Shown here: in pieces, positions 1 to 60,872 of the stretch
Layout: each line of letters begins with the position of its first letter
Position numbering within the stretch: the stretch's first letter is position 1
Assembly: GCA_947588605.1 (NCBI GenBank)
Contig: CANPYK010000013.1
Span: forward strand, 1 to 60,872
Source of the DNA: an uncultured Oscillospiraceae bacterium
GTDB taxonomy: Bacteria > Bacillota > Clostridia > Oscillospirales > Oscillospiraceae
Direction: 5' to 3'
DNA length: 60,872 bases
Notes under the pieces: model-generated
What the model saw: the letters and a program-made list of their open reading frames with translations, nothing else
Database searches by the model: none
Told to the model about the DNA's origin: nothing
Made by a program: the position numbers and the translations under genes

Positions 1-78
1 GCCGGGGTCAGCGGGGGTAACGGCTTCATCCATCGTGATCTGCTCACCCTGGCCGGTGTTCAGTTTTTCTTCTGCCAC
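1..78 (-). CDS. unrecognised protein, N-terminal fragment cut by window edge
   Basis: The first 26 codons of a minus-strand gene are visible before the window ends. It starts with GTG (complement of 76-78) behind a full AGGAGG ribosome binding site (complement of 87-92, spacing 8). The visible N-terminus (MAEEKLNTGQGEQ...) is acidic and hydrophilic with no signal peptide or membrane segment. I do not recognise it. The strong ribosome binding site and clean reading frame make it a likely real gene; its function cannot be judged from this fragment. Confidence 0.55.
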   Translation of the reverse strand, partial: MAEEKLNTGQGEQITMDEAVTPADPG

Positions 79-156
79 TTTTAAGCCTCCTTCATTTTTG
101 TTGTCTTGCACAAAGTTTGCAGCTCATTTTCTACAAATTGCCGATTTTCTCTGGAA

Positions 157-184
157 ATAAAAAAGCCGGGCATTTCAGCCCGGC
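157..184 (-). terminator. rho-independent terminator
   Basis: A perfect 7-bp stem (165-171 with 178-184, GCCGGGC/GCCCGGC) is followed on the minus strand by a run of T (complement of 157-164). It lies in the gene-free stretch 79-473, which otherwise holds only the further hairpins listed below. It could end minus-strand transcripts coming from the toxin-antitoxin operon and insulate the gene at 1-78. Confidence 0.7.
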
Positions 185-221
185 AGGGGGATCGTACCGC
201 CTCCTTTGAATTTGATATATG

Positions 222-255
222 AAAACGCCGCCCGTAGTCTCCATAGGGCGGCGCT
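222..255 (-). terminator. hairpin, probable terminator
   Basis: The arms CGCCGCCC (226-233) and GGGCGGCG (246-253) form a perfect 8-bp stem. On the minus strand it is followed by a short T run (complement of 222-225). It is one of four stem-loops lying in series between the toxin gene and the left-edge gene. Confidence 0.5.
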
Positions 256-362
256 TATCAATGTTGGGGTATTTTGATAGATAAAACCTCTTGCTGACAG
301 CTTGCAAACCATTGATTTTCCTGGGTTTCTTTCAAATCCTATAATTACACTCCGACCAAAAC

Positions 363-399
363 TGGCATTGAAAGGCCGCGTTGCGGCCTTTCAATGCCA
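363..399 (-). terminator. 17-bp perfect inverted repeat, probable terminator of the toxin-antitoxin operon
   Basis: Positions 363-379 and 383-399 are perfect reverse complements with a 3-nt loop. On the minus strand the stem is followed by GTTTTGG, so it can act as a terminator for the toxin-antitoxin transcript. The stem is unusually long for an ordinary terminator, so it may have another role. Confidence 0.55.
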
Positions 400-412
400 A
401 GGGGAAACGTGC

Positions 413-456
413 GAAACCCCCGGTGTGAATTCTGCGGAATCCACGCCGGGGGTTTC
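413..456. repeat. second inverted repeat directly downstream of toxin gene
   Basis: An 11-bp perfect pair, 413-423 (GAAACCCCCGG) with 446-456, encloses an imperfect inner palindrome around GAATTC/GGAATC. It lies 18 bp from the toxin stop codon and 13 bp from the 17-bp repeat at 363-399. It has no T run on either strand, so I call it a structured repeat rather than a terminator. Confidence 0.6.
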
Positions 457-473
457 TGCTGTCGATGGGGGCG

Positions 474-794
474 TCACTGGATAAGCCAATCATAGTCCTG
501 GCGGCAATCCAGAATGTAGTCTACATACACGGTGTCGTTTCGGATCTGATACAGCACAAGGTATGTCTTCCTGATGAAGAGGCGATGGTATGTATTTGGC
601 GGGATAAAGTCCCCGCCCTCAAAAAACGGGCAGCGGTTCGGCATTGTGGACAGTGACCGAAGCTCCGTCATGATCTCCTTTTTCTTTTCCGCGGCGGCCG
701 TCTTGCTCACCTTGGCAAGAAAAGCGATGTGAGCGCCCAACATACATCTGGCGCGGTCGGAAACGACTACCTTATATCTCTTTCCCTCCGGCAT
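474..794 (-). CDS. RelE/ParE-family toxin
   Basis: This 106-residue basic protein has the small-toxin fold of the RelE/ParE superfamily: an N-terminal strand (KRYKVVVSDRA), a helical pair, then C-terminal strands ending YVDYILDCRQDY. Known family members cleave mRNA on the ribosome (RelE) or inhibit gyrase (ParE); the sequence does not decide which. I chose the ATG at 792-794 because GAGG (complement of 802-805) is 7 nt upstream; an in-frame GTG at 798-800 would overlap the antitoxin stop as GTGA. It is translationally coupled to the antitoxin upstream, the usual antitoxin-first order. Confidence 0.82.
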   Translation of the reverse strand: MPEGKRYKVVVSDRARCMLGAHIAFLAKVSKTAAAEKKKEIMTELRSLSTMPNRCPFFEGGDFIPPNTYHRLFIRKTYLVLYQIRNDTVYVDYILDCRQDYDWLIQ

Positions 795-796
795 GG

Positions 797-1063
797 TCAC
801 GCCTCGTGGATGATCTCATCAAGATAGGCTTCCAGCTCCTCCAGGGTATAGTCCCGCTGACCGCTGAGCCGCGCCTCCTCTACGGACAGAAGCTCCTCCC
901 GAAGCTTCAGCATTTTTTCGCGGCGGGTGAAGGATTCGATGTCCATGACCACCAGATCTCCCTCCCCGTTTTTGGTGAGGTAGACCGGCTCGGCAGTCCT
1001 CCTGCACAGCTCCGCGATCTCGTTATAATTCTGGCGTATTGCCGCCGACGGGCGTATATTCAT
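797..1063 (-). CDS. Phd/YefM-family antitoxin
   Basis: This 88-residue protein begins MNIRPSAAIRQNYNEIAELC, the typical Phd/YefM DNA-binding N-terminus, and continues with EPVYLTKNGEGDLVVMDIESF, a near-standard core. The charged C-terminal helix (LEELEAYLDEIIHEA) would be the toxin-binding part. An AGGAGG (complement of 1071-1076) sits 7 nt before the ATG at 1061-1063, which decides the start over two upstream ATGs. It neutralises the RelE-type toxin and, as in the family, probably represses its own promoter. Directly repeated TATAATAT motifs overlap that promoter. Confidence 0.85.
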   Translation of the reverse strand: MNIRPSAAIRQNYNEIAELCRRTAEPVYLTKNGEGDLVVMDIESFTRREKMLKLREELLSVEEARLSGQRDYTLEELEAYLDEIIHEA

Positions 1064-1085
1064 CATCACGCCTCCTTGCATAGCT

Positions 1086-1127
1086 ATATTATACCCATAT
1101 TATAATCAAATTCTATCACGCTGTCAA
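1086..1127 (-). promoter_or_regulatory. consensus sigma-A promoter and candidate operator of the toxin-antitoxin operon
   Basis: On the minus strand TTGACA (complement of 1122-1127) is followed after exactly 17 bp by TATAAT (complement of 1099-1104), a perfect vegetative promoter. The octamer TATAATAT occurs twice 11 bp apart (complements of 1097-1104 and 1086-1093), one helical turn, covering the -10 region. That is a good candidate for autorepression by the antitoxin complex. Confidence 0.85.
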
Positions 1128-1165
1128 CCCCGGTCCGTCACAGCCTCCCCGCCCCTTAAAAGCAT

Positions 1166-1194
1166 TTGACAACGGGGCAATGGGAGGCTATAAT
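1166..1194 (+). promoter_or_regulatory. consensus sigma-A promoter of feoAB
   Basis: TTGACA (1166-1171), a 17-bp spacer and TATAAT (1189-1194) match the vegetative consensus exactly. It faces away from the toxin-antitoxin promoter, with 38 bp between the two -35 boxes. I see no obvious inverted-repeat Fur box; any iron regulation would have to be tested. Confidence 0.85.
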
Positions 1195-1232
1195 CGGGGG
1201 CGGAAGAAAATTCGCGTTTGCGGAGGCGTGAT

Positions 1233-3569
1233 ATGACCCTGAAGGAACTGAAAATAGGGGAGAGCGGGCGAATCGACGCGGTGGGGGGCGAGGGCGCCCT
1301 GCGGCAGCACTTTTTGGACATGGGCGTCATCCCCGGCGCGGAGGTGACGGTGGTGAAGTTCGCCCCCATGGGCGACCCGGTGGAGGTGCGCATCCACGGC
1401 TATGAGCTCACCCTTCGCCTGGACGACGCCGCCAGGATCGATGTCACCAAGATCGACGCCGCCGAGGCGGAGACGGCCGCCGCCCCCCGCCGGCCTGTGG
1501 CGCACCCGCACCTGGGCGAGCCCGGCGTCCACCACGTAAAGGGGGAGACGGAGCCCCTCCCGGAGGATCACATTCTCACCTTCGCCCTGGTGGGCAACCA
1601 GAACTGCGGCAAGACTACCCTCTTCAACCGCCTCACCGGCGCCAACCAGCACGTGGGCAATTTCCCCGGCGTCACCGTGGACCGCAAGAGCGGCGCGATT
1701 TTGGGCCACCCCAAAACGTCCATCACGGACCTTCCAGGCATCTACTCCATGTCGCCCTACTCCGCCGAGGAGCTGGTCAGCCGCGCCTTCGTCTTAGACG
1801 AGAAGCCCGACGCCATCATCAACATCGTGGACGCCACGAACATCGAGCGCAACCTCTACCTCACCATGCAGCTATTGGAGATGGACCGCCCCATGGTGGT
1901 GGCCCTCAACATGATGGACGAGCTCACCGGCAACGGCGGGTTCATCAGCGTCAACGCCATGGAGGCCATGCTGGGCGTCCCGGTGGTGCCCATCTCCGCG
2001 GCGAAGAACGAGGGCGTAGACGAGCTCGTCACCCACGCCATCCACATCGCCCGCTACCAGGAGAAGCCCCTGAAGGTGGACTTCTGCGCCAAGGACGCCG
2101 CCGGCGGCGCCGTCCACCGGTGTCTCCACGCCGCCGTCCACCTCATCGAGGACCACGCGGAGGCCGCCGGGATGCCCGTGCGCTTCGCCGCCGCCAAGGC
2201 CATCGAGGGGGAGAGCCTCACCATCGAGCGGCTGAAGCTGGACCAAAACGAGAAGGATCTTCTGGAGCACATCACCGTCCAGATGGAGGCCGAGCGGGGC
2301 TTAGATCGCAGCGCCGCCATCGCGGACATGCGCTTTAACTTCATCAACAACGTCTGCCGGGACTGCGTCCGCAAGCCCCGGGAGACGAAGGAGCACGCCC
2401 GCAGCGCCAAGATCGACCGGGTGCTGACCGGCAAATATACCGCCATCCCCGTCTTTGTGGCTATCATGGCGCTGGTGTTTTACCTCACCTTCAACGTCAT
2501 CGGCGCGTTCTTCCAGGACCTTCTGGAGCGTGGCATCGACGCCCTCACGGTCCTCGTGGACAACGCCATGGTGTCCGCTCACGTCAACCCCGTCCTCCGG
2601 GATCTGGTGGTGGGCGGCATCTTCGAGGGCGTGGGATCGGTGCTGAGCTTTATGCCCATCGTGGTCACCATGTTCCTCTTTCTGTCCCTGCTGGAGGATT
2701 CCGGCTACATAGCCCGCGTGGCGTTCTTCATGGACAAGCTCCTGCGAAAGCTGGGCCTCTCGGGGCGGAGCATCGTGCCTATGCTCATCGGCTTCGGCTG
2801 TACCGTCCCCGCCGTCATGGCCACCAGGACCCTCCCCAGCGAGCGGGACCGGCGGATGACCATCCTGCTCACGCCCTTTATGAGCTGCACGGCCAAGCTG
2901 CCCATCTACGCCTTCTTCGTCAGCGCCTTCTTCCCCGGCAAGGGCGGGTTCATCATGACGGGCCTTTACCTACTCGGTATCCTCATGGGCATCGCCCTGG
3001 CGTTCCTCTATAAAAAAGTCCTCTTCAAGGGCGAGGCGGTGCCCTTCGTCATGGAGCTGCCCAACTACCGCCTCCCCAGCGCCCGCACCACGGCGCAGCT
3101 GGTGTGGGAGAAGGCCAAGGACTTCCTCCAGCGCGCCTTCTCCATCATCCTCATCGCCTCCGTGGTGGTCTGGTTCCTCCAGAGCTTCGACCTGCGCTTC
3201 AACCTGGTGGAGGACTCCTCCAAGAGCATCATGGCCCTGCTGGCCGGCGCGATCGCCCCCATTTTCAAGCCCCTGGGCCTGGGGGACTGGCGCATCTGCA
3301 CCTCCCTCATCAGCGGCTTCATGGCCAAGGAGAGCGTGGTCTCCGTGATGGAGGTCCTCTTCGAAGGCGGCGTCACCACCGCCCTCAGCTCCGTCTCCGC
3401 CGGCGCCCTCCTGGTCTTCAGCCTCCTCTACACCCCCTGCGTGGCCTCCATCGCCGCCATCCGCCGCGAAATGGGCGCCAAATGGGCCGCCGGCGTCGTC
3501 CTCTGGCAATGCGTTCTGGCCTATCTCGCCGCGCTGGTCACAAGAGCGGTGCTGATCTTGGTGATGTGA
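1233..3569 (+). CDS. feoB: FeoA-FeoB fusion, ferrous iron transporter
   Basis: This 778-residue protein imports Fe2+ across the inner membrane. Residues 1-75 are a FeoA-like SH3 domain (MTLKELKIGESGRI... GAEVTVVKFAPMGDPVEV). A His-containing linker leads into the FeoB GTPase domain, with G1 GNQNCGKT near residue 120, G3 DLPG and G4 NMMD. The C-terminal half is polytopic with the gate-type segments GYIARVAFFMDKLL and GFGCTVPAVMATRTL. FeoA and FeoB are separate genes in many bacteria, so this is a natural fusion. I chose ATG 1233 because GGAGG (1222-1226) is 6 nt upstream; the frame also has a TTG at 1218. It is monocistronic behind a consensus promoter. Confidence 0.95.
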   Translation: MTLKELKIGESGRIDAVGGEGALRQHFLDMGVIPGAEVTVVKFAPMGDPVEVRIHGYELTLRLDDAARIDVTKIDAAEAETAAAPRRPVAHPHLGEPGVHHVKGETEPLPEDHILTFALVGNQNCGKTTLFNRLTGANQHVGNFPGVTVDRKSGAILGHPKTSITDLPGIYSMSPYSAEELVSRAFVLDEKPDAIINIVDATNIERNLYLTMQLLEMDRPMVVALNMMDELTGNGGFISVNAMEAMLGVPVVPISAAKNEGVDELVTHAIHIARYQEKPLKVDFCAKDAAGGAVHRCLHAAVHLIEDHAEAAGMPVRFAAAKAIEGESLTIERLKLDQNEKDLLEHITVQMEAERGLDRSAAIADMRFNFINNVCRDCVRKPRETKEHARSAKIDRVLTGKYTAIPVFVAIMALVFYLTFNVIGAFFQDLLERGIDALTVLVDNAMVSAHVNPVLRDLVVGGIFEGVGSVLSFMPIVVTMFLFLSLLEDSGYIARVAFFMDKLLRKLGLSGRSIVPMLIGFGCTVPAVMATRTLPSERDRRMTILLTPFMSCTAKLPIYAFFVSAFFPGKGGFIMTGLYLLGILMGIALAFLYKKVLFKGEAVPFVMELPNYRLPSARTTAQLVWEKAKDFLQRAFSIILIASVVVWFLQSFDLRFNLVEDSSKSIMALLAGAIAPIFKPLGLGDWRICTSLISGFMAKESVVSVMEVLFEGGVTTALSSVSAGALLVFSLLYTPCVASIAAIRREMGAKWAAGVVLWQCVLAYLAALVTRAVLILVM

Positions 3570-3663
3570 GGAGCCGTCGCACACACCATCCCTGCCGCTT
3601 CGCGACTGTCCCCGACCTAGGAGGGGCTGACGTGTCGAAAACGGGTGTGGTTTGTCGGAACCA

Positions 3664-4013
3664 GTCTGTCATCCAACGCTCGCTACCCCCCTGCCCCCTC
3701 CTACGAGGAGGGGGCTCTGGGACGGGGGCTGGCGCGATTTATCGGAACCGGTCCGTTATCGCAACCTTTCTTGCCCCTCCCAGGCCGGGGTGGTGCTGCG
3801 ATCCGATTATCGGAAGCCCCAGCGACGCTCCACGGGCTCGAATACTCCGCCGCTGCGGCGGCACCCCTTTTTCCGAAAAAGGGGTAAAGGAGAATAAGGT
3901 TGCGGCGCTTCGCGCCGCGTTTATAAAAAGTTGCGCCGTAAAGCGGCGCAAACCTTTTTCGCCCCCTCCTCGTAGGAGGGGGGCAGGGGGGAAGCGAAGG
4001 TTGGAGGACAGAA
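3664..4013. repeat. gene-free repeat region with ~52-bp inverted terminal copies (MITE/REP-like)
   Basis: The 528-bp gap 3570-4097 contains no convincing gene. A ~52-bp unit at 3664-3715 reappears, inverted and about 85% alike, at 3961-4013. Each copy contains the stem GCCCCCTCCT-3 nt-AGGAGGGGG (3693-3715 and 3961-3984). A shorter degenerate direct copy starts near 3740 (TCGGAACCGGTCCGTTATC, compare TCGGAACCAGTCTGTCATC from 3655). The interior holds more small stem-loops (CGCCGCTGCGGCGG near 3849, CCCCTTTTTCCGAAAAAGGGG near 3864, GCGGCGCTTCGCGCCGC near 3903, TTGCGCCGTAAAGCGGCGCAA near 3931). No transposase is present and I found no target-site duplication. Confidence 0.6.
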
Positions 4014-4035
4014 CGGCATGAGTTAACGTCCCCCT

Positions 4036-4080
4036 CACAAAAACACACCCACTCGCTGATATCCTTGGCGGGTGGGTGTT
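4036..4080 (-). terminator. rho-independent terminator of the carboxypeptidase gene
   Basis: On the minus strand AACACCCACCCGC pairs with GCGAGTGGGTGTG across an 11-nt loop, followed by a T run (complement of about 4038-4043). It lies just after the minus-strand stop codon at 4098. Confidence 0.8.
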
Positions 4081-4097
4081 CGTTTGACCTTGCGTCC

Positions 4098-5564
4098 TTA
4101 TCTCTTCCTCGTCTCCTGCATCTCCCGGGCGTGTCTTGCTTCGATCTCCTCGAAGGATTTGCCGGTGCTGGGCTCCTGGGAGCGCCGGTACTCCTCCACG
4201 CGGCGGCGGGCCAGCTCGTGGGCTACGCGGCGTTTGTTGTAGCGGCGGAGGTTGTAGTAGACGATGAAGGCCACGTAGAGGATGAGCATGATGGCGAAAA
4301 GCGTGATGCCCAGCCGCACGTACTTGTTGGAGAGGGTGGACCGGATCTCCGTCATCATGTAGGCACCACGGTCCAGCTCCACCTTGTAGTTGGCCACCAG
4401 ATTGACGGTGCCGTAGTCCACGCCGTTGAAGCTGACGGCTACCTCGCCCAGGATCTGGCCCTGGTCCACGGGGGCGGTGAGGTCGGTGGTGAAGACCCGG
4501 CGGTCCAGCTCCACCTTGGTAAGGTCCGCGTCGTTGGGCAGGAGGGCGCTGACAGTCCGCTCGGGGCGGAGGGTGACGGAGGAGGAGCCCCGGCCCAGGG
4601 CCACGGGGATCTCCGCCAGGGGCGTGGTGGAGAGGATCTCCTGATAGCTGAAGTTGTTAAAGCCCCACTCCAGGAGCCGCTTCGACTCCGTAAAGCTGGT
4701 GGGCACCGTGCGGCCGCTGTCCAGGACGGTGGATTCCCCGCCCAGCACCACGCTCACCAGCTGCCGGCCGTCCTTGGCGGCGTAGGCGATGAGGCAGTAC
4801 CCGGCGGCGCTGGTGTGGCCGGTCTTCATCCCGGCGGCGTACTCGTAATACTCGGGGCTCGAGGGCTGGATGAGGTTGTTGGTGTTCTTCAAGACCCGCT
4901 CGTCGGACATGTTCGTGGCGGGGACGGTGTAGGTGGGGGTGGAGACGATGCGCTTCAAGAGGTTATGCTTCAGCGCCTCCTCCGCGATCTTGCACAGGTC
5001 CTCGGCGGTGGAGTAGTGGTCATCGTCCGGCATCCCGTGGGTGTTGGCGAAGTGCGTGCCCGTGCAGCCCAGCTCAGAGGCCCGGGTGTTCATCCGCTCC
5101 ACAAAGGCGGGCACGTCCCCGGCCAGGACCTGGGCCAGGACGTTGCAGCCCTCGTTGGCGGAGGGGAGGAGGCAGCAGTAGAGAAGCTGCTCGAACGTGA
5201 GCTCCTCGCCGGCCTTGATGCCGGCGCTGCTGCCGTCGGGCGTGATGTCGAAATAGGGGTCGCCGGTGACGGTGATCTTGTCGGAAAGGCCGATCTCGCC
5301 GTTCTCATACGCCTCCACGGCCAGAAGGGCGGTCATGATCTTCGTGAGGCTCGCCGGCGCCCGGCGTTCCGTGGGATTTTTGGAGTAGAGCACCTGCCGG
5401 GCGTCCAGATCCCAGAGGTACGCGGCGGCGGTGGTGATGGCCGGGTCCTCGATGGCCCCGGCCTTCGGAGCAAGGACGGGGAGGGACGAGACGAGGAAAA
5501 GCGCCAGGACCAGCGCCAGGGCCAAGAGCTTTTTGACGGATGAGGTTTTTGATTCAGTTTTCAT
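4098..5564 (-). CDS. D-alanyl-D-alanine carboxypeptidase (S11 family)
   Basis: This 488-residue low-molecular-weight penicillin-binding protein trims the terminal D-Ala of peptidoglycan pentapeptides outside the membrane. A signal peptide (KKLLALALVLALFLVSSLPVL) precedes the S11 domain with the three active-site motifs SxxK (ASLTKIMTAL), SxN (PSANEGCN) and KTG (GMKTGHTSAAGY). A PBP5-type C-terminal beta domain follows, then one membrane helix (LGITLFAIMLILYVAFIVYY) and a basic cytoplasmic tail. The start MKTESKT has GGAG about 8 nt upstream; a longer in-frame extension lacks signal-peptide character. It is a paralogue of the gene at 28554 but has the extra C-terminal anchor and tail. Confidence 0.93.
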   Translation of the reverse strand: MKTESKTSSVKKLLALALVLALFLVSSLPVLAPKAGAIEDPAITTAAAYLWDLDARQVLYSKNPTERRAPASLTKIMTALLAVEAYENGEIGLSDKITVTGDPYFDITPDGSSAGIKAGEELTFEQLLYCCLLPSANEGCNVLAQVLAGDVPAFVERMNTRASELGCTGTHFANTHGMPDDDHYSTAEDLCKIAEEALKHNLLKRIVSTPTYTVPATNMSDERVLKNTNNLIQPSSPEYYEYAAGMKTGHTSAAGYCLIAYAAKDGRQLVSVVLGGESTVLDSGRTVPTSFTESKRLLEWGFNNFSYQEILSTTPLAEIPVALGRGSSSVTLRPERTVSALLPNDADLTKVELDRRVFTTDLTAPVDQGQILGEVAVSFNGVDYGTVNLVANYKVELDRGAYMMTEIRSTLSNKYVRLGITLFAIMLILYVAFIVYYNLRRYNKRRVAHELARRRVEEYRRSQEPSTGKSFEEIEARHAREMQETRKR

Positions 5565-5728
5565 AGAAAAACTCCAAAGAAATGTTGGACAAAGTCCGAA
5601 AGATATAGTATGATAAGGGGTAGGGCGAAAAGACGCGCCCAAGACCCGATACCTATATCATATATTTTTTTCGCCGCAAAATCAATACGGAAAGTCGAAT
5701 TTGTGGGAAAAATCAAAGCTGGTAAGTT

Positions 5729-6076
5729 ATGAAGCTGAAAAAACCGGAGCTTTTCCTGTTGGTCATAGCCGTCGCGGCGGTCTTTTTCACCGCCGGGTAC
5801 TTTTCCGGCCGGAGCCGGGCAAAAACCGTGAACGTCACCGTGTCCCAAAGCCCTGATCTCCCCGTATCCGGGGACGCTGGGGCGGCCCGCATCGACCTCA
5901 ATACCGCCACCCGCCGGGAGCTCATGAGCCTTCCGGGGGTGGGGGAGACCTTCGCGGACAGGATCATCGCTTACAGGGAGGAGCACGGCGGCTTTCAGGC
6001 CGTGGAGGAGCTCATGGAGGTCCGGGGGATCGGGGAGAGCCTTTTTGAGGACGTGAGGGACTACCTCACGGTCTGA
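5729..6076 (+). CDS. ComEA-like helix-hairpin-helix DNA-binding protein
   Basis: This 115-residue protein has an N-terminal membrane anchor (LFLLVIAVAAVFFTAGYF), a short linker, and a C-terminal ComEA-type double helix-hairpin-helix domain (RIDLNTATRRELMSLPGVG ... VRGIGESLFEDVRDYL). ComEA proteins bind incoming double-stranded DNA at the cell surface in natural transformation. Here it is alone, without comEC/comEB in the window, so a competence role is only inferred. It lies divergently from the carboxypeptidase; the ribosome binding site is weak. Confidence 0.85.
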   Translation: MKLKKPELFLLVIAVAAVFFTAGYFSGRSRAKTVNVTVSQSPDLPVSGDAGAARIDLNTATRRELMSLPGVGETFADRIIAYREEHGGFQAVEELMEVRGIGESLFEDVRDYLTV

Positions 6077-6120
6077 CCGCCCGGAGGCGGAGAACGGAAA
6101 AGCGCGGGGAAGGAGGACCC

Positions 6121-6801
6121 ATGAAGATCTTAGTGGTAGACGACGAAAAGCTCTTGGTGCGGGGCATCAAATTCAATCTGGAGAACGAGGGCTACCAGGT
6201 GGAGGCGGCCTATGACGGCCAGGAGGGGCTGGAGCTGGCCCGCACCGGCAATTTCGACCTCATCATCCTGGACCTGATGATGCCGAAGATGTCCGGCCTT
6301 GAGGTGTGTATGCACATCCGGGAGTCCTCCCAGGTGCCCATCATCATGCTCACCGCCCGCACTGACGACATGGACAAGATCATCGGCTTCGATTACGGCG
6401 CGGACGACTACGTCACCAAGCCCTTCAACATCCTGGAGCTCAAGGCCCGCATCCGCGCCCTGCTGCGCCGCGCCGCCCCCAAGGTCCAGGCCGAGAACAG
6501 CCCCCTCCTCACCGCCGGCCACATCTCCATCGACTGCGACAGGCGCGTGGCTTACAAAAACGGGGCTATCGTGGAGCTGACGGGACGGGAATTCGACGTC
6601 ATCGAGCTTCTCATGAAAAACCCCGGCCGGGTCTACAGCCGGGAGAACCTTTTGAACATCATATGGGGCTTCGATTACCAGGGCGACATCCGCACCGTGG
6701 ACGTCCACGTCCACAGGCTTCGCGACAAGCTGGAGACGAACCCCTCGGAGCCGGAGTACATCATCACGAAGTGGGGAGTGGGGTACTATTTCAAGGGCTG
6801 A
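6121..6801 (+). CDS. OmpR/PhoB-family response regulator
   Basis: This 226-residue regulator has a receiver domain with the acidic pair (VVDDEK), phospho-acceptor Asp in IILDLMMPKMSG, the conserved Thr in MLTAR and Lys in VTKPF, then a winged-helix DNA-binding domain (ELTGREFDVIELLMKNPGRV ... VDVHVHRLRDKLE). It is the partner of the sensor kinase immediately downstream. The overall sequence resembles PhoP/YycF-like regulators, but the stimulus cannot be deduced. A good ribosome binding site (AAGGAGG) precedes the ATG. Confidence 0.93.
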   Translation: MKILVVDDEKLLVRGIKFNLENEGYQVEAAYDGQEGLELARTGNFDLIILDLMMPKMSGLEVCMHIRESSQVPIIMLTARTDDMDKIIGFDYGADDYVTKPFNILELKARIRALLRRAAPKVQAENSPLLTAGHISIDCDRRVAYKNGAIVELTGREFDVIELLMKNPGRVYSRENLLNIIWGFDYQGDIRTVDVHVHRLRDKLETNPSEPEYIITKWGVGYYFKG

Positions 6802-6874
6802 CAAGGGCGGAAAACGGCGGGTCCTCAGTATTCGCGCCAAATATTTCCTCTCCCTCCTGCTCTTCACGGGCCTT

Positions 6875-8218
6875 GTGATCGGGGTGCTGAACACCTACCC
6901 CATGCGCATCTCCCGGAACCTCATCGTCTTCGCCAAGGAGGAGGCCATCCCGCCCTACGCCCAGCAGGTGGCGGAGCTTTTGGGGGAGCTTCCGGACCTG
7001 ACGCCGGAGAGCGCGGGGCAGGCCCTGGAGCTTTGGGAGGCGGACGGCCTCTCCCGGGTGGTCATATTCGATCAAAATAAGGACGAGCTTGGCGCCGAGG
7101 GGGACGACACCCGCGGCTTTGACGAGCGCGTCCTTTTTTCCATGGCCGAAAGGGCCCTCTCGGAGGGGGAGACGGGCTTTCGCTCCGACCTTGCCGATGG
7201 GGCGTTTTTGACCTACGCCTGCGTCCCCGTGAAGAGCGGCGGGAAGAACGTGGCGGCGGTGGGCGTCTATGAGTACGACGACGCCGCCGGCGCGCTGGTC
7301 ATGGGCATCCGGGACGACATGATGAAGGCGTCCATCGGCCTTGGCATCGCCGCCGTGGTGCTCAGCCTCTTCCTGTCCCAGACCCTCAGCGCCGGCCTTA
7401 CCCGCGTCCTCACCGGCATCCGCAAGGTGCGGGAGGGGGACTACACCTTCCACGTGGAGGTCCGGGGCCGCGACGAGTTCGCCACGCTGGCGGAGGAGTT
7501 CAACACCCTCACCGAGCGGATGCAGCAGACGGAGGAGCGCCGCCGGCGCTTCGTCTCCGACGCCTCCCACGAGCTCAAAACGCCCCTCTCCGCCATCATG
7601 CTCCTGGCGGACACCATTCTGGAGAACGACAACATGGACGCCGAGACCATGCGGGAATTCGTCACCGGCATCCGGGAGGAGGCCCAACGCCTGAGCCGCA
7701 CCACCTCGCAGCTCTTAGACCTCACCAAGCTCGACCGCCCCGTGGAGGAAATGCAGGTGGACGTGGACTGCGTCCGGGTGGCCAAGCGCGTCCTTTCCGC
7801 CCTGGAGCCCGTGGCCCGCAAGGCCGGCGTCACCGTCACCACCCGGTTCGACGCCAACTGCCACGTCCTGGCCACGGAGGACGACCTTTTCCACCTCCTC
7901 CACAACCTGGTGGACAACGCCGTCAAATACAACACGAAGAACGGCCGCGTGGCCGTTTCGGTCCTCCGGGACGGGGAAAACGTGGTCATCACCGTGGAGG
8001 ACACCGGCATCGGCATCCCGGAGGAGGACCTGCCCTACATCTTCGACCGCTTCTACCGGGTGGAGAAATCCCGCGACCGCGGCGAGGGCGGCACGGGCCT
8101 GGGCCTCTCCATCGTCAAATCCACCGCCGACCGCCACGGCGCCGCCCTCTCCGTCCGGCCCGTCACCCCCCACGGCGCCGCCTTCACCGTCACCTTCCCC
8201 GGCACCATGCCGGAATAA
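6875..8218 (+). CDS. sensor histidine kinase
   Basis: It has an extracytoplasmic sensor region, a second membrane helix (IGLGIAAVVLSLFLSQTL), HAMP, H-box (SHELKTPLS), N-box (LVDNAVKYN), G1 (DTGIGIP) and G2 (GTGLGLSIV). It phosphorylates the upstream response regulator. The given start, GTG 6875, is the first ATG/GTG/TTG in frame, yet it has no ribosome binding site and lies inside the first membrane helix. The frame is open back to 6656 and encodes a plausible N-terminus (RRVLSIRAKYFLSLLLFTG from about 6815). The real start is probably an unusual codon near 6788-6830, or translation is coupled to the regulator gene. Confidence 0.9.
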   Translation: MIGVLNTYPMRISRNLIVFAKEEAIPPYAQQVAELLGELPDLTPESAGQALELWEADGLSRVVIFDQNKDELGAEGDDTRGFDERVLFSMAERALSEGETGFRSDLADGAFLTYACVPVKSGGKNVAAVGVYEYDDAAGALVMGIRDDMMKASIGLGIAAVVLSLFLSQTLSAGLTRVLTGIRKVREGDYTFHVEVRGRDEFATLAEEFNTLTERMQQTEERRRRFVSDASHELKTPLSAIMLLADTILENDNMDAETMREFVTGIREEAQRLSRTTSQLLDLTKLDRPVEEMQVDVDCVRVAKRVLSALEPVARKAGVTVTTRFDANCHVLATEDDLFHLLHNLVDNAVKYNTKNGRVAVSVLRDGENVVITVEDTGIGIPEEDLPYIFDRFYRVEKSRDRGEGGTGLGLSIVKSTADRHGAALSVRPVTPHGAAFTVTFPGTMPE

Positions 8219-8233
8219 TTCTTTTGATGACCT

Positions 8234-8260
8234 CCGGCCCGCCCTGCGCGGGCCGGTTTT
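8234..8260 (+). terminator. rho-independent terminator of the two-component operon
   Basis: CCGGCCCGC (8234-8242) pairs with GCGGGCCGG (8248-8256) and is followed by TTTT. It separates the kinase from the spoIVF genes. Confidence 0.85.
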
Positions 8261-8261
8261 C

Positions 8262-8291
8262 GTACTAGCCCTGTTTTACCCCGCATAAACT
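8262..8291 (+). promoter_or_regulatory. candidate sigma-E promoter of spoIVFA/B
   Basis: CATAAACT (8284-8291) matches 7 of 8 positions of the Bacillus sigma-E -10 (cATACAnT). GTACTAGC (8262-8269) sits at -35 distance. The same two-part arrangement, with the same 22-bp offset, is found before the SipL-like gene and before the small ORF at 57851. In Bacillus the spoIVF operon is sigma-E dependent. Confidence 0.5.
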
Positions 8292-8320
8292 TGTACCAAA
8301 TTCCTTGAGGGGGTCCGGGT

Positions 8321-9112
8321 ATGGTGTATGAGGGGCGAAAACGCGGGAGAAGGGCGAAGAAGGGCGGGGGAGCGGTCTTCCGGGTGCTTTTGTGGGGACT
8401 GGCGCTCACGGTAGGCGCGGCCTTGCTCTTCCCGGGACCGGCGGCGAAGGTCCGGGACAGGCTGGGGCGCGCCATTGGTGTGGACATCGGCGGGGCCATG
8501 GAGGTCTTCAGCCGGGAGGCCAAGGCCAAAAACGTCTTCTCCGCCGCCAAAAGCGCCTTCCGGTACGCCTTTTCCGCCGACAGCGGCGAGGGCGTGCCCG
8601 TCTCGGCGGAACATACGGACCCGGCGCCCACGGACGCCGCTGAGCCCACCGGTCCCGCCCCCGTCGTCATCGACCCGGAGACCTTCCAGGACCTGCCTCT
8701 GCCCGCCCATGTGACGCAGGAGCGGCCCCGGGAGGACCTGGTGCTGGCCGGCCCCCTGCGGGGCAGCGTGGTCCGGGGCTTCGGCTACGCCGCGGATGAG
8801 AACGGCGAGCCCGTCTTCCACTACGGCATCGACGTCCGTGGCGAGAGCGGGAGCCCCGTCCGGTGCGTGGCGGACGGGACCGTGACGGCGGTGGGGGAGA
8901 GCACCGTCTTCGGCGCCTACGTCATCGTCAGCCACGATGACGGCGTGGAATCCCTGTACGCCCTGTTGGGCGCGACGCCCCTAAAGGAGGGCGACGCCCT
9001 GACGGCGGGGGAGACGGTGGGGACCCTCTCCGGGGACACGGTCCACCTGGAGCTGCTGATAGATGGAAATTATGTTAACCCACAACATTATGTCTACCGA
9101 GATGAGCCGTAA
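8321..9112 (+). CDS. spoIVFA: SpoIVFA-like M23-domain sporulation protein
   Basis: This 263-residue protein has a basic N-terminus, one membrane helix (VFRVLLWGLALTVGAALLF), a long acidic/proline-rich linker and a C-terminal LytM/M23 domain. The domain keeps HYGIDVRG (HxxxD), but the second zinc motif reads HLEL where active enzymes have HxH, so it is probably catalytically dead. In Bacillus, SpoIVFA holds the intramembrane protease SpoIVFB in an inhibited complex in the outer forespore membrane. The gene directly downstream is the matching M50 protease, which supports the call over a generic M23 peptidase. Start ATG 8321 follows GAGG. Confidence 0.75.
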   Translation: MVYEGRKRGRRAKKGGGAVFRVLLWGLALTVGAALLFPGPAAKVRDRLGRAIGVDIGGAMEVFSREAKAKNVFSAAKSAFRYAFSADSGEGVPVSAEHTDPAPTDAAEPTGPAPVVIDPETFQDLPLPAHVTQERPREDLVLAGPLRGSVVRGFGYAADENGEPVFHYGIDVRGESGSPVRCVADGTVTAVGESTVFGAYVIVSHDDGVESLYALLGATPLKEGDALTAGETVGTLSGDTVHLELLIDGNYVNPQHYVYRDEP

Positions 9113-9713
9113 AGTTAACATAACATCAGGCTTTCTCCTGCTCCTCATCGCCGTGACGGTACTGGCCGGTCCCCGGCGGACGCTGATCGTGGCCGCCGCC
9201 GCGGCGGTCCACGAGCTGGGGCACCTTTTGGCCCTGCGGGCGCTGGGGGCGCGGGTGGAGCGCTTTGCCCTCGCGGGGGCGGGGGCGCGGATCATGTTCA
9301 CAAAGCGCCTTTCCTATCCCGCCGAGATGGCGGCGGCGCTGTCCGGACCCCTGGCGGGGGCCCTGCTGGCCGGCTTTTCCCTGTGGGCGGGGCGGCGGTG
9401 GGGCGGGGACTTCCTTCTGGAGCTTGCGGCGGTGAGCGCCCTATACACCGCCGTGAACCTGGTGCCGGCAAGTATCACCGACGGCGGGCGCGCCCTGGAG
9501 GCGGCGGTCAGCCTCCTCTTCGGCCCGGACGCGGCGTGGGGCGCGGGCCTTACGCTGGATATTCTCTGCGTGACGGCGGCCTTTATCGGCGGGTGCGCCC
9601 TTCTTTTTCGCCCAAACGGCAGCGCGGCGGTCCTGTTCTACGCGTTTTTTCTCCTGAACGGCTGTTGCAAAAAGCGGCGGTTTGGTGTAAAATCTAAAAT
9701 GGGGAACGGTTAG
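9063..9713 (+). CDS. spoIVFB: SpoIVFB-like M50 intramembrane metalloprotease
   Basis: This 216-residue polytopic protein carries HELGH in a membrane segment (zinc-binding HExxH) and the second motif NLVPASITDGGR (N...DG) of site-2 proteases. In Bacillus, SpoIVFB cleaves pro-sigma-K in the mother cell. The frame overlaps the end of the SpoIVFA-like gene by about 50 bp if it starts at ATG 9063 (GGAG 10 nt upstream); ATGs at 9090 and 9102 are alternatives, so the exact start is uncertain. Two copies of TTATGTTAAC flank the overlap. Confidence 0.8.
   Translation: MEIMLTHNIMSTEMSRKVNITSGFLLLLIAVTVLAGPRRTLIVAAAAAVHELGHLLALRALGARVERFALAGAGARIMFTKRLSYPAEMAAALSGPLAGALLAGFSLWAGRRWGGDFLLELAAVSALYTAVNLVPASITDGGRALEAAVSLLFGPDAAWGAGLTLDILCVTAAFIGGCALLFRPNGSAAVLFYAFFLLNGCCKKRRFGVKSKMGNG
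9070..9123. repeat. TTATGTWAAC repeat pair
   Basis: Two inverted copies of the 10-mer, TTATGTTAAC (9070-9079) and GTTAACATAA (9114-9123), lie in the overlap of the SpoIVFA- and SpoIVFB-like genes. The first encodes Tyr-Val-Asn with codons rare in this GC-rich sequence. Other clusters occur at 17774-17844 and 59621-59724. Confidence 0.7.
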
Positions 9714-9742
9714 CCCCGCATTCTTCCCTTGGGAGGGACCCT

Positions 9743-11578
9743 ATGACACCGAAGCTCCGGCGCGTCCTGACGCGCGTGCAAAAGCCCGCCCGCTACACCG
9801 GCGGGGAATACAACCAGATCGTGAAGGACAAGGCCGCGGTGGACCTGCGCATGGCCTTCTGCTTCCCGGACACCTACGAGATCGGCATGTCCAACCTTGG
9901 CCTCCAGATCCTCTACGGCGCCATCAACGCCGAACCCGGCATGTGGTGCGAGCGGTGCTTCGCCCCCTGGGGGGATATGGAGGAGGAGATGCGGCGGGAG
10001 GGCATCCCCCTCTACGCCCTGGAAAGCGCCGACCCCCTCACGGCGTTTGACGCCATCGGCTTCTCCCTGGGCTACGAAATGGCCTATACCTCCGTCCTCA
10101 ACATGCTGGACCTGGCGGGGCTCCCGGTGAGGAGCGCCGACCGGACGGCCCTTACGCCCCTTGTCTTCGCCGGCGGCACCTCCTGCGTCAACCCGGAGCC
10201 CATGGCGGACTTTATGGACCTCTTCGTCCTGGGCGAGGGGGAGGAGCTGGACGTGGAGCTCCTGCGCCTTTTGCGGAAGGCCAAGCAGGAGAACTGGACC
10301 AAGGACGAATTTCTGCGCCGCGCCACGGACATCCCCGGCGTCTATGTGCCGCGCTTTTATACCCCCGTCTACAACGGCGACGGCACTCTTTTGAGGGTGG
10401 ACCGGGAGGCGGGCGCGCCGGAGACGGTGCGCAAGCGTATCGTCGAGGACCTGGACACCGCCTTTTTCCCCACCAAATGCGTCGTCCCCAGCACCGAGAT
10501 CGTCCACGACCGGGTGGTGCTGGAGGTCATGCGCGGGTGCATCCGGGGCTGCCGGTTTTGTCAGGCGGGCTTCGTCTACCGCCCCGTGCGGCGGCACTCC
10601 ACCGATTTCCTGCTGGAGAAGGCCAAGGCGGCGCTTTTAAACTCCGGCTATGAGGAGATCACCCTCTCCAGCCTCTCCACCAGCGATTTTAAGGGCCTGC
10701 CGGAATTGGCCGACGGCCTTCTCGACTGGTGCGAGCCCCGGAAGATCTCCCTGTCCCTGCCGTCTCTCCGGGCGGACAACTTCTCCATGGCCCTCATGGA
10801 GCGGGTGCAGAAGGTCCGCAAGACGGGCCTGACCTTCGCCCCGGAGGCCGGGAGCCAGCGCCTGAGGGACGTGATCAACAAGAACGTGACGGAGGAGGAC
10901 GTCCTGCACTCCTGCCGCGTGGCCTTCGAGGGGGGCTGGAACACCTTAAAGCTCTACTTCATGCTGGGCCTGCCCACGGAGACGGACGAGGACGTGGTCG
11001 CCATCGCGCGTCTGGCGGAAAAGGTCCTCCACACATGGCGGGAGTACGCCAGCAACAAATCCCGGGGCGTGAAGATCACCGTCAGCACCTCCATGTTCGT
11101 GCCCAAGCCCCACACGCCCTTTGAGTGGGAATCCCAGGTGACGGTGGAGGAGTATCTGCGGCGGGTGAAGCTCCTGCGGGAGTCCATCCACTCCCGCTCC
11201 ATCGTCTACAACTGGCACGAGCCCCACGTCAGCCTCATCGAGGCCGCCCTGAGCCGGGGCGACCGGCGGATGGGCGCGGTGCTGGAGGAGGTCTGGAGGA
11301 ACGGCGGGAGGCTGGATTCCTGGAGCGACTACTTCAGCATGGACCGGTGGCTTGCCGCCTTTGAGACCCGCGGCCTGGACCCGGCCTTCTACGCCTTTCG
11401 GGAGCGGGGAGAGGACGAGCTTTTCCCCTGGGACGTCATCGACGTGGGCGTGCGCAAGAGCTACCTGGCCCGGGAGCGGCGGGAGGCTTACGCCGGGCGC
11501 GTCACCCCGGACTGCCGCGTAAAATGTATGGGCTGCGGCGCCAACTGCCTTTTGGAGAGGAGGGCGTGCGATGAGTAG
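9743..11578 (+). CDS. B12-binding-type radical SAM protein (TIGR03960 family)
   Basis: This 611-residue protein has an N-terminal cobalamin-binding-like domain (AFCFPDTYEIGMSNLGLQIL) and a central radical SAM domain with the iron-sulfur motif CIRGCRFC (CxxxCxxC). The C-terminus ends in a Cys-rich tail (CRVKCMGCGANCLL). Members of this family are common in Clostridia next to a DUF2344 protein, as here; the reaction is not established to my knowledge. GGGAGGG precedes ATG 9743. It overlaps the next gene by 8 bp. Confidence 0.88.
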   Translation: MTPKLRRVLTRVQKPARYTGGEYNQIVKDKAAVDLRMAFCFPDTYEIGMSNLGLQILYGAINAEPGMWCERCFAPWGDMEEEMRREGIPLYALESADPLTAFDAIGFSLGYEMAYTSVLNMLDLAGLPVRSADRTALTPLVFAGGTSCVNPEPMADFMDLFVLGEGEELDVELLRLLRKAKQENWTKDEFLRRATDIPGVYVPRFYTPVYNGDGTLLRVDREAGAPETVRKRIVEDLDTAFFPTKCVVPSTEIVHDRVVLEVMRGCIRGCRFCQAGFVYRPVRRHSTDFLLEKAKAALLNSGYEEITLSSLSTSDFKGLPELADGLLDWCEPRKISLSLPSLRADNFSMALMERVQKVRKTGLTFAPEAGSQRLRDVINKNVTEEDVLHSCRVAFEGGWNTLKLYFMLGLPTETDEDVVAIARLAEKVLHTWREYASNKSRGVKITVSTSMFVPKPHTPFEWESQVTVEEYLRRVKLLRESIHSRSIVYNWHEPHVSLIEAALSRGDRRMGAVLEEVWRNGGRLDSWSDYFSMDRWLAAFETRGLDPAFYAFRERGEDELFPWDVIDVGVRKSYLARERREAYAGRVTPDCRVKCMGCGANCLLERRACDE

Positions 11579-12221
11579 GCTCCTTTTCAAAAAGACGGGC
11601 CGGGCGGTGTTCATCTCGCACTTAGACCTCATGCGCACCATGCAGCGGGTCTTTCTCCGGGCGGGCCTGCCCATCCGGCACACGGAGGGCTTCAATCCCC
11701 ACCCCTACATGAATTTCGCCCTGCCCCTTTCCGTGGGGACGGAGAGCGTCTGCGAGCTCATGGACTTTGAGCTCACGAAAAGCTTCGATCCCGCCGCCCT
11801 CCCGGCCCTTTTGAACGAGGCAAGCCCCGAGGGCATCGAGGCTGTGACGGTCTATGAGTCCCCGAGAAAATTTAAAGACATCAAATGGCTTGACATTGAG
11901 GCAAGATTGTTTTACGATAGGAGGACGTGGATGGGGGAGGCCCTGCGGGATTTCTACGCCGCCCCGGAGGTGGTCATCGAGAAGAAGACCAAGCGCTCCA
12001 CGGCGCGGGTGGACGTCAAGCCCCTCATCGCCGCGCTGGAGATATCCGACGAGGCGGAGAACGTCACGCTCCTGCGGGCGCGTCTGGCGGCCCAGGACCC
12101 GGCGCTGTCGCCGGCCCAGCTTCTCTCCGCCCTCACCCAGCTTGCCCCGGAGCTCGCGCCGGACGACGCGGCCTTCCGGAGGATAGAGGTCTATGACAAG
12201 GACATGGTCCTGTTCAGATAG
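11571..12221 (+). CDS. radical SAM-associated DUF2344 protein (TIGR03936 family)
   Basis: This 216-residue protein starts MSRLLFKKTGRAVFISHLDLMRTMQR, typical of DUF2344, with the conserved stretch GFNPHPYMNFALPLSVG. It always travels with, or is fused to, the B12-type radical SAM protein, and is presumed to act with it on RNA or a ribosome-linked substrate; that role is inference. Inside the gene, at 11850-11920, the base composition drops sharply in GC and contains a consensus promoter facing pfkA. Confidence 0.87.
   Translation: MSRLLFKKTGRAVFISHLDLMRTMQRVFLRAGLPIRHTEGFNPHPYMNFALPLSVGTESVCELMDFELTKSFDPAALPALLNEASPEGIEAVTVYESPRKFKDIKWLDIEARLFYDRRTWMGEALRDFYAAPEVVIEKKTKRSTARVDVKPLIAALEISDEAENVTLLRARLAAQDPALSPAQLLSALTQLAPELAPDDAAFRRIEVYDKDMVLFR
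11890..11918 (+). promoter_or_regulatory. intragenic sigma-A promoter upstream of pfkA
   Basis: TTGACA (11890-11895), a 17-bp spacer and TACGAT (11913-11918) sit in an AT-rich island within the DUF2344 coding region, about 320 bp before pfkA. It would make a separate transcript for the glycolytic gene. Confidence 0.55.
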
Positions 12222-12239
12222 AGAATGGAGGATCCCACT

Positions 12240-13220
12240 ATGGAATCAAAAGTGAAGAGGATAGGCGTTCTCACCTCCGGCGGCGACGCGCCGGGGATGA
12301 ACTCCGCCATACGCGCCGTGGCCCGCACCGCCCACAGCCTGGGCGTCGAGTGCATCGGCATCCGCCGGGGCTACCACGGCCTTATCACCGGCGACATGGA
12401 GCCGCTGTCGCCCCAGGACGTCTCCGGCATCACCTCCCTCGGCGGCACCATCCTGTATACCGCCCGGTCCGCCGAGTTCCGCACGCCGGAGGGTGTCCAG
12501 CGGGCGGCGGATATCTGCCGCTTCCGGGGCATCGACGGCCTTGTGTGCGTGGGCGGCGACGGCACCTTCCGGGGGGCGCTGGAGCTTTCCAAATACGGCA
12601 TCAGCGTCTGCGGCATCCCCGCCACCATTGATAACGACATCGCCTGCACCAGCTACACCATCGGTTTCGATACCGCCTGCAACACCGCCATCGACTGCAT
12701 CGACAAGCTCAACGACACCATGAAGTCCCACGAGCGCTGCTCCGTGGTGGAGGTCATGGGCAACCGGGCCGGGTATCTGGCGCTCTATGTGGGCCTGGCC
12801 GTGGGCGCCACCGCCGTGCTGGTCCCCGAAAAGCCCATCGACTACAAGGAGGACGTGATCCGTCCCATCCGGGAAGGACAGCTCCACGGGCGCACCAACT
12901 ACGCCGTCATCGTGGCGGAGGGCGCCGCCCACGCCACCACCGTGGCCAAGATCATCAACGAGGAGACGGGCATGGACACCCGCGCCACCGTCATCGGCCA
13001 CGTCCAGCGCGGCGGCCGCCCCTCCGTGCGCGACCGCGTCCTGGCCGCCGACTTCGGCTACACCGCCGTCCAGGTCCTGGCCCAGGGCATGACCAATAAG
13101 GTCATCTGCTACGACGGGCAGAAGATGTTCGATATGGACATCGTGGACGCCCTCCAGATGAAAAAGGACCTGGGCGAGCACAGCTACGGCCTTCTGAAGT
13201 CCCTCCACTCCGGCACCTGA
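12240..13220 (+). CDS. pfkA: ATP-dependent 6-phosphofructokinase
   Basis: This 326-residue enzyme phosphorylates fructose 6-phosphate in glycolysis. It shows the family signature from the N-terminus (RIGVLTSGGDAPGMNSAIRA), the GGDGTFRGA nucleotide site whose Gly (not Asp) after GGD indicates use of ATP rather than pyrophosphate, the catalytic PATIDND, and GHVQRGGRPS. GGAGG (12227-12231) 8 nt before ATG 12240 decides the start over an upstream in-frame ATG. It follows the DUF2344 gene by 18 bp and can also be read from a promoter inside that gene. Confidence 0.96.
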   Translation: MESKVKRIGVLTSGGDAPGMNSAIRAVARTAHSLGVECIGIRRGYHGLITGDMEPLSPQDVSGITSLGGTILYTARSAEFRTPEGVQRAADICRFRGIDGLVCVGGDGTFRGALELSKYGISVCGIPATIDNDIACTSYTIGFDTACNTAIDCIDKLNDTMKSHERCSVVEVMGNRAGYLALYVGLAVGATAVLVPEKPIDYKEDVIRPIREGQLHGRTNYAVIVAEGAAHATTVAKIINEETGMDTRATVIGHVQRGGRPSVRDRVLAADFGYTAVQVLAQGMTNKVICYDGQKMFDMDIVDALQMKKDLGEHSYGLLKSLHSGT

Positions 13221-13247
13221 CTTTTCCGGAAAAAACGAAAAAAATCC

Positions 13248-13276
13248 TTGACTTTTCGGAAAATCTATGGTATCAT
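13248..13276 (+). promoter_or_regulatory. sigma-A promoter of rplS
   Basis: TTGACT (13248-13253), a 17-bp spacer and TATCAT (13271-13276) lie in an AT-rich gap after pfkA. A ~90-nt leader follows before the rplS start; it contains short inverted pairs (GAGC/GCTC near 13294, GGCG/CGCC 13311-13348) and could be the autoregulatory L19 leader known in Firmicutes. I cannot confirm its structure by eye. Confidence 0.75.
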
Positions 13277-13369
13277 ATCCAAGCTTTTGCAAAGAGCAAC
13301 TGCTCATCGGGGCGGTCCTATGCCGTATGAACGCGGTACGAACGCCTATCAAGAGGGGAGGAAACACGC

Positions 13370-13711
13370 ATGAACTTAGTGGAGACATTGAACCAGCGCT
13401 ACATGAAGCCTGAGCTTCCCACCATGAACGTGGGCGACACCGTCCGCGTCACCGTCCGGGTCAAGGAGGGCAACCGCGAGCGCAATCAGGCCTTCGAGGG
13501 CACCATCATCGCCAAGAAGCACGGCGGCATCAACGAGACCATCACCGTCCGCCGCATCTCTTATAACGTGGGCTGTGAGAAGGTATTCCCTGTGCATTCT
13601 CCCAGCATCGTCTCTGTGGAGACGGTCCGCCGCGGCAAGGTCCGCAGGGCCAAGCTTTACTATCTGAGAGACCGCGTTGGCAAGAACGCCAAGGTCAAGG
13701 AAAGAATCTGA
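13370..13711 (+). CDS. rplS: 50S ribosomal protein L19
   Basis: This 113-residue protein matches L19 throughout ([55 protein letters not shown]). It sits at the interface of the ribosomal subunits. GGGGAGGAAA precedes ATG 13370. It has its own promoter and terminator, so it forms a single-gene unit between pfkA and lepB. Confidence 0.98.
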
Positions 13712-13713
13712 CA

Positions 13714-13743
13714 AAAAAGGGGGGAGCGTTTCCCCCTTTTTTT
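13714..13743 (+). terminator. rho-independent terminator of rplS
   Basis: AAAGGGGGGA pairs with TTTCCCCCTTT across GCG, followed by a long T run (13737-13743). Confidence 0.9.
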
Positions 13744-13771
13744 GATATTCGACGTGAAAGGGGCGGGGACA

Positions 13772-14446
13772 ATGGACGAGGAGCAAAACGCGCTGCCCGA
13801 GGAGGCCGCGCCGTCCGAGGCCGCGCCGGGGGAGCCCGCCAGGGGCGGCCGGCACGCGGGAGCGAAAAAGAAAAAGAACGCGGACGAGGACAGGATGGAG
13901 CTGTACGACTGGATCCAGTGCGTCATCGGCGCTTTGGTGGTGGGGATCCTCGTTTTCATGTTCCTGGTGCGGGTGGTGAACGTGGACGGAAGCTCCATGT
14001 GGCCTACGCTCCACCACGGGGACATGATTTTGACCACCAATTTCCTGTACACTCCCAAAAACGGGGACGTGGTGGTGTTCCAGACGGACACCTACGGGTC
14101 CGAGCCGCTGGTCAAGCGCATCATCGCCACCGGCGGGCAGACCGTGCGCATCGACCCCGTCACCGGCGACGTCTATGTGGACGGTAAGCTCCTGAGCGAG
14201 CCCTACATCGCCGACGCTATCGAGAACCCCGGCGATTTTACCGAGGAGACGACGGTGCCGGAGGGGTGCCTTTTCCTCATGGGCGACAACCGCAACCACT
14301 CCACCGACAGCCGGGACGGAAGGATCGGCTTCGTGGACGAGCGGTGCGTCATCGGCAAGGTGCTGATGGTGGTCTTCCCCTCCGACAAGGGGGCCCTGGA
14401 GGAGGACATCCAGCGCGACCTTTCGCGCCTGGGGAGCATCTACTGA
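13772..14446 (+). CDS. lepB: signal peptidase I
   Basis: This 224-residue membrane serine protease removes signal peptides from exported proteins. It has a long charged cytoplasmic N-terminus (about 45 residues, Ala/Glu/Lys rich), one membrane helix (CVIGALVVGILVFMFLV), the catalytic Ser in GSSMWPT (S75), Lys in LVKRIIA (K115) and box E GDNRNHSTDSR. ATG 13772 follows AAAGGGG. Its stop codon overlaps the start of rbgA (TGATG). Confidence 0.95.
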   Translation: MDEEQNALPEEAAPSEAAPGEPARGGRHAGAKKKKNADEDRMELYDWIQCVIGALVVGILVFMFLVRVVNVDGSSMWPTLHHGDMILTTNFLYTPKNGDVVVFQTDTYGSEPLVKRIIATGGQTVRIDPVTGDVYVDGKLLSEPYIADAIENPGDFTEETTVPEGCLFLMGDNRNHSTDSRDGRIGFVDERCVIGKVLMVVFPSDKGALEEDIQRDLSRLGSIY

Positions 14447-15312
14447 TGGACGAGGCCATGAACATCCAGTGGTTCCCCGGCCACATGGCCAAGGCGCGGC
14501 GCATGGTGCAGGAGGACCTGAGGCTGGTGGACGCGGTTTGCGAGGTGGTAGACGCCCGGGTGCCCCGGTCCTCCCGGAACCCGGAGATCGACGCCCTCAC
14601 CGCCGGCAAGCCACGGATCATCGTTTTGAACCGGGTGGACCAGGCCGACCCCGCCTTAACGCGGCTTTGGAGCCGGTCCTTTCGCCAAAAGGGCGCGGCG
14701 GTGCTGGAGACGGACTGCCGCTCCGGCAAGGGCACGGCGGCCTTCCCCGGCCTTGTGCGGGAGCTTTTGAAGGATAAGATCGAGCAAAGACGCGCCCGTG
14801 GCCAGGTGGGGACGCCCCTCCGGGTCATGGTGTTGGGCATCCCCAACGTGGGCAAGTCTTCCTTTATCAACAAGGTGGCCCGCCGGAAGGCCGCCGAGGC
14901 CGCCGACCGGCCCGGCGTCACCCGGGGCAAGCAGTGGGTGAGCCTGGGCGGCGGGGTGGAGCTTCTGGACACGCCGGGGCTCCTCTGGCCCCGGTTCGAG
15001 GACAAGCTCACCGGCGAGAACCTGGCCTTCACCGGCGCGGTGCGGGACGAGATCCTGGACACGGAGACCCTGGGCGCGCGGCTTTGCGATCGCCTGCGGG
15101 ACCTCTACCCGCAGGCGCTGACAGGCCGCTTCGGCATCGAGGACCCCGGAGAAAAGACGGGCCTTGAGCTCCTGACGCTGGCGGCGAAACGCCGCGGTTT
15201 TCTCATTTCCGGCGGGGAGCTGGACACGGAGAGAATGGCGAAGGTGCTTTTAGACGAGTTCAGGGGCGGCAAGCTTGGCCGCCTGACCATCGACGGAGCG
15301 CCGGAGGTGTGA
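14446..15312 (+). CDS. rbgA: ribosome biogenesis GTPase RbgA (YlqF)
   Basis: This 288-residue protein is a circularly permuted GTPase: G4 (NRVD) comes before G1 (GIPNVGKSS) and G3 (DTPG). The N-terminal IQWFPGHMAKARR is the family hallmark. RbgA assists late assembly of the 50S subunit and needs the ribosome for activity. The ATG at 14446 overlaps the lepB stop codon; an ATG at 14458 is possible. The order rplS-lepB-rbgA-rnhB is conserved in Firmicutes. Confidence 0.96.
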   Translation: MDEAMNIQWFPGHMAKARRMVQEDLRLVDAVCEVVDARVPRSSRNPEIDALTAGKPRIIVLNRVDQADPALTRLWSRSFRQKGAAVLETDCRSGKGTAAFPGLVRELLKDKIEQRRARGQVGTPLRVMVLGIPNVGKSSFINKVARRKAAEAADRPGVTRGKQWVSLGGGVELLDTPGLLWPRFEDKLTGENLAFTGAVRDEILDTETLGARLCDRLRDLYPQALTGRFGIEDPGEKTGLELLTLAAKRRGFLISGGELDTERMAKVLLDEFRGGKLGRLTIDGAPEV

Positions 15313-15313
15313 T

Positions 15314-15910
15314 ATGGACTTGTGGGCACATGAGAGGGAGCTTTTTGACCGTGGCTTTGAGGTGGTCGCCGGGGTGGACGAGGCGGGCCGGGGACCCCTG
15401 GCGGGGCCCGTCTGCGCCGCCGCGGTGATCCTGCCGCGTTTTTTGGAGATCCCCGGCCTCGACGATTCCAAGAAGCTGACGGAGAAAAAGCGCGAGGCGC
15501 TTTTTGACGTGATCAAGGCCGCCGCCCTGGACTACGGCATCGGCTGGGCGTCCGTGGAGGAGATCGACGAGGTCAATATCTTAAACGCCACGTACCTTGC
15601 CATGAACCGGGCCCTCCGGGCGCTGAAGGCCGTGCCGGACCTCACCGTCATCGACGGCAACCGGTGCGAGGGCATCGAGGTCCCCTGCGTCACGCTGGTG
15701 GGCGGGGACGGGCTCTCCGCCAACGTGGCGGCGGCGTCGGTCTTGGCAAAGGTCTCCCGTGACCGGTATATGAAGGAGCTGGCGGCCCGATACCCCGGCT
15801 ACGGGTTTGAAAAGCACAAGGGCTACGGCACGAGGGAGCACTACGCCGCCATCCGGGCGCTGGGGCCGTCTCCCGTCCACCGGACGACCTTTTTGAGGAA
15901 GCTGCATTGA
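15314..15910 (+). CDS. rnhB: ribonuclease HII
   Basis: This 198-residue enzyme removes ribonucleotides and RNA from RNA-DNA hybrids. The catalytic motif GVDEAGRGPLAGP is at residues 20-32, followed by DDSKKLTEKKRE and later acidic residues (LTVIDGNR). GGAGG precedes ATG 15314, one base after the rbgA stop. Its stop overlaps the TTG start of yraN. Confidence 0.96.
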   Translation: MDLWAHERELFDRGFEVVAGVDEAGRGPLAGPVCAAAVILPRFLEIPGLDDSKKLTEKKREALFDVIKAAALDYGIGWASVEEIDEVNILNATYLAMNRALRALKAVPDLTVIDGNRCEGIEVPCVTLVGGDGLSANVAAASVLAKVSRDRYMKELAARYPGYGFEKHKGYGTREHYAAIRALGPSPVHRTTFLRKLH

Positions 15911-16278
15911 ACACAAAGCTCATCGGCCGCTGGGGCGAGGCCGCGGCGGCGGACTATCTGAAAAAGAAGAAGGGCTGGAAGCTTTTAGGGCTGGGCTACC
16001 GGACCCGGATGGGGGAAATAGACCTCATCGCCGAAGACCGGGGGACGCTGGTGTTCGTCGAGGTGAAGACCAGGAAGGACGAAAGCTTCGCCCAGGCCCG
16101 GGAGGCCGTCACCGGGACGAAGCGCCGCAGGCTCCTGGCGGCGGCGGAGCTCTACATGGCCAAATACGGGGCGGACAGGCCCGCCCGCTTCGACGTCGTG
16201 GAGGTCTACGCGCCGGAGGGCGTGGAGACGAAAAAGCCCCAGATCAACCACATTGAAAACGCGTTTTCCGGGAGGTAA
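15907..16278 (+). CDS. yraN: YraN family protein (UPF0102)
   Basis: This 123-residue protein has the Holliday-junction-resolvase-like nuclease motif of UPF0102: GRWGEAAAADYL, MGEIDLIAEDRGTLVFVEVKTRK and the C-terminal RFDVVEV. Biochemical function is not settled. It uses a TTG start inside TTGA, overlapping the rnhB stop, which implies translational coupling. Confidence 0.9.
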   Translation: MNTKLIGRWGEAAAADYLKKKKGWKLLGLGYRTRMGEIDLIAEDRGTLVFVEVKTRKDESFAQAREAVTGTKRRRLLAAAELYMAKYGADRPARFDVVEVYAPEGVETKKPQINHIENAFSGR

Positions 16279-16283
16279 CGACT

Positions 16284-17771
16284 ATGCAATACGTGAGCAC
16301 CAGGGACACCGGCCGCGCCGTCACCGCCGCCATGGCCATCGAGCGGGGCCTGAGCACCGACGGCGGGCTTTTTGTGCCGGCCCAGCTGCCGTCTCTTCCG
16401 GCGGGGGCTTTGGAGAGCCTGCGCCGGATGGACTACCGCCAGCGGGCGGTGTACGTCATGAAGCTCTTTTTGGAGGACTACACCACGGCGGAGCTTGCGG
16501 ATTTCGCCGCGCGTGCCTACGGGCCGAAGGGGTTCGATACGCCCAAGATCGCGCCGGTGCGGTCGCTTGACGCCTCCACCCACGTCCTGGAGCTTTGGCA
16601 CGGGCCCACCTGCGCCTTCAAGGACATGGCGCTCCAGATGCTCCCGTACCTGCTTACCGCCGCCATGGGCAAAAACGGGGAGGACCGGCAGGTCTGTATC
16701 CTGGTGGCCACCTCGGGCGACACGGGCAAGGCGGCGCTGGAGGGCTTCGCCGGCGTGGAGGGGACGAAAATCTGCGTCTTCTACCCCCGGGACGGCGTCT
16801 CCGACATCCAAAAGCTCCAGATGACCAGCCAGGAGGGCGCCAACGTGCTGGTCTGCGCCGTCAACGGCAACTTTGACGACGCCCAGGCGGCGGTGAAGGA
16901 GATCTTCTCCGACCCCGCCATGCGGGAGGAGCTGGCAGGGCGCGGTTGGATGCTCTCCTCCGCCAATTCCATCAACTGGGGCCGGCTTTTGCCCCAGATC
17001 GTCTACTATATCTCCGCCTACTGCGACCTTCTGAACGCCGGGGCGGCGCAGGCGGGGGAGAAGGTCAACTTCTCCGTGCCCACCGGGAATTTCGGGGACA
17101 TTTTGGCCGGGTATTACGCCAAGAAAATGGGCCTCCCCGTGGGGAAGCTCATTTGCGCCTCCAACAAAAACGACGTGCTCACGGATTTTCTCAAAACCGG
17201 CGTCTACGACAAGAACCGGCCCTTCTATACCACTATTTCGCCCTCCATGGACATCCTGGTGTCCAGCAACCTGGAACGGCTCCTCTACGACCTCACCGGC
17301 ATGGACGACCGGGAGACGGCGGGGTATATGGAGGCGCTGAAAAGGGACGGGCGGTATGAGGTCACGCCCAGGCTCAAGACTGCCCTGGACGGGCTTTTCG
17401 CCGCCGGGTGCTGCGACGATGAGGAGACGAAGGACGTCATCGCCCGGTGCTTCAAGGACCACGGCTACCTCATCGACACCCACACGGCGGTGGCCTATGG
17501 GGTGCTGGAGAAGTATAGGCGTGAGACGGGGGATGAGACGCCCTGCGTCGTCGTCTCCACCGCCAGCCCCTACAAATTCTGCTCCGCCGTGCTGGAGGCG
17601 CTGGGGGAGAGGCCGGAGAGCCAGGGCCCGGAGCTCATCGGACAGCTGGAGCGGGCCTCCGGCGTCCCCGCGCCCATGCCCCTGAAGGCGCTGGCGGGGA
17701 AGACCGTCCGGTTCCGGGACAGCTTCGACAAGGCGCAGCTTCCCGATGTGGTGCGGGATTTCCTCAAATAG
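16284..17771 (+). CDS. thrC: threonine synthase
   Basis: This 495-residue PLP enzyme makes threonine from O-phosphohomoserine. It shows the class features TRDTGRAVTAA at the N-terminus, the PLP-binding Lys in CAFKDMALQ (K113), the phosphate loop LVATSGDTGKAAL and the C-terminal VSTASPYKF. Length fits the longer class. It follows yraN by 5 bp and ends the rplS-distal operon. The 3' end runs into a cluster of TTATGTWAAC repeats. Confidence 0.95.
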   Translation: MQYVSTRDTGRAVTAAMAIERGLSTDGGLFVPAQLPSLPAGALESLRRMDYRQRAVYVMKLFLEDYTTAELADFAARAYGPKGFDTPKIAPVRSLDASTHVLELWHGPTCAFKDMALQMLPYLLTAAMGKNGEDRQVCILVATSGDTGKAALEGFAGVEGTKICVFYPRDGVSDIQKLQMTSQEGANVLVCAVNGNFDDAQAAVKEIFSDPAMREELAGRGWMLSSANSINWGRLLPQIVYYISAYCDLLNAGAAQAGEKVNFSVPTGNFGDILAGYYAKKMGLPVGKLICASNKNDVLTDFLKTGVYDKNRPFYTTISPSMDILVSSNLERLLYDLTGMDDRETAGYMEALKRDGRYEVTPRLKTALDGLFAAGCCDDEETKDVIARCFKDHGYLIDTHTAVAYGVLEKYRRETGDETPCVVVSTASPYKFCSAVLEALGERPESQGPELIGQLERASGVPAPMPLKALAGKTVRFRDSFDKAQLPDVVRDFLK

Positions 17772-17773
17772 AG

Positions 17774-17844
17774 TTATGTTAACTTGAAATATTATGTTAA
17801 CAAATCACCTTATGTAAACCGGAAATAGCTTCCGGTTTACATAA
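17774..17844. repeat. cluster of four TTATGTWAAC repeats, last two forming a hairpin
   Basis: Exact copies lie at 17774-17783, 17792-17801, 17810-17819 (all plus) and 17835-17844 (minus). The last two belong to a 15-bp perfect stem, 17810-17824 with 17830-17844, between the convergent thrC and DUF1540 genes. It may act as a two-way terminator, although T runs are lacking. The minus-strand copy supplies the stop codon of the DUF1540 gene. Confidence 0.7.
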
Positions 17845-18022
17845 TGGACTTGGGCTCGAAGGTGCCGCAGAAGGTCTCCGCCTTGCGCAGGGCGTTTTTG
17901 GACTCCACGTTAATGGCGGGGGCGTGGCAGCAGCCGTCCTTGCCGTGGTAGGCGCAGCTTTGCACGTCGCAGCCCACGCCAGGGAGCTTCTCGTTCCAGA
18001 GGCCCGTTGTCGTATCGCTCAT
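17837..18022 (-). CDS. DUF1540 domain protein
   Basis: This 61-residue Cys-rich protein (GCDVQSCAYHGKDGCCHAPAI ... ETFCGTFEP) has the four-Cys pattern of DUF1540, presumed to bind metal. Function is unknown; several members are found in spore formers. AGGAGCG precedes the ATG (complement of 18020-18022). Its last codons, ATT ATG TAA, are formed by a TTATGTAAAC repeat. It is divergent from the phosphoesterase gene. Confidence 0.85.
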   Translation of the reverse strand: MSDTTTGLWNEKLPGVGCDVQSCAYHGKDGCCHAPAINVESKNALRKAETFCGTFEPKSIM

Positions 18023-18097
18023 GTCTGTCGCTCCTTTTTTGGTTGTCCCTTTTATTTTGCGCGCTCCGGGGCGGATTATTCCCGGAGGGGAGGCGTT

Positions 18098-18784
18098 ATG
18101 CTCTGGACCATCGGGGATCTTCACCTGTCCTTTGAATCGAATAAGCCCATGGACGTCTTCGGGAAGGACTGGGCCGGGCATACAGACCGCCTGCGGGAGG
18201 GATTCCGGCGCGTGGGACCGGAGGACACCACGGTCATCTGCGGGGACCTGACCTGGGGGATGGGGATGGAGGAATGCCTGGAGGATTTTCGCTTCATCGA
18301 CGCTTTGCCGGGGCGGAAGATCATTTTGAAGGGCAACCACGACTACTGGTGGAGCACCGCCGCGAAGGCAAAAGCGTTTTTTCAGGAAAACGGCATCGGG
18401 TCCATCGATATTCTCTACAACAACTGCTTTTTTTATGAAAATGCCGCCCTGTGCGGCACCAAGGGGTGGATGTGCCCCAACGAAAACCCGGCCCCCCACG
18501 ACAAAAAGCTGATGGACCGGGAGATCGGGCGGCTGGAGGCCAGCCTCAAGGCGGCGGGGGACTGTGAGCGGAAGCTCGTCTTTCTCCACTACCCGCCCAT
18601 CTTCGGAAAGCTCTACGCCAAGGGTATGGTGGAGGTCATGGAGCGCTACGGCGTTCGGGAGTGCTACTATGGGCATCTCCACGGCGCGGGACGGGCCCTG
18701 GCCTTCGAGGGAGAGGACCGGGGGATCCGCTACCGGCTCATCTCCGCCGACCACGTGGGGTTTTGCCCCGTAAAAATCATGTAA
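18098..18784 (+). CDS. calcineurin-like metallophosphoesterase
   Basis: This 228-residue protein contains the metallophosphoesterase motifs in order: GDLHLS (DxH), CGDLTWG (GD), GNHDYWW (GNHD), LHYPP and GHLHG. It binds two metals and hydrolyses a phosphoester; the substrate is unknown. GGAGGGGAGG precedes ATG 18098, which is strongly preferred over an upstream extension of the frame. Confidence 0.9.
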   Translation: MLWTIGDLHLSFESNKPMDVFGKDWAGHTDRLREGFRRVGPEDTTVICGDLTWGMGMEECLEDFRFIDALPGRKIILKGNHDYWWSTAAKAKAFFQENGIGSIDILYNNCFFYENAALCGTKGWMCPNENPAPHDKKLMDREIGRLEASLKAAGDCERKLVFLHYPPIFGKLYAKGMVEVMERYGVRECYYGHLHGAGRALAFEGEDRGIRYRLISADHVGFCPVKIM

Positions 18785-18809
18785 ATTCAGAAGATCCCGA
18801 GAAAAATGT

Positions 18810-18837
18810 TTGCAAATCCGGGAATGTCTGCTATAAT
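18810..18837 (+). promoter_or_regulatory. sigma-A promoter of tig
   Basis: TTGCAA (18810-18815), a 16-bp spacer and TATAAT (18832-18837) lie 45 bp before the trigger factor start. Confidence 0.75.
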
Positions 18838-18882
18838 AGTCAAGATGCCCCATAGAGGTAACATACAGTAGGAGGAAAAACC

Positions 18883-20199
18883 GTGAACGTCAAGGAATTT
18901 GAGAAAAAAGAGAAAAATACCGCCGAGCTCACCGTACTGGTCAGCGCCGAGGAATTCGACGCCGCCGTCCAGCGGGCGTACCTGAAGAACCGCGGCCGCA
19001 TCCAGCTCCCCGGCTTCCGCAAGGGCAAGGCCCCCCGGAAAATGATCGAGAGCATCTACGGCGCCGGCGTCTTCTATGAGGACGCCGTGGAGGACGTGGC
19101 CCCCGCCGCCCTGGAGACCGGCATCCGGGAGAAGGACTTGTCCACCGTGGGCCGTCCGTCTATTCTGGACTTCAATATCGGCGAGGATAAGGCGCTCACC
19201 GTCAAATTCCTTGTCTCCCTCTATCCCGAGGTGAAGCTGGAGGGATACACCGGTATCGCCGCCCCCAAGATGGCCGTGCGCGTCACCAAGAAGGACGTGG
19301 AGCGGGAGATCGACCGGGTGCGCGAGCGCAACGCCCGCATCGAGACCGTGGAGCGTCCGGCGCAGAAGGGCGACATCGTGAACATTGACTTTGAGGGCTT
19401 TTTGGGCGATACGCCCTTCGAGGGCGGCAAGGGCGAAGACCACGACCTGGAGCTGGGCTCCGGTACCTTCATCCCCGGCTTCGAGGACCAGCTCATCGGC
19501 AAGGCCGCCGGCGAGGACTGCGACGTGAACGTCACCTTCCCCGAGGCTTACGCCCCCGAGCTTGCCGGCAAGGACGCCACCTTCAAGGTCCATGTCAACG
19601 AGGTGAAGATGAAGGAGCTCCCGGCGCTGGACGACGAATTTGCCAAGGACGTGTCCGAGTATGACACCCTGGAGGAGTACACCGCCAGCGTGAAGACCGA
19701 GCTTTCCGAGCACCGCCGTGAGGAGGCCCAGAAGGGCTTCGAGGAGGTGGTCCTCTCCCGCCTTACCGACAAGGTGGAGGCCGACATCCCCGACGCCATG
19801 GTGGAGGCGCACCTGGACGACATGGTCCAGAACTTCCGCTATAACCTGATGCAGCAGGGGATGCAGCTGGAGCAGTATCTGTCCATGATGGGCATGGACG
19901 TGGAGTCCTTCCGCAAGGATATGCGCTCCACCGCCGAAAAGCAGATCAAGCTGGATCTGGCCTTCGAGCACATCGCCAAGACCGAGGACTTCCCCGTCAG
20001 CGACGAGGACGTGGAGGCGGAATATAAGCGCCTGTGCGACGAGTACCACATGAAGGACGAGGAGGTCCGCCGCGCCGTCACCGTGGATTCCGTGAAGACC
20101 GGCCTCAAGCTGGAGCGCGCCAAGAAGCTGGTGCTGGACACCGCCACCGTGGAGAAGAAGGAAAAGAAGGAAGAGGAGCCCGAGGGAGAGGCCGAGTGA
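18883..20199 (+). CDS. tig: trigger factor (ribosome-bound chaperone and prolyl isomerase)
   Basis: This 438-residue protein binds nascent chains at the ribosome exit. The N-terminal ribosome-binding domain has the signature GFRKGKAPRKMIE. The central FKBP-type isomerase domain is near residues 155-240 (GDIVNIDFEGFLGDTPFEGG), followed by the helical chaperone domain and an acidic/Lys tail. The start is GTG 18883 after AGGAGGAAAAACC. It heads a tig-clpP-clpX-lon run, a standard protein-quality-control neighbourhood. Confidence 0.97.
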   Translation: MNVKEFEKKEKNTAELTVLVSAEEFDAAVQRAYLKNRGRIQLPGFRKGKAPRKMIESIYGAGVFYEDAVEDVAPAALETGIREKDLSTVGRPSILDFNIGEDKALTVKFLVSLYPEVKLEGYTGIAAPKMAVRVTKKDVEREIDRVRERNARIETVERPAQKGDIVNIDFEGFLGDTPFEGGKGEDHDLELGSGTFIPGFEDQLIGKAAGEDCDVNVTFPEAYAPELAGKDATFKVHVNEVKMKELPALDDEFAKDVSEYDTLEEYTASVKTELSEHRREEAQKGFEEVVLSRLTDKVEADIPDAMVEAHLDDMVQNFRYNLMQQGMQLEQYLSMMGMDVESFRKDMRSTAEKQIKLDLAFEHIAKTEDFPVSDEDVEAEYKRLCDEYHMKDEEVRRAVTVDSVKTGLKLERAKKLVLDTATVEKKEKKEEEPEGEAE

Positions 20200-20279
20200 G
20201 CTTTCGGGGGAATACCCGGAGGAAAAGCTGGATATAATCAGGAAACGACCAAGTTTTAGCGCGTACAGGAGGTTTGACC

Positions 20280-20861
20280 ATGAGTTTGGTACCGTATGTT
20301 GTGGAGCAGACGAGCCGGGGCGAGAGGAGCTACGATATCTTTTCCCGCCTTCTCAACGACCGCATCGTCTTTCTGGGCGAGGAGGTCAACGACACCACGG
20401 CGAGTCTGGTGGTGGCCCAGTTCCTCTTTTTGGAGGCCCAGGACCCGGACAAGGACATCCAGTTCTACATCAATTCTCCCGGCGGCTCCATCACCGCCGG
20501 CATGGCGATCTATGACACCATGAAGTATATCAAGTGCGACGTGAGCACCATCGCCATCGGCATGGCGGCCAGCATGGCCGCGTTCCTCTTGAGCTCCGGC
20601 ACCAAGGGCAAGCGCCTGGCGCTGCCCAACACGGAGATCATGATCCACCAGCCCTCCGCCGGCACCCAGGGACAGGTCACCGATATGGCGATCCACCTCC
20701 GGCGTATCCAGCGCATCAAGGAGCGCATGAACGCCATCATGGCCGACAACACCGGCAAGAGCGTGGAAGTCATCCGGGACGCCTGCGAGCGGGACAATTT
20801 CATGTCCGCCCAGGAGGCGCTGGACTTCGGCCTCATCGACAAGGTCATCGCCAAGCGCTGA
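20280..20861 (+). CDS. clpP: ATP-dependent Clp protease proteolytic subunit
   Basis: This 193-residue serine protease forms the 14-mer proteolytic chamber used by ClpX. The catalytic residues are visible: S98 in GMAASMA, H123 in IMIHQPS, and Asp in [15 protein letters not shown] (20267-20272) 7 nt before ATG 20280 fixes the start rather than the in-frame TTG at 20274. It is followed by clpX after 34 bp. Confidence 0.97.
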
Positions 20862-20895
20862 CGCCCGTTTTGATCTTTTTTGGAGAGGGAAGCCA

Positions 20896-22194
20896 ATGCC
20901 CAACAATAGAGACGAACAAAATCATGTGAGCCGCTGCGACTTCTGCGGCCGGCCCCAGAGCGCCAAGGTCCGGCTCTTCCAGGGACAGAGCGCCAACATC
21001 TGCGAGGAGTGCGTGAACCTGTGCTACGAGCTGATGACCGAGCACTACGTGGAGCCGGAGGAGGAGCCGCGGCCGGAGGAGATCGACCCCTACGAGCTGG
21101 CAAGGAGCATGCCCAAGCCCGCCCAGATCAAGGAGTATCTGGACGAGTACATCATCGGGCAGGAGCGGGCGAAGATCGCCCTCTCCGTGGCGGTCTACAA
21201 CCACTATAAGCGCATTTTCTGCTCAAACGGCGACAATTCCGCCGAGATCCAGAAGAGCAACATTCTTCTGGTGGGGCCCACGGGCTCGGGCAAGACCATG
21301 TTCGCGCAGACGCTGGCAAAGCTCCTGGAGGTGCCCTTCGCCATCGCCGACGCCACGACCCTCACCGAGGCCGGGTACGTGGGAGACGACGTGGAGAATA
21401 TCCTCCTGCGGCTCTTGCAGGCGGCGGATTTTGACGTGGCCCTGGCCGAGCGGGGGATCATCTACATCGACGAGGTGGATAAGATCGCCCGGAAGAGCGA
21501 AAATACCTCCATCACCAGGGACGTATCCGGCGAGGGCGTCCAGCAGGCGCTGTTGAAGATTTTGGAGGGGACCATTGCCAACGTGCCGCCCCAGGGCGGG
21601 CGCAAGCACCCTCATCAGGAGTTCATCTCCGTCGACACCTCCAACATCCTCTTCATCTGCGGCGGGGCCTTCGACGGCATCGACAAGATCATCGAGCACC
21701 GTCTGGACAAAAAGTCCATGGGCTTCGGCGCGGAAATCAAGACCAAGCAGGAGAAGGACGTCAGCGAGCTTCTGGACCAGATCCAGTCCCACGACCTTTT
21801 GAAGTTCGGCATCATCCCGGAGCTTATCGGGCGTATGCCGGTGATCGTGCCCATGCGGCAGCTCAGGCGCGAGGACCTGGTGCGCATCCTCAGGGAGCCC
21901 AAAAACGCCCTGACCCGCCAATATAAGGCGCTGATGAGCTACGACCGGGTGGACCTGGAGTTCGAGGACGAGGCGCTGGAGGCCATCGCCGACAAGGCCA
22001 TCGCCCTGGATATCGGCGCCAGGGGACTGCGGTCCATCGTGGAGGGGATCCTGACGGACATTATGTTCGAGGTCCCGTCGGACGAGCGGATCGACCGGGT
22101 GACCGTGACGAAGGCGTGCGTCACCGACGGGGCGAAGCCCCAGCTCCACCGCAGGCCCCGCCCCAGGCTGGACCCGGATCTGGCGGCAAGCTGA
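20896..22194 (+). CDS. clpX: ATP-dependent Clp protease ATPase subunit ClpX
   Basis: This 432-residue AAA+ unfoldase feeds substrates to ClpP. An N-terminal C4 zinc-binding domain (CDFCGRP ... CEECVNLC) is followed by Walker A GPTGSGKT, Walker [10 protein letters not shown], the pore loop GYVGDD and the ClpP-contacting IGF-type loop region ([14 protein letters not shown]). GGAGAGGG precedes ATG 20896. Confidence 0.97.
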
Positions 22195-22200
22195 ACCTAT

Positions 22201-22228
22201 AGGCCACGCTGAGAAAGCGCGGCCTTTT
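22201..22228 (+). terminator. probable terminator after clpX
   Basis: AGGCC-A-CGC (22201-22209) pairs with GCG-C-GGCCT (22217-22225), with one internal mismatch, followed by TTTT. Read-through into lon is likely, since no clear separate lon promoter is visible. Confidence 0.6.
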
Positions 22229-22249
22229 CGGATAATTTTGAGGTATGTC

Positions 22250-24661
22250 ATGAAGGATGAAACGGGCGGCGTGACGCCCTTTGAAAGGATCCCCCTGCTG
22301 GCGCTCTACGGGCTTACGGTGTTCCCGGAGATGAGCGTCAGCTTCGACGTGGAAAAGCCCGCGTCCGTGGCGGCGCTGGACGCCGCCGTGGAGGGGGACG
22401 GGCGTGTCTTTATCGTGTCCCGGAAGGGCCTGTACAGCGACGCCCGGGAGACGAGGAGCTTATTCAAGATCGGCGTTGTCTGCCGCGTCCGGCAGTACCT
22501 GCGCACCCAAAACGGCGGGATGCGCGTCATGGTGGACGGGCTGGAGCGGGCGACGCTTCTGTCGCTGGAGGCCGAGGGGGAGTGCTCCTGGGCCACGGTG
22601 CTGGTGCGGGAACGGGAGGAGACGGCTCTTGACCCCCGGGCGGAGGCGCTGATGCGGGGGGCCCTGGCGCTCTATGAGGAGTATCTGAAGTACATTGGCT
22701 CCTCCGTGCCGGAGACCATCCTGGCGCTGTCCGAGCACCGGGACCCCGGATATGTGGCGGACTATATCGCCCAGAACGGCACCTTCCCCCAGGAGACGAA
22801 GCAGAGGATCTTAGAGGTCCTGGACCCGGTGAAGAGGCTCGACGCCGTCATGGAGGTCCTGCGCCACGAGCTGGAGGTCATCAGCGTAGAGCACGACATC
22901 TCCCAGAAGCTCCGGGAGCGCATGGCCCGGCAGGGACGGGAGAACATCCTGCGGGAACAGCTCCAGATCATCGAGGCGGAGCTGGGCGAGGGCGGCAGTG
23001 AGCTGGACGACTATCACGACAGGATCCTGGCCCTGAGGCTGGAGGACGAGGTGGAGGAGAAGCTCCTCAAGGAAGTAGAGAAGCTCTCCCACCAGGCCTA
23101 CGGTTCGGCGGAGGGGTCCGTCATCCGCTCCTATCTCGACGCGGTGCTGGAGCTTCCCTGGCACAAGTCCACCAGGGAGCGGCTGGATATCGCCGCGGCG
23201 CGGCGGGTGCTGGACCGGGACCATTTCGGGCTTGAGAAGGTCAAGGAGCGGATCTTGGAGTACCTGGCCGTCCGGTGCGTGGCGCCGGATATGAAGGGCG
23301 CGATCTTGTGCCTCGTGGGGCCTCCCGGCGTGGGGAAGACCTCCGTGGCCATCTCCATCGCCTCGGCCATGAACAGGAAACTCGCCCGCATGAGCCTGGG
23401 CGGCGTCCACGACGAGGCGGACATCCGGGGCCACCGGAAGACGTACATCGGCGCCATGCCGGGGCGCATCATGGCGGCTGTCACCCAGGCCAAGTCCAAT
23501 AACCCGCTTTTGCTGCTGGACGAGATCGACAAGCTGGGGTCGGATTATAAGGGCGACCCCGCCAGCGCGCTGCTGGAGGCGCTGGACCCGGAGCAGAACG
23601 TGAGCTTCCGGGACCACTATCTGGAGGTGCCCTTCGACCTTTCCAACGTCATGTTCATCACCACCGCCAACACCACGGAGACCATCCCCCGGCCGCTTTT
23701 AGACCGCATGGAGGTCATCGAGCTTCCCAGCTACACCGACGAGGAGAAGGTCCGCATCGCCGCCGACCATCTCCTGCCCAAGCAGCGCAAAAAGCACGGC
23801 CTCACGGCCCGGACGCTGAAGATCGGCGAGGATGTCCTGCGGGACGTGATCGCGGGGTACACCAGGGAATCCGGCGTGCGGCAGCTGGAGCGGCGGATCG
23901 CTGCGCTGTGCCGCAAGGCGGACATGGTGCTGGCCTCCGGCGAGGCTAAGAGCCTGACGGTGACATCCGAAAAGCTGGAGGGGCTCTTGGGCCCCCGGAA
24001 ATATAAGCCGGAAAAAATCTCCGGCCGGGACAGCGTGGGCGTGGTCAACGGCCTTGCCTGGACCGAGACCGGCGGGGAGATCCTGGAGGTGGAGGCCCTG
24101 GCCCTGGAGGGCACGGGGAAGATCGAGCTTACAGGCAATCTCGGCGACGTGATGCGCGAATCGGCCCACGCGGCGGTGAGCTTCATCCGCTCCCGGTGCG
24201 ACAGGCTCGGCATCGACAGGGAATTTTACAAAAATAAGGATATCCACATCCACTTCCCCGAGGGGGCCGTCCCCAAGGACGGGCCCAGCGCGGGCATCGC
24301 CATCACCTGCGCCGTCATCTCCGCCCTCACCGGCGCGCCGGCGCGGCGCGACGTGGCCATGACCGGGGAGATCACCCTGACGGGGCGGGTCTTGCCCATC
24401 GGGGGCTTGCGGGAGAAGACCATGGCGGCCCTGCGCTTCGGTGTCCGGACGTGCATTATCCCCAAGGACAACGAGCCGGACCTGGAGGAGATCGACCAGA
24501 CGGTGCGGCGGGGGCTCAGCTTCGTCACCGCCGAGAGGCTGGACGACATTCTGGACGTGGCGCTGGTCCTCCCGGAGAGCGCAAAGCCGGAGGCCGCCTG
24601 CGAGCGCCCCCGGACATCGAAGCGGCCTCAGGAGGCCCCCGGGGCCCGGTGTGAGGTGTAA
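22250..24661 (+). CDS. lon: ATP-dependent protease La
   Basis: This 803-residue single-chain AAA+ protease degrades misfolded and regulatory proteins. It has the N-terminal Lon substrate domain (IPLLALYGLTVFPEM), Walker A GPPGVGKTS, Walker B LLLLDEIDKLG, and the Ser-Lys dyad S680 (KDGPSAGI) and K723 (GGLREKTMAA). ATG 22250 lies 6 nt after GAGG; an in-frame TTG at 22238 is less likely. The C-terminal tail after about residue 775 is hydrophilic and not conserved-looking. It is followed one base later by engB, a pairing common in bacteria. Confidence 0.96.
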   Translation: MKDETGGVTPFERIPLLALYGLTVFPEMSVSFDVEKPASVAALDAAVEGDGRVFIVSRKGLYSDARETRSLFKIGVVCRVRQYLRTQNGGMRVMVDGLERATLLSLEAEGECSWATVLVREREETALDPRAEALMRGALALYEEYLKYIGSSVPETILALSEHRDPGYVADYIAQNGTFPQETKQRILEVLDPVKRLDAVMEVLRHELEVISVEHDISQKLRERMARQGRENILREQLQIIEAELGEGGSELDDYHDRILALRLEDEVEEKLLKEVEKLSHQAYGSAEGSVIRSYLDAVLELPWHKSTRERLDIAAARRVLDRDHFGLEKVKERILEYLAVRCVAPDMKGAILCLVGPPGVGKTSVAISIASAMNRKLARMSLGGVHDEADIRGHRKTYIGAMPGRIMAAVTQAKSNNPLLLLDEIDKLGSDYKGDPASALLEALDPEQNVSFRDHYLEVPFDLSNVMFITTANTTETIPRPLLDRMEVIELPSYTDEEKVRIAADHLLPKQRKKHGLTARTLKIGEDVLRDVIAGYTRESGVRQLERRIAALCRKADMVLASGEAKSLTVTSEKLEGLLGPRKYKPEKISGRDSVGVVNGLAWTETGGEILEVEALALEGTGKIELTGNLGDVMRESAHAAVSFIRSRCDRLGIDREFYKNKDIHIHFPEGAVPKDGPSAGIAITCAVISALTGAPARRDVAMTGEITLTGRVLPIGGLREKTMAALRFGVRTCIIPKDNEPDLEEIDQTVRRGLSFVTAERLDDILDVALVLPESAKPEAACERPRTSKRPQEAPGARCEV

Positions 24662-24662
24662 G

Positions 24663-25250
24663 ATGGACTACCGCAAGGTCGAATTCGTCAAGTCCGCCGT
24701 GAGCCCCGAGGGGTTCATCCGGGACGGCCTGCCACAGGCCGCCTTCGCGGGGCGCTCCAACGTGGGCAAGTCCTCCGTCATCAACTCCATCGTGGGGCGG
24801 AAGAACTTCGCCCGGGTGGGCTCCGCGCCGGGGAAGACAAGCCAGATCAACTACTTTCTCATCGATAAGCGCTTCTACATCGTGGACCTGCCGGGGTACG
24901 GCTACGCCCAGGTGAGCAAGGCCGAGCGAGACCGTTGGGGGCGGCTCATGGAATCGTACTTCGCCTCCGGGCTCATCACCCTGGGGGTGCAGATCGTGGA
25001 CATCCGCCACAAGCCCACCGCCGACGACGTGACCATGATGAACTGGTTCAAGCAGTCGCAAGTGGACGCCATTGTGGTGGCCAACAAGCTGGACAAATGC
25101 AAAAAATCGGAGGTCCCCGGCAATATCGCCCGCATCCGGGAGACGCTGGATCTTAGCGAGGATACGCCCATCGTCTACTACTCGGCGGAAACGCACGCCG
25201 AGCGGGAGGCCCTGCTGCTGGCCCTGGACGGGGCGCTTTCCCTGGAATAA
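24663..25250 (+). CDS. engB: ribosome biogenesis GTPase EngB (YihA/YsxC)
   Basis: This 195-residue essential GTPase acts in 50S assembly. It shows G1 GRSNVGKSS, G2 Thr in GKTSQINYF, G3 DLPGYGYA and G4 NKLDK. It starts at ATG 24663, overlapping nothing but lying one base after the lon stop, with GAGGTGTAAG as ribosome binding site. Confidence 0.95.
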   Translation: MDYRKVEFVKSAVSPEGFIRDGLPQAAFAGRSNVGKSSVINSIVGRKNFARVGSAPGKTSQINYFLIDKRFYIVDLPGYGYAQVSKAERDRWGRLMESYFASGLITLGVQIVDIRHKPTADDVTMMNWFKQSQVDAIVVANKLDKCKKSEVPGNIARIRETLDLSEDTPIVYYSAETHAEREALLLALDGALSLE

Positions 25251-25254
25251 CGCT

Positions 25255-25926
25255 ATGGGGAACATTTTAAGAAATCTGGACTGGTCGGTGCTCACGGACA
25301 TTCTCCTGTCCGCCCTGCCGGTGCTCATCTGCATCACCCTGCACGAGTGCGCCCACGGGGTCGTGGCGCTGTGGCTGGGGGACACCACGGCCAAGGACAT
25401 GGGGCGGCTGAGCCTCAATCCCCTCAAGCATTTTGACATCATGGGCTTTCTCATGATGGCCATAGCCGGCTTCGGCTGGGCTAAGCCCGTGCCCGTGGAC
25501 ATGCGGCGCTTTCGCGACCCCAGGCGGGGCATGGCGCTGACGGCCCTGGCGGGACCCGCCGCCAACATCCTCATCGCCATAGTTTTCCTCTTCCTCTACG
25601 GGCTCCTGTGGCCCTTCCTCTACAAGAGCGGCTTCGGGCGGACCGTGGAGGTCATGATCGCCCGCACCGGCACCATCAGCGTCTCCTTCGCTGTCTTTAA
25701 CGTCCTGCCCATCCCGCCGTTGGACGGCTCCAAGGTGCTGGGGGCGTTTTTGCCGGAGGATCTCTATTGGAAGCTCATGCGCTATGAGCGCTGGGGGATG
25801 CTGCTGCTCATCGTACTGGTGTTCACCGGCGCCCTGGACGGGACGCTGGGGAGGCTCGCGGGAGCGGCCATGGACAAGCTGTGGGTCTTCGCCGAGCTTG
25901 GCAATAGATTAGGGAACCTTATCTGA
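25255..25926 (+). CDS. site-2 protease family (M50) membrane protein
   Basis: This 223-residue polytopic membrane protein has the zinc motif HECAH near residue 30 and NVLPIPPLDGSK (N...PxxDG) near residue 150, the two catalytic motifs of compact site-2 proteases. The family member upstream of scpAB is common in Clostridia; its substrate is unknown. It differs from the SpoIVFB-like protein at 9063 and is closer to the YwhC-type group. No strong ribosome binding site is seen before ATG 25255. Confidence 0.88.
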   Translation: MGNILRNLDWSVLTDILLSALPVLICITLHECAHGVVALWLGDTTAKDMGRLSLNPLKHFDIMGFLMMAIAGFGWAKPVPVDMRRFRDPRRGMALTALAGPAANILIAIVFLFLYGLLWPFLYKSGFGRTVEVMIARTGTISVSFAVFNVLPIPPLDGSKVLGAFLPEDLYWKLMRYERWGMLLLIVLVFTGALDGTLGRLAGAAMDKLWVFAELGNRLGNLI

Positions 25927-25933
25927 GGTGCAT

Positions 25934-26704
25934 ATGGAAAACCCCACCTTCCATCTGGAGGGCGTGGTGCGGACCCGGGAGGACATGGAGGATTTTGAGG
26001 GGCCGCTGACGCTGATCCTCCAGCTTTTGGCGAAAAACAAAATAGAGATCCAGGACATCCGCATCTCGGACCTGCTGGACCAGTACATGGCGTGGCTTGA
26101 CGAGATGAAGTCCATGGATTTGGAGATCGCCTCGGAGTTCGTGCAGATGGCCTCCCATCTTGTGTATATCAAGGCCCGGATGCTCCTCTCCGCCGGGGAG
26201 GAGACGGGGGAGCTGGAAGCCCTCATCGAGTCCCTGGAGAAGCTCAAGAACAAGGATGTTTACGAGCGGCTGAGGGAGGTCTTCCCCCGCATCGCCGCCC
26301 TATATACCCGCGGGGCCGGGACCATGGTCAAGCCCCCGGAATATTTGCCGGTGGACAAGGAGTACCGCTACGTCCACGAGCCCACGGACCTTCTGGACGC
26401 CATGGCGCGGGTGATGGCGGGGCGCGAGGCGGCGGCCGTGGCGCAAAACGAGCCGGGCTTTCGCTTCCCCGAGCGCATCGTCTACTCCGTCACGGAAAAA
26501 TCCCGGGAGCTTCTGGAGCGGCTGAGGACGAAGGGCCCCACCTCTCTGCGGACCATCTTCCGGGAAAACGGCAGCCGCACCGAGCTCGTGGCTACCTTCG
26601 TGGCCCTTTTGGAGCTTGCCAGGGACGGCAGTATTTTTCTGGAGGGCGAGGGGGAGGACACCTGGGTCTCCTATGTCCCGGAGACTGACACCAAAGAGGA
26701 ATGA
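25934..26704 (+). CDS. scpA: segregation and condensation protein A
   Basis: This 256-residue kleisin subunit of the SMC complex starts with the usual motif FEGPLTLILQLLAKNKIEIQD and includes EFVQMASHLVYIKARMLL and a C-terminal winged helix. It bridges SMC heads for chromosome segregation. ATG 25934 is 5 nt after GAGG. Its stop overlaps the scpB start (ATGA). Confidence 0.95.
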   Translation: MENPTFHLEGVVRTREDMEDFEGPLTLILQLLAKNKIEIQDIRISDLLDQYMAWLDEMKSMDLEIASEFVQMASHLVYIKARMLLSAGEETGELEALIESLEKLKNKDVYERLREVFPRIAALYTRGAGTMVKPPEYLPVDKEYRYVHEPTDLLDAMARVMAGREAAAVAQNEPGFRFPERIVYSVTEKSRELLERLRTKGPTSLRTIFRENGSRTELVATFVALLELARDGSIFLEGEGEDTWVSYVPETDTKEE

Positions 26705-27291
26705 ACGATATGGAGATACACGAATTGGAGGCCGCCATCGAGGGCATCCTCTTCGCCTCCGGCGAGGCGGTCCACGTCAAGCGGCTGGCGGCGGTGCTGG
26801 CCGTGGACGAGGAATTGATCTTCGATACCGCCAAGCATCTGGCGGACAGGCTCGTCTACGAGGGCCGGGGCATCCGGCTCATACGGCTGGAGGACCAGCT
26901 CCAGCTTTGCTCCGCGCCGGAGTACGCCGACGTCATCCGGCAGGCGCTGGAGACGCGCAAGCCGCCCAAGCTCACCCAGACGGCGTTGGAGGTGCTGAGC
27001 ATCGTGGCGTACTTCCAGCCGGTGACCAGGGCCTATATCGACGACGTGCGCGGGGCCGACTCCAGCTACACCGTGGGGGTCCTCACGGAACGGGGCCTCA
27101 TCGAGCCCTGCGGCACGCTGGACGCGCCGGGGCGGCCTACGCTGCTCAGAACGACCAATAATTTCCTGCGCACCTTCGGGCTTTCGAGCCTTGAGGAGCT
27201 TCCCGAGCTGCCCCAGAAGGGCGCGGAGGACGGGGAACAGCTGCGCATCCAGGAATCCATCGACGCCCTGACGGCGGGCAAGGAAGAGTAA
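26701..27291 (+). CDS. scpB: segregation and condensation protein B
   Basis: This 196-residue protein has two winged-helix domains (LEAAIEGILFASGEAV ... LTQTALEVLSIVAYFQPVTR ... RPTLLRTTNNFLRTFGL), the standard ScpB layout. It dimerises and binds ScpA in the SMC complex. The start at 26701 overlaps the scpA stop; ATG 26710 is an alternative. Confidence 0.95.
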   Translation: MNDMEIHELEAAIEGILFASGEAVHVKRLAAVLAVDEELIFDTAKHLADRLVYEGRGIRLIRLEDQLQLCSAPEYADVIRQALETRKPPKLTQTALEVLSIVAYFQPVTRAYIDDVRGADSSYTVGVLTERGLIEPCGTLDAPGRPTLLRTTNNFLRTFGLSSLEELPELPQKGAEDGEQLRIQESIDALTAGKEE

Positions 27292-27345
27292 AAGAAATTC
27301 CCCGGATGGAAACGGTTTTTTAGGAAAGGATAAGGAGGTGGGCGC

Positions 27346-28095
27346 TTGACGCTGATATTGCTCATACCGGCGATCGTGACCTTGTGCTTTGGGGCGTGGA
27401 AAGCGGCGCTCATCGTGCTGGGCGTGGGGGTCGTGCTGGACTTTGTCATCGCCATGCTGCGCGTGGGCGCGCGGGCGACGCTGGAGGACGGTGTCTTCGG
27501 CCTTCGGGTCCTGGCCGGACCCGTGAAGCTCACGCTCCTTCCCAAGGCCGAAAAGGAGGAGAAGGCCGAGCCCGAGGAGGAAGAAAAAGAACCGAAAAAG
27601 AAGCCAAAAAAGCGGAAAAAGGCCAAAAAGAAGAAGGAAAAGGCCGAAGCCGAGGCTCCGGCGGGGGAGAAGAAGGAGAAGAAAAAGCTTCCCATCAAGA
27701 TAGACCTGGAGCTTATCTCCACGGTCCTGTCCGCCCTGGGGGAGCTTTTGGGGAGGCTCCGGCGGAAGATCTCCATCGACAAGCTCACCGTCCACTACAC
27801 CGTGGCCGCCGAGGACCCGGCGTCCGCCGCCATGACCTTCGGGTACGCCAGCGCGGGCCTGAATGCCCTGATGCCGGCGGTGGAGAACATCTTCAAGGTC
27901 AAGGACCGGGACGTGGGCGTGGCGGTGACCTTCGACGAGTCGGAGGCCGACATTACCTTGGACGCCCAGCTGACCCTGGCGGTTTGGGAGATCTTTTACA
28001 TCGTCTTCGCGGTCTGGCCGGTGGTCAAAAACATCGTCAGGCAATTTTTGAACAAGAGAAAGGTGGATAAAAATGGACAATCATCCGATCAATGA
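27346..28095 (+). CDS. DUF2953 membrane protein (YtfI-like)
   Basis: This 249-residue protein has two N-terminal membrane segments, an extremely Lys/Glu-rich block around residues 67-110, and a C-terminal DUF2953 domain with the sequence YASAGLNALMPAVENIF. In Bacillus the DUF2953 protein YtfI precedes ytfJ (gerW) in a sporulation operon, the same order as here. TTG 27346 follows AGGAGG (spacing 7), a strong site. It overlaps gerW by 23 bp. Confidence 0.8.
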   Translation: MTLILLIPAIVTLCFGAWKAALIVLGVGVVLDFVIAMLRVGARATLEDGVFGLRVLAGPVKLTLLPKAEKEEKAEPEEEEKEPKKKPKKRKKAKKKKEKAEAEAPAGEKKEKKKLPIKIDLELISTVLSALGELLGRLRRKISIDKLTVHYTVAAEDPASAAMTFGYASAGLNALMPAVENIFKVKDRDVGVAVTFDESEADITLDAQLTLAVWEIFYIVFAVWPVVKNIVRQFLNKRKVDKNGQSSDQ

Positions 28096-28510
28096 CTTCA
28101 TGGGCAGCGTGATGCAGAAGCTCCGGGAGATGGCGGACACCAGCACCGTCATCGGCGAGAGCATCGTCACGCCGGACGGCATCACCATCATCCCCGTCTC
28201 CCGGGTGAGCATGGGCTTCGCCTCCGGCGGGTCCGAGTTCACCGGCAAGCACCAGAAGGACGGGCAGGCGAGCCCCTTCGGCGCGGGGACCGGCGGCAGT
28301 GTGAAGATCGAGCCGTTGGCCTTCGTGGTCATCAAGGACAGCCAGGTGCGGGTCATGACCATCGAGCCGCCGGCGTCCACCACCATCGACCGCATCATCG
28401 ACGGCGCGCCGGAGATCGTGGACAAGATCACCGCCGCCCTCGATAAGCGCAAGGCCGACAAGGCCAAAAAGGAAGCCGAGGCCGCCGAGGCGGAGGATTT
28501 CGACGAATAA
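28073..28510 (+). CDS. gerW: GerW family sporulation protein (YtfJ)
   Basis: This 145-residue protein contains the YtfJ/GerW core: VIGESIVTPDGITIIPVSRVSMGFASGG, a Gly-rich loop, and GGSVKIEPLAFVVI. The charged C-terminal tail is variable. In Bacillus GerW is made in the developing spore and is needed for proper germination with alanine. Its ribosome binding site (GAAAGGTGG) lies within the upstream gene. Confidence 0.9.
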   Translation: MDNHPINDFMGSVMQKLREMADTSTVIGESIVTPDGITIIPVSRVSMGFASGGSEFTGKHQKDGQASPFGAGTGGSVKIEPLAFVVIKDSQVRVMTIEPPASTTIDRIIDGAPEIVDKITAALDKRKADKAKKEAEAAEAEDFDE

Positions 28511-28533
28511 CGCCTGAGATTTTGCCCATACTG
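28504..28533 (+). promoter_or_regulatory. candidate sigma-G/F promoter of the second carboxypeptidase
   Basis: CGAATA (28504-28509), a 17-bp spacer and CATACTG (28527-28533) match the Bacillus sigma-G pattern (gHATR, spacer 17-18, CATnHTA) at all but the last base. It overlaps the end of gerW and ends 20 bp before the start codon. Confidence 0.45.
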
Positions 28534-28553
28534 ACACCGGAAGGTGGTGCCGT

Positions 28554-29684
28554 ATGGTCAAAAATCGAAATAAGCTCATATCGCTCATCGCCGCCATGTC
28601 CCTCTCGGCGGCGATGGTCGTTTTCGCGCCTCTCCCGGCCCGGGCGGCGGGGGAGTGGCCGCGGGTCTGCGCGCAGTGCGCTATTTTGACGGACGCCCGC
28701 ACCGGGCAGGCGCTCTTTGAAAAGGACGCGGACACGCCCAGGCCCATCGCCAGCGTCACGAAGCTCATGACGGCGCTGGTGGTCCTGGAAAACGCCGCCC
28801 TGACCGAGACGGTCACCGTGCCCGGGGAGGCCGCGGGCGTGGAGGGGACCAGCCTCTATCTCAAGGCGGGGGATACCCTCACCGTCCGGGAGCTCCTTTA
28901 CGGGCTCCTGCTGGAGTCCGGCAACGACGCCGCCGTGGCGCTGGCCGTCCATGTGGCGGGGAGCGTGGAGGCGTTTGTCGGGCTCATGAACGGGAAGGCC
29001 GCCGCGCTCGGGATGGAGAGGACACATTATGTAAACCCCCACGGCCTCACGGCGGAGGGGCACCAGTCCACGGCGCGGGATCTGGCAAAGCTCATGGCCC
29101 GGTGCGCGGAAGACCCCGCGTTCGTCCGGATCGCCTCCACGGAGCGTATCTCCATAGCGGGGCGGAGCTTTAAAAACCACAATAAGCTCCTGGGGAGCTT
29201 TGAGGGGACAATTGCCGGTAAGACCGGCTACACCAAGGCCGCCGGACGGACGCTGGTGACGTGCGCTGAGCGCGATGGCATGAGGCTCGTCTGCGTCACC
29301 CTCAACGACGGCGACGACTGGGACGACCACGCCGCCCTTTATGAGGCGGGGTTCGCCGCCTTTGAGCGGCGCGTTTGCGTCCGGGCCGGGGAGGTCCCGG
29401 CGGCGGTGCCCGTCATCGCCGGCGTGGAGGACGAGGTGGCGGTCAGGGCACGCCGCGGCGCGTGCGTTTTCTGCCGCAGGGGGGACGAGATCGCCACGCG
29501 CGTGTGCCTCCCGGCGTTCGTTTACGCCGACGTGAGGGCGGGGGATGTGCTGGGGCGGCTGGAGATTTTGCGAAACGGCGAGGTCTTGGACACCGTGGCG
29601 CTGGAGGCCGTCCGGGATGTGAAGCGGGACAGGGACCAGGAGCTCACCTTCTGGGAGAGATGCAAGAGGAGCTTGGGATGGTAG
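28554..29684 (+). CDS. D-alanyl-D-alanine carboxypeptidase (S11 family), probably sporulation-linked
   Basis: This 376-residue secreted penicillin-binding protein has a signal peptide (LISLIAAMSLSAAMVVFAPLPARA), SxxK (ASVTKLMTAL), SxN (LLESGNDAAVAL) and KTG (IAGKTGYTKAAGR). It lacks the C-terminal membrane anchor of the protein at 4098; the C-terminus is a PBP5_C-like region. It removes terminal D-Ala of peptidoglycan. Its position directly after gerW and the sigma-G/F-like promoter suggest action on spore cortex, like DacF or DacB of Bacillus. It contains one TTATGTAAAC copy (29027-29036) encoding Tyr-Val-Asn. Confidence 0.9.
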   Translation: MVKNRNKLISLIAAMSLSAAMVVFAPLPARAAGEWPRVCAQCAILTDARTGQALFEKDADTPRPIASVTKLMTALVVLENAALTETVTVPGEAAGVEGTSLYLKAGDTLTVRELLYGLLLESGNDAAVALAVHVAGSVEAFVGLMNGKAAALGMERTHYVNPHGLTAEGHQSTARDLAKLMARCAEDPAFVRIASTERISIAGRSFKNHNKLLGSFEGTIAGKTGYTKAAGRTLVTCAERDGMRLVCVTLNDGDDWDDHAALYEAGFAAFERRVCVRAGEVPAAVPVIAGVEDEVAVRARRGACVFCRRGDEIATRVCLPAFVYADVRAGDVLGRLEILRNGEVLDTVALEAVRDVKRDRDQELTFWERCKRSLGW

Positions 29685-30388
29685 AGAGACTGCAAAAGCT
29701 CATATCCGCCGCCGGGATCGCCTCCCGGCGGGCGGCGGAGGAGATGATCGCCTCCGGGCGCGTCACCGTCAACGGCGCCGTGGCGGGCCTCGGCGATAAG
29801 GCCGACCCCGAGACGGATGAGATATGCGTGGACGGGAAGGCCATTGGCAATAAGCCCGGGCGGCGCTATTACATAATGCTCCACAAGCCCGTGGGGTACG
29901 TCACCACCATGGCCGACGAGAAGGGCCGGCGGACGGTGGCGGAGCTGGTGGCGGACGTGCCCGCCAGGGTCTACCCGGTGGGGCGGCTGGACATAAACTC
30001 CGAGGGCCTGCTGCTCATGACCAACGACGGGGATTTTGCCAACCTTGTGACCCACCCGTCCTTTGAAAAGGAGAAGGTCTACCGGGTGCTGGTCACCGGC
30101 GACATCGCCGCCGGAGTGAAGAGGCTCCTGGAGCCCATGGAGCTGGACGGCGAGCCGGTGCGCAAGCCCAAGGTGACGGTCCTGCGCCGGGAGGGCGGCC
30201 TTGCCACGCTGGAGATCGTCATCCACGAGGGGAAAAACCGGCAGATCCGGCGCATGTGCGACATAGCCGGCCTCACCGTCAAGCGCCTGACCCGTGTGCG
30301 CGTGGGGCCGGTGGCGCTGGGGAAGCTTCCCCGCGGGCACTGGCGGGAGCTCACGGATAACGAGGTCCGGGCGCTGCGGGGAAAATGA
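29678..30388 (+). CDS. rluB: rRNA pseudouridine synthase (RsuA/RluB family)
   Basis: This 236-residue enzyme has an N-terminal S4 RNA-binding domain (MVERLQKLISAAGIASRRAAEEMI) and the catalytic Asp in VGRLDINSEGLLL, followed by GKNRQIRRMC. It isomerises a uridine in ribosomal RNA; the RluB-type assignment (23S rRNA) is the closest by sequence feel but not certain. GAGGAG lies 6-7 nt before ATG 29678. It overlaps the carboxypeptidase by 7 bp. Confidence 0.88.
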   Translation: MVERLQKLISAAGIASRRAAEEMIASGRVTVNGAVAGLGDKADPETDEICVDGKAIGNKPGRRYYIMLHKPVGYVTTMADEKGRRTVAELVADVPARVYPVGRLDINSEGLLLMTNDGDFANLVTHPSFEKEKVYRVLVTGDIAAGVKRLLEPMELDGEPVRKPKVTVLRREGGLATLEIVIHEGKNRQIRRMCDIAGLTVKRLTRVRVGPVALGKLPRGHWRELTDNEVRALRGK

Positions 30389-30438
30389 CCCTTTTGCAGG
30401 GGAAATTTGCAAAAATTGCTTTTTTTGTGAAAAATAGC

Positions 30439-30466
30439 TTGCATTTTTCGCGCGGGGCCCTATAAT
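30439..30466 (+). promoter_or_regulatory. sigma-A promoter of the RpiR-type regulator
   Basis: TTGCAT (30439-30444), a 16-bp spacer and TATAAT (30461-30466) lie in an AT-rich gap 53 bp before the gene. This starts the regulator-flavoprotein-cmk-plsC-ispH run. Confidence 0.7.
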
Positions 30467-30518
30467 TGAGGGGCGAAGACATAGTATTACGCAAAATACG
30501 AGCGATTGGGTGAAGGAA

Positions 30519-31382
30519 ATGGGCAAGGATGTTCTGGCGGCGATCAAGGCGCTGAGCCCCACGTTTTCCAAGGGGCAGAGGCGCATCGCCGCGTTTATTA
30601 CCGAATATTACGAGAAGGCCGCCTTCATGACGGCGGGGAAGCTGGGCCAGGCCGCCGGGGTCTCGGAATCCACGGTGGTGCGCTTCGCCTCGGACCTGGG
30701 GTACGAGGGATACCCGGAGATGCGCCGGGCCATGCAGGAGCTGGTGAAGAACCGGCTCACCACCGTCCAGCGCATCGAGGTGGCAAGGGAGCTCATCACG
30801 GGGCCGGACGTACCGGAGACGGTCCTCAATTCCGACATGGCCAAGATCCGCCATACCCTGGAGGAGCTGGACCGGGAGGAGTTTACCAGGGCCGCCCAGG
30901 CCATCAGTAAGGCCAGGACCATCTACATCGTGGGGGTGCGGTCCTCGGCGGTGCTCTCCAACTTCATGGGGTTTTACTTAAACCAGCTCTTTCCCGACGT
31001 GCGGGTCATCTCCCAAAGCGCCTTTTCCGAGATTTACGAGCAGATCCTGCACATCGGCGAGGGGGACGTGCTGGTGGCCATCTCCTTCCCGCGCTACTCC
31101 CGGCGGACCATCATGGCCATGCGCTACGCCCGGGACAAGGGCGCGCGGATCGTGGGCATCACGGATTCCGAGTCCTCGCTGGTGGCGCAGTTGGCCGATC
31201 TGAAGCTCTACGCCCGCAGCGACATGATCTCCTTCCTCGACTCCCTGGTCGCGCCCCTGAGCCTCATCAACGCCCTGGTGCTGGCGGTGGCGGAGGCGTC
31301 CAGCAAGGACCTGGAGGCGTCCTTCCAGAAGCTGGAGAACATCTGGTCGGAGTTTGACGTCTATGAAAAGTACGAGCCCTGA
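30519..31382 (+). CDS. MurR/RpiR family transcriptional regulator
   Basis: This 287-residue regulator has an N-terminal helix-turn-helix (TFSKGQRRIAAFI ... GVSESTVVRFASDLGYEGYPEMR) and a SIS sugar-phosphate-binding domain (IYIVGVRSSAVLSNF ... ISFPRYSRRTIMAMRYARDKG). Such proteins respond to phosphosugars. No sugar operon adjoins it, so the target is unknown. The start is ATG 30519 or GTG 30510; neither has an ideal ribosome binding site. Confidence 0.9.
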   Translation: MGKDVLAAIKALSPTFSKGQRRIAAFITEYYEKAAFMTAGKLGQAAGVSESTVVRFASDLGYEGYPEMRRAMQELVKNRLTTVQRIEVARELITGPDVPETVLNSDMAKIRHTLEELDREEFTRAAQAISKARTIYIVGVRSSAVLSNFMGFYLNQLFPDVRVISQSAFSEIYEQILHIGEGDVLVAISFPRYSRRTIMAMRYARDKGARIVGITDSESSLVAQLADLKLYARSDMISFLDSLVAPLSLINALVLAVAEASSKDLEASFQKLENIWSEFDVYEKYEP

Positions 31383-32604
31383 GCTGACCGTCATCGGCGG
31401 CGGCGCGGCGGGGCTCATGGCGGCGGGGCTGGCGGCCCGGGAGGGGCTGTCCGTCACCGTTTTGGAGAAAACGGCCCACACCGCCCGGAAGCTGGGCATC
31501 ACCGGCAAGGGGCGGTGCAACGTCACGAACGCCGCCTCCCCCCGGGAGGTGGTGGCCAATATCCCCGGAAACGGGAAGTTCCTCTACAGCGCCGTGACGG
31601 CCTTCCCGCCAAGCGCTGTGATGGAGCTTTTTGAGAGCCTGGGCGTGCCCTTGAAGGTGGAGCGGGGGAACCGGGTGTTCCCGGTATCCGACAGGGCCCA
31701 GGACATCTGCGAGGCCCTGCGGCGGTTTTGCGGGGCCGGCGGAGTGAAGCTCGTCCACGAAAAAGCCCTGGATATCATGGTCTCCGAGGGGTGTGTCAGG
31801 GGGGTCCGAACGGCCTCCGGGACCCTTCCTACCCCCCGTATCCTGGTCGCCACGGGGGGTCTCAGCTACCCCGCAACGGGGTCCGACGGGGACGGCTACC
31901 GGATGGCGAAGGCGGTGGGCCACACCGTCGTGCCGCCCCGGCCCAGCCTCGTGCCCTTAGTGGCGGAGGGGGAGGACTGCGGGCGGATGCAGGGCTTCGC
32001 CCTCAAAAATGTGGGCCTCCGGGTGGAGGATGGGGACGGGAGGAAGGTCTACGAGGACTTCGGGGAGCTGCTGTTCACCCATTTCGGCCTCTCCGGGCCC
32101 ACAGTGCTCTCGGCCTCGGCGCATATGCGGGACTTTGAACGCAACCGGTACACCGTGTATATCGACTTAAAGCCCGCTTTGGACGAGGAGACGCTGGATA
32201 AACGGATCTTGCGGGATTTTGAGAAGTACAAGAACCGGGATTTCCAAAACGCCCTCACGGACCTTGCCGGCCGCAGCATGATCCCTGTGCTGGTGGAGCG
32301 CTCCGGCATCCCGCCGGAGACGAAGGTCAACTCCGTCACAAAGGAGCAGCGGCGCGGCCTTGTGCGGCTTTTCAAATCCTTCCCGGTGCGCATCGCCGGG
32401 GCGCGGCCCGTGGAGGAGGCTATCGTCACCGCCGGGGGCGTGGACGTGCGGGAGGTCGACCCGAGAAGCATGGAGTCGAAGCTTGTGAAGGGGCTTTATT
32501 TTGCCGGGGAGGTCCTGGATCTGGACGCCTACACCGGCGGATTCAACCTGCAGATCGCCTGGTCCACCGCTTACGCGGCGGCTATGGCGGCGGGAAAGGA
32601 GTAA
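31363..32604 (+). CDS. NAD(P)/FAD-dependent oxidoreductase (BaiN/HI0933-like)
   Basis: This 413-residue flavoprotein has the dinucleotide motif VIGGGAAGLMAAGLAA at the N-terminus, KLGITGKGRCNVTN (typical of the HI0933 family), ATGGLSYPATGSDGDGY, and the C-terminal FAD motif LYFAGEVLDLDAYTGGFNLQIAWSTA. The substrate is unknown; a BaiN relative acts in bile-acid dehydroxylation, but most members are uncharacterised housekeeping flavoproteins. ATG 31363 overlaps the regulator gene by 20 bp and follows GGAG. Confidence 0.88.
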   Translation: MKSTSPELTVIGGGAAGLMAAGLAAREGLSVTVLEKTAHTARKLGITGKGRCNVTNAASPREVVANIPGNGKFLYSAVTAFPPSAVMELFESLGVPLKVERGNRVFPVSDRAQDICEALRRFCGAGGVKLVHEKALDIMVSEGCVRGVRTASGTLPTPRILVATGGLSYPATGSDGDGYRMAKAVGHTVVPPRPSLVPLVAEGEDCGRMQGFALKNVGLRVEDGDGRKVYEDFGELLFTHFGLSGPTVLSASAHMRDFERNRYTVYIDLKPALDEETLDKRILRDFEKYKNRDFQNALTDLAGRSMIPVLVERSGIPPETKVNSVTKEQRRGLVRLFKSFPVRIAGARPVEEAIVTAGGVDVREVDPRSMESKLVKGLYFAGEVLDLDAYTGGFNLQIAWSTAYAAAMAAGKE

Positions 32605-32607
32605 GCT

Positions 32608-33288
32608 ATGGGACATACGGCTATCGCCATTGACGGCCCCTCCGGGGCGGGGAAATCGACCCTGGCGCGGATGGCGGCGAAAAAGCTGGGGTACATCTAC
32701 GTGGACACCGGCGCGCTCTACCGCACCGTGGGGCTCTACGCTTTGCGGCACGGGGCGGACGTACACGACGAGCAGGCCGTGGCGGCGCTCCTGCCGGAGA
32801 TCGGCATCGAAATGCGCTACGACGGCGCGGGGGTCCAGCGGATGATCTTGAACGGCGAGGACGTCTCCGACCTCATCCGCACGCCGGAGGTGTCCATGGC
32901 GGCCTCGGCGGTCTCCGCCCTGGGGCCGGTGCGGGCCTTTTTGCTGGACACCCAGCGGGACATGGCGCGGCGCTATGACGTGATCATGGACGGGCGGGAC
33001 ATCGGCACCGTCGTCCTCCCGGAGGCAAATGTCAAAATATTCCTCACCGCCTCGCCCCGGGAGCGGGCCCACCGGCGCTGGCGGGAGCTGAGAGAAAAGG
33101 GAATGGACGTGGCGCTGGAGGACGTCCTGCGGGACGTGGAGACCAGGGACAAAAACGACTCCGGCCGCGCCCTGGCGCCCCTGCGGCCGGCGGAGGACGC
33201 GGTGATGTGCGACACCACGGAGCTGGATCTGGAGGCGAGCCTGGAGCTCATTCTGGACACCGTGAAAAAGAGGCAGAGCCATGGCTGA
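32608..33288 (+). CDS. cmk: cytidylate kinase
   Basis: This 226-residue enzyme phosphorylates CMP/dCMP. P-loop AIDGPSGAGKST, YVDTGALYRTVG and MDGRDIGTVVLPEA are family signatures, with the LID region RDKNDSGRALAPL. It overlaps plsC by 8 bp; cmk-plsC-ispH-rpsA is a conserved Clostridia order. Confidence 0.97.
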   Translation: MGHTAIAIDGPSGAGKSTLARMAAKKLGYIYVDTGALYRTVGLYALRHGADVHDEQAVAALLPEIGIEMRYDGAGVQRMILNGEDVSDLIRTPEVSMAASAVSALGPVRAFLLDTQRDMARRYDVIMDGRDIGTVVLPEANVKIFLTASPRERAHRRWRELREKGMDVALEDVLRDVETRDKNDSGRALAPLRPAEDAVMCDTTELDLEASLELILDTVKKRQSHG

Positions 33289-33931
33289 CGAAGAAAAAAA
33301 GGAAGAAAAGCGCCGGGACCCGACCTACGGGCTCTATGTGTTCCTGCGGGCCATCGTGATGGCGTTCGTGTGGCTTTTCAAGCCCTTCCGGATCGTACAT
33401 CGGGAGAAGCTGCCGGCGGGGCCGGCGGTCATTTGCGCCAACCACTCCAGCTTCACCGACCCCTTCTACATGGCCTTCGCCGTGCCCTGGCGGGAGCACC
33501 TGTGCCTCATGGCGAAAAAGGAGCTCTTCCGCTTCAAGCCCCTGGGCTTTCTCCTGCGGCACATCGGCACCTTCCCGGTGGACCGGGAGGCCATGGCGGA
33601 TATGGAGGCCATGAAAAACGCCCTCAATGTCCTCAAGGCCGGCAACAAGCTGGGCATCTTCCCGGAGGGAACGCGCTCCACCGAGGACGGGGCCGTCAGC
33701 CCCAAGGCCGGGGCGGTGCGCATCGCCCAGAAGATGGGCGTGCCGCTGGTGCCTATGTTCATCCCGCGGAAAAAGAAGTTTTTCCGCCGCAACCCCATCA
33801 TCGTGGGGGACCCCATCGACGTGAAGGCCATGGGGCGGCTCAAGGGCGAGGAGCTGGAGCGCGTGGCGGACGAGCTGATGGATAAGATCGCGGCTTTGGG
33901 GCATACTAGGATGGAACCGGGGAGGGCGTGA
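33281..33931 (+). CDS. plsC: 1-acyl-sn-glycerol-3-phosphate acyltransferase
   Basis: This 216-residue membrane-associated acyltransferase makes phosphatidic acid. The catalytic NHSSFTD (HX4D) and the substrate motif FPEGTRSTEDG are present, with a hydrophobic N-terminal segment (LYVFLRAIVMAFVWLF). ATG 33281 lies within the end of cmk. Confidence 0.93.
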   Translation: MADEEKKEEKRRDPTYGLYVFLRAIVMAFVWLFKPFRIVHREKLPAGPAVICANHSSFTDPFYMAFAVPWREHLCLMAKKELFRFKPLGFLLRHIGTFPVDREAMADMEAMKNALNVLKAGNKLGIFPEGTRSTEDGAVSPKAGAVRIAQKMGVPLVPMFIPRKKKFFRRNPIIVGDPIDVKAMGRLKGEELERVADELMDKIAALGHTRMEPGRA

Positions 33932-33933
33932 GC

Positions 33934-36060
33934 GTGGAGACCGTCATCGCCAAAACAGCCGGCTTCTGCTTCGGCGTCCGCAGGGCCGTGAACATGGCCG
34001 AGGAGGCCGCCGCTCAGGGTCCCTGCGCGTGCCTGGGGCCGCTCATCCACAACGACGACGTGGTGCGCGCGCTTCGGGAAAAGGGCGTGCGTACCGTGGA
34101 GAGCGTCGACGAGCTCATTCCCGGCGAGCGCGTCATCATCCGCAGCCACGGCGCGGGGCCGGAGGTCTATGAAAGGCTCGCGGCCATGGGGTGCCCCGTC
34201 ATCGACGCCACCTGCCCCGACGTGGCGCGCATCCACCGGCTGGTGCGGGAAAAGCGGGGCCAGGGCCGGGAGGTCCTCATTATCGGACAGCGCGAGCACC
34301 CGGAGGTGCGGGCCGTGGCGGCCTTTGGCGGCGGCGCGCAGGTGCTGGAGGGGTCGGAGGATGCGGAAAAATGGCTTGCCGAGCACCCGGAAACGGCCCA
34401 AAAACCGCTTACAGTCGTCTCTCAGACCACCGGCGAGAGAAAAAGTTTTGAAAATTGTGTTAAAATCCTGAAAAAACAGTGTACAAACCTCGAAGTTTTT
34501 GATACAATATGCAATACGACATCAAACCGGCAGGCGGAGGCGCGAAAAATCGCCGCCGAGGTCGACGCGATGATCGTAATAGGCGGACGGCACAGCGCCA
34601 ATACGGCCAAGCTGGCCCGGGTCGCGGCGGAGTCCTGCGGGAGGGTCCTTCTCATCGAGAATGCCTCTCAGCTGGACACCGAAGCCCTGCGGGGAGCAAA
34701 GCGCGTGGGCGTGACCGCCGGCGCCTCCACACCAGAGTGGATCATTAAGGAGGTCAACAGGAAGATGTGTGACGAGAACAAGACTGTGGAGACAGTCGAA
34801 GAAGTACCCGTGGCGGCGGAGGCCGTCGTAGAGAACGCCGTGCAGGAGGCCGAGGCCCCCGCGGCTGAGCCCGTGCAGACCGCACCGGAGGCGCCCGAGG
34901 GGGAGGCCTCCTTTGAAGAGCTGCTTGAGCGTTCCATCAAAACCTTACATACGGGGGAGAAGGTCCGCGGCGTCATTGCGTCCATTACCCAGACCGAGAT
35001 CTCAGTCGATCTGGGCACCAAGCAGTCCGGATATATTCCCATCTCGGAGTTCACCGATGAGCCCGGCGTGAACGTCGCCGACGCCATCCATGTGGGCGAC
35101 GAGATCGAAGCCTATGTCATGCGCGTCAACGACGTGGAGGGCACCGTCATGCTCTCCAAGAAGCGCCTTGACTCCGCCAAGAACTGGGACAGCATCGTGG
35201 AGGCCCGCGCCTCCCGCGCCATTCTGGAAGGCATCGTGGTGGAGGAGAACAAGGGCGGCGTGGTCGTCAACTGCAAGGGCGTGCGGGTGTTCGTGCCCGC
35301 CTCCCAGTCCGGCCTTCCCAAGGACGCACCCATGACCGAGCTTGTCAAGCGCAAGGTGAGGCTCGTCATCCGCGAGGTCAACCAGCCCCGCAAGCGCGTG
35401 GTGGGCTCCATCCGCGACGTGGCCGTCATGGAGCGCCGCTCCAAGGCCGAGGCCACCTGGAACGAGATCGAGGTGGGCAAGCGCTATCACGGCACGGTCA
35501 AGTCCCTCACCAGCTACGGCGCTTTCGTGGACATCGGCGGCGTGGACGGCATGGTCCATGTGTCCGAGCTCAGCTGGAAGCGCATCCATCAGCCCTCCGA
35601 CGTGCTGAAGGTCGGCGACGAGATCGACGTCTACGTCATCTCCTTCGACAAGGAGACCAAGAAGATCTCCCTGGGCTACAAGGACCCCAACGAGAATCCC
35701 TGGGTGAAGTTCACCAGCACCTACGCCGTGGGCAGCGTGGCCGAGGTGCGCATCGTCAAGCTCATGACCTTCGGCGCTTTCGCGGAGATCGTCCCCGGCG
35801 TGGACGGCCTCATCCACATCTCCCAGATCGCGGACCGCCGTATCGGCAAGCCCGAGGATGTGCTGGCCGAGGGCGACATCGTCAAGGCCAAGATCATCAA
35901 CATCGACAACGAGAACAAGAAGGTCTCCCTGTCCATCCGCGCCCTCTCCGAGGCCGACGTCGCCGCGCCGGCCCAGCCCGAGCCCGAGGAGGACGACGCC
36001 CCCGCCGTTGTCTACGACACCGAGAATCCCCCCGCTCCTGAGGATATGCCTCAGGAATAA
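33934..36060 (+). CDS. ispH: IspH-ribosomal protein S1 fusion
   Basis: This 708-residue fusion joins 4-hydroxy-3-methylbut-2-enyl diphosphate reductase, the last isoprenoid step of the MEP pathway, to ribosomal protein S1. The three iron-sulfur Cys are visible in the IspH part (GFCFGV, DATCPD, TICNTT), which ends near residue 277. An acidic Ala/Glu/Pro linker is followed by four S1 RNA-binding domains starting near residues 339, 425, 515 and 599. Such fusions are known in Clostridia. GTG 33934 has GGAGG 8 nt upstream; GTG 33928 would be only 2 nt away. ispD and ispF lie just downstream. Confidence 0.95.
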   Translation: METVIAKTAGFCFGVRRAVNMAEEAAAQGPCACLGPLIHNDDVVRALREKGVRTVESVDELIPGERVIIRSHGAGPEVYERLAAMGCPVIDATCPDVARIHRLVREKRGQGREVLIIGQREHPEVRAVAAFGGGAQVLEGSEDAEKWLAEHPETAQKPLTVVSQTTGERKSFENCVKILKKQCTNLEVFDTICNTTSNRQAEARKIAAEVDAMIVIGGRHSANTAKLARVAAESCGRVLLIENASQLDTEALRGAKRVGVTAGASTPEWIIKEVNRKMCDENKTVETVEEVPVAAEAVVENAVQEAEAPAAEPVQTAPEAPEGEASFEELLERSIKTLHTGEKVRGVIASITQTEISVDLGTKQSGYIPISEFTDEPGVNVADAIHVGDEIEAYVMRVNDVEGTVMLSKKRLDSAKNWDSIVEARASRAILEGIVVEENKGGVVVNCKGVRVFVPASQSGLPKDAPMTELVKRKVRLVIREVNQPRKRVVGSIRDVAVMERRSKAEATWNEIEVGKRYHGTVKSLTSYGAFVDIGGVDGMVHVSELSWKRIHQPSDVLKVGDEIDVYVISFDKETKKISLGYKDPNENPWVKFTSTYAVGSVAEVRIVKLMTFGAFAEIVPGVDGLIHISQIADRRIGKPEDVLAEGDIVKAKIINIDNENKKVSLSIRALSEADVAAPAQPEPEEDDAPAVVYDTENPPAPEDMPQE
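34480..34508 (+). promoter_or_regulatory. candidate intragenic promoter ahead of the S1 part
   Basis: TGTACA (34480-34485), a 17-bp spacer and TACAAT (34503-34508) occur in a strikingly AT-rich island (about 34436-34530) within ispH, 257 bp before the internal start at 34765. The -35 matches 4 of 6, the -10 5 of 6. Confidence 0.4.
34747..34767 (+). promoter_or_regulatory. internal ribosome binding site and ATG at the IspH/S1 junction
   Basis: A perfect AAGGAGG (34747-34753) precedes an in-frame ATG (34765-34767) by 11 nt, exactly where the IspH domain ends. Initiation here would give a free 431-residue S1 protein. The AAGGAG codons encode Lys-Glu of a conserved IspH helix, so the match may be partly coincidental. 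Confidence 0.4.
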
Positions 36061-36092
36061 AAGACCGGCGCCGGCCCTGCGGAAAAAACATC

Positions 36093-36118
36093 CAAGCGGC
36101 AACTTTTGTTGCCGCTTG
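36093..36118 (+). terminator. hairpin after the ispH-rpsA fusion
   Basis: An 11-bp perfect stem (36093-36103 with 36108-36118) with a TTTT loop follows the stop by 32 bp. The downstream T run is poor (GTGAATT), so termination is probably partial and ispD may be co-transcribed. Confidence 0.6.
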
Positions 36119-36177
36119 TGAATTATCTTGCGAATGATTTGGTCAGGCTTTCATATCTTTAAGATGAGGTGCGATTT

Positions 36178-36924
36178 ATGGGCGTGAAGAAGATCGTGGG
36201 AAAAGTGGTCAAGCGGGCGGCGACGTGGAACGACCTGCCCTTCGGGACGGTGGTCGTGGCCGCCGCCGGCTCGTCGGAGCGCATGGAGGGGGAGGACAAG
36301 CTTTTTGCCTCTCTCCGGGGGCTTCCGGTGATCGGGTGGACCCTGCGGGCGCTCCAGAAGTGCGAGAATATCCACGAGATCGTGGTGGTGACCAGGGAGG
36401 AGTCCATCGTCCCCATCGCGGACCTGTGCGCGGAGCTGGAGATCGCCAAGGCCACCAAGATCGTCCGGGGCGGGGAAACGCGCCTCGATTCCGTCCTTAT
36501 CGGCGTGGGCGAGGCCGACCCCCGGGCGCAGTACATAGGCGTACACGACGCCGCAAGGCCCCTGGTCACCGAGGATATCGTCAAGGACGCCTTCCGGAAA
36601 GCCTATAAGTATCACGCCGCCTGTCCGGCGGTGCCAGTGACGGACACGGTGAAGGCGTGCAAAAACGGCTTCGTCACCGAGACGCCGGACCGCAAGAGCC
36701 TTTTCGCCGTCCAGACGCCCCAGGTCTTCTCCGCCGAGGTGCTGAAGGCCGCGCTCCACAACGCCAAACTCAAAAAGCTGGAGATCACCGACGACTGCGG
36801 CGCGGCGGAGGCCATCGGCATCTCCCCGGCGCTGTCCCTGGGCTCCCATGAGAACATCAAGATCACAAGGCCGCTGGATCTGAAGCTGGCGGAGGCCATC
36901 GTGGAGGAGAGGTTGACGAAATGA
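36178..36924 (+). CDS. ispD: 2-C-methyl-D-erythritol 4-phosphate cytidylyltransferase
   Basis: This 248-residue MEP-pathway enzyme transfers CMP to MEP. Motifs: VVAAAGSSERM (nucleotide loop), VHDAARPLVT, and the C-terminal TDDCGAAEAIG ... ENIKITRPLDLKLAEAI. It has about 20 extra basic residues at the N-terminus compared with the usual start. GAGG (36166-36169) is 8 nt before ATG 36178. Its stop overlaps the ispF start (ATGA). Confidence 0.94.
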   Translation: MGVKKIVGKVVKRAATWNDLPFGTVVVAAAGSSERMEGEDKLFASLRGLPVIGWTLRALQKCENIHEIVVVTREESIVPIADLCAELEIAKATKIVRGGETRLDSVLIGVGEADPRAQYIGVHDAARPLVTEDIVKDAFRKAYKYHAACPAVPVTDTVKACKNGFVTETPDRKSLFAVQTPQVFSAEVLKAALHNAKLKKLEITDDCGAAEAIGISPALSLGSHENIKITRPLDLKLAEAIVEERLTK

Positions 36925-37409
36925 GGATCGGGCACGGGTACGACGTACACAGAATGGTCCCGGGGCGGGCCTGCGTGCTGTGCGGGGTGGAGGTCCCCTC
37001 CGAGGCCGGGCCTTTGGGCCACTCCGACGCGGACGTGGCCGCCCACGCGCTGATGGACGCCCTGCTGGGCGCGGCGGCGCTGGGGGACATCGGGCGGTAT
37101 TTCCCGGACACGGACCAGCGCTTCCGGGGCGTGAGCAGTATGGAGCTTCTGCGCCGCGTCACCCGGCTTTTGGCCGAGAGGGGCTACGCCCTGGGCAACG
37201 CCGACGTGACCATCGTGGTGAGCCGTCCCAAGCTTTCGCCCTATATCCAGCGGATGCGGCAGACCCTGGCGGACAACATGGGCGTGCCCATCGACCGCGT
37301 CAGCGTCAAGGCCACCACGGAGGAGGGGCTGGGCTTCACCGACGGACCCGGCATCGCCGCCCACGCCGTGGCGCTTCTGACGGAGACGCCGCGGATCAAA
37401 AATCTATAA
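36921..37409 (+). CDS. ispF: 2-C-methyl-D-erythritol 2,4-cyclodiphosphate synthase
   Basis: This 162-residue enzyme catalyses the next-but-one MEP step. The metal ligands appear in RIGHGYDVHR and GHSDADV, and the C-terminal TEEGLGFTDG is the CDP-binding signature. It is coupled to ispD by overlap; with ispH upstream, three MEP genes are clustered. Confidence 0.96.
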   Translation: MRIGHGYDVHRMVPGRACVLCGVEVPSEAGPLGHSDADVAAHALMDALLGAAALGDIGRYFPDTDQRFRGVSSMELLRRVTRLLAERGYALGNADVTIVVSRPKLSPYIQRMRQTLADNMGVPIDRVSVKATTEEGLGFTDGPGIAAHAVALLTETPRIKNL

Positions 37410-37418
37410 ACATTCCGG

Positions 37419-37470
37419 TCCTCCCGGCATAGGATGTGATGGAACTAAGCTTCACAACCTTCCGGGAGGA
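37419..37470 (+). promoter_or_regulatory. inverted repeat that would sequester the DUF3343 ribosome binding site
   Basis: TCCTCCCGG (37419-37427) is perfectly complementary to CCGGGAGGA (37462-37470). The right arm contains the Shine-Dalgarno GGGAGGA, 8 nt before ATG 37479. The 34-nt loop contains further possible pairs. After the right arm comes TCGTTTTT, so the same stem could also act as a terminator for ispF. Confidence 0.55.
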
Positions 37471-37478
37471 TCGTTTTT

Positions 37479-37730
37479 ATGGATAGCCTTTATCTCACCT
37501 GCCGGTCGCTGACCTACGCCCAGAGGGTCTCCCGGGCGCTGACGGCGGCCGGCGTACAGAATATCATCATCCGCACGCCCCAGAATATGTCCCGGGAGGG
37601 CTGCGGCTACGCCGTGCGTATCCCCGGCCGCGTGCTGAGCCGGGCCATGAGCGTTCTGGCCGCCGCCAAGCTCCCGCCCAGGCGCGTCTACCGGCCCGCC
37701 GCCGGGGGCTACGAGGAGGTGCCGGTGTGA
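37479..37730 (+). CDS. DUF3343 protein
   Basis: This 83-residue protein matches the DUF3343 pattern (YLTCRSLTYAQRVSRALTAAGVQ ... GCGYAVRIPG), a putative sulfur/selenium carrier-like family with an invariant Cys in a GCGY turn. It overlaps a class V aminotransferase (cysteine desulfurase-like), a pairing that supports a role in sulfur or selenium transfer; direct evidence is lacking. Confidence 0.82.
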   Translation: MDSLYLTCRSLTYAQRVSRALTAAGVQNIIIRTPQNMSREGCGYAVRIPGRVLSRAMSVLAAAKLPPRRVYRPAAGGYEEVPV

Positions 37731-38851
37731 TCTACCTGGACGCCGCCGCCACCACCTTTCAAAAGCCCGCCGCCGTGAAGAAGGCGGTGGCCCTGGCGCT
37801 GGAGCAATACACCAGCCCCGGCCGGGGCGGGCACAGGCTGGCCATGGCGGCCTCGGAGAAGCTCTTTGAGTGCCGGGAGAGGGCGGCGCGGCTTTTTCAC
37901 GTGGAGGACCCGGAGCGCGTCGCCGTGACCTTCAACGCCACCCACGGGCTCAACATCGCCATACGGAGCCTTGTTTCGCCGGGGGACCGGGTGGTCATCT
38001 CCGGCTACGAGCACAACAGCGTCCTCCGGCCCCTCCACGCCCTGGGGGCGGACATCCGTGTGGCGGACGGGCCGGTCTTTGAGCCGGAGGAGACGGTGAG
38101 GGCCTTTGACCGGCTCATCGACCGGAACACCAGGGCCGTGGTGATCGACCACGTCTCCAACGTCTTCGGCTTCATCCTGCCGGCGGAGGCCGTCGCGGCG
38201 CTGTGCCGGGAGCGGGACGTGCCGCTTATCGTGGACGCCTCCCAGTCGGCCGGGGCGCTTTCGGTGGACTGCGAGGCGCTGGGGGCGGACTTCATCGCCA
38301 TGCCGGGGCACAAGGGCCTTTACGGCCCCCAGGGGACGGGCCTGCTCATCGCCTCCGGGAGGGCGAAGCCGCTTCTCTACGGCGGCAGCGGGAGCGACTC
38401 GAAAAACCCGGATATGCCGGACTATCTACCGGATATGCTGGAGGCCGGGACCCACAATATGCCGGGGATCGCGGGGCTTTCGGCGGGGCTGGAGTTCGTT
38501 TTGCGCACGGGGGTGAGGACCATCGGTAACCACGAGCGGGGGCTCATCCGGCGGATGGCCGAGGGCCTGAAGGCCGTCCCCGGCGTGCGCGTCTTCGCCG
38601 TCCGGGACCCGGAGCGCCAGGCGGGGGTGCTGTCCTTTGAGGTACCGGGGCTTCCCGCTGAGGAAATGGCGGAGCGGCTGGACCGGGCCGGGTTTGCCGT
38701 CCGGGCGGGCCTCCACTGCGCGCCACTGGCCCACAGGACCGTGGGGACCCTGCGGCGCGGCACCGTGCGGGCCTCCGTCTCCGCCTTCAACACCAAAAGC
38801 GAGGTGGACGCCTTCCTGAACGCCGCGGAGGCGGCGGCGAGGGGGCGCTGA
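37727..38851 (+). CDS. class V aminotransferase, cysteine desulfurase/selenocysteine lyase-like
   Basis: This 374-residue PLP enzyme begins IYLDAAATTFQKP and shows NATHGLNIAI, DHVSNVFGF, DASQSAGAL and the PLP Lys in AMPGHKGLYGPQG. The C-terminal RAGLHCAPLAH holds the likely catalytic Cys. It probably mobilises sulfur or selenium from cysteine or selenocysteine. GTG 37727 has GAGGAGG 7 nt upstream and overlaps the DUF3343 stop. Confidence 0.9.
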   Translation: MIYLDAAATTFQKPAAVKKAVALALEQYTSPGRGGHRLAMAASEKLFECRERAARLFHVEDPERVAVTFNATHGLNIAIRSLVSPGDRVVISGYEHNSVLRPLHALGADIRVADGPVFEPEETVRAFDRLIDRNTRAVVIDHVSNVFGFILPAEAVAALCRERDVPLIVDASQSAGALSVDCEALGADFIAMPGHKGLYGPQGTGLLIASGRAKPLLYGGSGSDSKNPDMPDYLPDMLEAGTHNMPGIAGLSAGLEFVLRTGVRTIGNHERGLIRRMAEGLKAVPGVRVFAVRDPERQAGVLSFEVPGLPAEEMAERLDRAGFAVRAGLHCAPLAHRTVGTLRRGTVRASVSAFNTKSEVDAFLNAAEAAARGR

Positions 38852-38903
38852 GGCCGGCGGCCCCGCCGCCGTCGGGAGGACAAGCATTTTTTTCATAAAA
38901 TGA

Positions 38904-38932
38904 TTGCCAAAAACGGGCGGTTATAGTATAAT
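38904..38932 (+). promoter_or_regulatory. sigma-A promoter of cdaA
   Basis: TTGCCA (38904-38909), a 17-bp spacer and TATAAT (38927-38932) precede cdaA by about 60 bp. Confidence 0.75.
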
Positions 38933-38993
38933 GGTAATTTAGAAAAATAGGTCTGCCGGGGTCACGGACACTTTACGGAAGGCGGTGCGGGCT

Positions 38994-39863
38994 ATGGGCA
39001 AGCTGGACGAGCTGGCCATGTTTATCAAAAACTTTATAGCGACCATCAGGCCATCGGATATTCTGGACATGGCCATTGTGGCGTTTCTGGTCTACAAGCT
39101 CATCTCCTTTTTCTCAAAATCCAACTCCATGAACGTGGTGAAGGGTATCCTCATTCTGGTGATCGTCATGATCATCACCACGATGATGGACCTGCCGGTG
39201 GTGTCCTATCTGCTGGGCAATACCTTTGAGATGGGGCTTATCATCATCATCGTCCTCTTCCAGCCGGAGCTCAGGCGCATCCTGGAGCAGGTGGGCGGCA
39301 GTATTAAGGACATCTTCGGCCACCCGGTGAAGACGAAGAGCATCGAAAACGCCATCACCCAGACGGTGCTGGCCTGCTCGGATATGTCCCGCAGCCGCAC
39401 CGGGGCGCTGCTGGTCTTTGAGCGGGACATCAACCTGGAGTCCTACATCAAGACCGGCACCATCGTGGACGCCTCCCCGGCGGCGGAGCTTTTGAAAAAC
39501 CTCTTTTTCGACAAGGCGCCCCTGCACGACGGGGCGGTCATCATCCGGGACGGGCGTATCGCGGGCGCGGCGTGTATGCTGCCCCTTTCCGGCAACGCCA
39601 ACATCAGCCGGGACCTGGGGATGCGCCACCGGGCGGGCATCGGCATGAGCGAGCGCAGTGACGCGGTGGTGGCCATCGTCTCCGAGGAGACGGGGGACAT
39701 CTCCGTGGCCATGGAGGGCATCATCAAGCGGGGCCTGTCGCCGGCGACCTTCGAAAAGCTCCTCCGGCAGGAGCTCATGCCCCAGCAGGAGGAGAAGCGC
39801 GGCTTCTTCGCGCGCGTGAAGGATAAGATCGCCCAGCGGGGCAAGAAGCGGGCAGGTGAATGA
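38994..39863 (+). CDS. cdaA: diadenylate cyclase CdaA
   Basis: This 289-residue membrane enzyme makes cyclic di-AMP from two ATP. N-terminal membrane helices (ILDMAIVAFLVYKLI, VVKGILILVIVMIITTMM, MGLIIIIVLF) precede the DAC domain with the catalytic DGA motif (PLHDGAVII, near residue 178) and RHRAGIG. ATG 38994 follows AAGG by 11 nt; GTG 38985 is an alternative. Its regulator cdaR follows immediately, the standard arrangement. Confidence 0.96.
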   Translation: MGKLDELAMFIKNFIATIRPSDILDMAIVAFLVYKLISFFSKSNSMNVVKGILILVIVMIITTMMDLPVVSYLLGNTFEMGLIIIIVLFQPELRRILEQVGGSIKDIFGHPVKTKSIENAITQTVLACSDMSRSRTGALLVFERDINLESYIKTGTIVDASPAAELLKNLFFDKAPLHDGAVIIRDGRIAGAACMLPLSGNANISRDLGMRHRAGIGMSERSDAVVAIVSEETGDISVAMEGIIKRGLSPATFEKLLRQELMPQQEEKRGFFARVKDKIAQRGKKRAGE

Positions 39864-39864
39864 T

Positions 39865-41115
39865 ATGAGCGGACAAAAGGGTAAAAAGATCCTCTACATC
39901 ATCTTCTCCATCGCTATCTCCATCGCCCTGTGGACGTATGTGGTCTACGTGGGCAACCCCATGCTGGAGGAGCCCATGGAGGTGGACAGCGTGCCCATCG
40001 AGTTCACCGGGGAGGAGCTTTTGCGGGACTATGACCTCATCGTCTCCAACATCGACGCCCGGGAGCTCACCGTCTACTTTGGCGGGCGTATCCGGGACAT
40101 ATCCAAGGTGGGGGATATGGAGGTCCGGGCGACGGTGGATCTCACCGACGTGCTCAAGTATTCCGAGCCCACCGGCACCCACGCGCTGGAGTACGACCTT
40201 ATCTACGAGAATACCGGCACCATCACCGTGGACCGGGTCTCGATCCCGACGGTGGGGGTGACGGTGGAGCGTCTGGCCACCAAGACCCTCCAGGTCAAGG
40301 CGAGCTTTGAGGGCTCCGTGGCGGAGAACTATATGGCCGCCACGCCTATCCTGTCCATGGACTCCGTTACCGTGGAGGGCACCGAGGCCGCCATTGCAAG
40401 GATCGACAGCGCCAGGGCCATCCTGAGCTGGGAAAACCTGGCCAAATCCGTCACCAAGGAGGTGCCCATTGAGCTCCTGGGGGCCGACGGCAGCGTCATC
40501 GACCCGGAGAAGGCCGGTATCACCTTCGTCACCGCCGACACGGTCCACTTCACACAGAATCTCCTGATGGTCAAGGACGTGGCGCTGGAGATCGACATCG
40601 TGGAGACGCAGACCGTCACCGATAAGAACATCAGCATCGACATATCGCCTGCCACCATCCGGCTCTCCGGCGACCCGGAGGTGCTGGAGGGGCTGAACGT
40701 CATCAATCTGGGCACCGTGGACCTGAGGAGCTTCACCACCGCCTATGACGAGGACTACCAGATCCGCATCCCCAACAACACCGACAACCTCAGCGGCATC
40801 ACCACCGCCAGAGTGAACATCACCATCCAGGACCCGACCATCGGGATAAGGCGCCTGGACACCGTCAACATCGGCTGCCGGAACAGCGTCGCCGGCGACT
40901 CCGTGGAGGTCCTCAACGAGTCCATGTCCGTGACCATCCGGGGCTTCGAGGACGTCATCGAACAGGTGATGCCGGAGAACATCCGCGTGGTGGCGGACCT
41001 TACCGATTACCAGGGACGCAAGGGGAACTTTGAGGTCCCCGCCAGGGTCTATGTAGACAGCTTCCCCACGGTGGACCCGGTGGGCGAGTACAAGGTCAAC
41101 GTCTTTATCAGCTGA
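39865..41115 (+). CDS. cdaR: CdaR, YbbR-domain regulator of CdaA
   Basis: This 416-residue protein has one N-terminal membrane helix (ILYIIFSIAISIALWTYVVYV) and several extracytoplasmic YbbR domains of about 80 residues. CdaR binds CdaA and modulates c-di-AMP synthesis. The start could be GTG 39856, overlapping the cdaA stop, but ATG 39865 is better spaced from AGGTGA. glmM, the usual third gene, is not next. Confidence 0.92.
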   Translation: MSGQKGKKILYIIFSIAISIALWTYVVYVGNPMLEEPMEVDSVPIEFTGEELLRDYDLIVSNIDARELTVYFGGRIRDISKVGDMEVRATVDLTDVLKYSEPTGTHALEYDLIYENTGTITVDRVSIPTVGVTVERLATKTLQVKASFEGSVAENYMAATPILSMDSVTVEGTEAAIARIDSARAILSWENLAKSVTKEVPIELLGADGSVIDPEKAGITFVTADTVHFTQNLLMVKDVALEIDIVETQTVTDKNISIDISPATIRLSGDPEVLEGLNVINLGTVDLRSFTTAYDEDYQIRIPNNTDNLSGITTARVNITIQDPTIGIRRLDTVNIGCRNSVAGDSVEVLNESMSVTIRGFEDVIEQVMPENIRVVADLTDYQGRKGNFEVPARVYVDSFPTVDPVGEYKVNVFIS

Positions 41116-42029
41116 TGTTCGGATATGTGACGCCGGAGCTTCCCGAGCTGAAGGTCCGGGAGTATCAGCGCTTCCGCGCCCTCTACTGCGGGCTCTGCCA
41201 TGAGCTGGGCCGCCGGTACGGGCTTAGAGGGCGCATGATCCTCAACTACGATTTCGTCTTTCTCGCCGCCCTGCTTGCGGGGGGCGAGGAAACGTGCGCC
41301 TACTGGCTGCGCCGGTGTCCGGTCCATCCCCTTCGCCGCCGGTGCGTCTGCGCCGCCTCCCCTGCGCTGGGCGCCGCGGCGGACATGAGCGTCATCCTGA
41401 CCTACCGGAAGCTGGAGGACGGGGCGGAGGACAGCCGGGGCCTCAAAAGGCTGGGATTCCGGCTGGCAGGGGCGTTTTTGCGGCGCGCCTATCATAAAGC
41501 CGCCGCGGCAAGGCCGGACTTTGACGAAACGGTGCGCCGGGAGCTCGCCGCCCTCTACGGGCTGGAAAAGGCGGGGTGTGAAAGCCTCGACGCCACGGCG
41601 GACAAGTTCGCCGCGCTCCTGGCCTCCGCCGCCGAGGAGGCCGGCGAGGACGCCAGAAGGCCCCTTCATGAGCTTTTATATCACGTGGGCCGGATCGTCT
41701 ATATCGCCGACGCCTGGGCCGACCTTGGGGAGGACTTCCGGAAAGGGGAGTATAACCCCGTGGCCGCCAGATTCGGCCTTACGGACGGAAAACCCACCGA
41801 CGAGGCAAGGGAGGCTGTGCTCGCGACCCTCATGGGCTCGGACCGGCTGGCCGCCGCGGCCTTTGAGCTCCTGCCGGCGGGGTATTGGACGCCCGTCACG
41901 GAGAACATCGTCTACCTCGGCATCCCGAGGATGATCCGTGAGGTCCTGGACGGGACGTACCGCGTGAGAAAGCCTGGACTTCCAAAAGAGCCGGAGAGAC
42001 TGACCGGCGGAACGGAGAGTGAACCATGA
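41115..42029 (+). CDS. DUF5685 family protein
   Basis: This 304-residue protein begins MFGYVTPELPELKVREYQRFRALYCGLCHELG, characteristic of DUF5685. The Cys cluster (CGLC, ETCAYW, RRCP, CVCAAS) suggests metal binding. No function is known. The start overlaps the cdaR stop and the stop overlaps the J-protein start, so it is translated as part of this operon and may work with the J-protein. Confidence 0.82.
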   Translation: MFGYVTPELPELKVREYQRFRALYCGLCHELGRRYGLRGRMILNYDFVFLAALLAGGEETCAYWLRRCPVHPLRRRCVCAASPALGAAADMSVILTYRKLEDGAEDSRGLKRLGFRLAGAFLRRAYHKAAAARPDFDETVRRELAALYGLEKAGCESLDATADKFAALLASAAEEAGEDARRPLHELLYHVGRIVYIADAWADLGEDFRKGEYNPVAARFGLTDGKPTDEAREAVLATLMGSDRLAAAAFELLPAGYWTPVTENIVYLGIPRMIREVLDGTYRVRKPGLPKEPERLTGGTESEP

Positions 42030-42628
42030 CCGACCCCTACAAGACCCTGGGCATCCCCCAAAACGCCTCCGACGAGGAGGTCAAGCGCGCCTACAGGGAG
42101 CTTGCGAAGAAATATCACCCGGACAACTATGTGGACAACCCCCTGGCGGACCTTGCCCAGGAGAAGATGAAGGAGATCAACGAGGCCTACGACATCATCA
42201 CCAAGTCCCGCAAGAACGCCGCAGGCGCCCAGAGCGGCTATTCCTCCGGATACTCCTCCGGCGGCTCGGCCTATCAGGGGACGGGGAACTACGCCGCCAT
42301 CCGGCAGGCCATCAACCAGGGAAACCTCCAGTACGCCGAGCAGCTGCTGAACGCCTGCTCCGCCCGGGACGCCGAGTGGAACTTCCTCATGGGGAGCCTC
42401 AACTATAAGCGCGGGTGGCTGGACGACGCCAGGAGCTTCTTCCAGCGGGCCTGCGCCATGGACCCGGGCAACATGGAGTACCGCCAGGCCCTCCAGATGG
42501 CGAGCCAGATGAACGCCCCCTACCGCCAGACGGGCTACGGACCCCCGGCCGGACAGGGAATGGATATGTGCGATATGTGTACCGCCATGATGTGCGCGAA
42601 CATGATGTGCGGCGGCTGCGGCCGGTGA
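42026..42628 (+). CDS. J-domain protein with TPR-like repeats and Cys/Met-rich tail
   Basis: This 200-residue protein has an N-terminal J domain (DPYKTLGIPQNAS ... KKYHPDNY with HPD) that would stimulate an Hsp70. A Ser/Gly/Tyr linker follows, then two TPR-like helical pairs (AIRQAINQGNLQYAEQLL, GWLDDARSFFQRACAMDP). The extreme C-terminus is packed with Cys and Met (MDMCDMCTAMMCANMMCGGC), which could bind metal or anchor it. It lacks the zinc-finger and C-terminal domains of true DnaJ. Confidence 0.88.
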   Translation: MTDPYKTLGIPQNASDEEVKRAYRELAKKYHPDNYVDNPLADLAQEKMKEINEAYDIITKSRKNAAGAQSGYSSGYSSGGSAYQGTGNYAAIRQAINQGNLQYAEQLLNACSARDAEWNFLMGSLNYKRGWLDDARSFFQRACAMDPGNMEYRQALQMASQMNAPYRQTGYGPPAGQGMDMCDMCTAMMCANMMCGGCGR

Positions 42629-42632
42629 GCCT

Positions 42633-43148
42633 ATGAGGAGAAACAAAACGGCGCGGCGTGTGGCCTTCACCGCCGTGTTCACGGCGCTGGCCGTGGCGTT
42701 CATCTACCTGGCCGCCCTTTTGCCCACGGGCCAGCTGGGGTTTCTCGGCCTTGCCAGCCTTTGCGGCGTGGCCGCCGTGGTGGAGTACGGCCTTCCCGGC
42801 GGGCTTTTCGTCTGGATGGGGGGAAGCGTGCTGGGGCTTCTTATCGCGCCCTCCAAGAATCTGGCGCTGCTCTACGCCGTCTTCTTCGGGGCCTACCCCG
42901 TGGTCAAGTCCCTGGCGGAGAAGCCGAAAAGCCGGCTTTTGGAGTGGTGCGTCAAGCTCCTCCTCTTTAACGCCGCCCTGACCGTGGCGCTCTTCGCCCT
43001 GAAAATGACGGTTTTCGACCTCTCTAACGTCCGATTCGGTAAGGCAATCCTCTATCTTCTCGGCAACGCTGTCTTCGTCCTTTTCGATATCGCCGTCTCC
43101 CGCGCCATCGGGGCGTATATGGGGCGGATCCATCCTAAAATCAAATGA
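42633..43148 (+). CDS. integral membrane protein of unknown function
   Basis: This 171-residue very hydrophobic protein has four to five membrane segments (VAFTAVFTALAVAFIYLAAL, LGLASLCGVAAVVEYGL, LALLYAVFFGAYPVV, LLLFNAALTVALFAL, ILYLLGNAVFVLFDIAV). The N-terminus resembles small substrate-binding (S) components of ECF transporters, but I do not assign it. It starts 5 bp after the J-protein gene. Confidence 0.78.
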   Translation: MRRNKTARRVAFTAVFTALAVAFIYLAALLPTGQLGFLGLASLCGVAAVVEYGLPGGLFVWMGGSVLGLLIAPSKNLALLYAVFFGAYPVVKSLAEKPKSRLLEWCVKLLLFNAALTVALFALKMTVFDLSNVRFGKAILYLLGNAVFVLFDIAVSRAIGAYMGRIHPKIK

Positions 43149-43164
43149 ATTTGGAAGTGTGACT

Positions 43165-44043
43165 ATGATCAAGAGCATGACCGGCTACGGCAGCGCCAAG
43201 GGGATCTCCGACAAGCTGGGGATCACCGTGGAGGTGCGCAGCGTCAACAACCGCTTTCTCGACTGCTCCGTGCGCATCCCCCGGGTCTATACGTGTCTGG
43301 AGGACGCCGTCAAGGCGCGGGTGCAGAAATCCATCTCCCGCGGCAAGGTGGACGTCACCGTCACCGTCGACGCCTCCGCCGCCGACGACACCGTCATCGC
43401 CGTGAACGCCCCCGTGGCGGACGCGTATATGGCGGCCCTTCGGGAGCTGGCGGAGCGGTACGGCATCGAGCCGGACGTCACCGCCGTCAACCTGTCCCGG
43501 ATGCAGGACGTGCTGACGGTGACAAGGCGGGAGACGGATATGGAGAGGCTGGGCGCGGACCTTCAGGAGATCCTGGGCCGGGCTTTGGAGGATTTCAACG
43601 CCATGCGGGCCAGGGAGGGCCGGCGTCTCCACGACGACATCGCCGCCCGGGCCGACGAGACGGAGCGCCTGGTGGGCCTTGCCGAGGAGCGCTCGCCCCA
43701 GACGGTGCGGGAGTACCGGGAGCGGCTGGAGGCGCGGCTGCGGGAGATCCTGGAGGACAGGTCCGTGGACGAGACGCGCCTTGTCACCGAGGCCGCCATT
43801 TTCGCCGACAAGACGGCGGTGGCGGAGGAGACGGTGCGCCTTCACAGCCATATCGCCCAGCTTCGGGAGCTCATCGAGTCGGACGAGCCCGTGGGGCGCA
43901 AGCTGGATTTCCTGGTGCAGGAGTTCAACCGGGAGGCCAATACCATCGGCTCCAAGGGCAACGACCTCCAGATGGCCCGAATCGTGGTGGACCTGAAGTC
44001 CGAGATCGAGAAGATCCGGGAGCAGATCCAGAATGTGGAGTGA
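43165..44043 (+). CDS. yicC: YicC family endoribonuclease
   Basis: This 292-residue protein begins MIKSMTGYGSAKG and includes EVRSVNNRFLDCSVRIPR and the C-terminal GRKLDFLVQEFNREANTIGSKGND, all hallmarks of YicC. Members have endoribonuclease activity. ATG 43165 is preferred to GTG 43159. The order yicC-remA-gmk-rpoZ-priA-def-fmt-rsmB-rlmN-prpC-prkC-rsgA is highly conserved in Firmicutes. Confidence 0.95.
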   Translation: MIKSMTGYGSAKGISDKLGITVEVRSVNNRFLDCSVRIPRVYTCLEDAVKARVQKSISRGKVDVTVTVDASAADDTVIAVNAPVADAYMAALRELAERYGIEPDVTAVNLSRMQDVLTVTRRETDMERLGADLQEILGRALEDFNAMRAREGRRLHDDIAARADETERLVGLAEERSPQTVREYRERLEARLREILEDRSVDETRLVTEAAIFADKTAVAEETVRLHSHIAQLRELIESDEPVGRKLDFLVQEFNREANTIGSKGNDLQMARIVVDLKSEIEKIREQIQNVE

Positions 44044-44046
44044 CCT

Positions 44047-44325
44047 ATGAGACTTGTGAACATCGGTTTCGGCAATATGGTGGCGGCCGCCAGGATCGTG
44101 GCCGTGGTGAGCCCCGATTCCGCGCCCATCCGGCGCATCATCACAGATGCCCGGGAGCGGGGGAGCCTCATCGACGCCACTTACGGGCGCAAGACGAAGG
44201 CCGTGGTGGTCTGCGACAGCGCCCATGTGATCCTCTCCGCCCTCCAGCCGGAGACGGTCTCCGGGCGCTTGGCGGGCAAGCCCGACCGGGGCGAGGAGGA
44301 GAAGGAGGAGCTTGAGGATGGGTAA
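44047..44325 (+). CDS. remA: extracellular matrix regulator RemA
   Basis: This 92-residue DUF370 protein ([28 protein letters not shown] ... [16 protein letters not shown]) is the RemA DNA-binding regulator family. In Bacillus RemA activates biofilm matrix genes. It overlaps gmk by 8 bp. Confidence 0.92.
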
Positions 44326-44887
44326 GGGACATGTGTTCATCGTCTCCGGCCCCTCCGGCACGGGCAAGAGCACGGTGCTGGGGGAGGTCTTCAGGCGGCG
44401 GGAGAAGCTCTACTTCTCCGTATCCGCCACCACCCGCGCCCCGAGGCCGGGGGAAACGGACGGGGTGGAATATTTCTTCCTCACTGAGGAAAAATTTGAC
44501 GGGATGGTGGAGCGCGGCGAGCTTTTGGAGCACGCCCGCTACGCCAAATGCTCCTACGGCACCCCCCGGGCGCCGGTGGAGGAGAAGCTTACGGAGGGCT
44601 TCGACGTCATCATGGACATCGAGGTCCAGGGCGCCCGCCAGGTGAAGGAGCGGATGCCCGAGGCGGTGTCCGTCTTCATCGCCCCGCCCAGCTTAGAGGA
44701 GCTGGAGCGGCGCCTTCGCGGCCGCGCCACGGACAGCGAGGAGAAGATCCGCCTTCGCCTGGAAACAGCCAAATCGGAGCTCCTGGAGGCCGAAAAGTAC
44801 GACTACGTGGTGGTCAACGACGATTACCGCCGCGCCGCCGGGGAGCTTTTGTCCATCATAGAAGCAAGCCATATTACGGAAGATTGA
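44318..44887 (+). CDS. gmk: guanylate kinase
   Basis: This 189-residue enzyme phosphorylates GMP. P-loop [33 protein letters not shown] and [12 protein letters not shown]-type motif [12 protein letters not shown] are present. ATG 44318 is chosen over TTG 44312; GAGGAG lies upstream in remA. Confidence 0.97.
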
Positions 44888-44902
44888 AAGGAAGTTTTTG
44901 AA

Positions 44903-45097
44903 ATGATGCTCTATCCCACTATGCCTGAGCTTTTGAAGCAGGTCAACAACAGCCGCTACCTCCTGGTGAACGTCATCGCCCACCGGGCGCGGGAGATCTC
45001 CCTGGACGCCGAGACCCACGGCATCCCCTTAGACGAGAAGCCCGTCTCCATGGCCATCAACGAGATCGCCCAGGGAAAGCTCACCGCGACCCTCTGA
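44903..45097 (+). CDS. rpoZ: RNA polymerase omega subunit
   Basis: This 64-residue protein has the omega pattern (NSRYLLVNVIAHRAREIS ... KPVSMAINEIAQGKL). It aids RNA polymerase assembly. AAGGAAG precedes the ATG pair at 44903/44906. Confidence 0.92.
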   Translation: MMLYPTMPELLKQVNNSRYLLVNVIAHRAREISLDAETHGIPLDEKPVSMAINEIAQGKLTATL

Positions 45098-45103
45098 TCT
45101 TCG

Positions 45104-47344
45104 GTGGGAAGGACGATCGCGAAGATCGCCGTGGCGGCGGCGATCCCCTCCATCGACAAGCCCTATGACTACGCGGTGCCACAGGCGCTGGCGGAGAAAT
45201 GCGTGCCCGGCGTGCGCTGTACCGTCCCCTTCGGGCGGGGCAACAAGCGCTCCGAGGGCGTGGTCCTGGCGCTGGAGGAGGAGGGGGAACGGCGGGAGCT
45301 CAAATGCGTGGAGGGGGTCCTGGACGAGGAGCCCGTCTTCACGGAGGAGATGCTGAAGCTCGCCCTCTGGGTGCGGGACCGGTTCTTCTGCACCCTCTAC
45401 GAGGCCGCCAGGGCCATGCTCCCGGCGGGGATGTGGTTCACCGATGCCGGCCGGCGGGTGGGGGACAAGGTGCAAAAGTTCGCCGCCCTCGCCGTCTCCG
45501 GAGAGGAGGCGCTGGACGCCGCCGCTCACAAGCGGCTGCGCTCGCCAAGGCAGTCGGAGATCCTGGAGCTGCTGGCCGGCATCGGCGAAGCGCCGGTGTC
45601 CGACATCCTGGCCTTCACCGGCACCAACCAGTCCACCCTGAACGCCCTGGAAAAGCAGGGCTTTTTGGAATTTTCCCTGCGGGAGGTCTACCGCCGGCCG
45701 GTCATCAACGCCGGGGAACGCGCCCCGGAGATCGTCCTGAACGGCGAGCAGGAGAGGGCCTTTGAAGGGCTTTTGGCGCTCTTAAAAAAGCGGCAGGCCG
45801 GGGCGGCGCTTCTTTACGGCGTCACGGGCTCCGGAAAGACCAGCATCTATATAAGGCTGGTGCGGGAGACCCTTAAAATGGGCCGCACGGCCCTCGTGAT
45901 GGTGCCGGAGATCGCCCTGACGCCCCAGCTTCTCCACATTTTTTCCTCCCACTTCGGGGATGACATCGCTGTCCTCCACTCTTCCCTCACCGTGGGAGAG
46001 CGGTACGATGAGTGGAAGCGCATCCGCAAGGGGCAGGTGAAGGTGGTCATCGGCACCCGCTCGGCGGTGTTCGCGCCGCTCACCGATCTCGGGCTCGTCG
46101 TCATCGACGAGGAGCAGGAGCACACCTATAAGTCCGAAAACGCCCCCCGCTATCACGCCAGGGATGTGGCCAAATACCGGTGCGTCAAAAATGACGCCCT
46201 TCTCGTCCTCGGCTCCGCCACCCCCAGCGTGGAGAGCATGTACGCCGCCAGGACGGGGAAATACAGCCTCTTCACCCTCTCGGAACGCTACAACACCCAG
46301 CCCCTGCCGCGGGTGCTCTTCGCCGATATGCGCGAGGAGCTCAAAAGCGGCAGCGACACCGCCGTCAGCGGCGTTTTGCGGGAGGAGCTTTCCAAAAATC
46401 TCGCAAGCGGGGAACAGAGCATCCTCTTTTTGAACCGCCGGGGGGCGTCAAGCCTCGTTATGTGCGGGGAGTGCGGCTACACCTTTGAGTGCCGGAACTG
46501 CTCGGTGTCCATGACGTACCACTCCGTGGGCCGGCGGCTTCGGTGCCACCACTGCGGCTGGTCCCAGCCGGTGCCGGAGGAGTGCCCCCAGTGCCACGGA
46601 CGGCTTAAATTCGTGGGCGTGGGCACGCAGAAGCTGGAGGAGGAGCTTAAAGAGCTTTTTCCCGGCGTGGGCATCGTCCGCATGGACACGGATACGGTCC
46701 AGCGCGCCGGGTCCCACCAGGCGCTGTTGAGCAAATTCCAGCGGGAGCGGGTGCCTATTCTGCTGGGGACGCAGATGGTCACCAAGGGGCTCGACTTCGC
46801 CAACGTCACCCTGGCGGCGGTGATCTCCGCCGACCAGTCCCTCTACGCCGGGGACTTCCGCGCCCACGAGCGCACCTTCTCCCTCATCACCCAGGTGGTG
46901 GGAAGGTCCGGCAGGGGCGAGAAGGAGGGCCGCGCCGTCCTCCAGACGCTGACGCCGGACAATCCGGTGCTTGTGATGGCCGCGCGGCAGGACTACATGG
47001 CCTTCTACGACCACGAGATCCGCGCCAGGATGCTCCTGAACGTCCCACCGGCCTCCGACATGGTCACCGTCACCGTCACGGGTTTGCAGGAGGCGGAGGT
47101 ATTGCGGGGCTGTGTGCGGCTTTCCGAGGCCCTCAAGCGGGCCTTCGGGCCACACGCCGAGGTCCTGGGTCCCGCCCCGGCGGGCATCACCAAGGTCAAC
47201 AACCGCTACCGCTACAAGCTGACCCTGGCCCTCCAAAACGACCGCCGGGCACGGGAGGTCATCCGCGCCCAGCTTCGCGCCTTCCGCGCCGACCGGGAGA
47301 GCCGGAACCTCACCGTCTACGCCGACCCGGACCCACTGGAGTGA
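45104..47344 (+). CDS. priA: primosomal protein N' (PriA helicase)
   Basis: This 746-residue helicase restarts stalled replication forks. It has the N-terminal DNA-binding domain (PYDYAVPQALAEKC), Walker A GVTGSGKTS, DEEQEH (DEAH box variant), the eight-Cys zinc insertion (CGECGYTFECRNC ... CHHCGW ... CPQC) and the helicase motif VVGRSGRGEKEG. The start is GTG 45104; the ribosome binding site is weak, so coupling to rpoZ is likely. Confidence 0.96.
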   Translation: MGRTIAKIAVAAAIPSIDKPYDYAVPQALAEKCVPGVRCTVPFGRGNKRSEGVVLALEEEGERRELKCVEGVLDEEPVFTEEMLKLALWVRDRFFCTLYEAARAMLPAGMWFTDAGRRVGDKVQKFAALAVSGEEALDAAAHKRLRSPRQSEILELLAGIGEAPVSDILAFTGTNQSTLNALEKQGFLEFSLREVYRRPVINAGERAPEIVLNGEQERAFEGLLALLKKRQAGAALLYGVTGSGKTSIYIRLVRETLKMGRTALVMVPEIALTPQLLHIFSSHFGDDIAVLHSSLTVGERYDEWKRIRKGQVKVVIGTRSAVFAPLTDLGLVVIDEEQEHTYKSENAPRYHARDVAKYRCVKNDALLVLGSATPSVESMYAARTGKYSLFTLSERYNTQPLPRVLFADMREELKSGSDTAVSGVLREELSKNLASGEQSILFLNRRGASSLVMCGECGYTFECRNCSVSMTYHSVGRRLRCHHCGWSQPVPEECPQCHGRLKFVGVGTQKLEEELKELFPGVGIVRMDTDTVQRAGSHQALLSKFQRERVPILLGTQMVTKGLDFANVTLAAVISADQSLYAGDFRAHERTFSLITQVVGRSGRGEKEGRAVLQTLTPDNPVLVMAARQDYMAFYDHEIRARMLLNVPPASDMVTVTVTGLQEAEVLRGCVRLSEALKRAFGPHAEVLGPAPAGITKVNNRYRYKLTLALQNDRRAREVIRAQLRAFRADRESRNLTVYADPDPLE

Positions 47345-47374
47345 TTTGACCTCTTGAGATAAAGGAGATTCGAT

Positions 47375-47881
47375 ATGGCTTTACGTAACATTCGCGAGGA
47401 AGGGGACTCCATCCTCTTGAAGAAGTCCCGGCCCGTTGTGGATTTTGATAAACGGCTCCACATTCTGCTGGACGATATGCGGGAAACGCTTTTGCAGGCC
47501 GGCGGGGTGGGGCTGGCCGCGCCGCAGGTGGGCGTTTTGCGCCGGGCCGTGCTGGTGATGGACACCAACAAGGAAGAGCTCAACGATGAGGAGCAGATCA
47601 TCGAGCTTATCAATCCCCGGATCGTGGAGAGCGACGGGGAGCAGACGGGGCAGGAGGGGTGCCTTTCCGTCCCCGGCGTCTACGGCATCGTCACCCGCCC
47701 GGAGCATGTGAAGGTCCGGGCCCAGGACCGCTACGGCAACGATTTTGAGTGCGAGGGCACGGGCCTCACCGCCCGGTGCTTCTGCCACGAGCTGGACCAC
47801 CTGGACGGCCACCTCTTTACCGAGCTTGCCCAGCGCCTTTTGACCGAGGAGGAGCTTCAGGAAATGAGCGGGGATAAGTGA
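47375..47881 (+). CDS. def: peptide deformylase
   Basis: This 168-residue metalloenzyme removes the N-formyl group from new proteins. Motif I GVGLAAPQ, motif II EGCLSVPG and motif III CHELDHLDG (usually QHExDHLxG, here Cys before His) are present. AAAGGAG precedes ATG 47375. fmt, which attaches the formyl group to the initiator tRNA, is close downstream. Confidence 0.96.
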   Translation: MALRNIREEGDSILLKKSRPVVDFDKRLHILLDDMRETLLQAGGVGLAAPQVGVLRRAVLVMDTNKEELNDEEQIIELINPRIVESDGEQTGQEGCLSVPGVYGIVTRPEHVKVRAQDRYGNDFECEGTGLTARCFCHELDHLDGHLFTELAQRLLTEEELQEMSGDK

Positions 47882-47889
47882 GCCGCGGG

Positions 47890-48630
47890 ATGAAAGCGAT
47901 CTTAACGAGCGCGCTTGGCGGCTATATCAAGGCGAACGGGACGCGGGTCCCGTCAACGCTGCTGAAGGCGAACGGGCTTTTGGAGACCTTGAGGCAAAAT
48001 TGGCCCGATCGCGCCAGGGTCCTGATCATTTTTGCTTCGCCCGGTGCTTTTGAGAAAAACGACAGCATCCATTTTTGCTTGAAGGAAGCGTTTGCGCTCA
48101 GCGGACTGAGCGTTTTGTCCGTGGAAGCGTGCGATGACAGAAACCCGGACATTGTGGAGAGGATCGGGGAGATGGACGTCCTCGTTTTGACGGGAGGACA
48201 TGTTCCCACGCAGAATCTTTTCCTGAAAAAGCTTCGGCTCAGGGAAAGACTGGCGGGCTTCAAGGGGCTGATCGTGGCGTGGAGCGCGGGGGCCATGAAC
48301 TGCGCGGAGGCCGTTTATGCCGGCCCCGAACTGGAGGGGGAGGCCGTGGACCCGCTCTATCAGCGCTGGCTCGACGGGCTTGGCATCACGAAGATCAATA
48401 TATTCCCGCACTATCAGGCCCTTCGTGATTCGGCTTTGGACGGCCTGCGGCTGATGGAGGATATCACGCTTCCGGACAGCATGGGCCATACGTTTGTGGC
48501 GCTCAACGACGGAAGCTATGTGGTGATCGACGGGGGATCCGAGACGCTGTACGGGGAAGCGTATCTCATAAAGGACGGGGAGATCCACCAATTGTGTGAG
48601 GACAATGCCTCGGTATCGCTCAATTTGTGA
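47890..48630 (+). CDS. peptidase E-like protein (S51, class I glutamine amidotransferase-like)
   Basis: This 246-residue protein starts MKAILTSALGGYIK and contains VLTGGHVPTQNLFL and the nucleophile motif AWSAGAMNCA, with a C-terminal His in FPHYQ, fitting peptidase S51. Substrates are Asp-X dipeptides in characterised members. It interrupts the normally adjacent def-fmt pair, and its codon use is visibly less GC-rich than its neighbours, suggesting later insertion. GTG 47878 overlapping def is an alternative start. Confidence 0.8.
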   Translation: MKAILTSALGGYIKANGTRVPSTLLKANGLLETLRQNWPDRARVLIIFASPGAFEKNDSIHFCLKEAFALSGLSVLSVEACDDRNPDIVERIGEMDVLVLTGGHVPTQNLFLKKLRLRERLAGFKGLIVAWSAGAMNCAEAVYAGPELEGEAVDPLYQRWLDGLGITKINIFPHYQALRDSALDGLRLMEDITLPDSMGHTFVALNDGSYVVIDGGSETLYGEAYLIKDGEIHQLCEDNASVSLNL

Positions 48631-48646
48631 ACGGGAGAAGACTGAT

Positions 48647-49561
48647 ATGCGCGTATGCTTTATGGGGACGCCGGATTTCGCGGAGACGGCGCTTGGGGCG
48701 CTGATTGACGGCGGGTTCGACGTGGTGGGCGTTTTCACCCAGCCGGACAAGCCCGTGGGGAGAAAGCAGGTCCTGACGCCGCCGCCGGTGAAGACGCTGG
48801 CGCTGGCGCACAACATTCCCGTCTGGCAGCCGGTGAAGCTCCGGGACGGCACGGCGGAAAAAATCCTGCGGGAGCTTGCCCCGGACGTCATTGCCGTGGT
48901 GGCCTACGGGCGCATCCTGCCCAAGGCCATTCTGGATCTGCCGCCCCTGGGGTGCGTCAACATCCACGGCTCGCTCCTGCCCAAATACCGGGGCGCGGCG
49001 CCCATCCAGTGGGCCGTCGTCAACGGGGAGGCGGAGACAGGCGTCACCGCCCAGTTTATGGCCGAGGCTCTGGACGCCGGGGACATCATCGGTGTCAAAA
49101 GGACCCCCATCGGCCCGGAGGAGACGGCGGGGGAGCTCTTCGACAGGCTCGCGCCCCTGGGGGCGCAGCTCCTGTGCGAGACACTGCGGGCGATAGAGAA
49201 GGGGGACGTCCCCCGCGTCCCGCAGAACGAGCAGGAGGCCACCTTCGCCCCGCCGCTCACCAAGGAGCTGGCGCGTATTGACTTTGCCAAGCCCGGAAGG
49301 CTGGTGGTCAGCCACATCCGCGGCATGGACCCCTGGCCCGTCGCCACGGCGGAAATCGGGGGCGTGACCTTTAAAATTTTCAAAGCCTTTTACACGGAAA
49401 AGCCCGTCTCCGCCCCGCCGGGGACGGTGCTCGGCGCGGGAAAGGACGGCATCGAGCTTGCCGCGCTTGACGGGTCCGTCACCGTCACCCAGCTCCAGGC
49501 CCCGGGGGGCCGGCGGATGGCGGCGGGGGAGTATCTGAGGGGGCATCCCCTATGCCTGTGA
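48647..49561 (+). CDS. fmt: methionyl-tRNA formyltransferase
   Basis: This 304-residue enzyme formylates Met-tRNA for initiation. MRVCFMGTPDFAETAL at the N-terminus, NIHGSLLPKYRGAAPIQWAV (catalytic Asn-His and loop) and GDIIGVKRTPIG are diagnostic. GGGAGAAG precedes ATG 48647. It overlaps rsmB by 10 bp. Confidence 0.96.
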   Translation: MRVCFMGTPDFAETALGALIDGGFDVVGVFTQPDKPVGRKQVLTPPPVKTLALAHNIPVWQPVKLRDGTAEKILRELAPDVIAVVAYGRILPKAILDLPPLGCVNIHGSLLPKYRGAAPIQWAVVNGEAETGVTAQFMAEALDAGDIIGVKRTPIGPEETAGELFDRLAPLGAQLLCETLRAIEKGDVPRVPQNEQEATFAPPLTKELARIDFAKPGRLVVSHIRGMDPWPVATAEIGGVTFKIFKAFYTEKPVSAPPGTVLGAGKDGIELAALDGSVTVTQLQAPGGRRMAAGEYLRGHPLCL

Positions 49562-50859
49562 ACGCCCGCCAAGCCGCGCTGGAGACGCTGTTGGCCGTGA
49601 GGACCCGGGGAGCCCGCCCGGAGGCGGTGCTGGCCCATCACGGGCCGGAGGACCCCAGGGAGCGGGCGCTGGCGGCGAAGATCGTCAACGGCGTTTTGCA
49701 GAACGAACTGTATCTCGACTACGTCCTCGCCTCCAAAGCGGCGAACTTCAAAAAGCTGCCGCCGGCGGTGAGGGAGATCCTGCGGCTGTCCGCCTATCAG
49801 ATCCTGTTCCTGGACCGGGTGCCGGACCGCGCGGCGGTGAGCGAGGGCGTGGAGCTTGCCAAGAAGACCGCCCCCCACGCCGCCGGGGTGGTGAACGCCG
49901 TCCTCAGGCGGGTCTGCGAAAGTGGAAAGGACGCGCCCATCGAAGGGAAGAGCCCCGAGGAGGCCCTGTCCATCCGCTATAGTCACCCCCTGTGGCTGGT
50001 GCGGGCGCTCACGGAGGAGTACGGCCCGGAGGCCTGCGAAAAAATTCTGGCCGCCGACAACGAGACGCCGCCCATCACCGCCCAGGTCAATACCCTGCGG
50101 ACCACCGCCCGGGAGCTGGCGGAGGAGCTTACGCTGGCCGGGGTAGAGGTCACGCCCTGCCCCTATTTTGAGGATGCGCTGACGCTTTCCAACACCGGGG
50201 ACATCGGGGAGCTGGAGGCGTTCCGAAAGGGCCTTTTCTACATTCAGGACCCGGCGGCGCGGATGGCGGTGTCCGCCGCCGGCGTGAGGCCTCATGACAC
50301 GGTCCTCGATATGTGCGCCGCGCCGGGAGGCAAGTCCTTCGCCGCGGCCATGGCCATGGAAAACCGGGGAAAAATCCTCGCTTTCGATATCCACGCCAAA
50401 AAGGCCGCGCTGGTGCAAAGCGGCGCGGAGAGGCTGGGCATCTCCATTTTGACCGCCGCCTCCGGGGACGCCAGGGAGGCGCGGCCGGAGCTTGCGGGCC
50501 TTGCCGACGCGGTCATCTGCGACGTGCCCTGTTCCGGCTTCGGCGTGGTGCGCAAAAAGCCGGAGATCCGCGCCAAAGCGCCGGAGGACTTAGAGCGCCT
50601 GCCCGCCATCCAGCTGGATATTCTGAGGACCTGCGCCGATTACGTCAGGCCCGGCGGGCGGCTCGTCTACTCCACCTGCACCGTTCTCCGGCGGGAAAAC
50701 GGCGACGTGGCGGACGCCTTTTTGCGGGAGCGGACGGATTTTGCGCCGGAGCCCTTCACCCTGCCGGAGCCCTTCGGGCCTTGCGGGGGAAGGAGGACCA
50801 TCTTGCCCTTCGAGGGCCAAACGGACGGGTTTTTTATATGTGTTCTGCGGAAAAAGTGA
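49552..50859 (+). CDS. rsmB: 16S rRNA m5C967 methyltransferase
   Basis: This 435-residue protein has the NusB-like N-terminal domain (NARQAALETLLAVRTRG) and a SAM methyltransferase domain with DMCAAPGGKS, catalytic Cys motifs DVPCSGFG and YSTCTV. It methylates 16S rRNA C967. The end overlaps the start of rlmN. Confidence 0.95.
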   Translation: MPVNARQAALETLLAVRTRGARPEAVLAHHGPEDPRERALAAKIVNGVLQNELYLDYVLASKAANFKKLPPAVREILRLSAYQILFLDRVPDRAAVSEGVELAKKTAPHAAGVVNAVLRRVCESGKDAPIEGKSPEEALSIRYSHPLWLVRALTEEYGPEACEKILAADNETPPITAQVNTLRTTARELAEELTLAGVEVTPCPYFEDALTLSNTGDIGELEAFRKGLFYIQDPAARMAVSAAGVRPHDTVLDMCAAPGGKSFAAAMAMENRGKILAFDIHAKKAALVQSGAERLGISILTAASGDAREARPELAGLADAVICDVPCSGFGVVRKKPEIRAKAPEDLERLPAIQLDILRTCADYVRPGGRLVYSTCTVLRRENGDVADAFLRERTDFAPEPFTLPEPFGPCGGRRTILPFEGQTDGFFICVLRKK

Positions 50860-51899
50860 CAGAAAAAACGGACCGGTGTGATATAAAATCCCTTTTGAGG
50901 GACGAGCTTGCCGAAAGGCTTTCCGCCATGGGGGAGCCGGGATTCCGGGAAAAGCAGATCTTCACCTGGCTCTGGCGGGGCGTGAGGACCTTCGACGAGA
51001 TGACGAACCTCCCCAAGAGCCTCCGGGAGAAGCTGGACGGGGCCTTTTTCATCACCGTGCCGGAGATCGAGCGCAAGCAGGTCTCCCGCCTTGACGGGAC
51101 GGTGAAGTACCTCTGGCGGCTTTCCGACGGGAACTTTGTGGAGAGCGTGGTCATGCGCTACGAGCACGGCAACACCGTGTGCGTCTCCTGCGAGGTGGGA
51201 TGCCCCATGGGCTGCGCCTTCTGCGCCTCCACCATCGGAGGGAAGGTGCGTGACCTCGCCGCGTCGGAAATTCTCGACCAAGTGATGTACGCCCAGTCCG
51301 ACTCCGGGCTTAAAATCTCCAACATCGTGATGATGGGCATCGGCGAGCCGCTGGACAATTTTGACAACACCATCCGGTTTTTAAAGCTGGTCAACGACCC
51401 GGACGGCCTGAACATCGGGATGCGGCATATTTCGTTGTCCACCTGCGGTTTGGCAGAAAAGATTGACAAACTGGCCGGGTTTGATTTACAATTGACTTTA
51501 TCGGTATCCCTTCACGCCCCGGACGACGAGACGAGGTCGAAGATCATGCCCGTCAACCGCGCCTACGGCGTGGACGCGGTGCTGGACGCCTGCCGGCGGT
51601 ACTTTGACCGTACGGGAAGGCGAGTATCCTTTGAGTACGCCATGATCCGGGACGTGAACGACACGCCCCGCCACGCCGAGCTTTTGGCGAAGAAGCTTGC
51701 CGGGACCGGGTGCCATGTGAATCTCATCCCGCTAAACGACGTGCCGGAGAGCGCGCTTTCGCCCTCCACGCCGGAGACGGTGCGGCGGTTCATGGCGACG
51801 CTGACGGGGCGGGGGATCAATGTGACGGTGCGGCGCAAGCTGGGCCCGGATATCGAGGCCAGCTGCGGACAGCTGCGCCGGGAAAGAGAGAGGAAATGA
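50838..51899 (+). CDS. rlmN: 23S rRNA/tRNA adenine C2 methyltransferase
   Basis: This 353-residue radical SAM enzyme methylates A2503 of 23S rRNA and A37 of some tRNAs. The cluster motif CEVGCPMGCAFCAS, MMGIGEPLDNFDN, LSVSLHAPDDETR and the C-terminal catalytic Cys (ASCGQL) are present. The start is ATG 50838 inside rsmB or GTG 50856 overlapping its stop; neither ribosome binding site is strong. An AT-rich island at 51446-51510 carries a promoter facing prpC. Confidence 0.94.
   Translation: MCSAEKVTEKTDRCDIKSLLRDELAERLSAMGEPGFREKQIFTWLWRGVRTFDEMTNLPKSLREKLDGAFFITVPEIERKQVSRLDGTVKYLWRLSDGNFVESVVMRYEHGNTVCVSCEVGCPMGCAFCASTIGGKVRDLAASEILDQVMYAQSDSGLKISNIVMMGIGEPLDNFDNTIRFLKLVNDPDGLNIGMRHISLSTCGLAEKIDKLAGFDLQLTLSVSLHAPDDETRSKIMPVNRAYGVDAVLDACRRYFDRTGRRVSFEYAMIRDVNDTPRHAELLAKKLAGTGCHVNLIPLNDVPESALSPSTPETVRRFMATLTGRGINVTVRRKLGPDIEASCGQLRRERERK
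51463..51492 (+). promoter_or_regulatory. intragenic sigma-A promoter upstream of prpC-prkC
   Basis: TTGACA (51463-51468), an 18-bp spacer and TACAAT (51487-51492) occur inside rlmN in an AT-rich patch, about 415 bp before prpC. Confidence 0.5.
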
Positions 51900-51908
51900 G
51901 GTGGGTCT

Positions 51909-52640
51909 ATGGAGCTTTCGGCCAGGACCGATAAGGGCATCGTCCGAAAGGAGAACCAGGATTCCTGCTATATTTACAGCCAGGACGAGGACTGCGCGCT
52001 GATGCTCGTCTGCGACGGCATGGGCGGGCACAGGGCCGGCAATGTGGCAAGCTCTTTGACCGCCACGGTCTTCGCCGGCGAGGTCAAGGAGGGGCTTTTG
52101 AACGCCAAGGTCACCGGCGCCGTGTGCAGTCTCATGAAGGGCGCCCTGCGGGCGGCCAACAGCGCCGTCTACAAGCTCAGCCTTACGGAGCCCGACTGCC
52201 GGGGGATGGGGACCACGATGGTGTCCGCCGTCGTCATGGATAAGGACGCCACGGTGATGAACGTGGGCGACAGCCGCGCCTATCACGTCAGCGCCGGCGC
52301 CATCCGACAGGTCACCAGGGACCACTCCGTGGTGGAGGACATGGTCCGGCGGGGCGACATCACCCGGGAGCAGTCCCGGACACACCCCAGCAAGAACCTC
52401 ATTACCCGTGCCGTGGGCACGGTGCCGGAGCTGGAGGCGGACTTCTTCTCCGTGGCCCTGCGGGAGGGCGACGCCCTCATCCTCTGTTCCGACGGCCTCT
52501 CCAACGAGGTCACGGAGGAGGAGATCCTGGCGGCCCAGATGGAGTGCGCCGCCGCCGGGGACGTGGCGGAGAGGCTTTTGGACCTGGCGCTCCAGCGCGG
52601 CGCGCCGGATAACGTGACGGTGGCGGTGCTCAGACGATGA
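51909..52640 (+). CDS. prpC: PP2C-family Ser/Thr protein phosphatase
   Basis: This 243-residue phosphatase reverses phosphorylation by the PASTA kinase encoded next. Motifs: TDKGIVRKENQDS, VCDGMGGHRAG, MNVGDSRAYH, CSDGLSNEV and the C-terminal DNVTVAVL. The acidic residues that bind the two metals are all present. GAGGTGGG precedes ATG 51909. Confidence 0.95.
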   Translation: MELSARTDKGIVRKENQDSCYIYSQDEDCALMLVCDGMGGHRAGNVASSLTATVFAGEVKEGLLNAKVTGAVCSLMKGALRAANSAVYKLSLTEPDCRGMGTTMVSAVVMDKDATVMNVGDSRAYHVSAGAIRQVTRDHSVVEDMVRRGDITREQSRTHPSKNLITRAVGTVPELEADFFSVALREGDALILCSDGLSNEVTEEEILAAQMECAAAGDVAERLLDLALQRGAPDNVTVAVLRR

Positions 52641-52685
52641 GCCGCCGCGCCGTAAAACCCCAAAGTATGTTGGGAGGTCACTTCA

Positions 52686-54599
52686 ATGGATGACATGTAT
52701 ATAGGCAGAACGCTGGACGAGCGTTATGAGATCCTGGAGCGCATCGGCTCCGGCGGGATGGCCGTGGTCTACAAGGCGCTGGACCACAGGCTCAACCGCT
52801 TTGTGGCCATCAAGATCCTCAAGGCCGACATGGCCCAGGACCCCGATCTGCGCCGGCGCTTCCACGCGGAGAGTCAGGCGGTCGCCATGCTCTCCCACCC
52901 CAATATCGTCTCCGTCTACGACGTGAACCGGTCCGAGGGCGTCGACTATATCGTCATGGAGCTTATCGAGGGCATCACCCTGAAGCAATACATAAACCGC
53001 AAGGGGATCCTTAACTGGAAGGAGGCCCTGCACTTCACCACCCAGATCGCCAAGGCCCTGGAGCACGCCCACTCTCGCGGGATCATCCACCGGGACATCA
53101 AGCCCCACAACATCATGATCCTCAAGGACGGCAACGTGAAGGTGGCCGACTTCGGTATCGCGCGGCTTCTGACCACCCAGAATACCCTCACCCAGCAGAC
53201 CCTGGGGTCCGTCCACTACATCTCCCCGGAGCAGGCCAAGGGGGGCGCGGCGGACGCGAGAAGCGATATCTACTCCGTGGGCGTGGTGATGTACGAGATG
53301 CTCACCTCCCGCCTGCCCTTTGAGGGGGACTCCGCCGTCTCCATCGCCATCCAGCACATCAGCTCCATCCCGCTCCAGCCCAGAGAGATCAATCCCAACA
53401 TCCCCGTGGGGCTGGAGGAGATCACCATGAAGGCCATGTCCCCCAACCTCAATTCCCGCTACCAGTCCGCCACGGAGATGCTGGCGGACCTGGAGGACTT
53501 CCGCAAGAACCCCTCGGTGCGCTTCAACTACTCCAACATCCCGTCCCTGGCCGACAACGACATCGACGCCACCCGCCGGGTGTCCGTCAAGCCCGTGTCG
53601 GAGCCGGAGCGGGTGCGCCGGCGCGTCAGCGGCAACGGCGCCACCAGATCCCGGGTCACGTCGGAGGAGTACCGGGAGAACAGAAAGCGCTCGGGACGGA
53701 CCACCATGCTGGTGGGGATCCTGTGCATCGCCGCGCTCCTGGCGCTCATCGTCTGGTTCATGTGGAACTACGCCATCAAGGACTGGCTGATGCCCACCAC
53801 ACCGGACACCATCACCGTCCCGGGCTTTGTGGGACAGATGTTCGATACGGTCACCTCCAACGAGGATTACACGAAATACTACCGCTTTGAGAAGGTGGAG
53901 GAGACAAGCGATTATCCCGTGGGCTACATCCTCAAGCAGGACCCCGTGGCAGGCCGGTCCGTGACGCCCTCGGAAAATAAGAAGCTCATCACCCTCACCG
54001 TCTCCTCCGGCCGTCAGGCGCAGTACATGCCGGACTTCATCAATCAGGACTACCGCATGGCGGACAGCCAGCTGCGGGGGCTGAATCTCAATCTGGATAT
54101 CCATCTGGAGGCCGTGGCCAGCGAGGAGTACACCAAGGGGTACATCTTTGAGCAGGTGCCCGCCAAGGGTACGGAGCTCACGGCGGGCATGTCCGTCTAC
54201 CTCACCTATTCCAGCGGCCCTGAGGTGTCCAAGGTGAAGGTACCGGACCTCTATAATCTGACAGAGACTACCGCCATGTCTCGGCTGGAGGCCTTCGGGT
54301 TAGTGGGCAGGAAGGTGGAGGACTATGACGACACCGTCCCCAAGGGGCGCGTCTTCTACCAGAACTTCGAGACCGGGACCGAGTTGGACCTGGGGAGCGT
54401 GGTCGAGTTTTACATCTCCCTGGGCCCCGACCCCGCCACCACCCAGCCGCCGGAGACCCAGCCGCCTGAAACCACGCCGGTGACACCGCCGGCCACCGAA
54501 GCGCCCCCGGAGACAGGCCCGGAGGAGTCCGAGCCCTCCGGCCCGCCGGAGACCGACCCCGGCGACGAAGAGGGAGAGGGGATCCAGCCCAGTGGTTGA
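52686..54599 (+). CDS. prkC: PASTA-domain Ser/Thr protein kinase
   Basis: This 637-residue membrane kinase senses muropeptides or lipid II and controls growth and spore germination. Kinase domain: IGSGGMAVVYKA, AIKILK, IIHRDIKPHN, VADFGIA and SPEQAKGG. A linker and membrane helix (TMLVGILCIAALLALIVWFM, about 339-360) lead to three extracellular PASTA repeats and a Pro/Thr/Glu-rich tail (PPETQPPETTPVTPP). GGGAGG precedes ATG 52686. It overlaps rsgA by 8 bp. Confidence 0.96.
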   Translation: MDDMYIGRTLDERYEILERIGSGGMAVVYKALDHRLNRFVAIKILKADMAQDPDLRRRFHAESQAVAMLSHPNIVSVYDVNRSEGVDYIVMELIEGITLKQYINRKGILNWKEALHFTTQIAKALEHAHSRGIIHRDIKPHNIMILKDGNVKVADFGIARLLTTQNTLTQQTLGSVHYISPEQAKGGAADARSDIYSVGVVMYEMLTSRLPFEGDSAVSIAIQHISSIPLQPREINPNIPVGLEEITMKAMSPNLNSRYQSATEMLADLEDFRKNPSVRFNYSNIPSLADNDIDATRRVSVKPVSEPERVRRRVSGNGATRSRVTSEEYRENRKRSGRTTMLVGILCIAALLALIVWFMWNYAIKDWLMPTTPDTITVPGFVGQMFDTVTSNEDYTKYYRFEKVEETSDYPVGYILKQDPVAGRSVTPSENKKLITLTVSSGRQAQYMPDFINQDYRMADSQLRGLNLNLDIHLEAVASEEYTKGYIFEQVPAKGTELTAGMSVYLTYSSGPEVSKVKVPDLYNLTETTAMSRLEAFGLVGRKVEDYDDTVPKGRVFYQNFETGTELDLGSVVEFYISLGPDPATTQPPETQPPETTPVTPPATEAPPETGPEESEPSGPPETDPGDEEGEGIQPSG

Positions 54600-55485
54600 C
54601 GGCACGGTGATCAAGGCCCTCAGCGGGTTTTACTACGTGGAGACGCCCTCCGGCGTCCTCACCTGCCGCGCCAGGGGACGGATGCGCTATGATAAGCTGA
54701 CGCCCCTGGTGGGCGACCGCGTGGCGGTCACGCCCACCGCCGCGGGGGAGGGGACATTGGACGAGATCCTGCCCCGGAAAAACAGCTTCACCCGCCCGGC
54801 CGTGGCCAATATCGACCAGATGGTCATTCTGGCCGCCAACGTCGTCCCGGTGACGGAGCCGTACCTCATCGACCGCATGGCGGCCATCGCCGCCCACGCC
54901 GGGGCCGGGACGCTGGTGGTGCTCAATAAGCGCGACCTGGACCCCGCCGACGAGCTCTACGGCATCTACACCCGGGCGGGGATAGATGTCCTGCGCGTCA
55001 GCGCCCTCACCGGGGAGGGGATCGGGGAGCTGCGGGAGCGCCTCGCGGGGCGTTTCAGCGTCTTCACCGGCAACTCCGGCGTGGGGAAATCCAGCGTCCT
55101 CAACGCCCTGGACCCGGCTTTTTCCGTCCCCACCGGGGAGGTGAGCCAGAAGCTGGGCCGCGGCCGCCACACCACCCGGCACGTGGAGATCTTCCGCGCC
55201 GCCGGCGGGGCGCTCATCGCCGACACCCCCGGCTTCTCCGCCTTCGACGTGGAGCGCATGGAGCTTTTGAGCCCGGAGGAGCTCCAGTACGCCTTCCCGG
55301 ACTTCGCCCCGTATCTTGACAAATGCCGCTTCACCGGCTGTTCCCACACCAAAGAGGCCGGCTGCGCCGTCCTGGAGGCCCTGCGCGAGGGCAGGCTGGA
55401 GCCCACCCGCCACAAAAGCTACGTCCGGCTCTACGAGCAGCTCAAAGCTGTCAATGAGTGGGAGCGGAAACCTGTAAAAACGTGA
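54592..55485 (+). CDS. rsgA: ribosome small-subunit GTPase RsgA
   Basis: This 297-residue circularly permuted GTPase matures the 30S subunit. An OB fold comes first, then G4 NKRD, G1 GNSGVGKSS, G3 DTPGF and the zinc site CRFTGCSHTKEAGC. GTG 54592 overlaps the prkC stop. It ends the conserved operon and is followed by a strong terminator. Confidence 0.96.
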   Translation: MVDGTVIKALSGFYYVETPSGVLTCRARGRMRYDKLTPLVGDRVAVTPTAAGEGTLDEILPRKNSFTRPAVANIDQMVILAANVVPVTEPYLIDRMAAIAAHAGAGTLVVLNKRDLDPADELYGIYTRAGIDVLRVSALTGEGIGELRERLAGRFSVFTGNSGVGKSSVLNALDPAFSVPTGEVSQKLGRGRHTTRHVEIFRAAGGALIADTPGFSAFDVERMELLSPEELQYAFPDFAPYLDKCRFTGCSHTKEAGCAVLEALREGRLEPTRHKSYVRLYEQLKAVNEWERKPVKT

Positions 55486-55495
55486 AGTTTTTTAG

Positions 55496-55532
55496 AACAT
55501 CGGAGTGATTTCAGGTCATTCCGATGTTTTTT
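55496..55532 (+). terminator. rho-independent terminator of rsgA
   Basis: AACATCGGAGTGA (55496-55508) pairs with TCATTCCGATGTT (55516-55528), with one G-U, followed by TTTT and more T. Confidence 0.9.
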
Positions 55533-55533
55533 C

Positions 55534-55561
55534 TTGACATTTTCCGCAAAATGTATAAACT
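55534..55561 (+). promoter_or_regulatory. probable promoter of the ABC exporter leader
   Basis: TTGACA (55534-55539), directly after the rsgA terminator, is followed after 16 bp by TAAACT (55556-55561), a weak -10. It would drive the 370-nt leader with two small ORFs and an attenuator. Confidence 0.5.
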
Positions 55562-55593
55562 ATACGTTGGGTTGCGGAAAGGAGGTCGGCAGC

Positions 55594-55620
55594 TTGCGAA
55601 ATCTATACAAAAACCATTAA
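55594..55620 (+). CDS. leader ORF 1, 8 codons
   Basis: A TTG start is preceded by AAAGGAGG (55578-55585, spacing 8), stronger than most sites in the window. The peptide is MRNLYKNH. Its TAA stop (55618-55620) lies at the edge of the MITE-like palindrome, so the ORF may have been truncated by that insertion. The ribosome binding site block GCGGAAAGGAGGTC-like is repeated before leader ORF 2 (CGGAAAGGAGGTC). Confidence 0.4.
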   Translation: MRNLYKNH

Positions 55621-55780
55621 TACTAATATCTAATTAAAATAAGACATTTGCGACGGTCTTTTTCGCGCCAGGCTGCGTCAGCCGCCTTGGGAATACATAC
55701 AGTATTCCCTGCGGCGTCTTCCTTGCCTGACACGAAAAACCCTCGCCGCTCGGTGTCTTCTTTTAAATAGATATTAGTAT
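55620..55780. mobile_element. 161-bp MITE-like palindromic element
   Basis: The two halves are imperfect inverted repeats over the whole length. Outer arms ATACTAATATCT (55620-55631) and AGATATTAGTAT (55769-55780) are perfect, and the centre GGGAATAC-5 nt-GTATTCCC (55689-55709) is also perfect. It encodes nothing. The nearest open context is TA-rich, so a TA target duplication is possible but not provable here. It sits between the two leader ORFs of the ABC exporter. Confidence 0.7.
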
Positions 55781-55805
55781 AAAACTACGGAAAGGAGGTC
55801 AAAAC

Positions 55806-55862
55806 ATGTCCACTTTGTACCTGAATATTGTCTTTCGGCATAGCGGAGACATCGTTGCATGA
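55806..55862 (+). CDS. leader ORF 2, 18 codons, probable attenuator peptide
   Basis: ATG 55806 lies 7 nt after a perfect AAAGGAGG (55791-55798). The peptide is MSTLYLNIVFRHSGDIVA. Its stop codon TGA (55860-55862) is the first part of the left arm of an intrinsic terminator (55859-55867). This is the architecture of ribosome-dependent attenuation: a ribosome pausing in, or finishing, the ORF would change folding of the terminator and so expression of the ABC exporter 70 bp downstream. Confidence 0.6.
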   Translation: MSTLYLNIVFRHSGDIVA

Positions 55863-55907
55863 GGCGATGATTTAGGCTAAGGCCGGTCGTCGCCTCATCT
55901 TTTTTTC
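55859..55907 (+). terminator. attenuator terminator before the ABC exporter
   Basis: ATGAGGCGA (55859-55867) pairs with TCGCCTCAT (55890-55898), followed by eight T (55900-55907). In its loop GCCGGTC (55882-55888) is complementary to GACCGGC (55925-55931) right before the exporter's start codon, a possible alternative pairing. Confidence 0.8.
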
Positions 55908-55932
55908 AGAAAAAGAAAGGAATTGACCGGCA

Positions 55933-57729
55933 TTGAATTTCATAAAGACTTTACATAAAAACGCGAAAAGCATCTTTTGGCTCATCGCGTCCTACTGGAA
56001 ACACGGCAAGGGCGTGGTGCTCTTCGGGCTCTTCGCCAACGGCGTTATTTGGCCCCTGCGGGACATCCTGTCCGTCTATCTTCCGCAGATCGTGGTGAAC
56101 GCGTTGGAGGACGGGCGAGGGATCTGGACCGTTGTGGGGCTCATGGCCGCCATCCACGCGGTGGCATATCTTGCGTACGTCACCCACGACATCCTCTGGG
56201 ACTACGTGGAGCCAGTGGGCGGCGAGCGGGTGAAGCTGGCACTCAAGCGCCAGGTCTACGACAAGGCCGAGAAGACCGACTACGCCTGCATCGACGACCC
56301 CAAGTTCTACGACAAGTATAAGTGGACCCTGGACAACTACGCCGATAAGTCCGGCGAGGCCGTCCAGATGCTCAACGAGCTGGTGCGCGGGGTGGTGGCG
56401 ATCTCCGCTCTCGCGGCCATTATCGCCGCCGTGTCGCCCTGGGTGGTGCTGGTGGTGGCGGCCTACGGGGCCGTCAGGATCGGCTTTCACCTCAAATACA
56501 ACAAGCTGGACCTGGAGCGGGATGAGAAGACGGTCAAGCATAACCGGAGGCTGGACTACATCCACAGGCTCTTCTACATGAAGGACTACGCCTCAGACCT
56601 GCGCGCCACCCATCTGCCCCGGCGCTCCCGGGAGTATTACGACCGCTATGCCAGGGACAAGGTGAGCGTCATGAGCGGCATCCAAAAGCGCTACATCGCC
56701 CTGGAGATGTTCCAGCGGGTCTTCAACATGGCCTCCCAATTTCTCACCATGCTTCTCATCGTCCTGTCCTTTTACCGGGGCGAGATCGAGAACGCCGCCA
56801 TGCTCATCACCCTCTTTATGGCGGCCAACACCCTGGATATCGACCTGTGGGACATCCTGGACGTGGTGAAGGGCTTCGACAAGGTGGCCAACTATGGCGC
56901 GAAGGTGCGGGAGTTTTTCGACCTGCCCTCCCAAATTGAGAGCGCGGACAAGACCCTGGACCCCCCGGAGGGGGCGTTCACCGTGGAGCTCCGGGACGTG
57001 TCCTTCCGCTACACCGACGCCGGGCCCTGGGTCCTGCGGCACCTTGACCTGACCCTCCGGGCCGGCGAGAGACTGGCGGTGGTGGGGGAGAACGGCGCGG
57101 GGAAGTCTACGCTTGTGAAGCTCCTCCTGCGCCTTTACGACGTGACGGAGGGCGCCATACTCGTGGACGGCGTGGACGTGCGGGAGTACGACGTCCACAG
57201 GCTCCGGGAGCGGATCGGCGCGGCCTTCCAGAACACCAACGTCTACGCCATGACCTTCGCGGAGAACATCACCCTGGCCCACGAGACCGGTAACGAAGAG
57301 CTTTCCCAAATCGTGGATAAGCTCATGCTCCGGGGCGTCCTGGAGAAAAACGGCGCGTCCTTTGAGGCCGAGCTCACCCGGGAGTTTGACGAAAAGGGCG
57401 TGGTCCTCTCCGGCGGCGAGGTGCAGAAGGTGGCTATCGCCAGGCTCTACACCGCCCGCTTCGGGATGCTCATGCTGGACGAGCCCTCCTCGGCTCTGGA
57501 CCCCATCGCGGAGTATGAGATGAACCGCATGATCGTCCAAAGCACCCGGGGGGCCACAACGCTCCTCATCGCCCACAGGCTCTCCAGCGTCCGGGACATG
57601 GACCGCATCGTCGTCATCGACGGCGGCCGCGTGGCCGAGACCGGCACCCACGACCAGCTCATGGCCCGCGCCGGCCTCTACGCTGAGATGTTTGAAAAGC
57701 AGGTGCAGGGCTACCGGGAGATCGCGTAA
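55933..57729 (+). CDS. ABC exporter, fused membrane and ATPase domains
   Basis: This 598-residue half-transporter has an N-terminal membrane domain with about six helices and a C-terminal nucleotide-binding domain: Walker A GENGAGKST, Q-loop AAFQNTNVYAMTF, signature LSGGE, Walker B LMLDEPS and H-loop IAHRLSS. It would pump a drug, peptide or lipid outward, as a homodimer. The start TTG 55933 has only AAAGG 12 nt upstream, suggesting tight translational control. The leader structure points to induction by a ribosome-affecting compound, but this is inference. Confidence 0.9.
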   Translation: MNFIKTLHKNAKSIFWLIASYWKHGKGVVLFGLFANGVIWPLRDILSVYLPQIVVNALEDGRGIWTVVGLMAAIHAVAYLAYVTHDILWDYVEPVGGERVKLALKRQVYDKAEKTDYACIDDPKFYDKYKWTLDNYADKSGEAVQMLNELVRGVVAISALAAIIAAVSPWVVLVVAAYGAVRIGFHLKYNKLDLERDEKTVKHNRRLDYIHRLFYMKDYASDLRATHLPRRSREYYDRYARDKVSVMSGIQKRYIALEMFQRVFNMASQFLTMLLIVLSFYRGEIENAAMLITLFMAANTLDIDLWDILDVVKGFDKVANYGAKVREFFDLPSQIESADKTLDPPEGAFTVELRDVSFRYTDAGPWVLRHLDLTLRAGERLAVVGENGAGKSTLVKLLLRLYDVTEGAILVDGVDVREYDVHRLRERIGAAFQNTNVYAMTFAENITLAHETGNEELSQIVDKLMLRGVLEKNGASFEAELTREFDEKGVVLSGGEVQKVAIARLYTARFGMLMLDEPSSALDPIAEYEMNRMIVQSTRGATTLLIAHRLSSVRDMDRIVVIDGGRVAETGTHDQLMARAGLYAEMFEKQVQGYREIA

Positions 57730-57747
57730 AAATCATATCGTTTCTTT

Positions 57748-57778
57748 CGCCGCGGCCTTTATGGCCGCGGCGGTTTTT
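57748..57778 (+). terminator. rho-independent terminator of the ABC exporter
   Basis: CGCCGCGGCC (57748-57757) pairs perfectly with GGCCGCGGCG (57763-57772), followed by TTTTT. Confidence 0.92.
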
Positions 57779-57787
57779 CGTTTGTCA

Positions 57788-57817
57788 GGCACATTTTCCC
57801 CCTCCAGCGCATAGACT
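57788..57817 (+). promoter_or_regulatory. candidate sigma-E promoter of the 49-residue membrane protein
   Basis: CATAGACT (57810-57817) matches 7 of 8 of the sigma-E -10 (cATACAnT); GGCACATT (57788-57795) matches 6 of 8 of its -35 (RTMATATT). The offset is 22 bp, the same as in the spoIVF and SipL-like promoters. Confidence 0.5.
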
Positions 57818-57850
57818 GGAGCGGAAGGTTTTTCAACGGGAGGCGATGGT

Positions 57851-58000
57851 ATGCGGCGGCATTCGAAGACGATCGGGCGCATTTTGGCCTGCGCCGGGGT
57901 GATGGTGATCTTGTCGCTGGTGCTGCCCACGTCCTTTTGGTGGTTCATTCTGGGGGTGTTCCTCATCTGCGTGGGCATTACCATTATGAAAAGGTGCTAG
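57851..58000 (+). CDS. 49-residue single-pass or two-pass membrane protein
   Basis: This small gene has ATG 57851 six nt after GGGAGG (57839-57844). The protein has a basic start (MRRHSKTIGR) and two hydrophobic stretches (ILACAGVMVILSLVLP and FWWFILGVFLICVGITIM). I do not recognise it. Its sigma-E-like promoter, and its place just upstream of a SipL-like gene, suggest expression in the mother cell during sporulation. It is too short for many gene finders. Confidence 0.7.
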   Translation: MRRHSKTIGRILACAGVMVILSLVLPTSFWWFILGVFLICVGITIMKRC

Positions 58001-58029
58001 TTCTAGACTGGGGACAAAGGTCATATACT
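58000..58029 (+). promoter_or_regulatory. candidate sigma-E promoter of the SipL-like gene
   Basis: CATATACT (58022-58029) matches 7 of 8 of the sigma-E -10; GTTCTAGA (58000-58007) is at the same 22-bp offset as GTACTAGC before spoIVFA. The C. difficile sipL gene is sigma-E dependent. Confidence 0.5.
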
Positions 58030-58076
58030 CTCTCGAAAGGCCCAGGCCATTATTTGAGGATTGGAGAGAGTGAAAG

Positions 58077-59594
58077 GTGAACATTGACCTTAAAAGCGAT
58101 AAGCTGTGCTATCAAACCTGCGTCTTCAAGCGGCGCTTCACCAAGGAGGAGACGGTGGAGGTCATCGTCCCCGACGCCCAGCCGGACGTGCTGCGCATCC
58201 TGGACACCGACGGCACCGTCTATCTGCGGGGCAAGGATTGCGAGGCGGGGCGGGTGACGGTCACGGGCGTAGCCGAGCTCACGGTGCTCTACGTGCCGGA
58301 GTCCGGGAAGGGCGTGCGGCGGGTGAACGTGGAGGCGCCCTTCTCCGCCTTCGCGGAATCCGACGCCATTACCGCCGAATGCCTCATCACGGCCAAGCTC
58401 CGGCTCATCGCCTGCGACGCCCGCACGGTGAATCCCCGGAAGCTGGTGGTGCGGGCGGAGGTGGCGGCGGAGGCGGCGCTTTACCTGCCGGAGACGGTCT
58501 ACCGCACCGCCCCACGGGAGCAGGAGGGCGTCTACTATAAGACAGAGAGCCTGAAGGTCTGCCTGCCCGTGGCGGTGAACGAAAAAGCCTTCGTCTTCAC
58601 CGACGAGGCCTGCCTGCCCGCCTCCGCGCCGGCCATCGGGGAGCTTTTGCGGACCACGGTGGCGCTGACGATGGAGAGCGTCAAGCCCGTGGGGAGCAGG
58701 GCGGTGGTCAAGGGCAGCGCCGTCACCACCCTCCTGTACGAGTCCCGGGACGACGGGGCGCTGTGCCGGGAGCTGATCGCCACGCCCTTTTCCCAGATCG
58801 TGGAGACGGACGCCACGGGGGACGCGGCGGAGTTTGAGCTGGCCCTTTGCCTCACCGGCACCCACGTGAGCCGGGGCTACGCCTCCGGCGACGGGGGAGA
58901 GGCGCTGAGCCTGGAGCTCCACGCCGTGGCCCAGTGCGTGGCCTACGCAGCCTGTGAGCTGGAGAGCGTGACGGACGTGTACAGCACGAAGCACCCTCTG
59001 GAGGCCCAACGCGCCGTGGCGGAGCTTTCGTATCTCGACGGCGCGCCGGAGACGGCGTCCGAGACGCTGAAGGCCACCGTGCCCATTTCAGGCGAAGCGG
59101 AGACGGTCTATGCCGCCACGGCGCGGCTGGCCTCCTCAGGGGTCCGGGAGGGGCCGGAGGGGCCGGTCTGGTCGGCGGTGGCGGCTGTCACCGTCCTCTA
59201 CGCCGAGCCCGGCGGGGAGATCCTTTCCGCCTCCAAACGGGTGGAGCTGGAGCGGCCCCTGGAGGCCGGCCAGGAGCCGGACGCGTCCGTGGGGCCGGAG
59301 ATCTTCACCGCCGCCGCCGAGGGAGCCGTGGAGGCCCGCGTCCCCCTGGAGCTTACCACCCTCAAAAGGGGCCGCGCCGTGGTGGATCGGGTGGAGAGCG
59401 TGGAACTTACGGATACCGAGACGCTGGACCTGACGGCCCTTCCCAACGTGACGGTGACCCGCGCCGGGTCCCGGTCCCTCTGGGAGCTGGCCCGCGCCCA
59501 TATGTCCACCGTCTCCCGCATCCGGGAGGCCAACGCCCTCGGCGAGGACGCGGACCCGGAGCCGGGGAGCGTCCTGCTCATCCCCAGGTGCTGA
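58077..59594 (+). CDS. sipL: SipL-like protein with SPOCS (DUF3794) domains and LysM
   Basis: This 505-residue protein has about three SPOCS/DUF3794 domains (first around residues 30-120; KEETVEVIVPDAQPDVLRIL, later EFELALCLTGTHV) and a C-terminal LysM (RAGSRSLWELARAHMSTVSRIREANAL). In C. difficile SipL binds SpoIVA and is needed for spore coat attachment. Start GTG 58077 follows GGAGAGAG. No signal peptide, as expected for a mother-cell cytoplasmic protein. It is monocistronic. Confidence 0.85.
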   Translation: MNIDLKSDKLCYQTCVFKRRFTKEETVEVIVPDAQPDVLRILDTDGTVYLRGKDCEAGRVTVTGVAELTVLYVPESGKGVRRVNVEAPFSAFAESDAITAECLITAKLRLIACDARTVNPRKLVVRAEVAAEAALYLPETVYRTAPREQEGVYYKTESLKVCLPVAVNEKAFVFTDEACLPASAPAIGELLRTTVALTMESVKPVGSRAVVKGSAVTTLLYESRDDGALCRELIATPFSQIVETDATGDAAEFELALCLTGTHVSRGYASGDGGEALSLELHAVAQCVAYAACELESVTDVYSTKHPLEAQRAVAELSYLDGAPETASETLKATVPISGEAETVYAATARLASSGVREGPEGPVWSAVAAVTVLYAEPGGEILSASKRVELERPLEAGQEPDASVGPEIFTAAAEGAVEARVPLELTTLKRGRAVVDRVESVELTDTETLDLTALPNVTVTRAGSRSLWELARAHMSTVSRIREANALGEDADPEPGSVLLIPRC

Positions 59595-59620
59595 CGCGAA
59601 TCAGTAGACATAATCCATAG

Positions 59621-59724
59621 GTTTACATAACTAAAAACTCATACAGCGCTAACTTTATGTAAACTTTGCGGAAATGCTTCGATAGTTAGAAAATTATGTA
59701 AACCTAGCACACGAGTTAACATAA
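59621..59724. repeat. cluster of four TTATGTWAAC repeats
   Basis: Exact copies lie at 59621-59630 (minus), 59655-59664 and 59694-59703 (plus) and 59715-59724 (minus); a degenerate one (GTAGACATAA) is at 59605-59614. The stretch 59595-59795 holds no gene; besides these repeats it carries only the hairpin at 59734-59777. Confidence 0.75.
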
Positions 59725-59733
59725 TCCAAAGAA

Positions 59734-59777
59734 GAAGTCCCCTGTGAAGGGTCCGCGGACCTTTCGCAGGGGACTTC
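59734..59777 (-). terminator. long hairpin, probable terminator of the Asn/Gln-rich gene
   Basis: A nearly perfect 22-bp stem centred between 59755 and 59756 (GTCCGCGGAC in the middle) lies just after the minus-strand stop at 59796. The minus-strand flank is TTCTTTGG, a modest T run. It is effectively bidirectional and also closes sipL. Confidence 0.65.
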
Positions 59778-59795
59778 CCGCCGGGATGAGGCGTT

Positions 59796-59921
59796 TTACC
59801 GCTGATTGTTCTGCTGGTTGTTGTTCTGCTGCTGGTTCTGCTGGTTGTTCTGCTGCTGATTGTTGCGGTTGTTGTTATTCTGCTGGTTGTTGCGGTTATT
59901 GTTGTTCTGCTGATTGCTCAT
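59796..59921 (-). CDS. 41-residue Asn/Gln-rich micro-protein, candidate spore protein
   Basis: The protein starts MSNQQNNNNRNNQQ and, after Met-Ser, consists only of Asn, Gln and three Arg; there is no hydrophobic residue. AGGAGG (complement of 59931-59936) lies 9 nt before the ATG. A sigma-G-like promoter (complement of 59948-59977) stands right upstream. In composition it recalls the Gln/Asn-rich gamma-type small acid-soluble spore proteins of Bacillus, without clear homology. Expected product: an unstructured forespore protein. It is missed by length cut-offs. Confidence 0.7.
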   Translation of the reverse strand: MSNQQNNNNRNNQQNNNNRNNQQQNNQQNQQQNNNQQNNQR

Positions 59922-59947
59922 TGAAACTCACCTCCTGAGGTTGAAAA

Positions 59948-59977
59948 TAGTATTCACAAAAAAATAGGGAATATACA
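59948..59977 (-). promoter_or_regulatory. candidate sigma-G promoter of the Asn/Gln-rich gene
   Basis: On the minus strand TGTATA (complement of 59972-59977), a 17-bp spacer and AATACTA (complement of 59948-59954) match the Bacillus sigma-G pattern gHATR/CATnHTA at all but the first base of the -10. The predicted leader is only about 20 nt. The -35 abuts the divergent yebC -35. Confidence 0.6.
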
Positions 59978-60006
59978 TTGCAAAAGAAAAAAAGATGTGG
60001 TATAGT
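59978..60006 (+). promoter_or_regulatory. sigma-A promoter of yebC
   Basis: TTGCAA (59978-59983), a 17-bp spacer and TATAGT (60001-60006), 36 bp before the start codon. Confidence 0.75.
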
Positions 60007-60042
60007 AACCATATCTGTGTTACCAAGGAAGGATGAAAGCAT

Positions 60043-60780
60043 ATGTCAGGACATTCCAAATGGCATAACATACAAAAAACAAAGGGCGCGGCGGACGCCA
60101 AGCGCGCCCAGGCCTTCACCAAGATCGCCCGCGAGATGATCGTGGCGGTGAAGGAGGGCGGCGGGTCCATCGACCCGGCCAATAACTCCCGCCTTGCCAC
60201 CGTCATCGCCAAGGCCAAGGCCGCCAACATGCCCAACGACAACATCAAACGCACGCTGGAGAAGGCCGCGGGCAGTGCCGGCGGGGACAACTTTGAGTCC
60301 GTCACCTACGAGGGCTACGGACCCGAGGGCGTGGCAGTCATCGTGGACGCCATGACCGACAACCGCAACCGCACCGCCTCGGAGGTGCGCCATCTTTTCG
60401 ATAAATACGGCGGAAACATGGGCGCCGCCGGGTGCGTCAGCTGGTCCTTTGAGAAGAAGGGCGTCATCGTCATCGATAACGAGGACGAGGATTACGACGA
60501 GGACACCGTCATGATGGACGCTTTGGAGGCCGGCGCCGAGGATATGTCCGCCGAGGAGGAGACCTTCGAGGTCACCACCGACCCCGACAGCTTCCCCGCC
60601 GTCCTGGAGGCTCTGGAGGCCAAAAAGTACAAATTCGTCTCCGCCCAGGTGGAGATGGTTCCCCAGAATTATGTCAAGCTCACCGACGAGGAGAATATCA
60701 AGAAGTTCGAGAAGATGCTGGAGCTCATGGACGACAACGACGATATCCAGAACGTCTGGCACAACTGGGACGAGGATTGA
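60043..60780 (+). CDS. yebC: YebC/PmpR family protein
   Basis: This 245-residue protein begins MSGHSKWHNIQKTKGAADAKRAQAFTKIAREM and contains YEGYGPEGVAVIVDAMTDNRNRT, diagnostic for YebC. The family includes DNA-binding regulators and, more recently, factors that help ribosomes through proline stretches. It has its own promoter and terminator. Confidence 0.95.
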   Translation: MSGHSKWHNIQKTKGAADAKRAQAFTKIAREMIVAVKEGGGSIDPANNSRLATVIAKAKAANMPNDNIKRTLEKAAGSAGGDNFESVTYEGYGPEGVAVIVDAMTDNRNRTASEVRHLFDKYGGNMGAAGCVSWSFEKKGVIVIDNEDEDYDEDTVMMDALEAGAEDMSAEEETFEVTTDPDSFPAVLEALEAKKYKFVSAQVEMVPQNYVKLTDEENIKKFEKMLELMDDNDDIQNVWHNWDED

Positions 60781-60825
60781 CAGCCTGGAAACAGCCGGGG
60801 CTGTGAAAAAAGTCTCGTAAAAAAG

Positions 60826-60868
60826 GAAGAGAGTTACCAAGGATTCCTTGGCAACTCTCTTCTTTTTT
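60826..60868 (+). terminator. rho-independent terminator of yebC
   Basis: GAAGAGAGTT-A-CCAAGG pairs with CCTTGG-C-AACTCTCTTC (60826-60862), with one mismatch, followed by TTTTTT. Confidence 0.92.
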
Positions 60869-60872
60869 GGTA

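Follow-up and report, generated by a model that had tools for sequence, protein, structure and literature searches.

In the sections of four reports drawn on here, antibiotic-responsive attenuators built around a short upstream open reading frame (uORF) control either ABCF factors or drug exporters, and all were described in cultured bacteria (PMC9226507, PMC4191407, PMC10314930, PMC10201436). The vmlR leader of Bacillus subtilis, as presented there, has a uORF led by a Shine-Dalgarno sequence (SD) and a set of anti-antiterminator, antiterminator and terminator, and the SD of the main gene is under a second level of control that the antiterminator relieves (Takada et al. 2022, PMC9226507). The vmlR peptide may vary, in that MIN, MDN and MDK are functional and MRK is less so (PMC9226507), which is in line with a largely peptide-blind sensor. 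The cplR leader of Clostridioides difficile combines transcriptional with translational attenuation in a clostridium, its terminator hairpin holding the main SD, and its uORF has the consensus MR[I/M] (PMC10201436). In the bmrB-bmrCD system of B. subtilis, uORF-dependent attenuation with predicted anti-antiterminator, antiterminator and terminator controls an ABC drug exporter (PMC4191407), and in msrDL-msrD a uORF lies before an intrinsic terminator that is obstructed by the stalled ribosome (PMC10314930).

The DNA analysed here (the window) is a stretch of 60,872 nucleotides from an uncultured Oscillospiraceae bacterium, and it carries, ahead of an ABC exporter gene, a real and conserved leader that is a dual attenuator and probably a ribosome-responsive one. 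As in the attenuators of bmrB, vmlR and cplR, a short ORF with an SD lies near the promoter and is followed by an intrinsic terminator and then by the target gene. Our literature searches returned no paper recognisable as describing this leader, which belongs to uncultured Clostridia and precedes an exporter that reaches no curated cut-off among the matches listed. An older collection of predicted attenuators before ABC transporters dates from 2010 and is presumably the work of Naville and Gautheret. By its description, that collection is alike in kind and includes one leader before a multidrug export operon of lactobacilli; its genera are different ones (PMC2965389).

Set beside these accounts, the window leader differs from each known system. 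vmlR has a three-codon uORF and an ABCF ribosome-protection factor as its target, whereas here the uORF has 14-24 codons and the target is a membrane exporter (PMC9226507 for vmlR). cplR has the uORF MRI, an SD inside the terminator stem-loop and, again, an ABCF target (PMC10201436); the target here is a 598-aa ABC exporter, and not the ABCF protein that would mark an ARE-ABCF leader. bmrB is 162 nt long, contains its terminator and serves a two-gene exporter, bmrCD, and a helix between terminator loop and ribosome-binding site (RBS) goes unmentioned in the sections concerned (PMC4191407). msrDL needs the arrest peptide MYLIFM at its stop codon (PMC10314930), whereas the peptides of the longer uORF described below (ORF2) have no visible common arrest sequence.

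We compared eleven full leaders, including that of the window, each of which stands before the exporter or an orthologue of it. The other ten exporters are 55-96% identical to that of the window (L031-L033, from sister species, 96, 94 and 90%; L034, 78%; L036-L038 and L081-L083, 55-57%). L035 (77%) begins within the terminator and was excluded from the eleven, and L078-L080 and L100, being the same sequences as L031-L033 and L037, were counted once. Every one of these close orthologues with upstream DNA carries the leader. That ORF2, the terminator and the pairing of its loop with the RBS recur before an orthologous exporter in ten more leaders lifts the observation in the window beyond chance, and such a comparison helps to tell selection on the RNA from selection on the peptide in a uORF.

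An earlier note on this DNA had pointed to a promoter-like TTGACA, which we find at 55534-55539 with a matching -10 hexamer, TAAACT, that ends at 55561 after a spacer of 16 nt. Read directly, this sigma-A type promoter, TTGACA-16-TAAACT (55534-55561; it, the other leader elements and the exporter all lie on the forward strand), has 10 of 12 matches, and it was the sole promoter-like site in a scan of 55000-56500, where shuffled sequence gave a mean of 0.5. A TTGAC[A/G/T] hexamer lies 67-139 nt upstream of ORF2 in L032-L034, L036-L038 and L081-L083. Both short ORFs of the earlier note, with 8 and 18 codons, are there behind AAAGGAGG, which forms the SD at 55578-55585 for ORF1 and at 55791-55798 for ORF2 and sits each time within a 13-nt direct repeat, CGGAAAGGAGGTC. 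With their SDs, ORF1 (MRNLYKNH) occupies 55578-55620, running from the TTG at 55594 to the TAA at 55618-55620, and ORF2 (MSTLYLNIVFRHSGDIVA) occupies 55791-55862, running from the ATG at 55806 to the TGA at 55860-55862. The exporter begins, as had been proposed, with a TTG, at 55933.

Between the two ORFs lies an element that the earlier note overlooked, a MITE-like repeat of 160 bp (55620-55779; no strand assigned) flanked by TA on both sides. Its 30-nt terminal inverted repeats are 90% complementary; its own genome holds about 40 copies (29 near-full and eleven shorter or split), to which the copy in the leader has up to 98% identity; and it is matched at E<=1e-20 in 22 of the 34 genomes of the genus. 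In the sister species L031, L032 and L033 the insertion site is empty, the gap between ORF1 and ORF2 there measures 23 nt, and comparison of filled with empty sites is consistent with a duplicated TA. L031 has a copy of its own in the same leader, between -35 and -10 (77-240; G020:C19:77-240), so that the two leaders were struck by the same element at different places. Because the repeat is absent from the site in the sister species, it is a later insertion that lies outside the switch. In this genome the element interrupts the two-peptide unit of the earlier note. An SD-led short ORF that starts 50-59 nt before ORF2 is also found in L031-L034 and L081-L083, and L036-L038 have no convincing counterpart of ORF1. 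Its position is kept in eight leaders including the window, and its peptide drifts and is often basic, beginning with MR in six of the eight (e.g., MRNLYKNH, MRKITLKH, MRKRNERNI, MRIKNF), to be compared with the MR[I/M] of cplR.

The intrinsic terminator, T (55859-55906), was placed by folding and comparison, with a stem of 55859-55872 and 55885-55898, an apex of GGC/GCC and seven U residues at 55900-55906; the arms 55859-55870 and 55887-55898 are 92% complementary. A pattern scan did not list it because that scan takes loops of 3-8 nt and the loop of T has 16 nt. The 96-nt terminator stretch folds with -33.4 kcal/mol (z -3.8), and 1 of 200 shuffles was as good. The earlier note had seen the left arm at the stop of the second ORF and had suggested looking for the terminator in relatives: the stop position is kept among them, and T occurs in all 11 leaders with a nearly invariant stem. 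Across the leaders 95.2% of its cells are paired, with no compensatory change, and the apex and loop sequences diverge strongly in L036-L038. In a plain terminator one would look for drift with compensation, and the near invariance of the stem UGAGGCGAU/GUCGCCUCA (55859-55898) is accounted for only in part by the stop codon and by overlap with the antiterminator discussed below. Just 3' of the ORF2 stop, within T, AUG-AUU-UAG is found at 55867-55875; AUG-NNN-stop is likewise found in L031-L034, L081 (with UGA as the stop) and L083, and not in L082 or L036-L038. It may serve reinitiation as a mini-ORF, or may simply follow from the sequence of the stem.

The loop of T also contains GCCGGUC (55882-55888), which is exactly complementary to GACCGGC (55925-55931) in the spacer between the exporter SD (AAAGGA, 55916-55921) and the TTG, within an RBS that spans 55916-55935. 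This pairing, S2, had been noticed in the earlier note, and relatives bear it out: all seven pairs (G-U allowed) can form in each of the 11 leaders, as GCCGGUC/GACCGGC in seven, as GCCGGUC/GGCCGGC with one G-U in L082, and as GCCGAUC/GAUCGGU in L036-L038, where a G-C pair has become A-U by compensatory change. When 62-nt tails were shuffled, a full partner arose in 16 to 92 of 2000 cases in the six leaders tested, and the helices of the two main groups, with -12.9 and -9.5 kcal/mol, weakened to -8.9 and -6.5 kcal/mol when their partners were exchanged. In contrast to vmlR, as described in the sections used, the RBS would be held by the terminator's own loop and not by a separate hairpin, and the antiterminator strand would lie inside the uORF (PMC9226507). 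In contrast to the published outline of cplR, it is the spacer between SD and start that pairs with the terminator loop, and it does so across a hairpin (PMC10201436). This hairpin, H (55899-55915), joins the U tract to an A-rich stretch before the exporter SD and is predicted in all 11 leaders, weakly so in L031-L033 and the window (-0.4 to -1.2 kcal/mol); by eye, it has two-sided changes between lineages (CUG/CAG, CCG/CGG, UCG/CGA). A search of the whole window against Rfam 15 gave 0 matches at the gathering score, and the best E value within 55480-55960 was 0.71, which is chance level and points to no described RNA family.

ORF2 is present with a strong SD in 11 of 11 leaders. In 10 of them the terminator opens with its stop codon, which lies 3 nt earlier in L083; its length ranges from 14 to 24 codons, with a longer in-frame start also available in L036. 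Apart from that of the window, its peptides are MSTFSLHTVFRHSGDIVE, MSNLRLYTVFRHSKDIVE, MSTINRNSVFRHSEDIVV, MCRHAYSELRRAEINAHR, MLLFESRYNGCFER, MSIGKLFEEHIRKNGAPRRCRNMR (twice), MFDRRTYGLRLSCDLVG, MIRTYQLSTRWSYHIDR and MFAFIDILSRQSLRID. No conserved arrest peptide of the MsrDL or ErmCL type is seen in these 11 ORF2s, the first half of which differs even between sister species, and the last residue may be A, E, V, G, R or D. The earlier note expected MSTLYLNIVF to be conserved in related genomes, and this expectation failed: most of its codons drift even among orthologues that are 90-96% identical. Peptide-specific sensing of MSTLYLNIVF is rejected on the drift of codons 3-8.

Random drift of the codons had been offered as grounds for giving up the attenuator. 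It does strike a peptide-specific sensor; a codon-independent sensor of the VmlR kind is spared, as the second half of ORF2 is kept and varies in a pattern that fits RNA pairing. In the four-species clade (the window and L031-L033) 15 of the 54 ORF2 sites vary; codons 3-8 account for 12 of them, codon 14 for two and codon 18 for one, and none falls among the 19 positions that form the 5' side of the antiterminator. Because codons 9-13 and 15-17 are invariant even at third positions, selection on the RNA is indicated. A pattern R-x-S-x-x-[IL] is common to the ORF2 peptides of four lineages (the window clade, L081, L082 and L083), and its recurrence could reflect selection on the peptide; the nucleotides that encode it (roughly CGGCNNAGC and AUCG) coincide with the antiterminator strand, whose complementarity is preserved in L034 with a different spacing and without R-x-S.

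We propose that this strand belongs to an antiterminator (AT), an element that the earlier note did not name. On the predicted fold, before the right arm of T exists, the last 39 nt of ORF2 together with the left arm and loop of T would form a hairpin of about 19 bp (5' strand 55835-55856, inside ORF2; 3' strand 55863-55886, overlapping that arm and loop). Its energies lie between -20.0 and -22.0 kcal/mol in L034, L081, L083 and the window clade. Over ten leaders (L038 was omitted, its ORF2 tail being the same as that of L037) 78.7% of AT cells are paired, against 27-49% when the strands are slid by 1-3 and 74.6 +/- 1.1% in shuffles, none of 500 of which reached the real value; since AT was taken from the fold predicted for the window itself, the slide control is biased in its favour. 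The covariation score was reached by 5 of 500 shuffles, and neither the 4 two-sided pair changes (43 of 500) nor the 15 further pair types (73 of 500) are striking. In the common register, all 19 pairs form in four leaders, 16 in L081, 15 in L083 and 13 in L082, and the counts in these last three, which lie outside the clade from which AT was derived, exceed those at every slide from -6 to +6. L034 forms 8 in that register and has its own, with -22.0 kcal/mol, which 1 of 500 shuffles reaches. L036 forms 11 of 19, against 12 at +3, and L037 forms 9 of 19, against 11 at +4.

When shuffling was confined to the final 30 nt of ORF2, the real energy was reached, of 500 attempts, in 8 for the window, 12 for L031, 15 for L032, 9 for L033 and 1 for L034, and in 40, 129 and 124 for L036, L037 and L038 and 60, 98 and 37 for L081, L082 and L083. 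In L082 AT is not the predicted fold. On this comparative evidence seven leaders support AT well and L082 does so in part; L036-L038 do not support it. The duplex of ORF2 with the T loop, taken alone, gives modest values: across the 11 leaders, between 54 and 385 of 1000 random synonymous recodings of ORF2 are as good, as are between 13 and 329 of 1000 dinucleotide shuffles. If all of ORF2 is folded, the best structure in the window is a different one (-22.0 vs. -21.6 kcal/mol for AT). A candidate anti-antiterminator hairpin, P1 (GUCUUU/GGAGAC, 55830-55850), may also form; its 3' arm varies only between A and G opposite U in the four-species clade, and some other lineages are predicted to form different hairpins in this part of ORF2.

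The layout and the complementarities are conserved, and AT and T exclude each other on paper, a relation found for the window and supported in 7 of 11 leaders. Because AT uses the left arm of T together with GCCGG of its loop, both T and S2 are excluded when AT forms; on paper only, then, the main RBS is locked under repression and released by AT. In the window T exceeds AT in stability by about 4 kcal/mol (-25.6 vs. -21.6 kcal/mol), so the switch would have to be kinetic. In 6 of the 7 leaders examined AT starts at nt 28-30 of ORF2 and stops 2-4 nt short of the UGA on the T edge. We moved a ribosome along ORF2 and set the distance from P site to front edge at 16 nt, which is the toeprint distance given for the vmlR uORF in the section consulted (PMC9226507). 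P-site codons 1-5 (window clade) or 1-4 (L034, L081 and L083) would leave AT intact; later codons would break it, with T still possible until about codon 13; and the last few codons would cover much or all of the left arm of T. The same scan on L036, L037 and L082 offers no AT step to rely on.

We lean, with somewhat better than even confidence, towards a translation-responsive attenuator of the VmlR/CplR kind that works at two levels and in which ORF2 is a ruler and not a sensor peptide. The earlier note's ribosome-dependent attenuation of the exporter fits the comparative evidence well, with peptide conservation as the part that fails. Under unhindered translation of ORF2, ribosomes would open the 5' strand of AT and leave at the UGA, T would form, and transcription would end at the U tract. 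Any read-through transcript would stay untranslated for the exporter, as GCCGGUC of the T loop would bind GACCGGC between the exporter SD and start. A ribosome held within about the first five codons of ORF2, by a block of initiation or early elongation, would allow AT (55835-55886) to form, which would remove the terminator and free the exporter RBS simultaneously. The place of the stop codon would then be explained, because the end of ORF2 matches the end of the AT strand. We infer that folding and switching occur in this kinetic order in the cell, that the inducer targets the ribosome and that the exporter removes it. A more specific version is tentative, and we put it at rather less than an even chance: ORF2 would be kept only for the AT strand in its 3' half, and halts in codons 1-5, whatever their sequence, would open both the terminator and an RBS lock drawn from the loop of T (a nested pseudoknot with H), the same GCCGG serving T apex, AT and RBS lock, and leader and exporter would move between unrelated neighbourhoods as a unit. 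If confirmed, the leader would provide a compact dual-level design and a covariance model for finding more, and the inhibitors that induce the leader could reveal the trigger of an orphan exporter.

The chief rival is a block at the stop codon, as in MsrDL, in which a ribosome arrested there by drug or peptide would cover the left arm of T and make AT unnecessary. MsrDL is reported to operate so in the part of that study drawn on here (PMC10314930); a ribosome with the last sense codon of ORF2 in its P site would cover 15 nt of T, the whole left arm, and the coincidence of stop and first T triplet in 10 of 11 leaders is what such a block would use. We nevertheless regard it as unlikely: the variable last residues reveal no common arrest peptide, the T loop would be left free to pair with the exporter RBS and shut off translation, and the AT complementarity would go unexplained. 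An attenuator of the trp kind, reading particular ORF2 codons under amino-acid starvation, has the same hairpin logic and is scarcely credible, as regulatory codons are neither repeated nor conserved in ORF2, there is drift in codons 3-8 and the downstream gene is an exporter.

The attenuator that we favour has also to be weighed against readings in which the ORFs do not matter. T and the loop-RBS pseudoknot might themselves be the switch, as a riboswitch or as a binding site for an autoregulatory protein, and the nearly invariant T stem and conserved loop-RBS helix would suit such a leader. This is improbable in that apex and loop differ strongly in L036-L038, with no conserved pocket seen, Rfam gives no match and ORF2 has kept its strong SD throughout. 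It is highly improbable that T is an ordinary intergenic terminator, with ORFs present by chance and a constitutive exporter: short ORFs are common and unrelated terminators score weakly with R1, a model built from the terminator region, but ORF2, its stop position and the loop-RBS complementarity are found together in 11 of 11 leaders, before exporters down to 55% identity.

The gene under control encodes an ABC exporter half-transporter of 598 aa (55933-57729), identified by its frame and its family and PDB matches. In NCBIfam its best match is MsbA, with 203.8 bits against a cut-off of 602, and no family cut-off is reached among the best 25 of 186 matches. In Pfam ABC_tran alone passes its cut-off, and ABC_membrane is not among the 3 matches listed; of PDB sequences (best 60 of 248) ABCB4/ABCB1 are the best, the best stretch lying over the ATPase half. 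Further along the window, a 64-codon frame at 59744-59938 includes a run of Cys, Ser, Ala and Gly; it may encode a small Cys-rich protein or be open by chance.

Leader and exporter have the same narrow distribution. The exporter is found at E<=1e-80 in 7 of the 34 genomes of the genus, and the same 7 have a strong leader match (E 1.0e-14 or better); at E<=0.01, R1 matches 8 of the 34, these 7 strongly and an eighth (G009) weakly, at about 1e-3. G017 has a second, weak match (about 1e-3) on the opposite strand. A sample of 400 genomes from the family contains 9 with an exporter at E<=1e-120; the three in the genus all have the leader, and by reading, none was found within 420 nt upstream of the other six (36-40% identical). 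R1 at E<=0.001, run with stricter filters, which lose weak matches, matched 4 of 394 genomes from the order, namely that of the window, G017, G569 and G185; of 398 from the phylum it matched 3, that of the window and two weak ones. Unrelated terminators also receive weak R1 scores, and by eye the weak matches in G009, G185, G872 and G1092 are plain terminators without the motif, which we rejected as leaders. No such leader was seen by eye upstream of the distant exporters L039-L043, L065 and L084-L090 (32-40% identical), and a strict expression for the T motif found nothing at the remaining distant loci, although the same expression missed L083. Viral contigs gave 0 with an exact pattern and plasmids 0 matches at E<=1e-100.

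G569 is the sole strong R1 match outside the genus, and within its own family R1 matched 1 of 146 genomes, G569 itself. Its leader is identical to that of L037 and has the exporter downstream; upstream is a putative alpha-galactosidase-like gene, as read from the translation. The gene upstream of the window leader we take to be rsgA, the name given in the earlier note. From these two loci, leader and exporter appear to stay together while their neighbours differ. The element 'Lapin' in the MAG names of several relatives suggests the rabbit gut.
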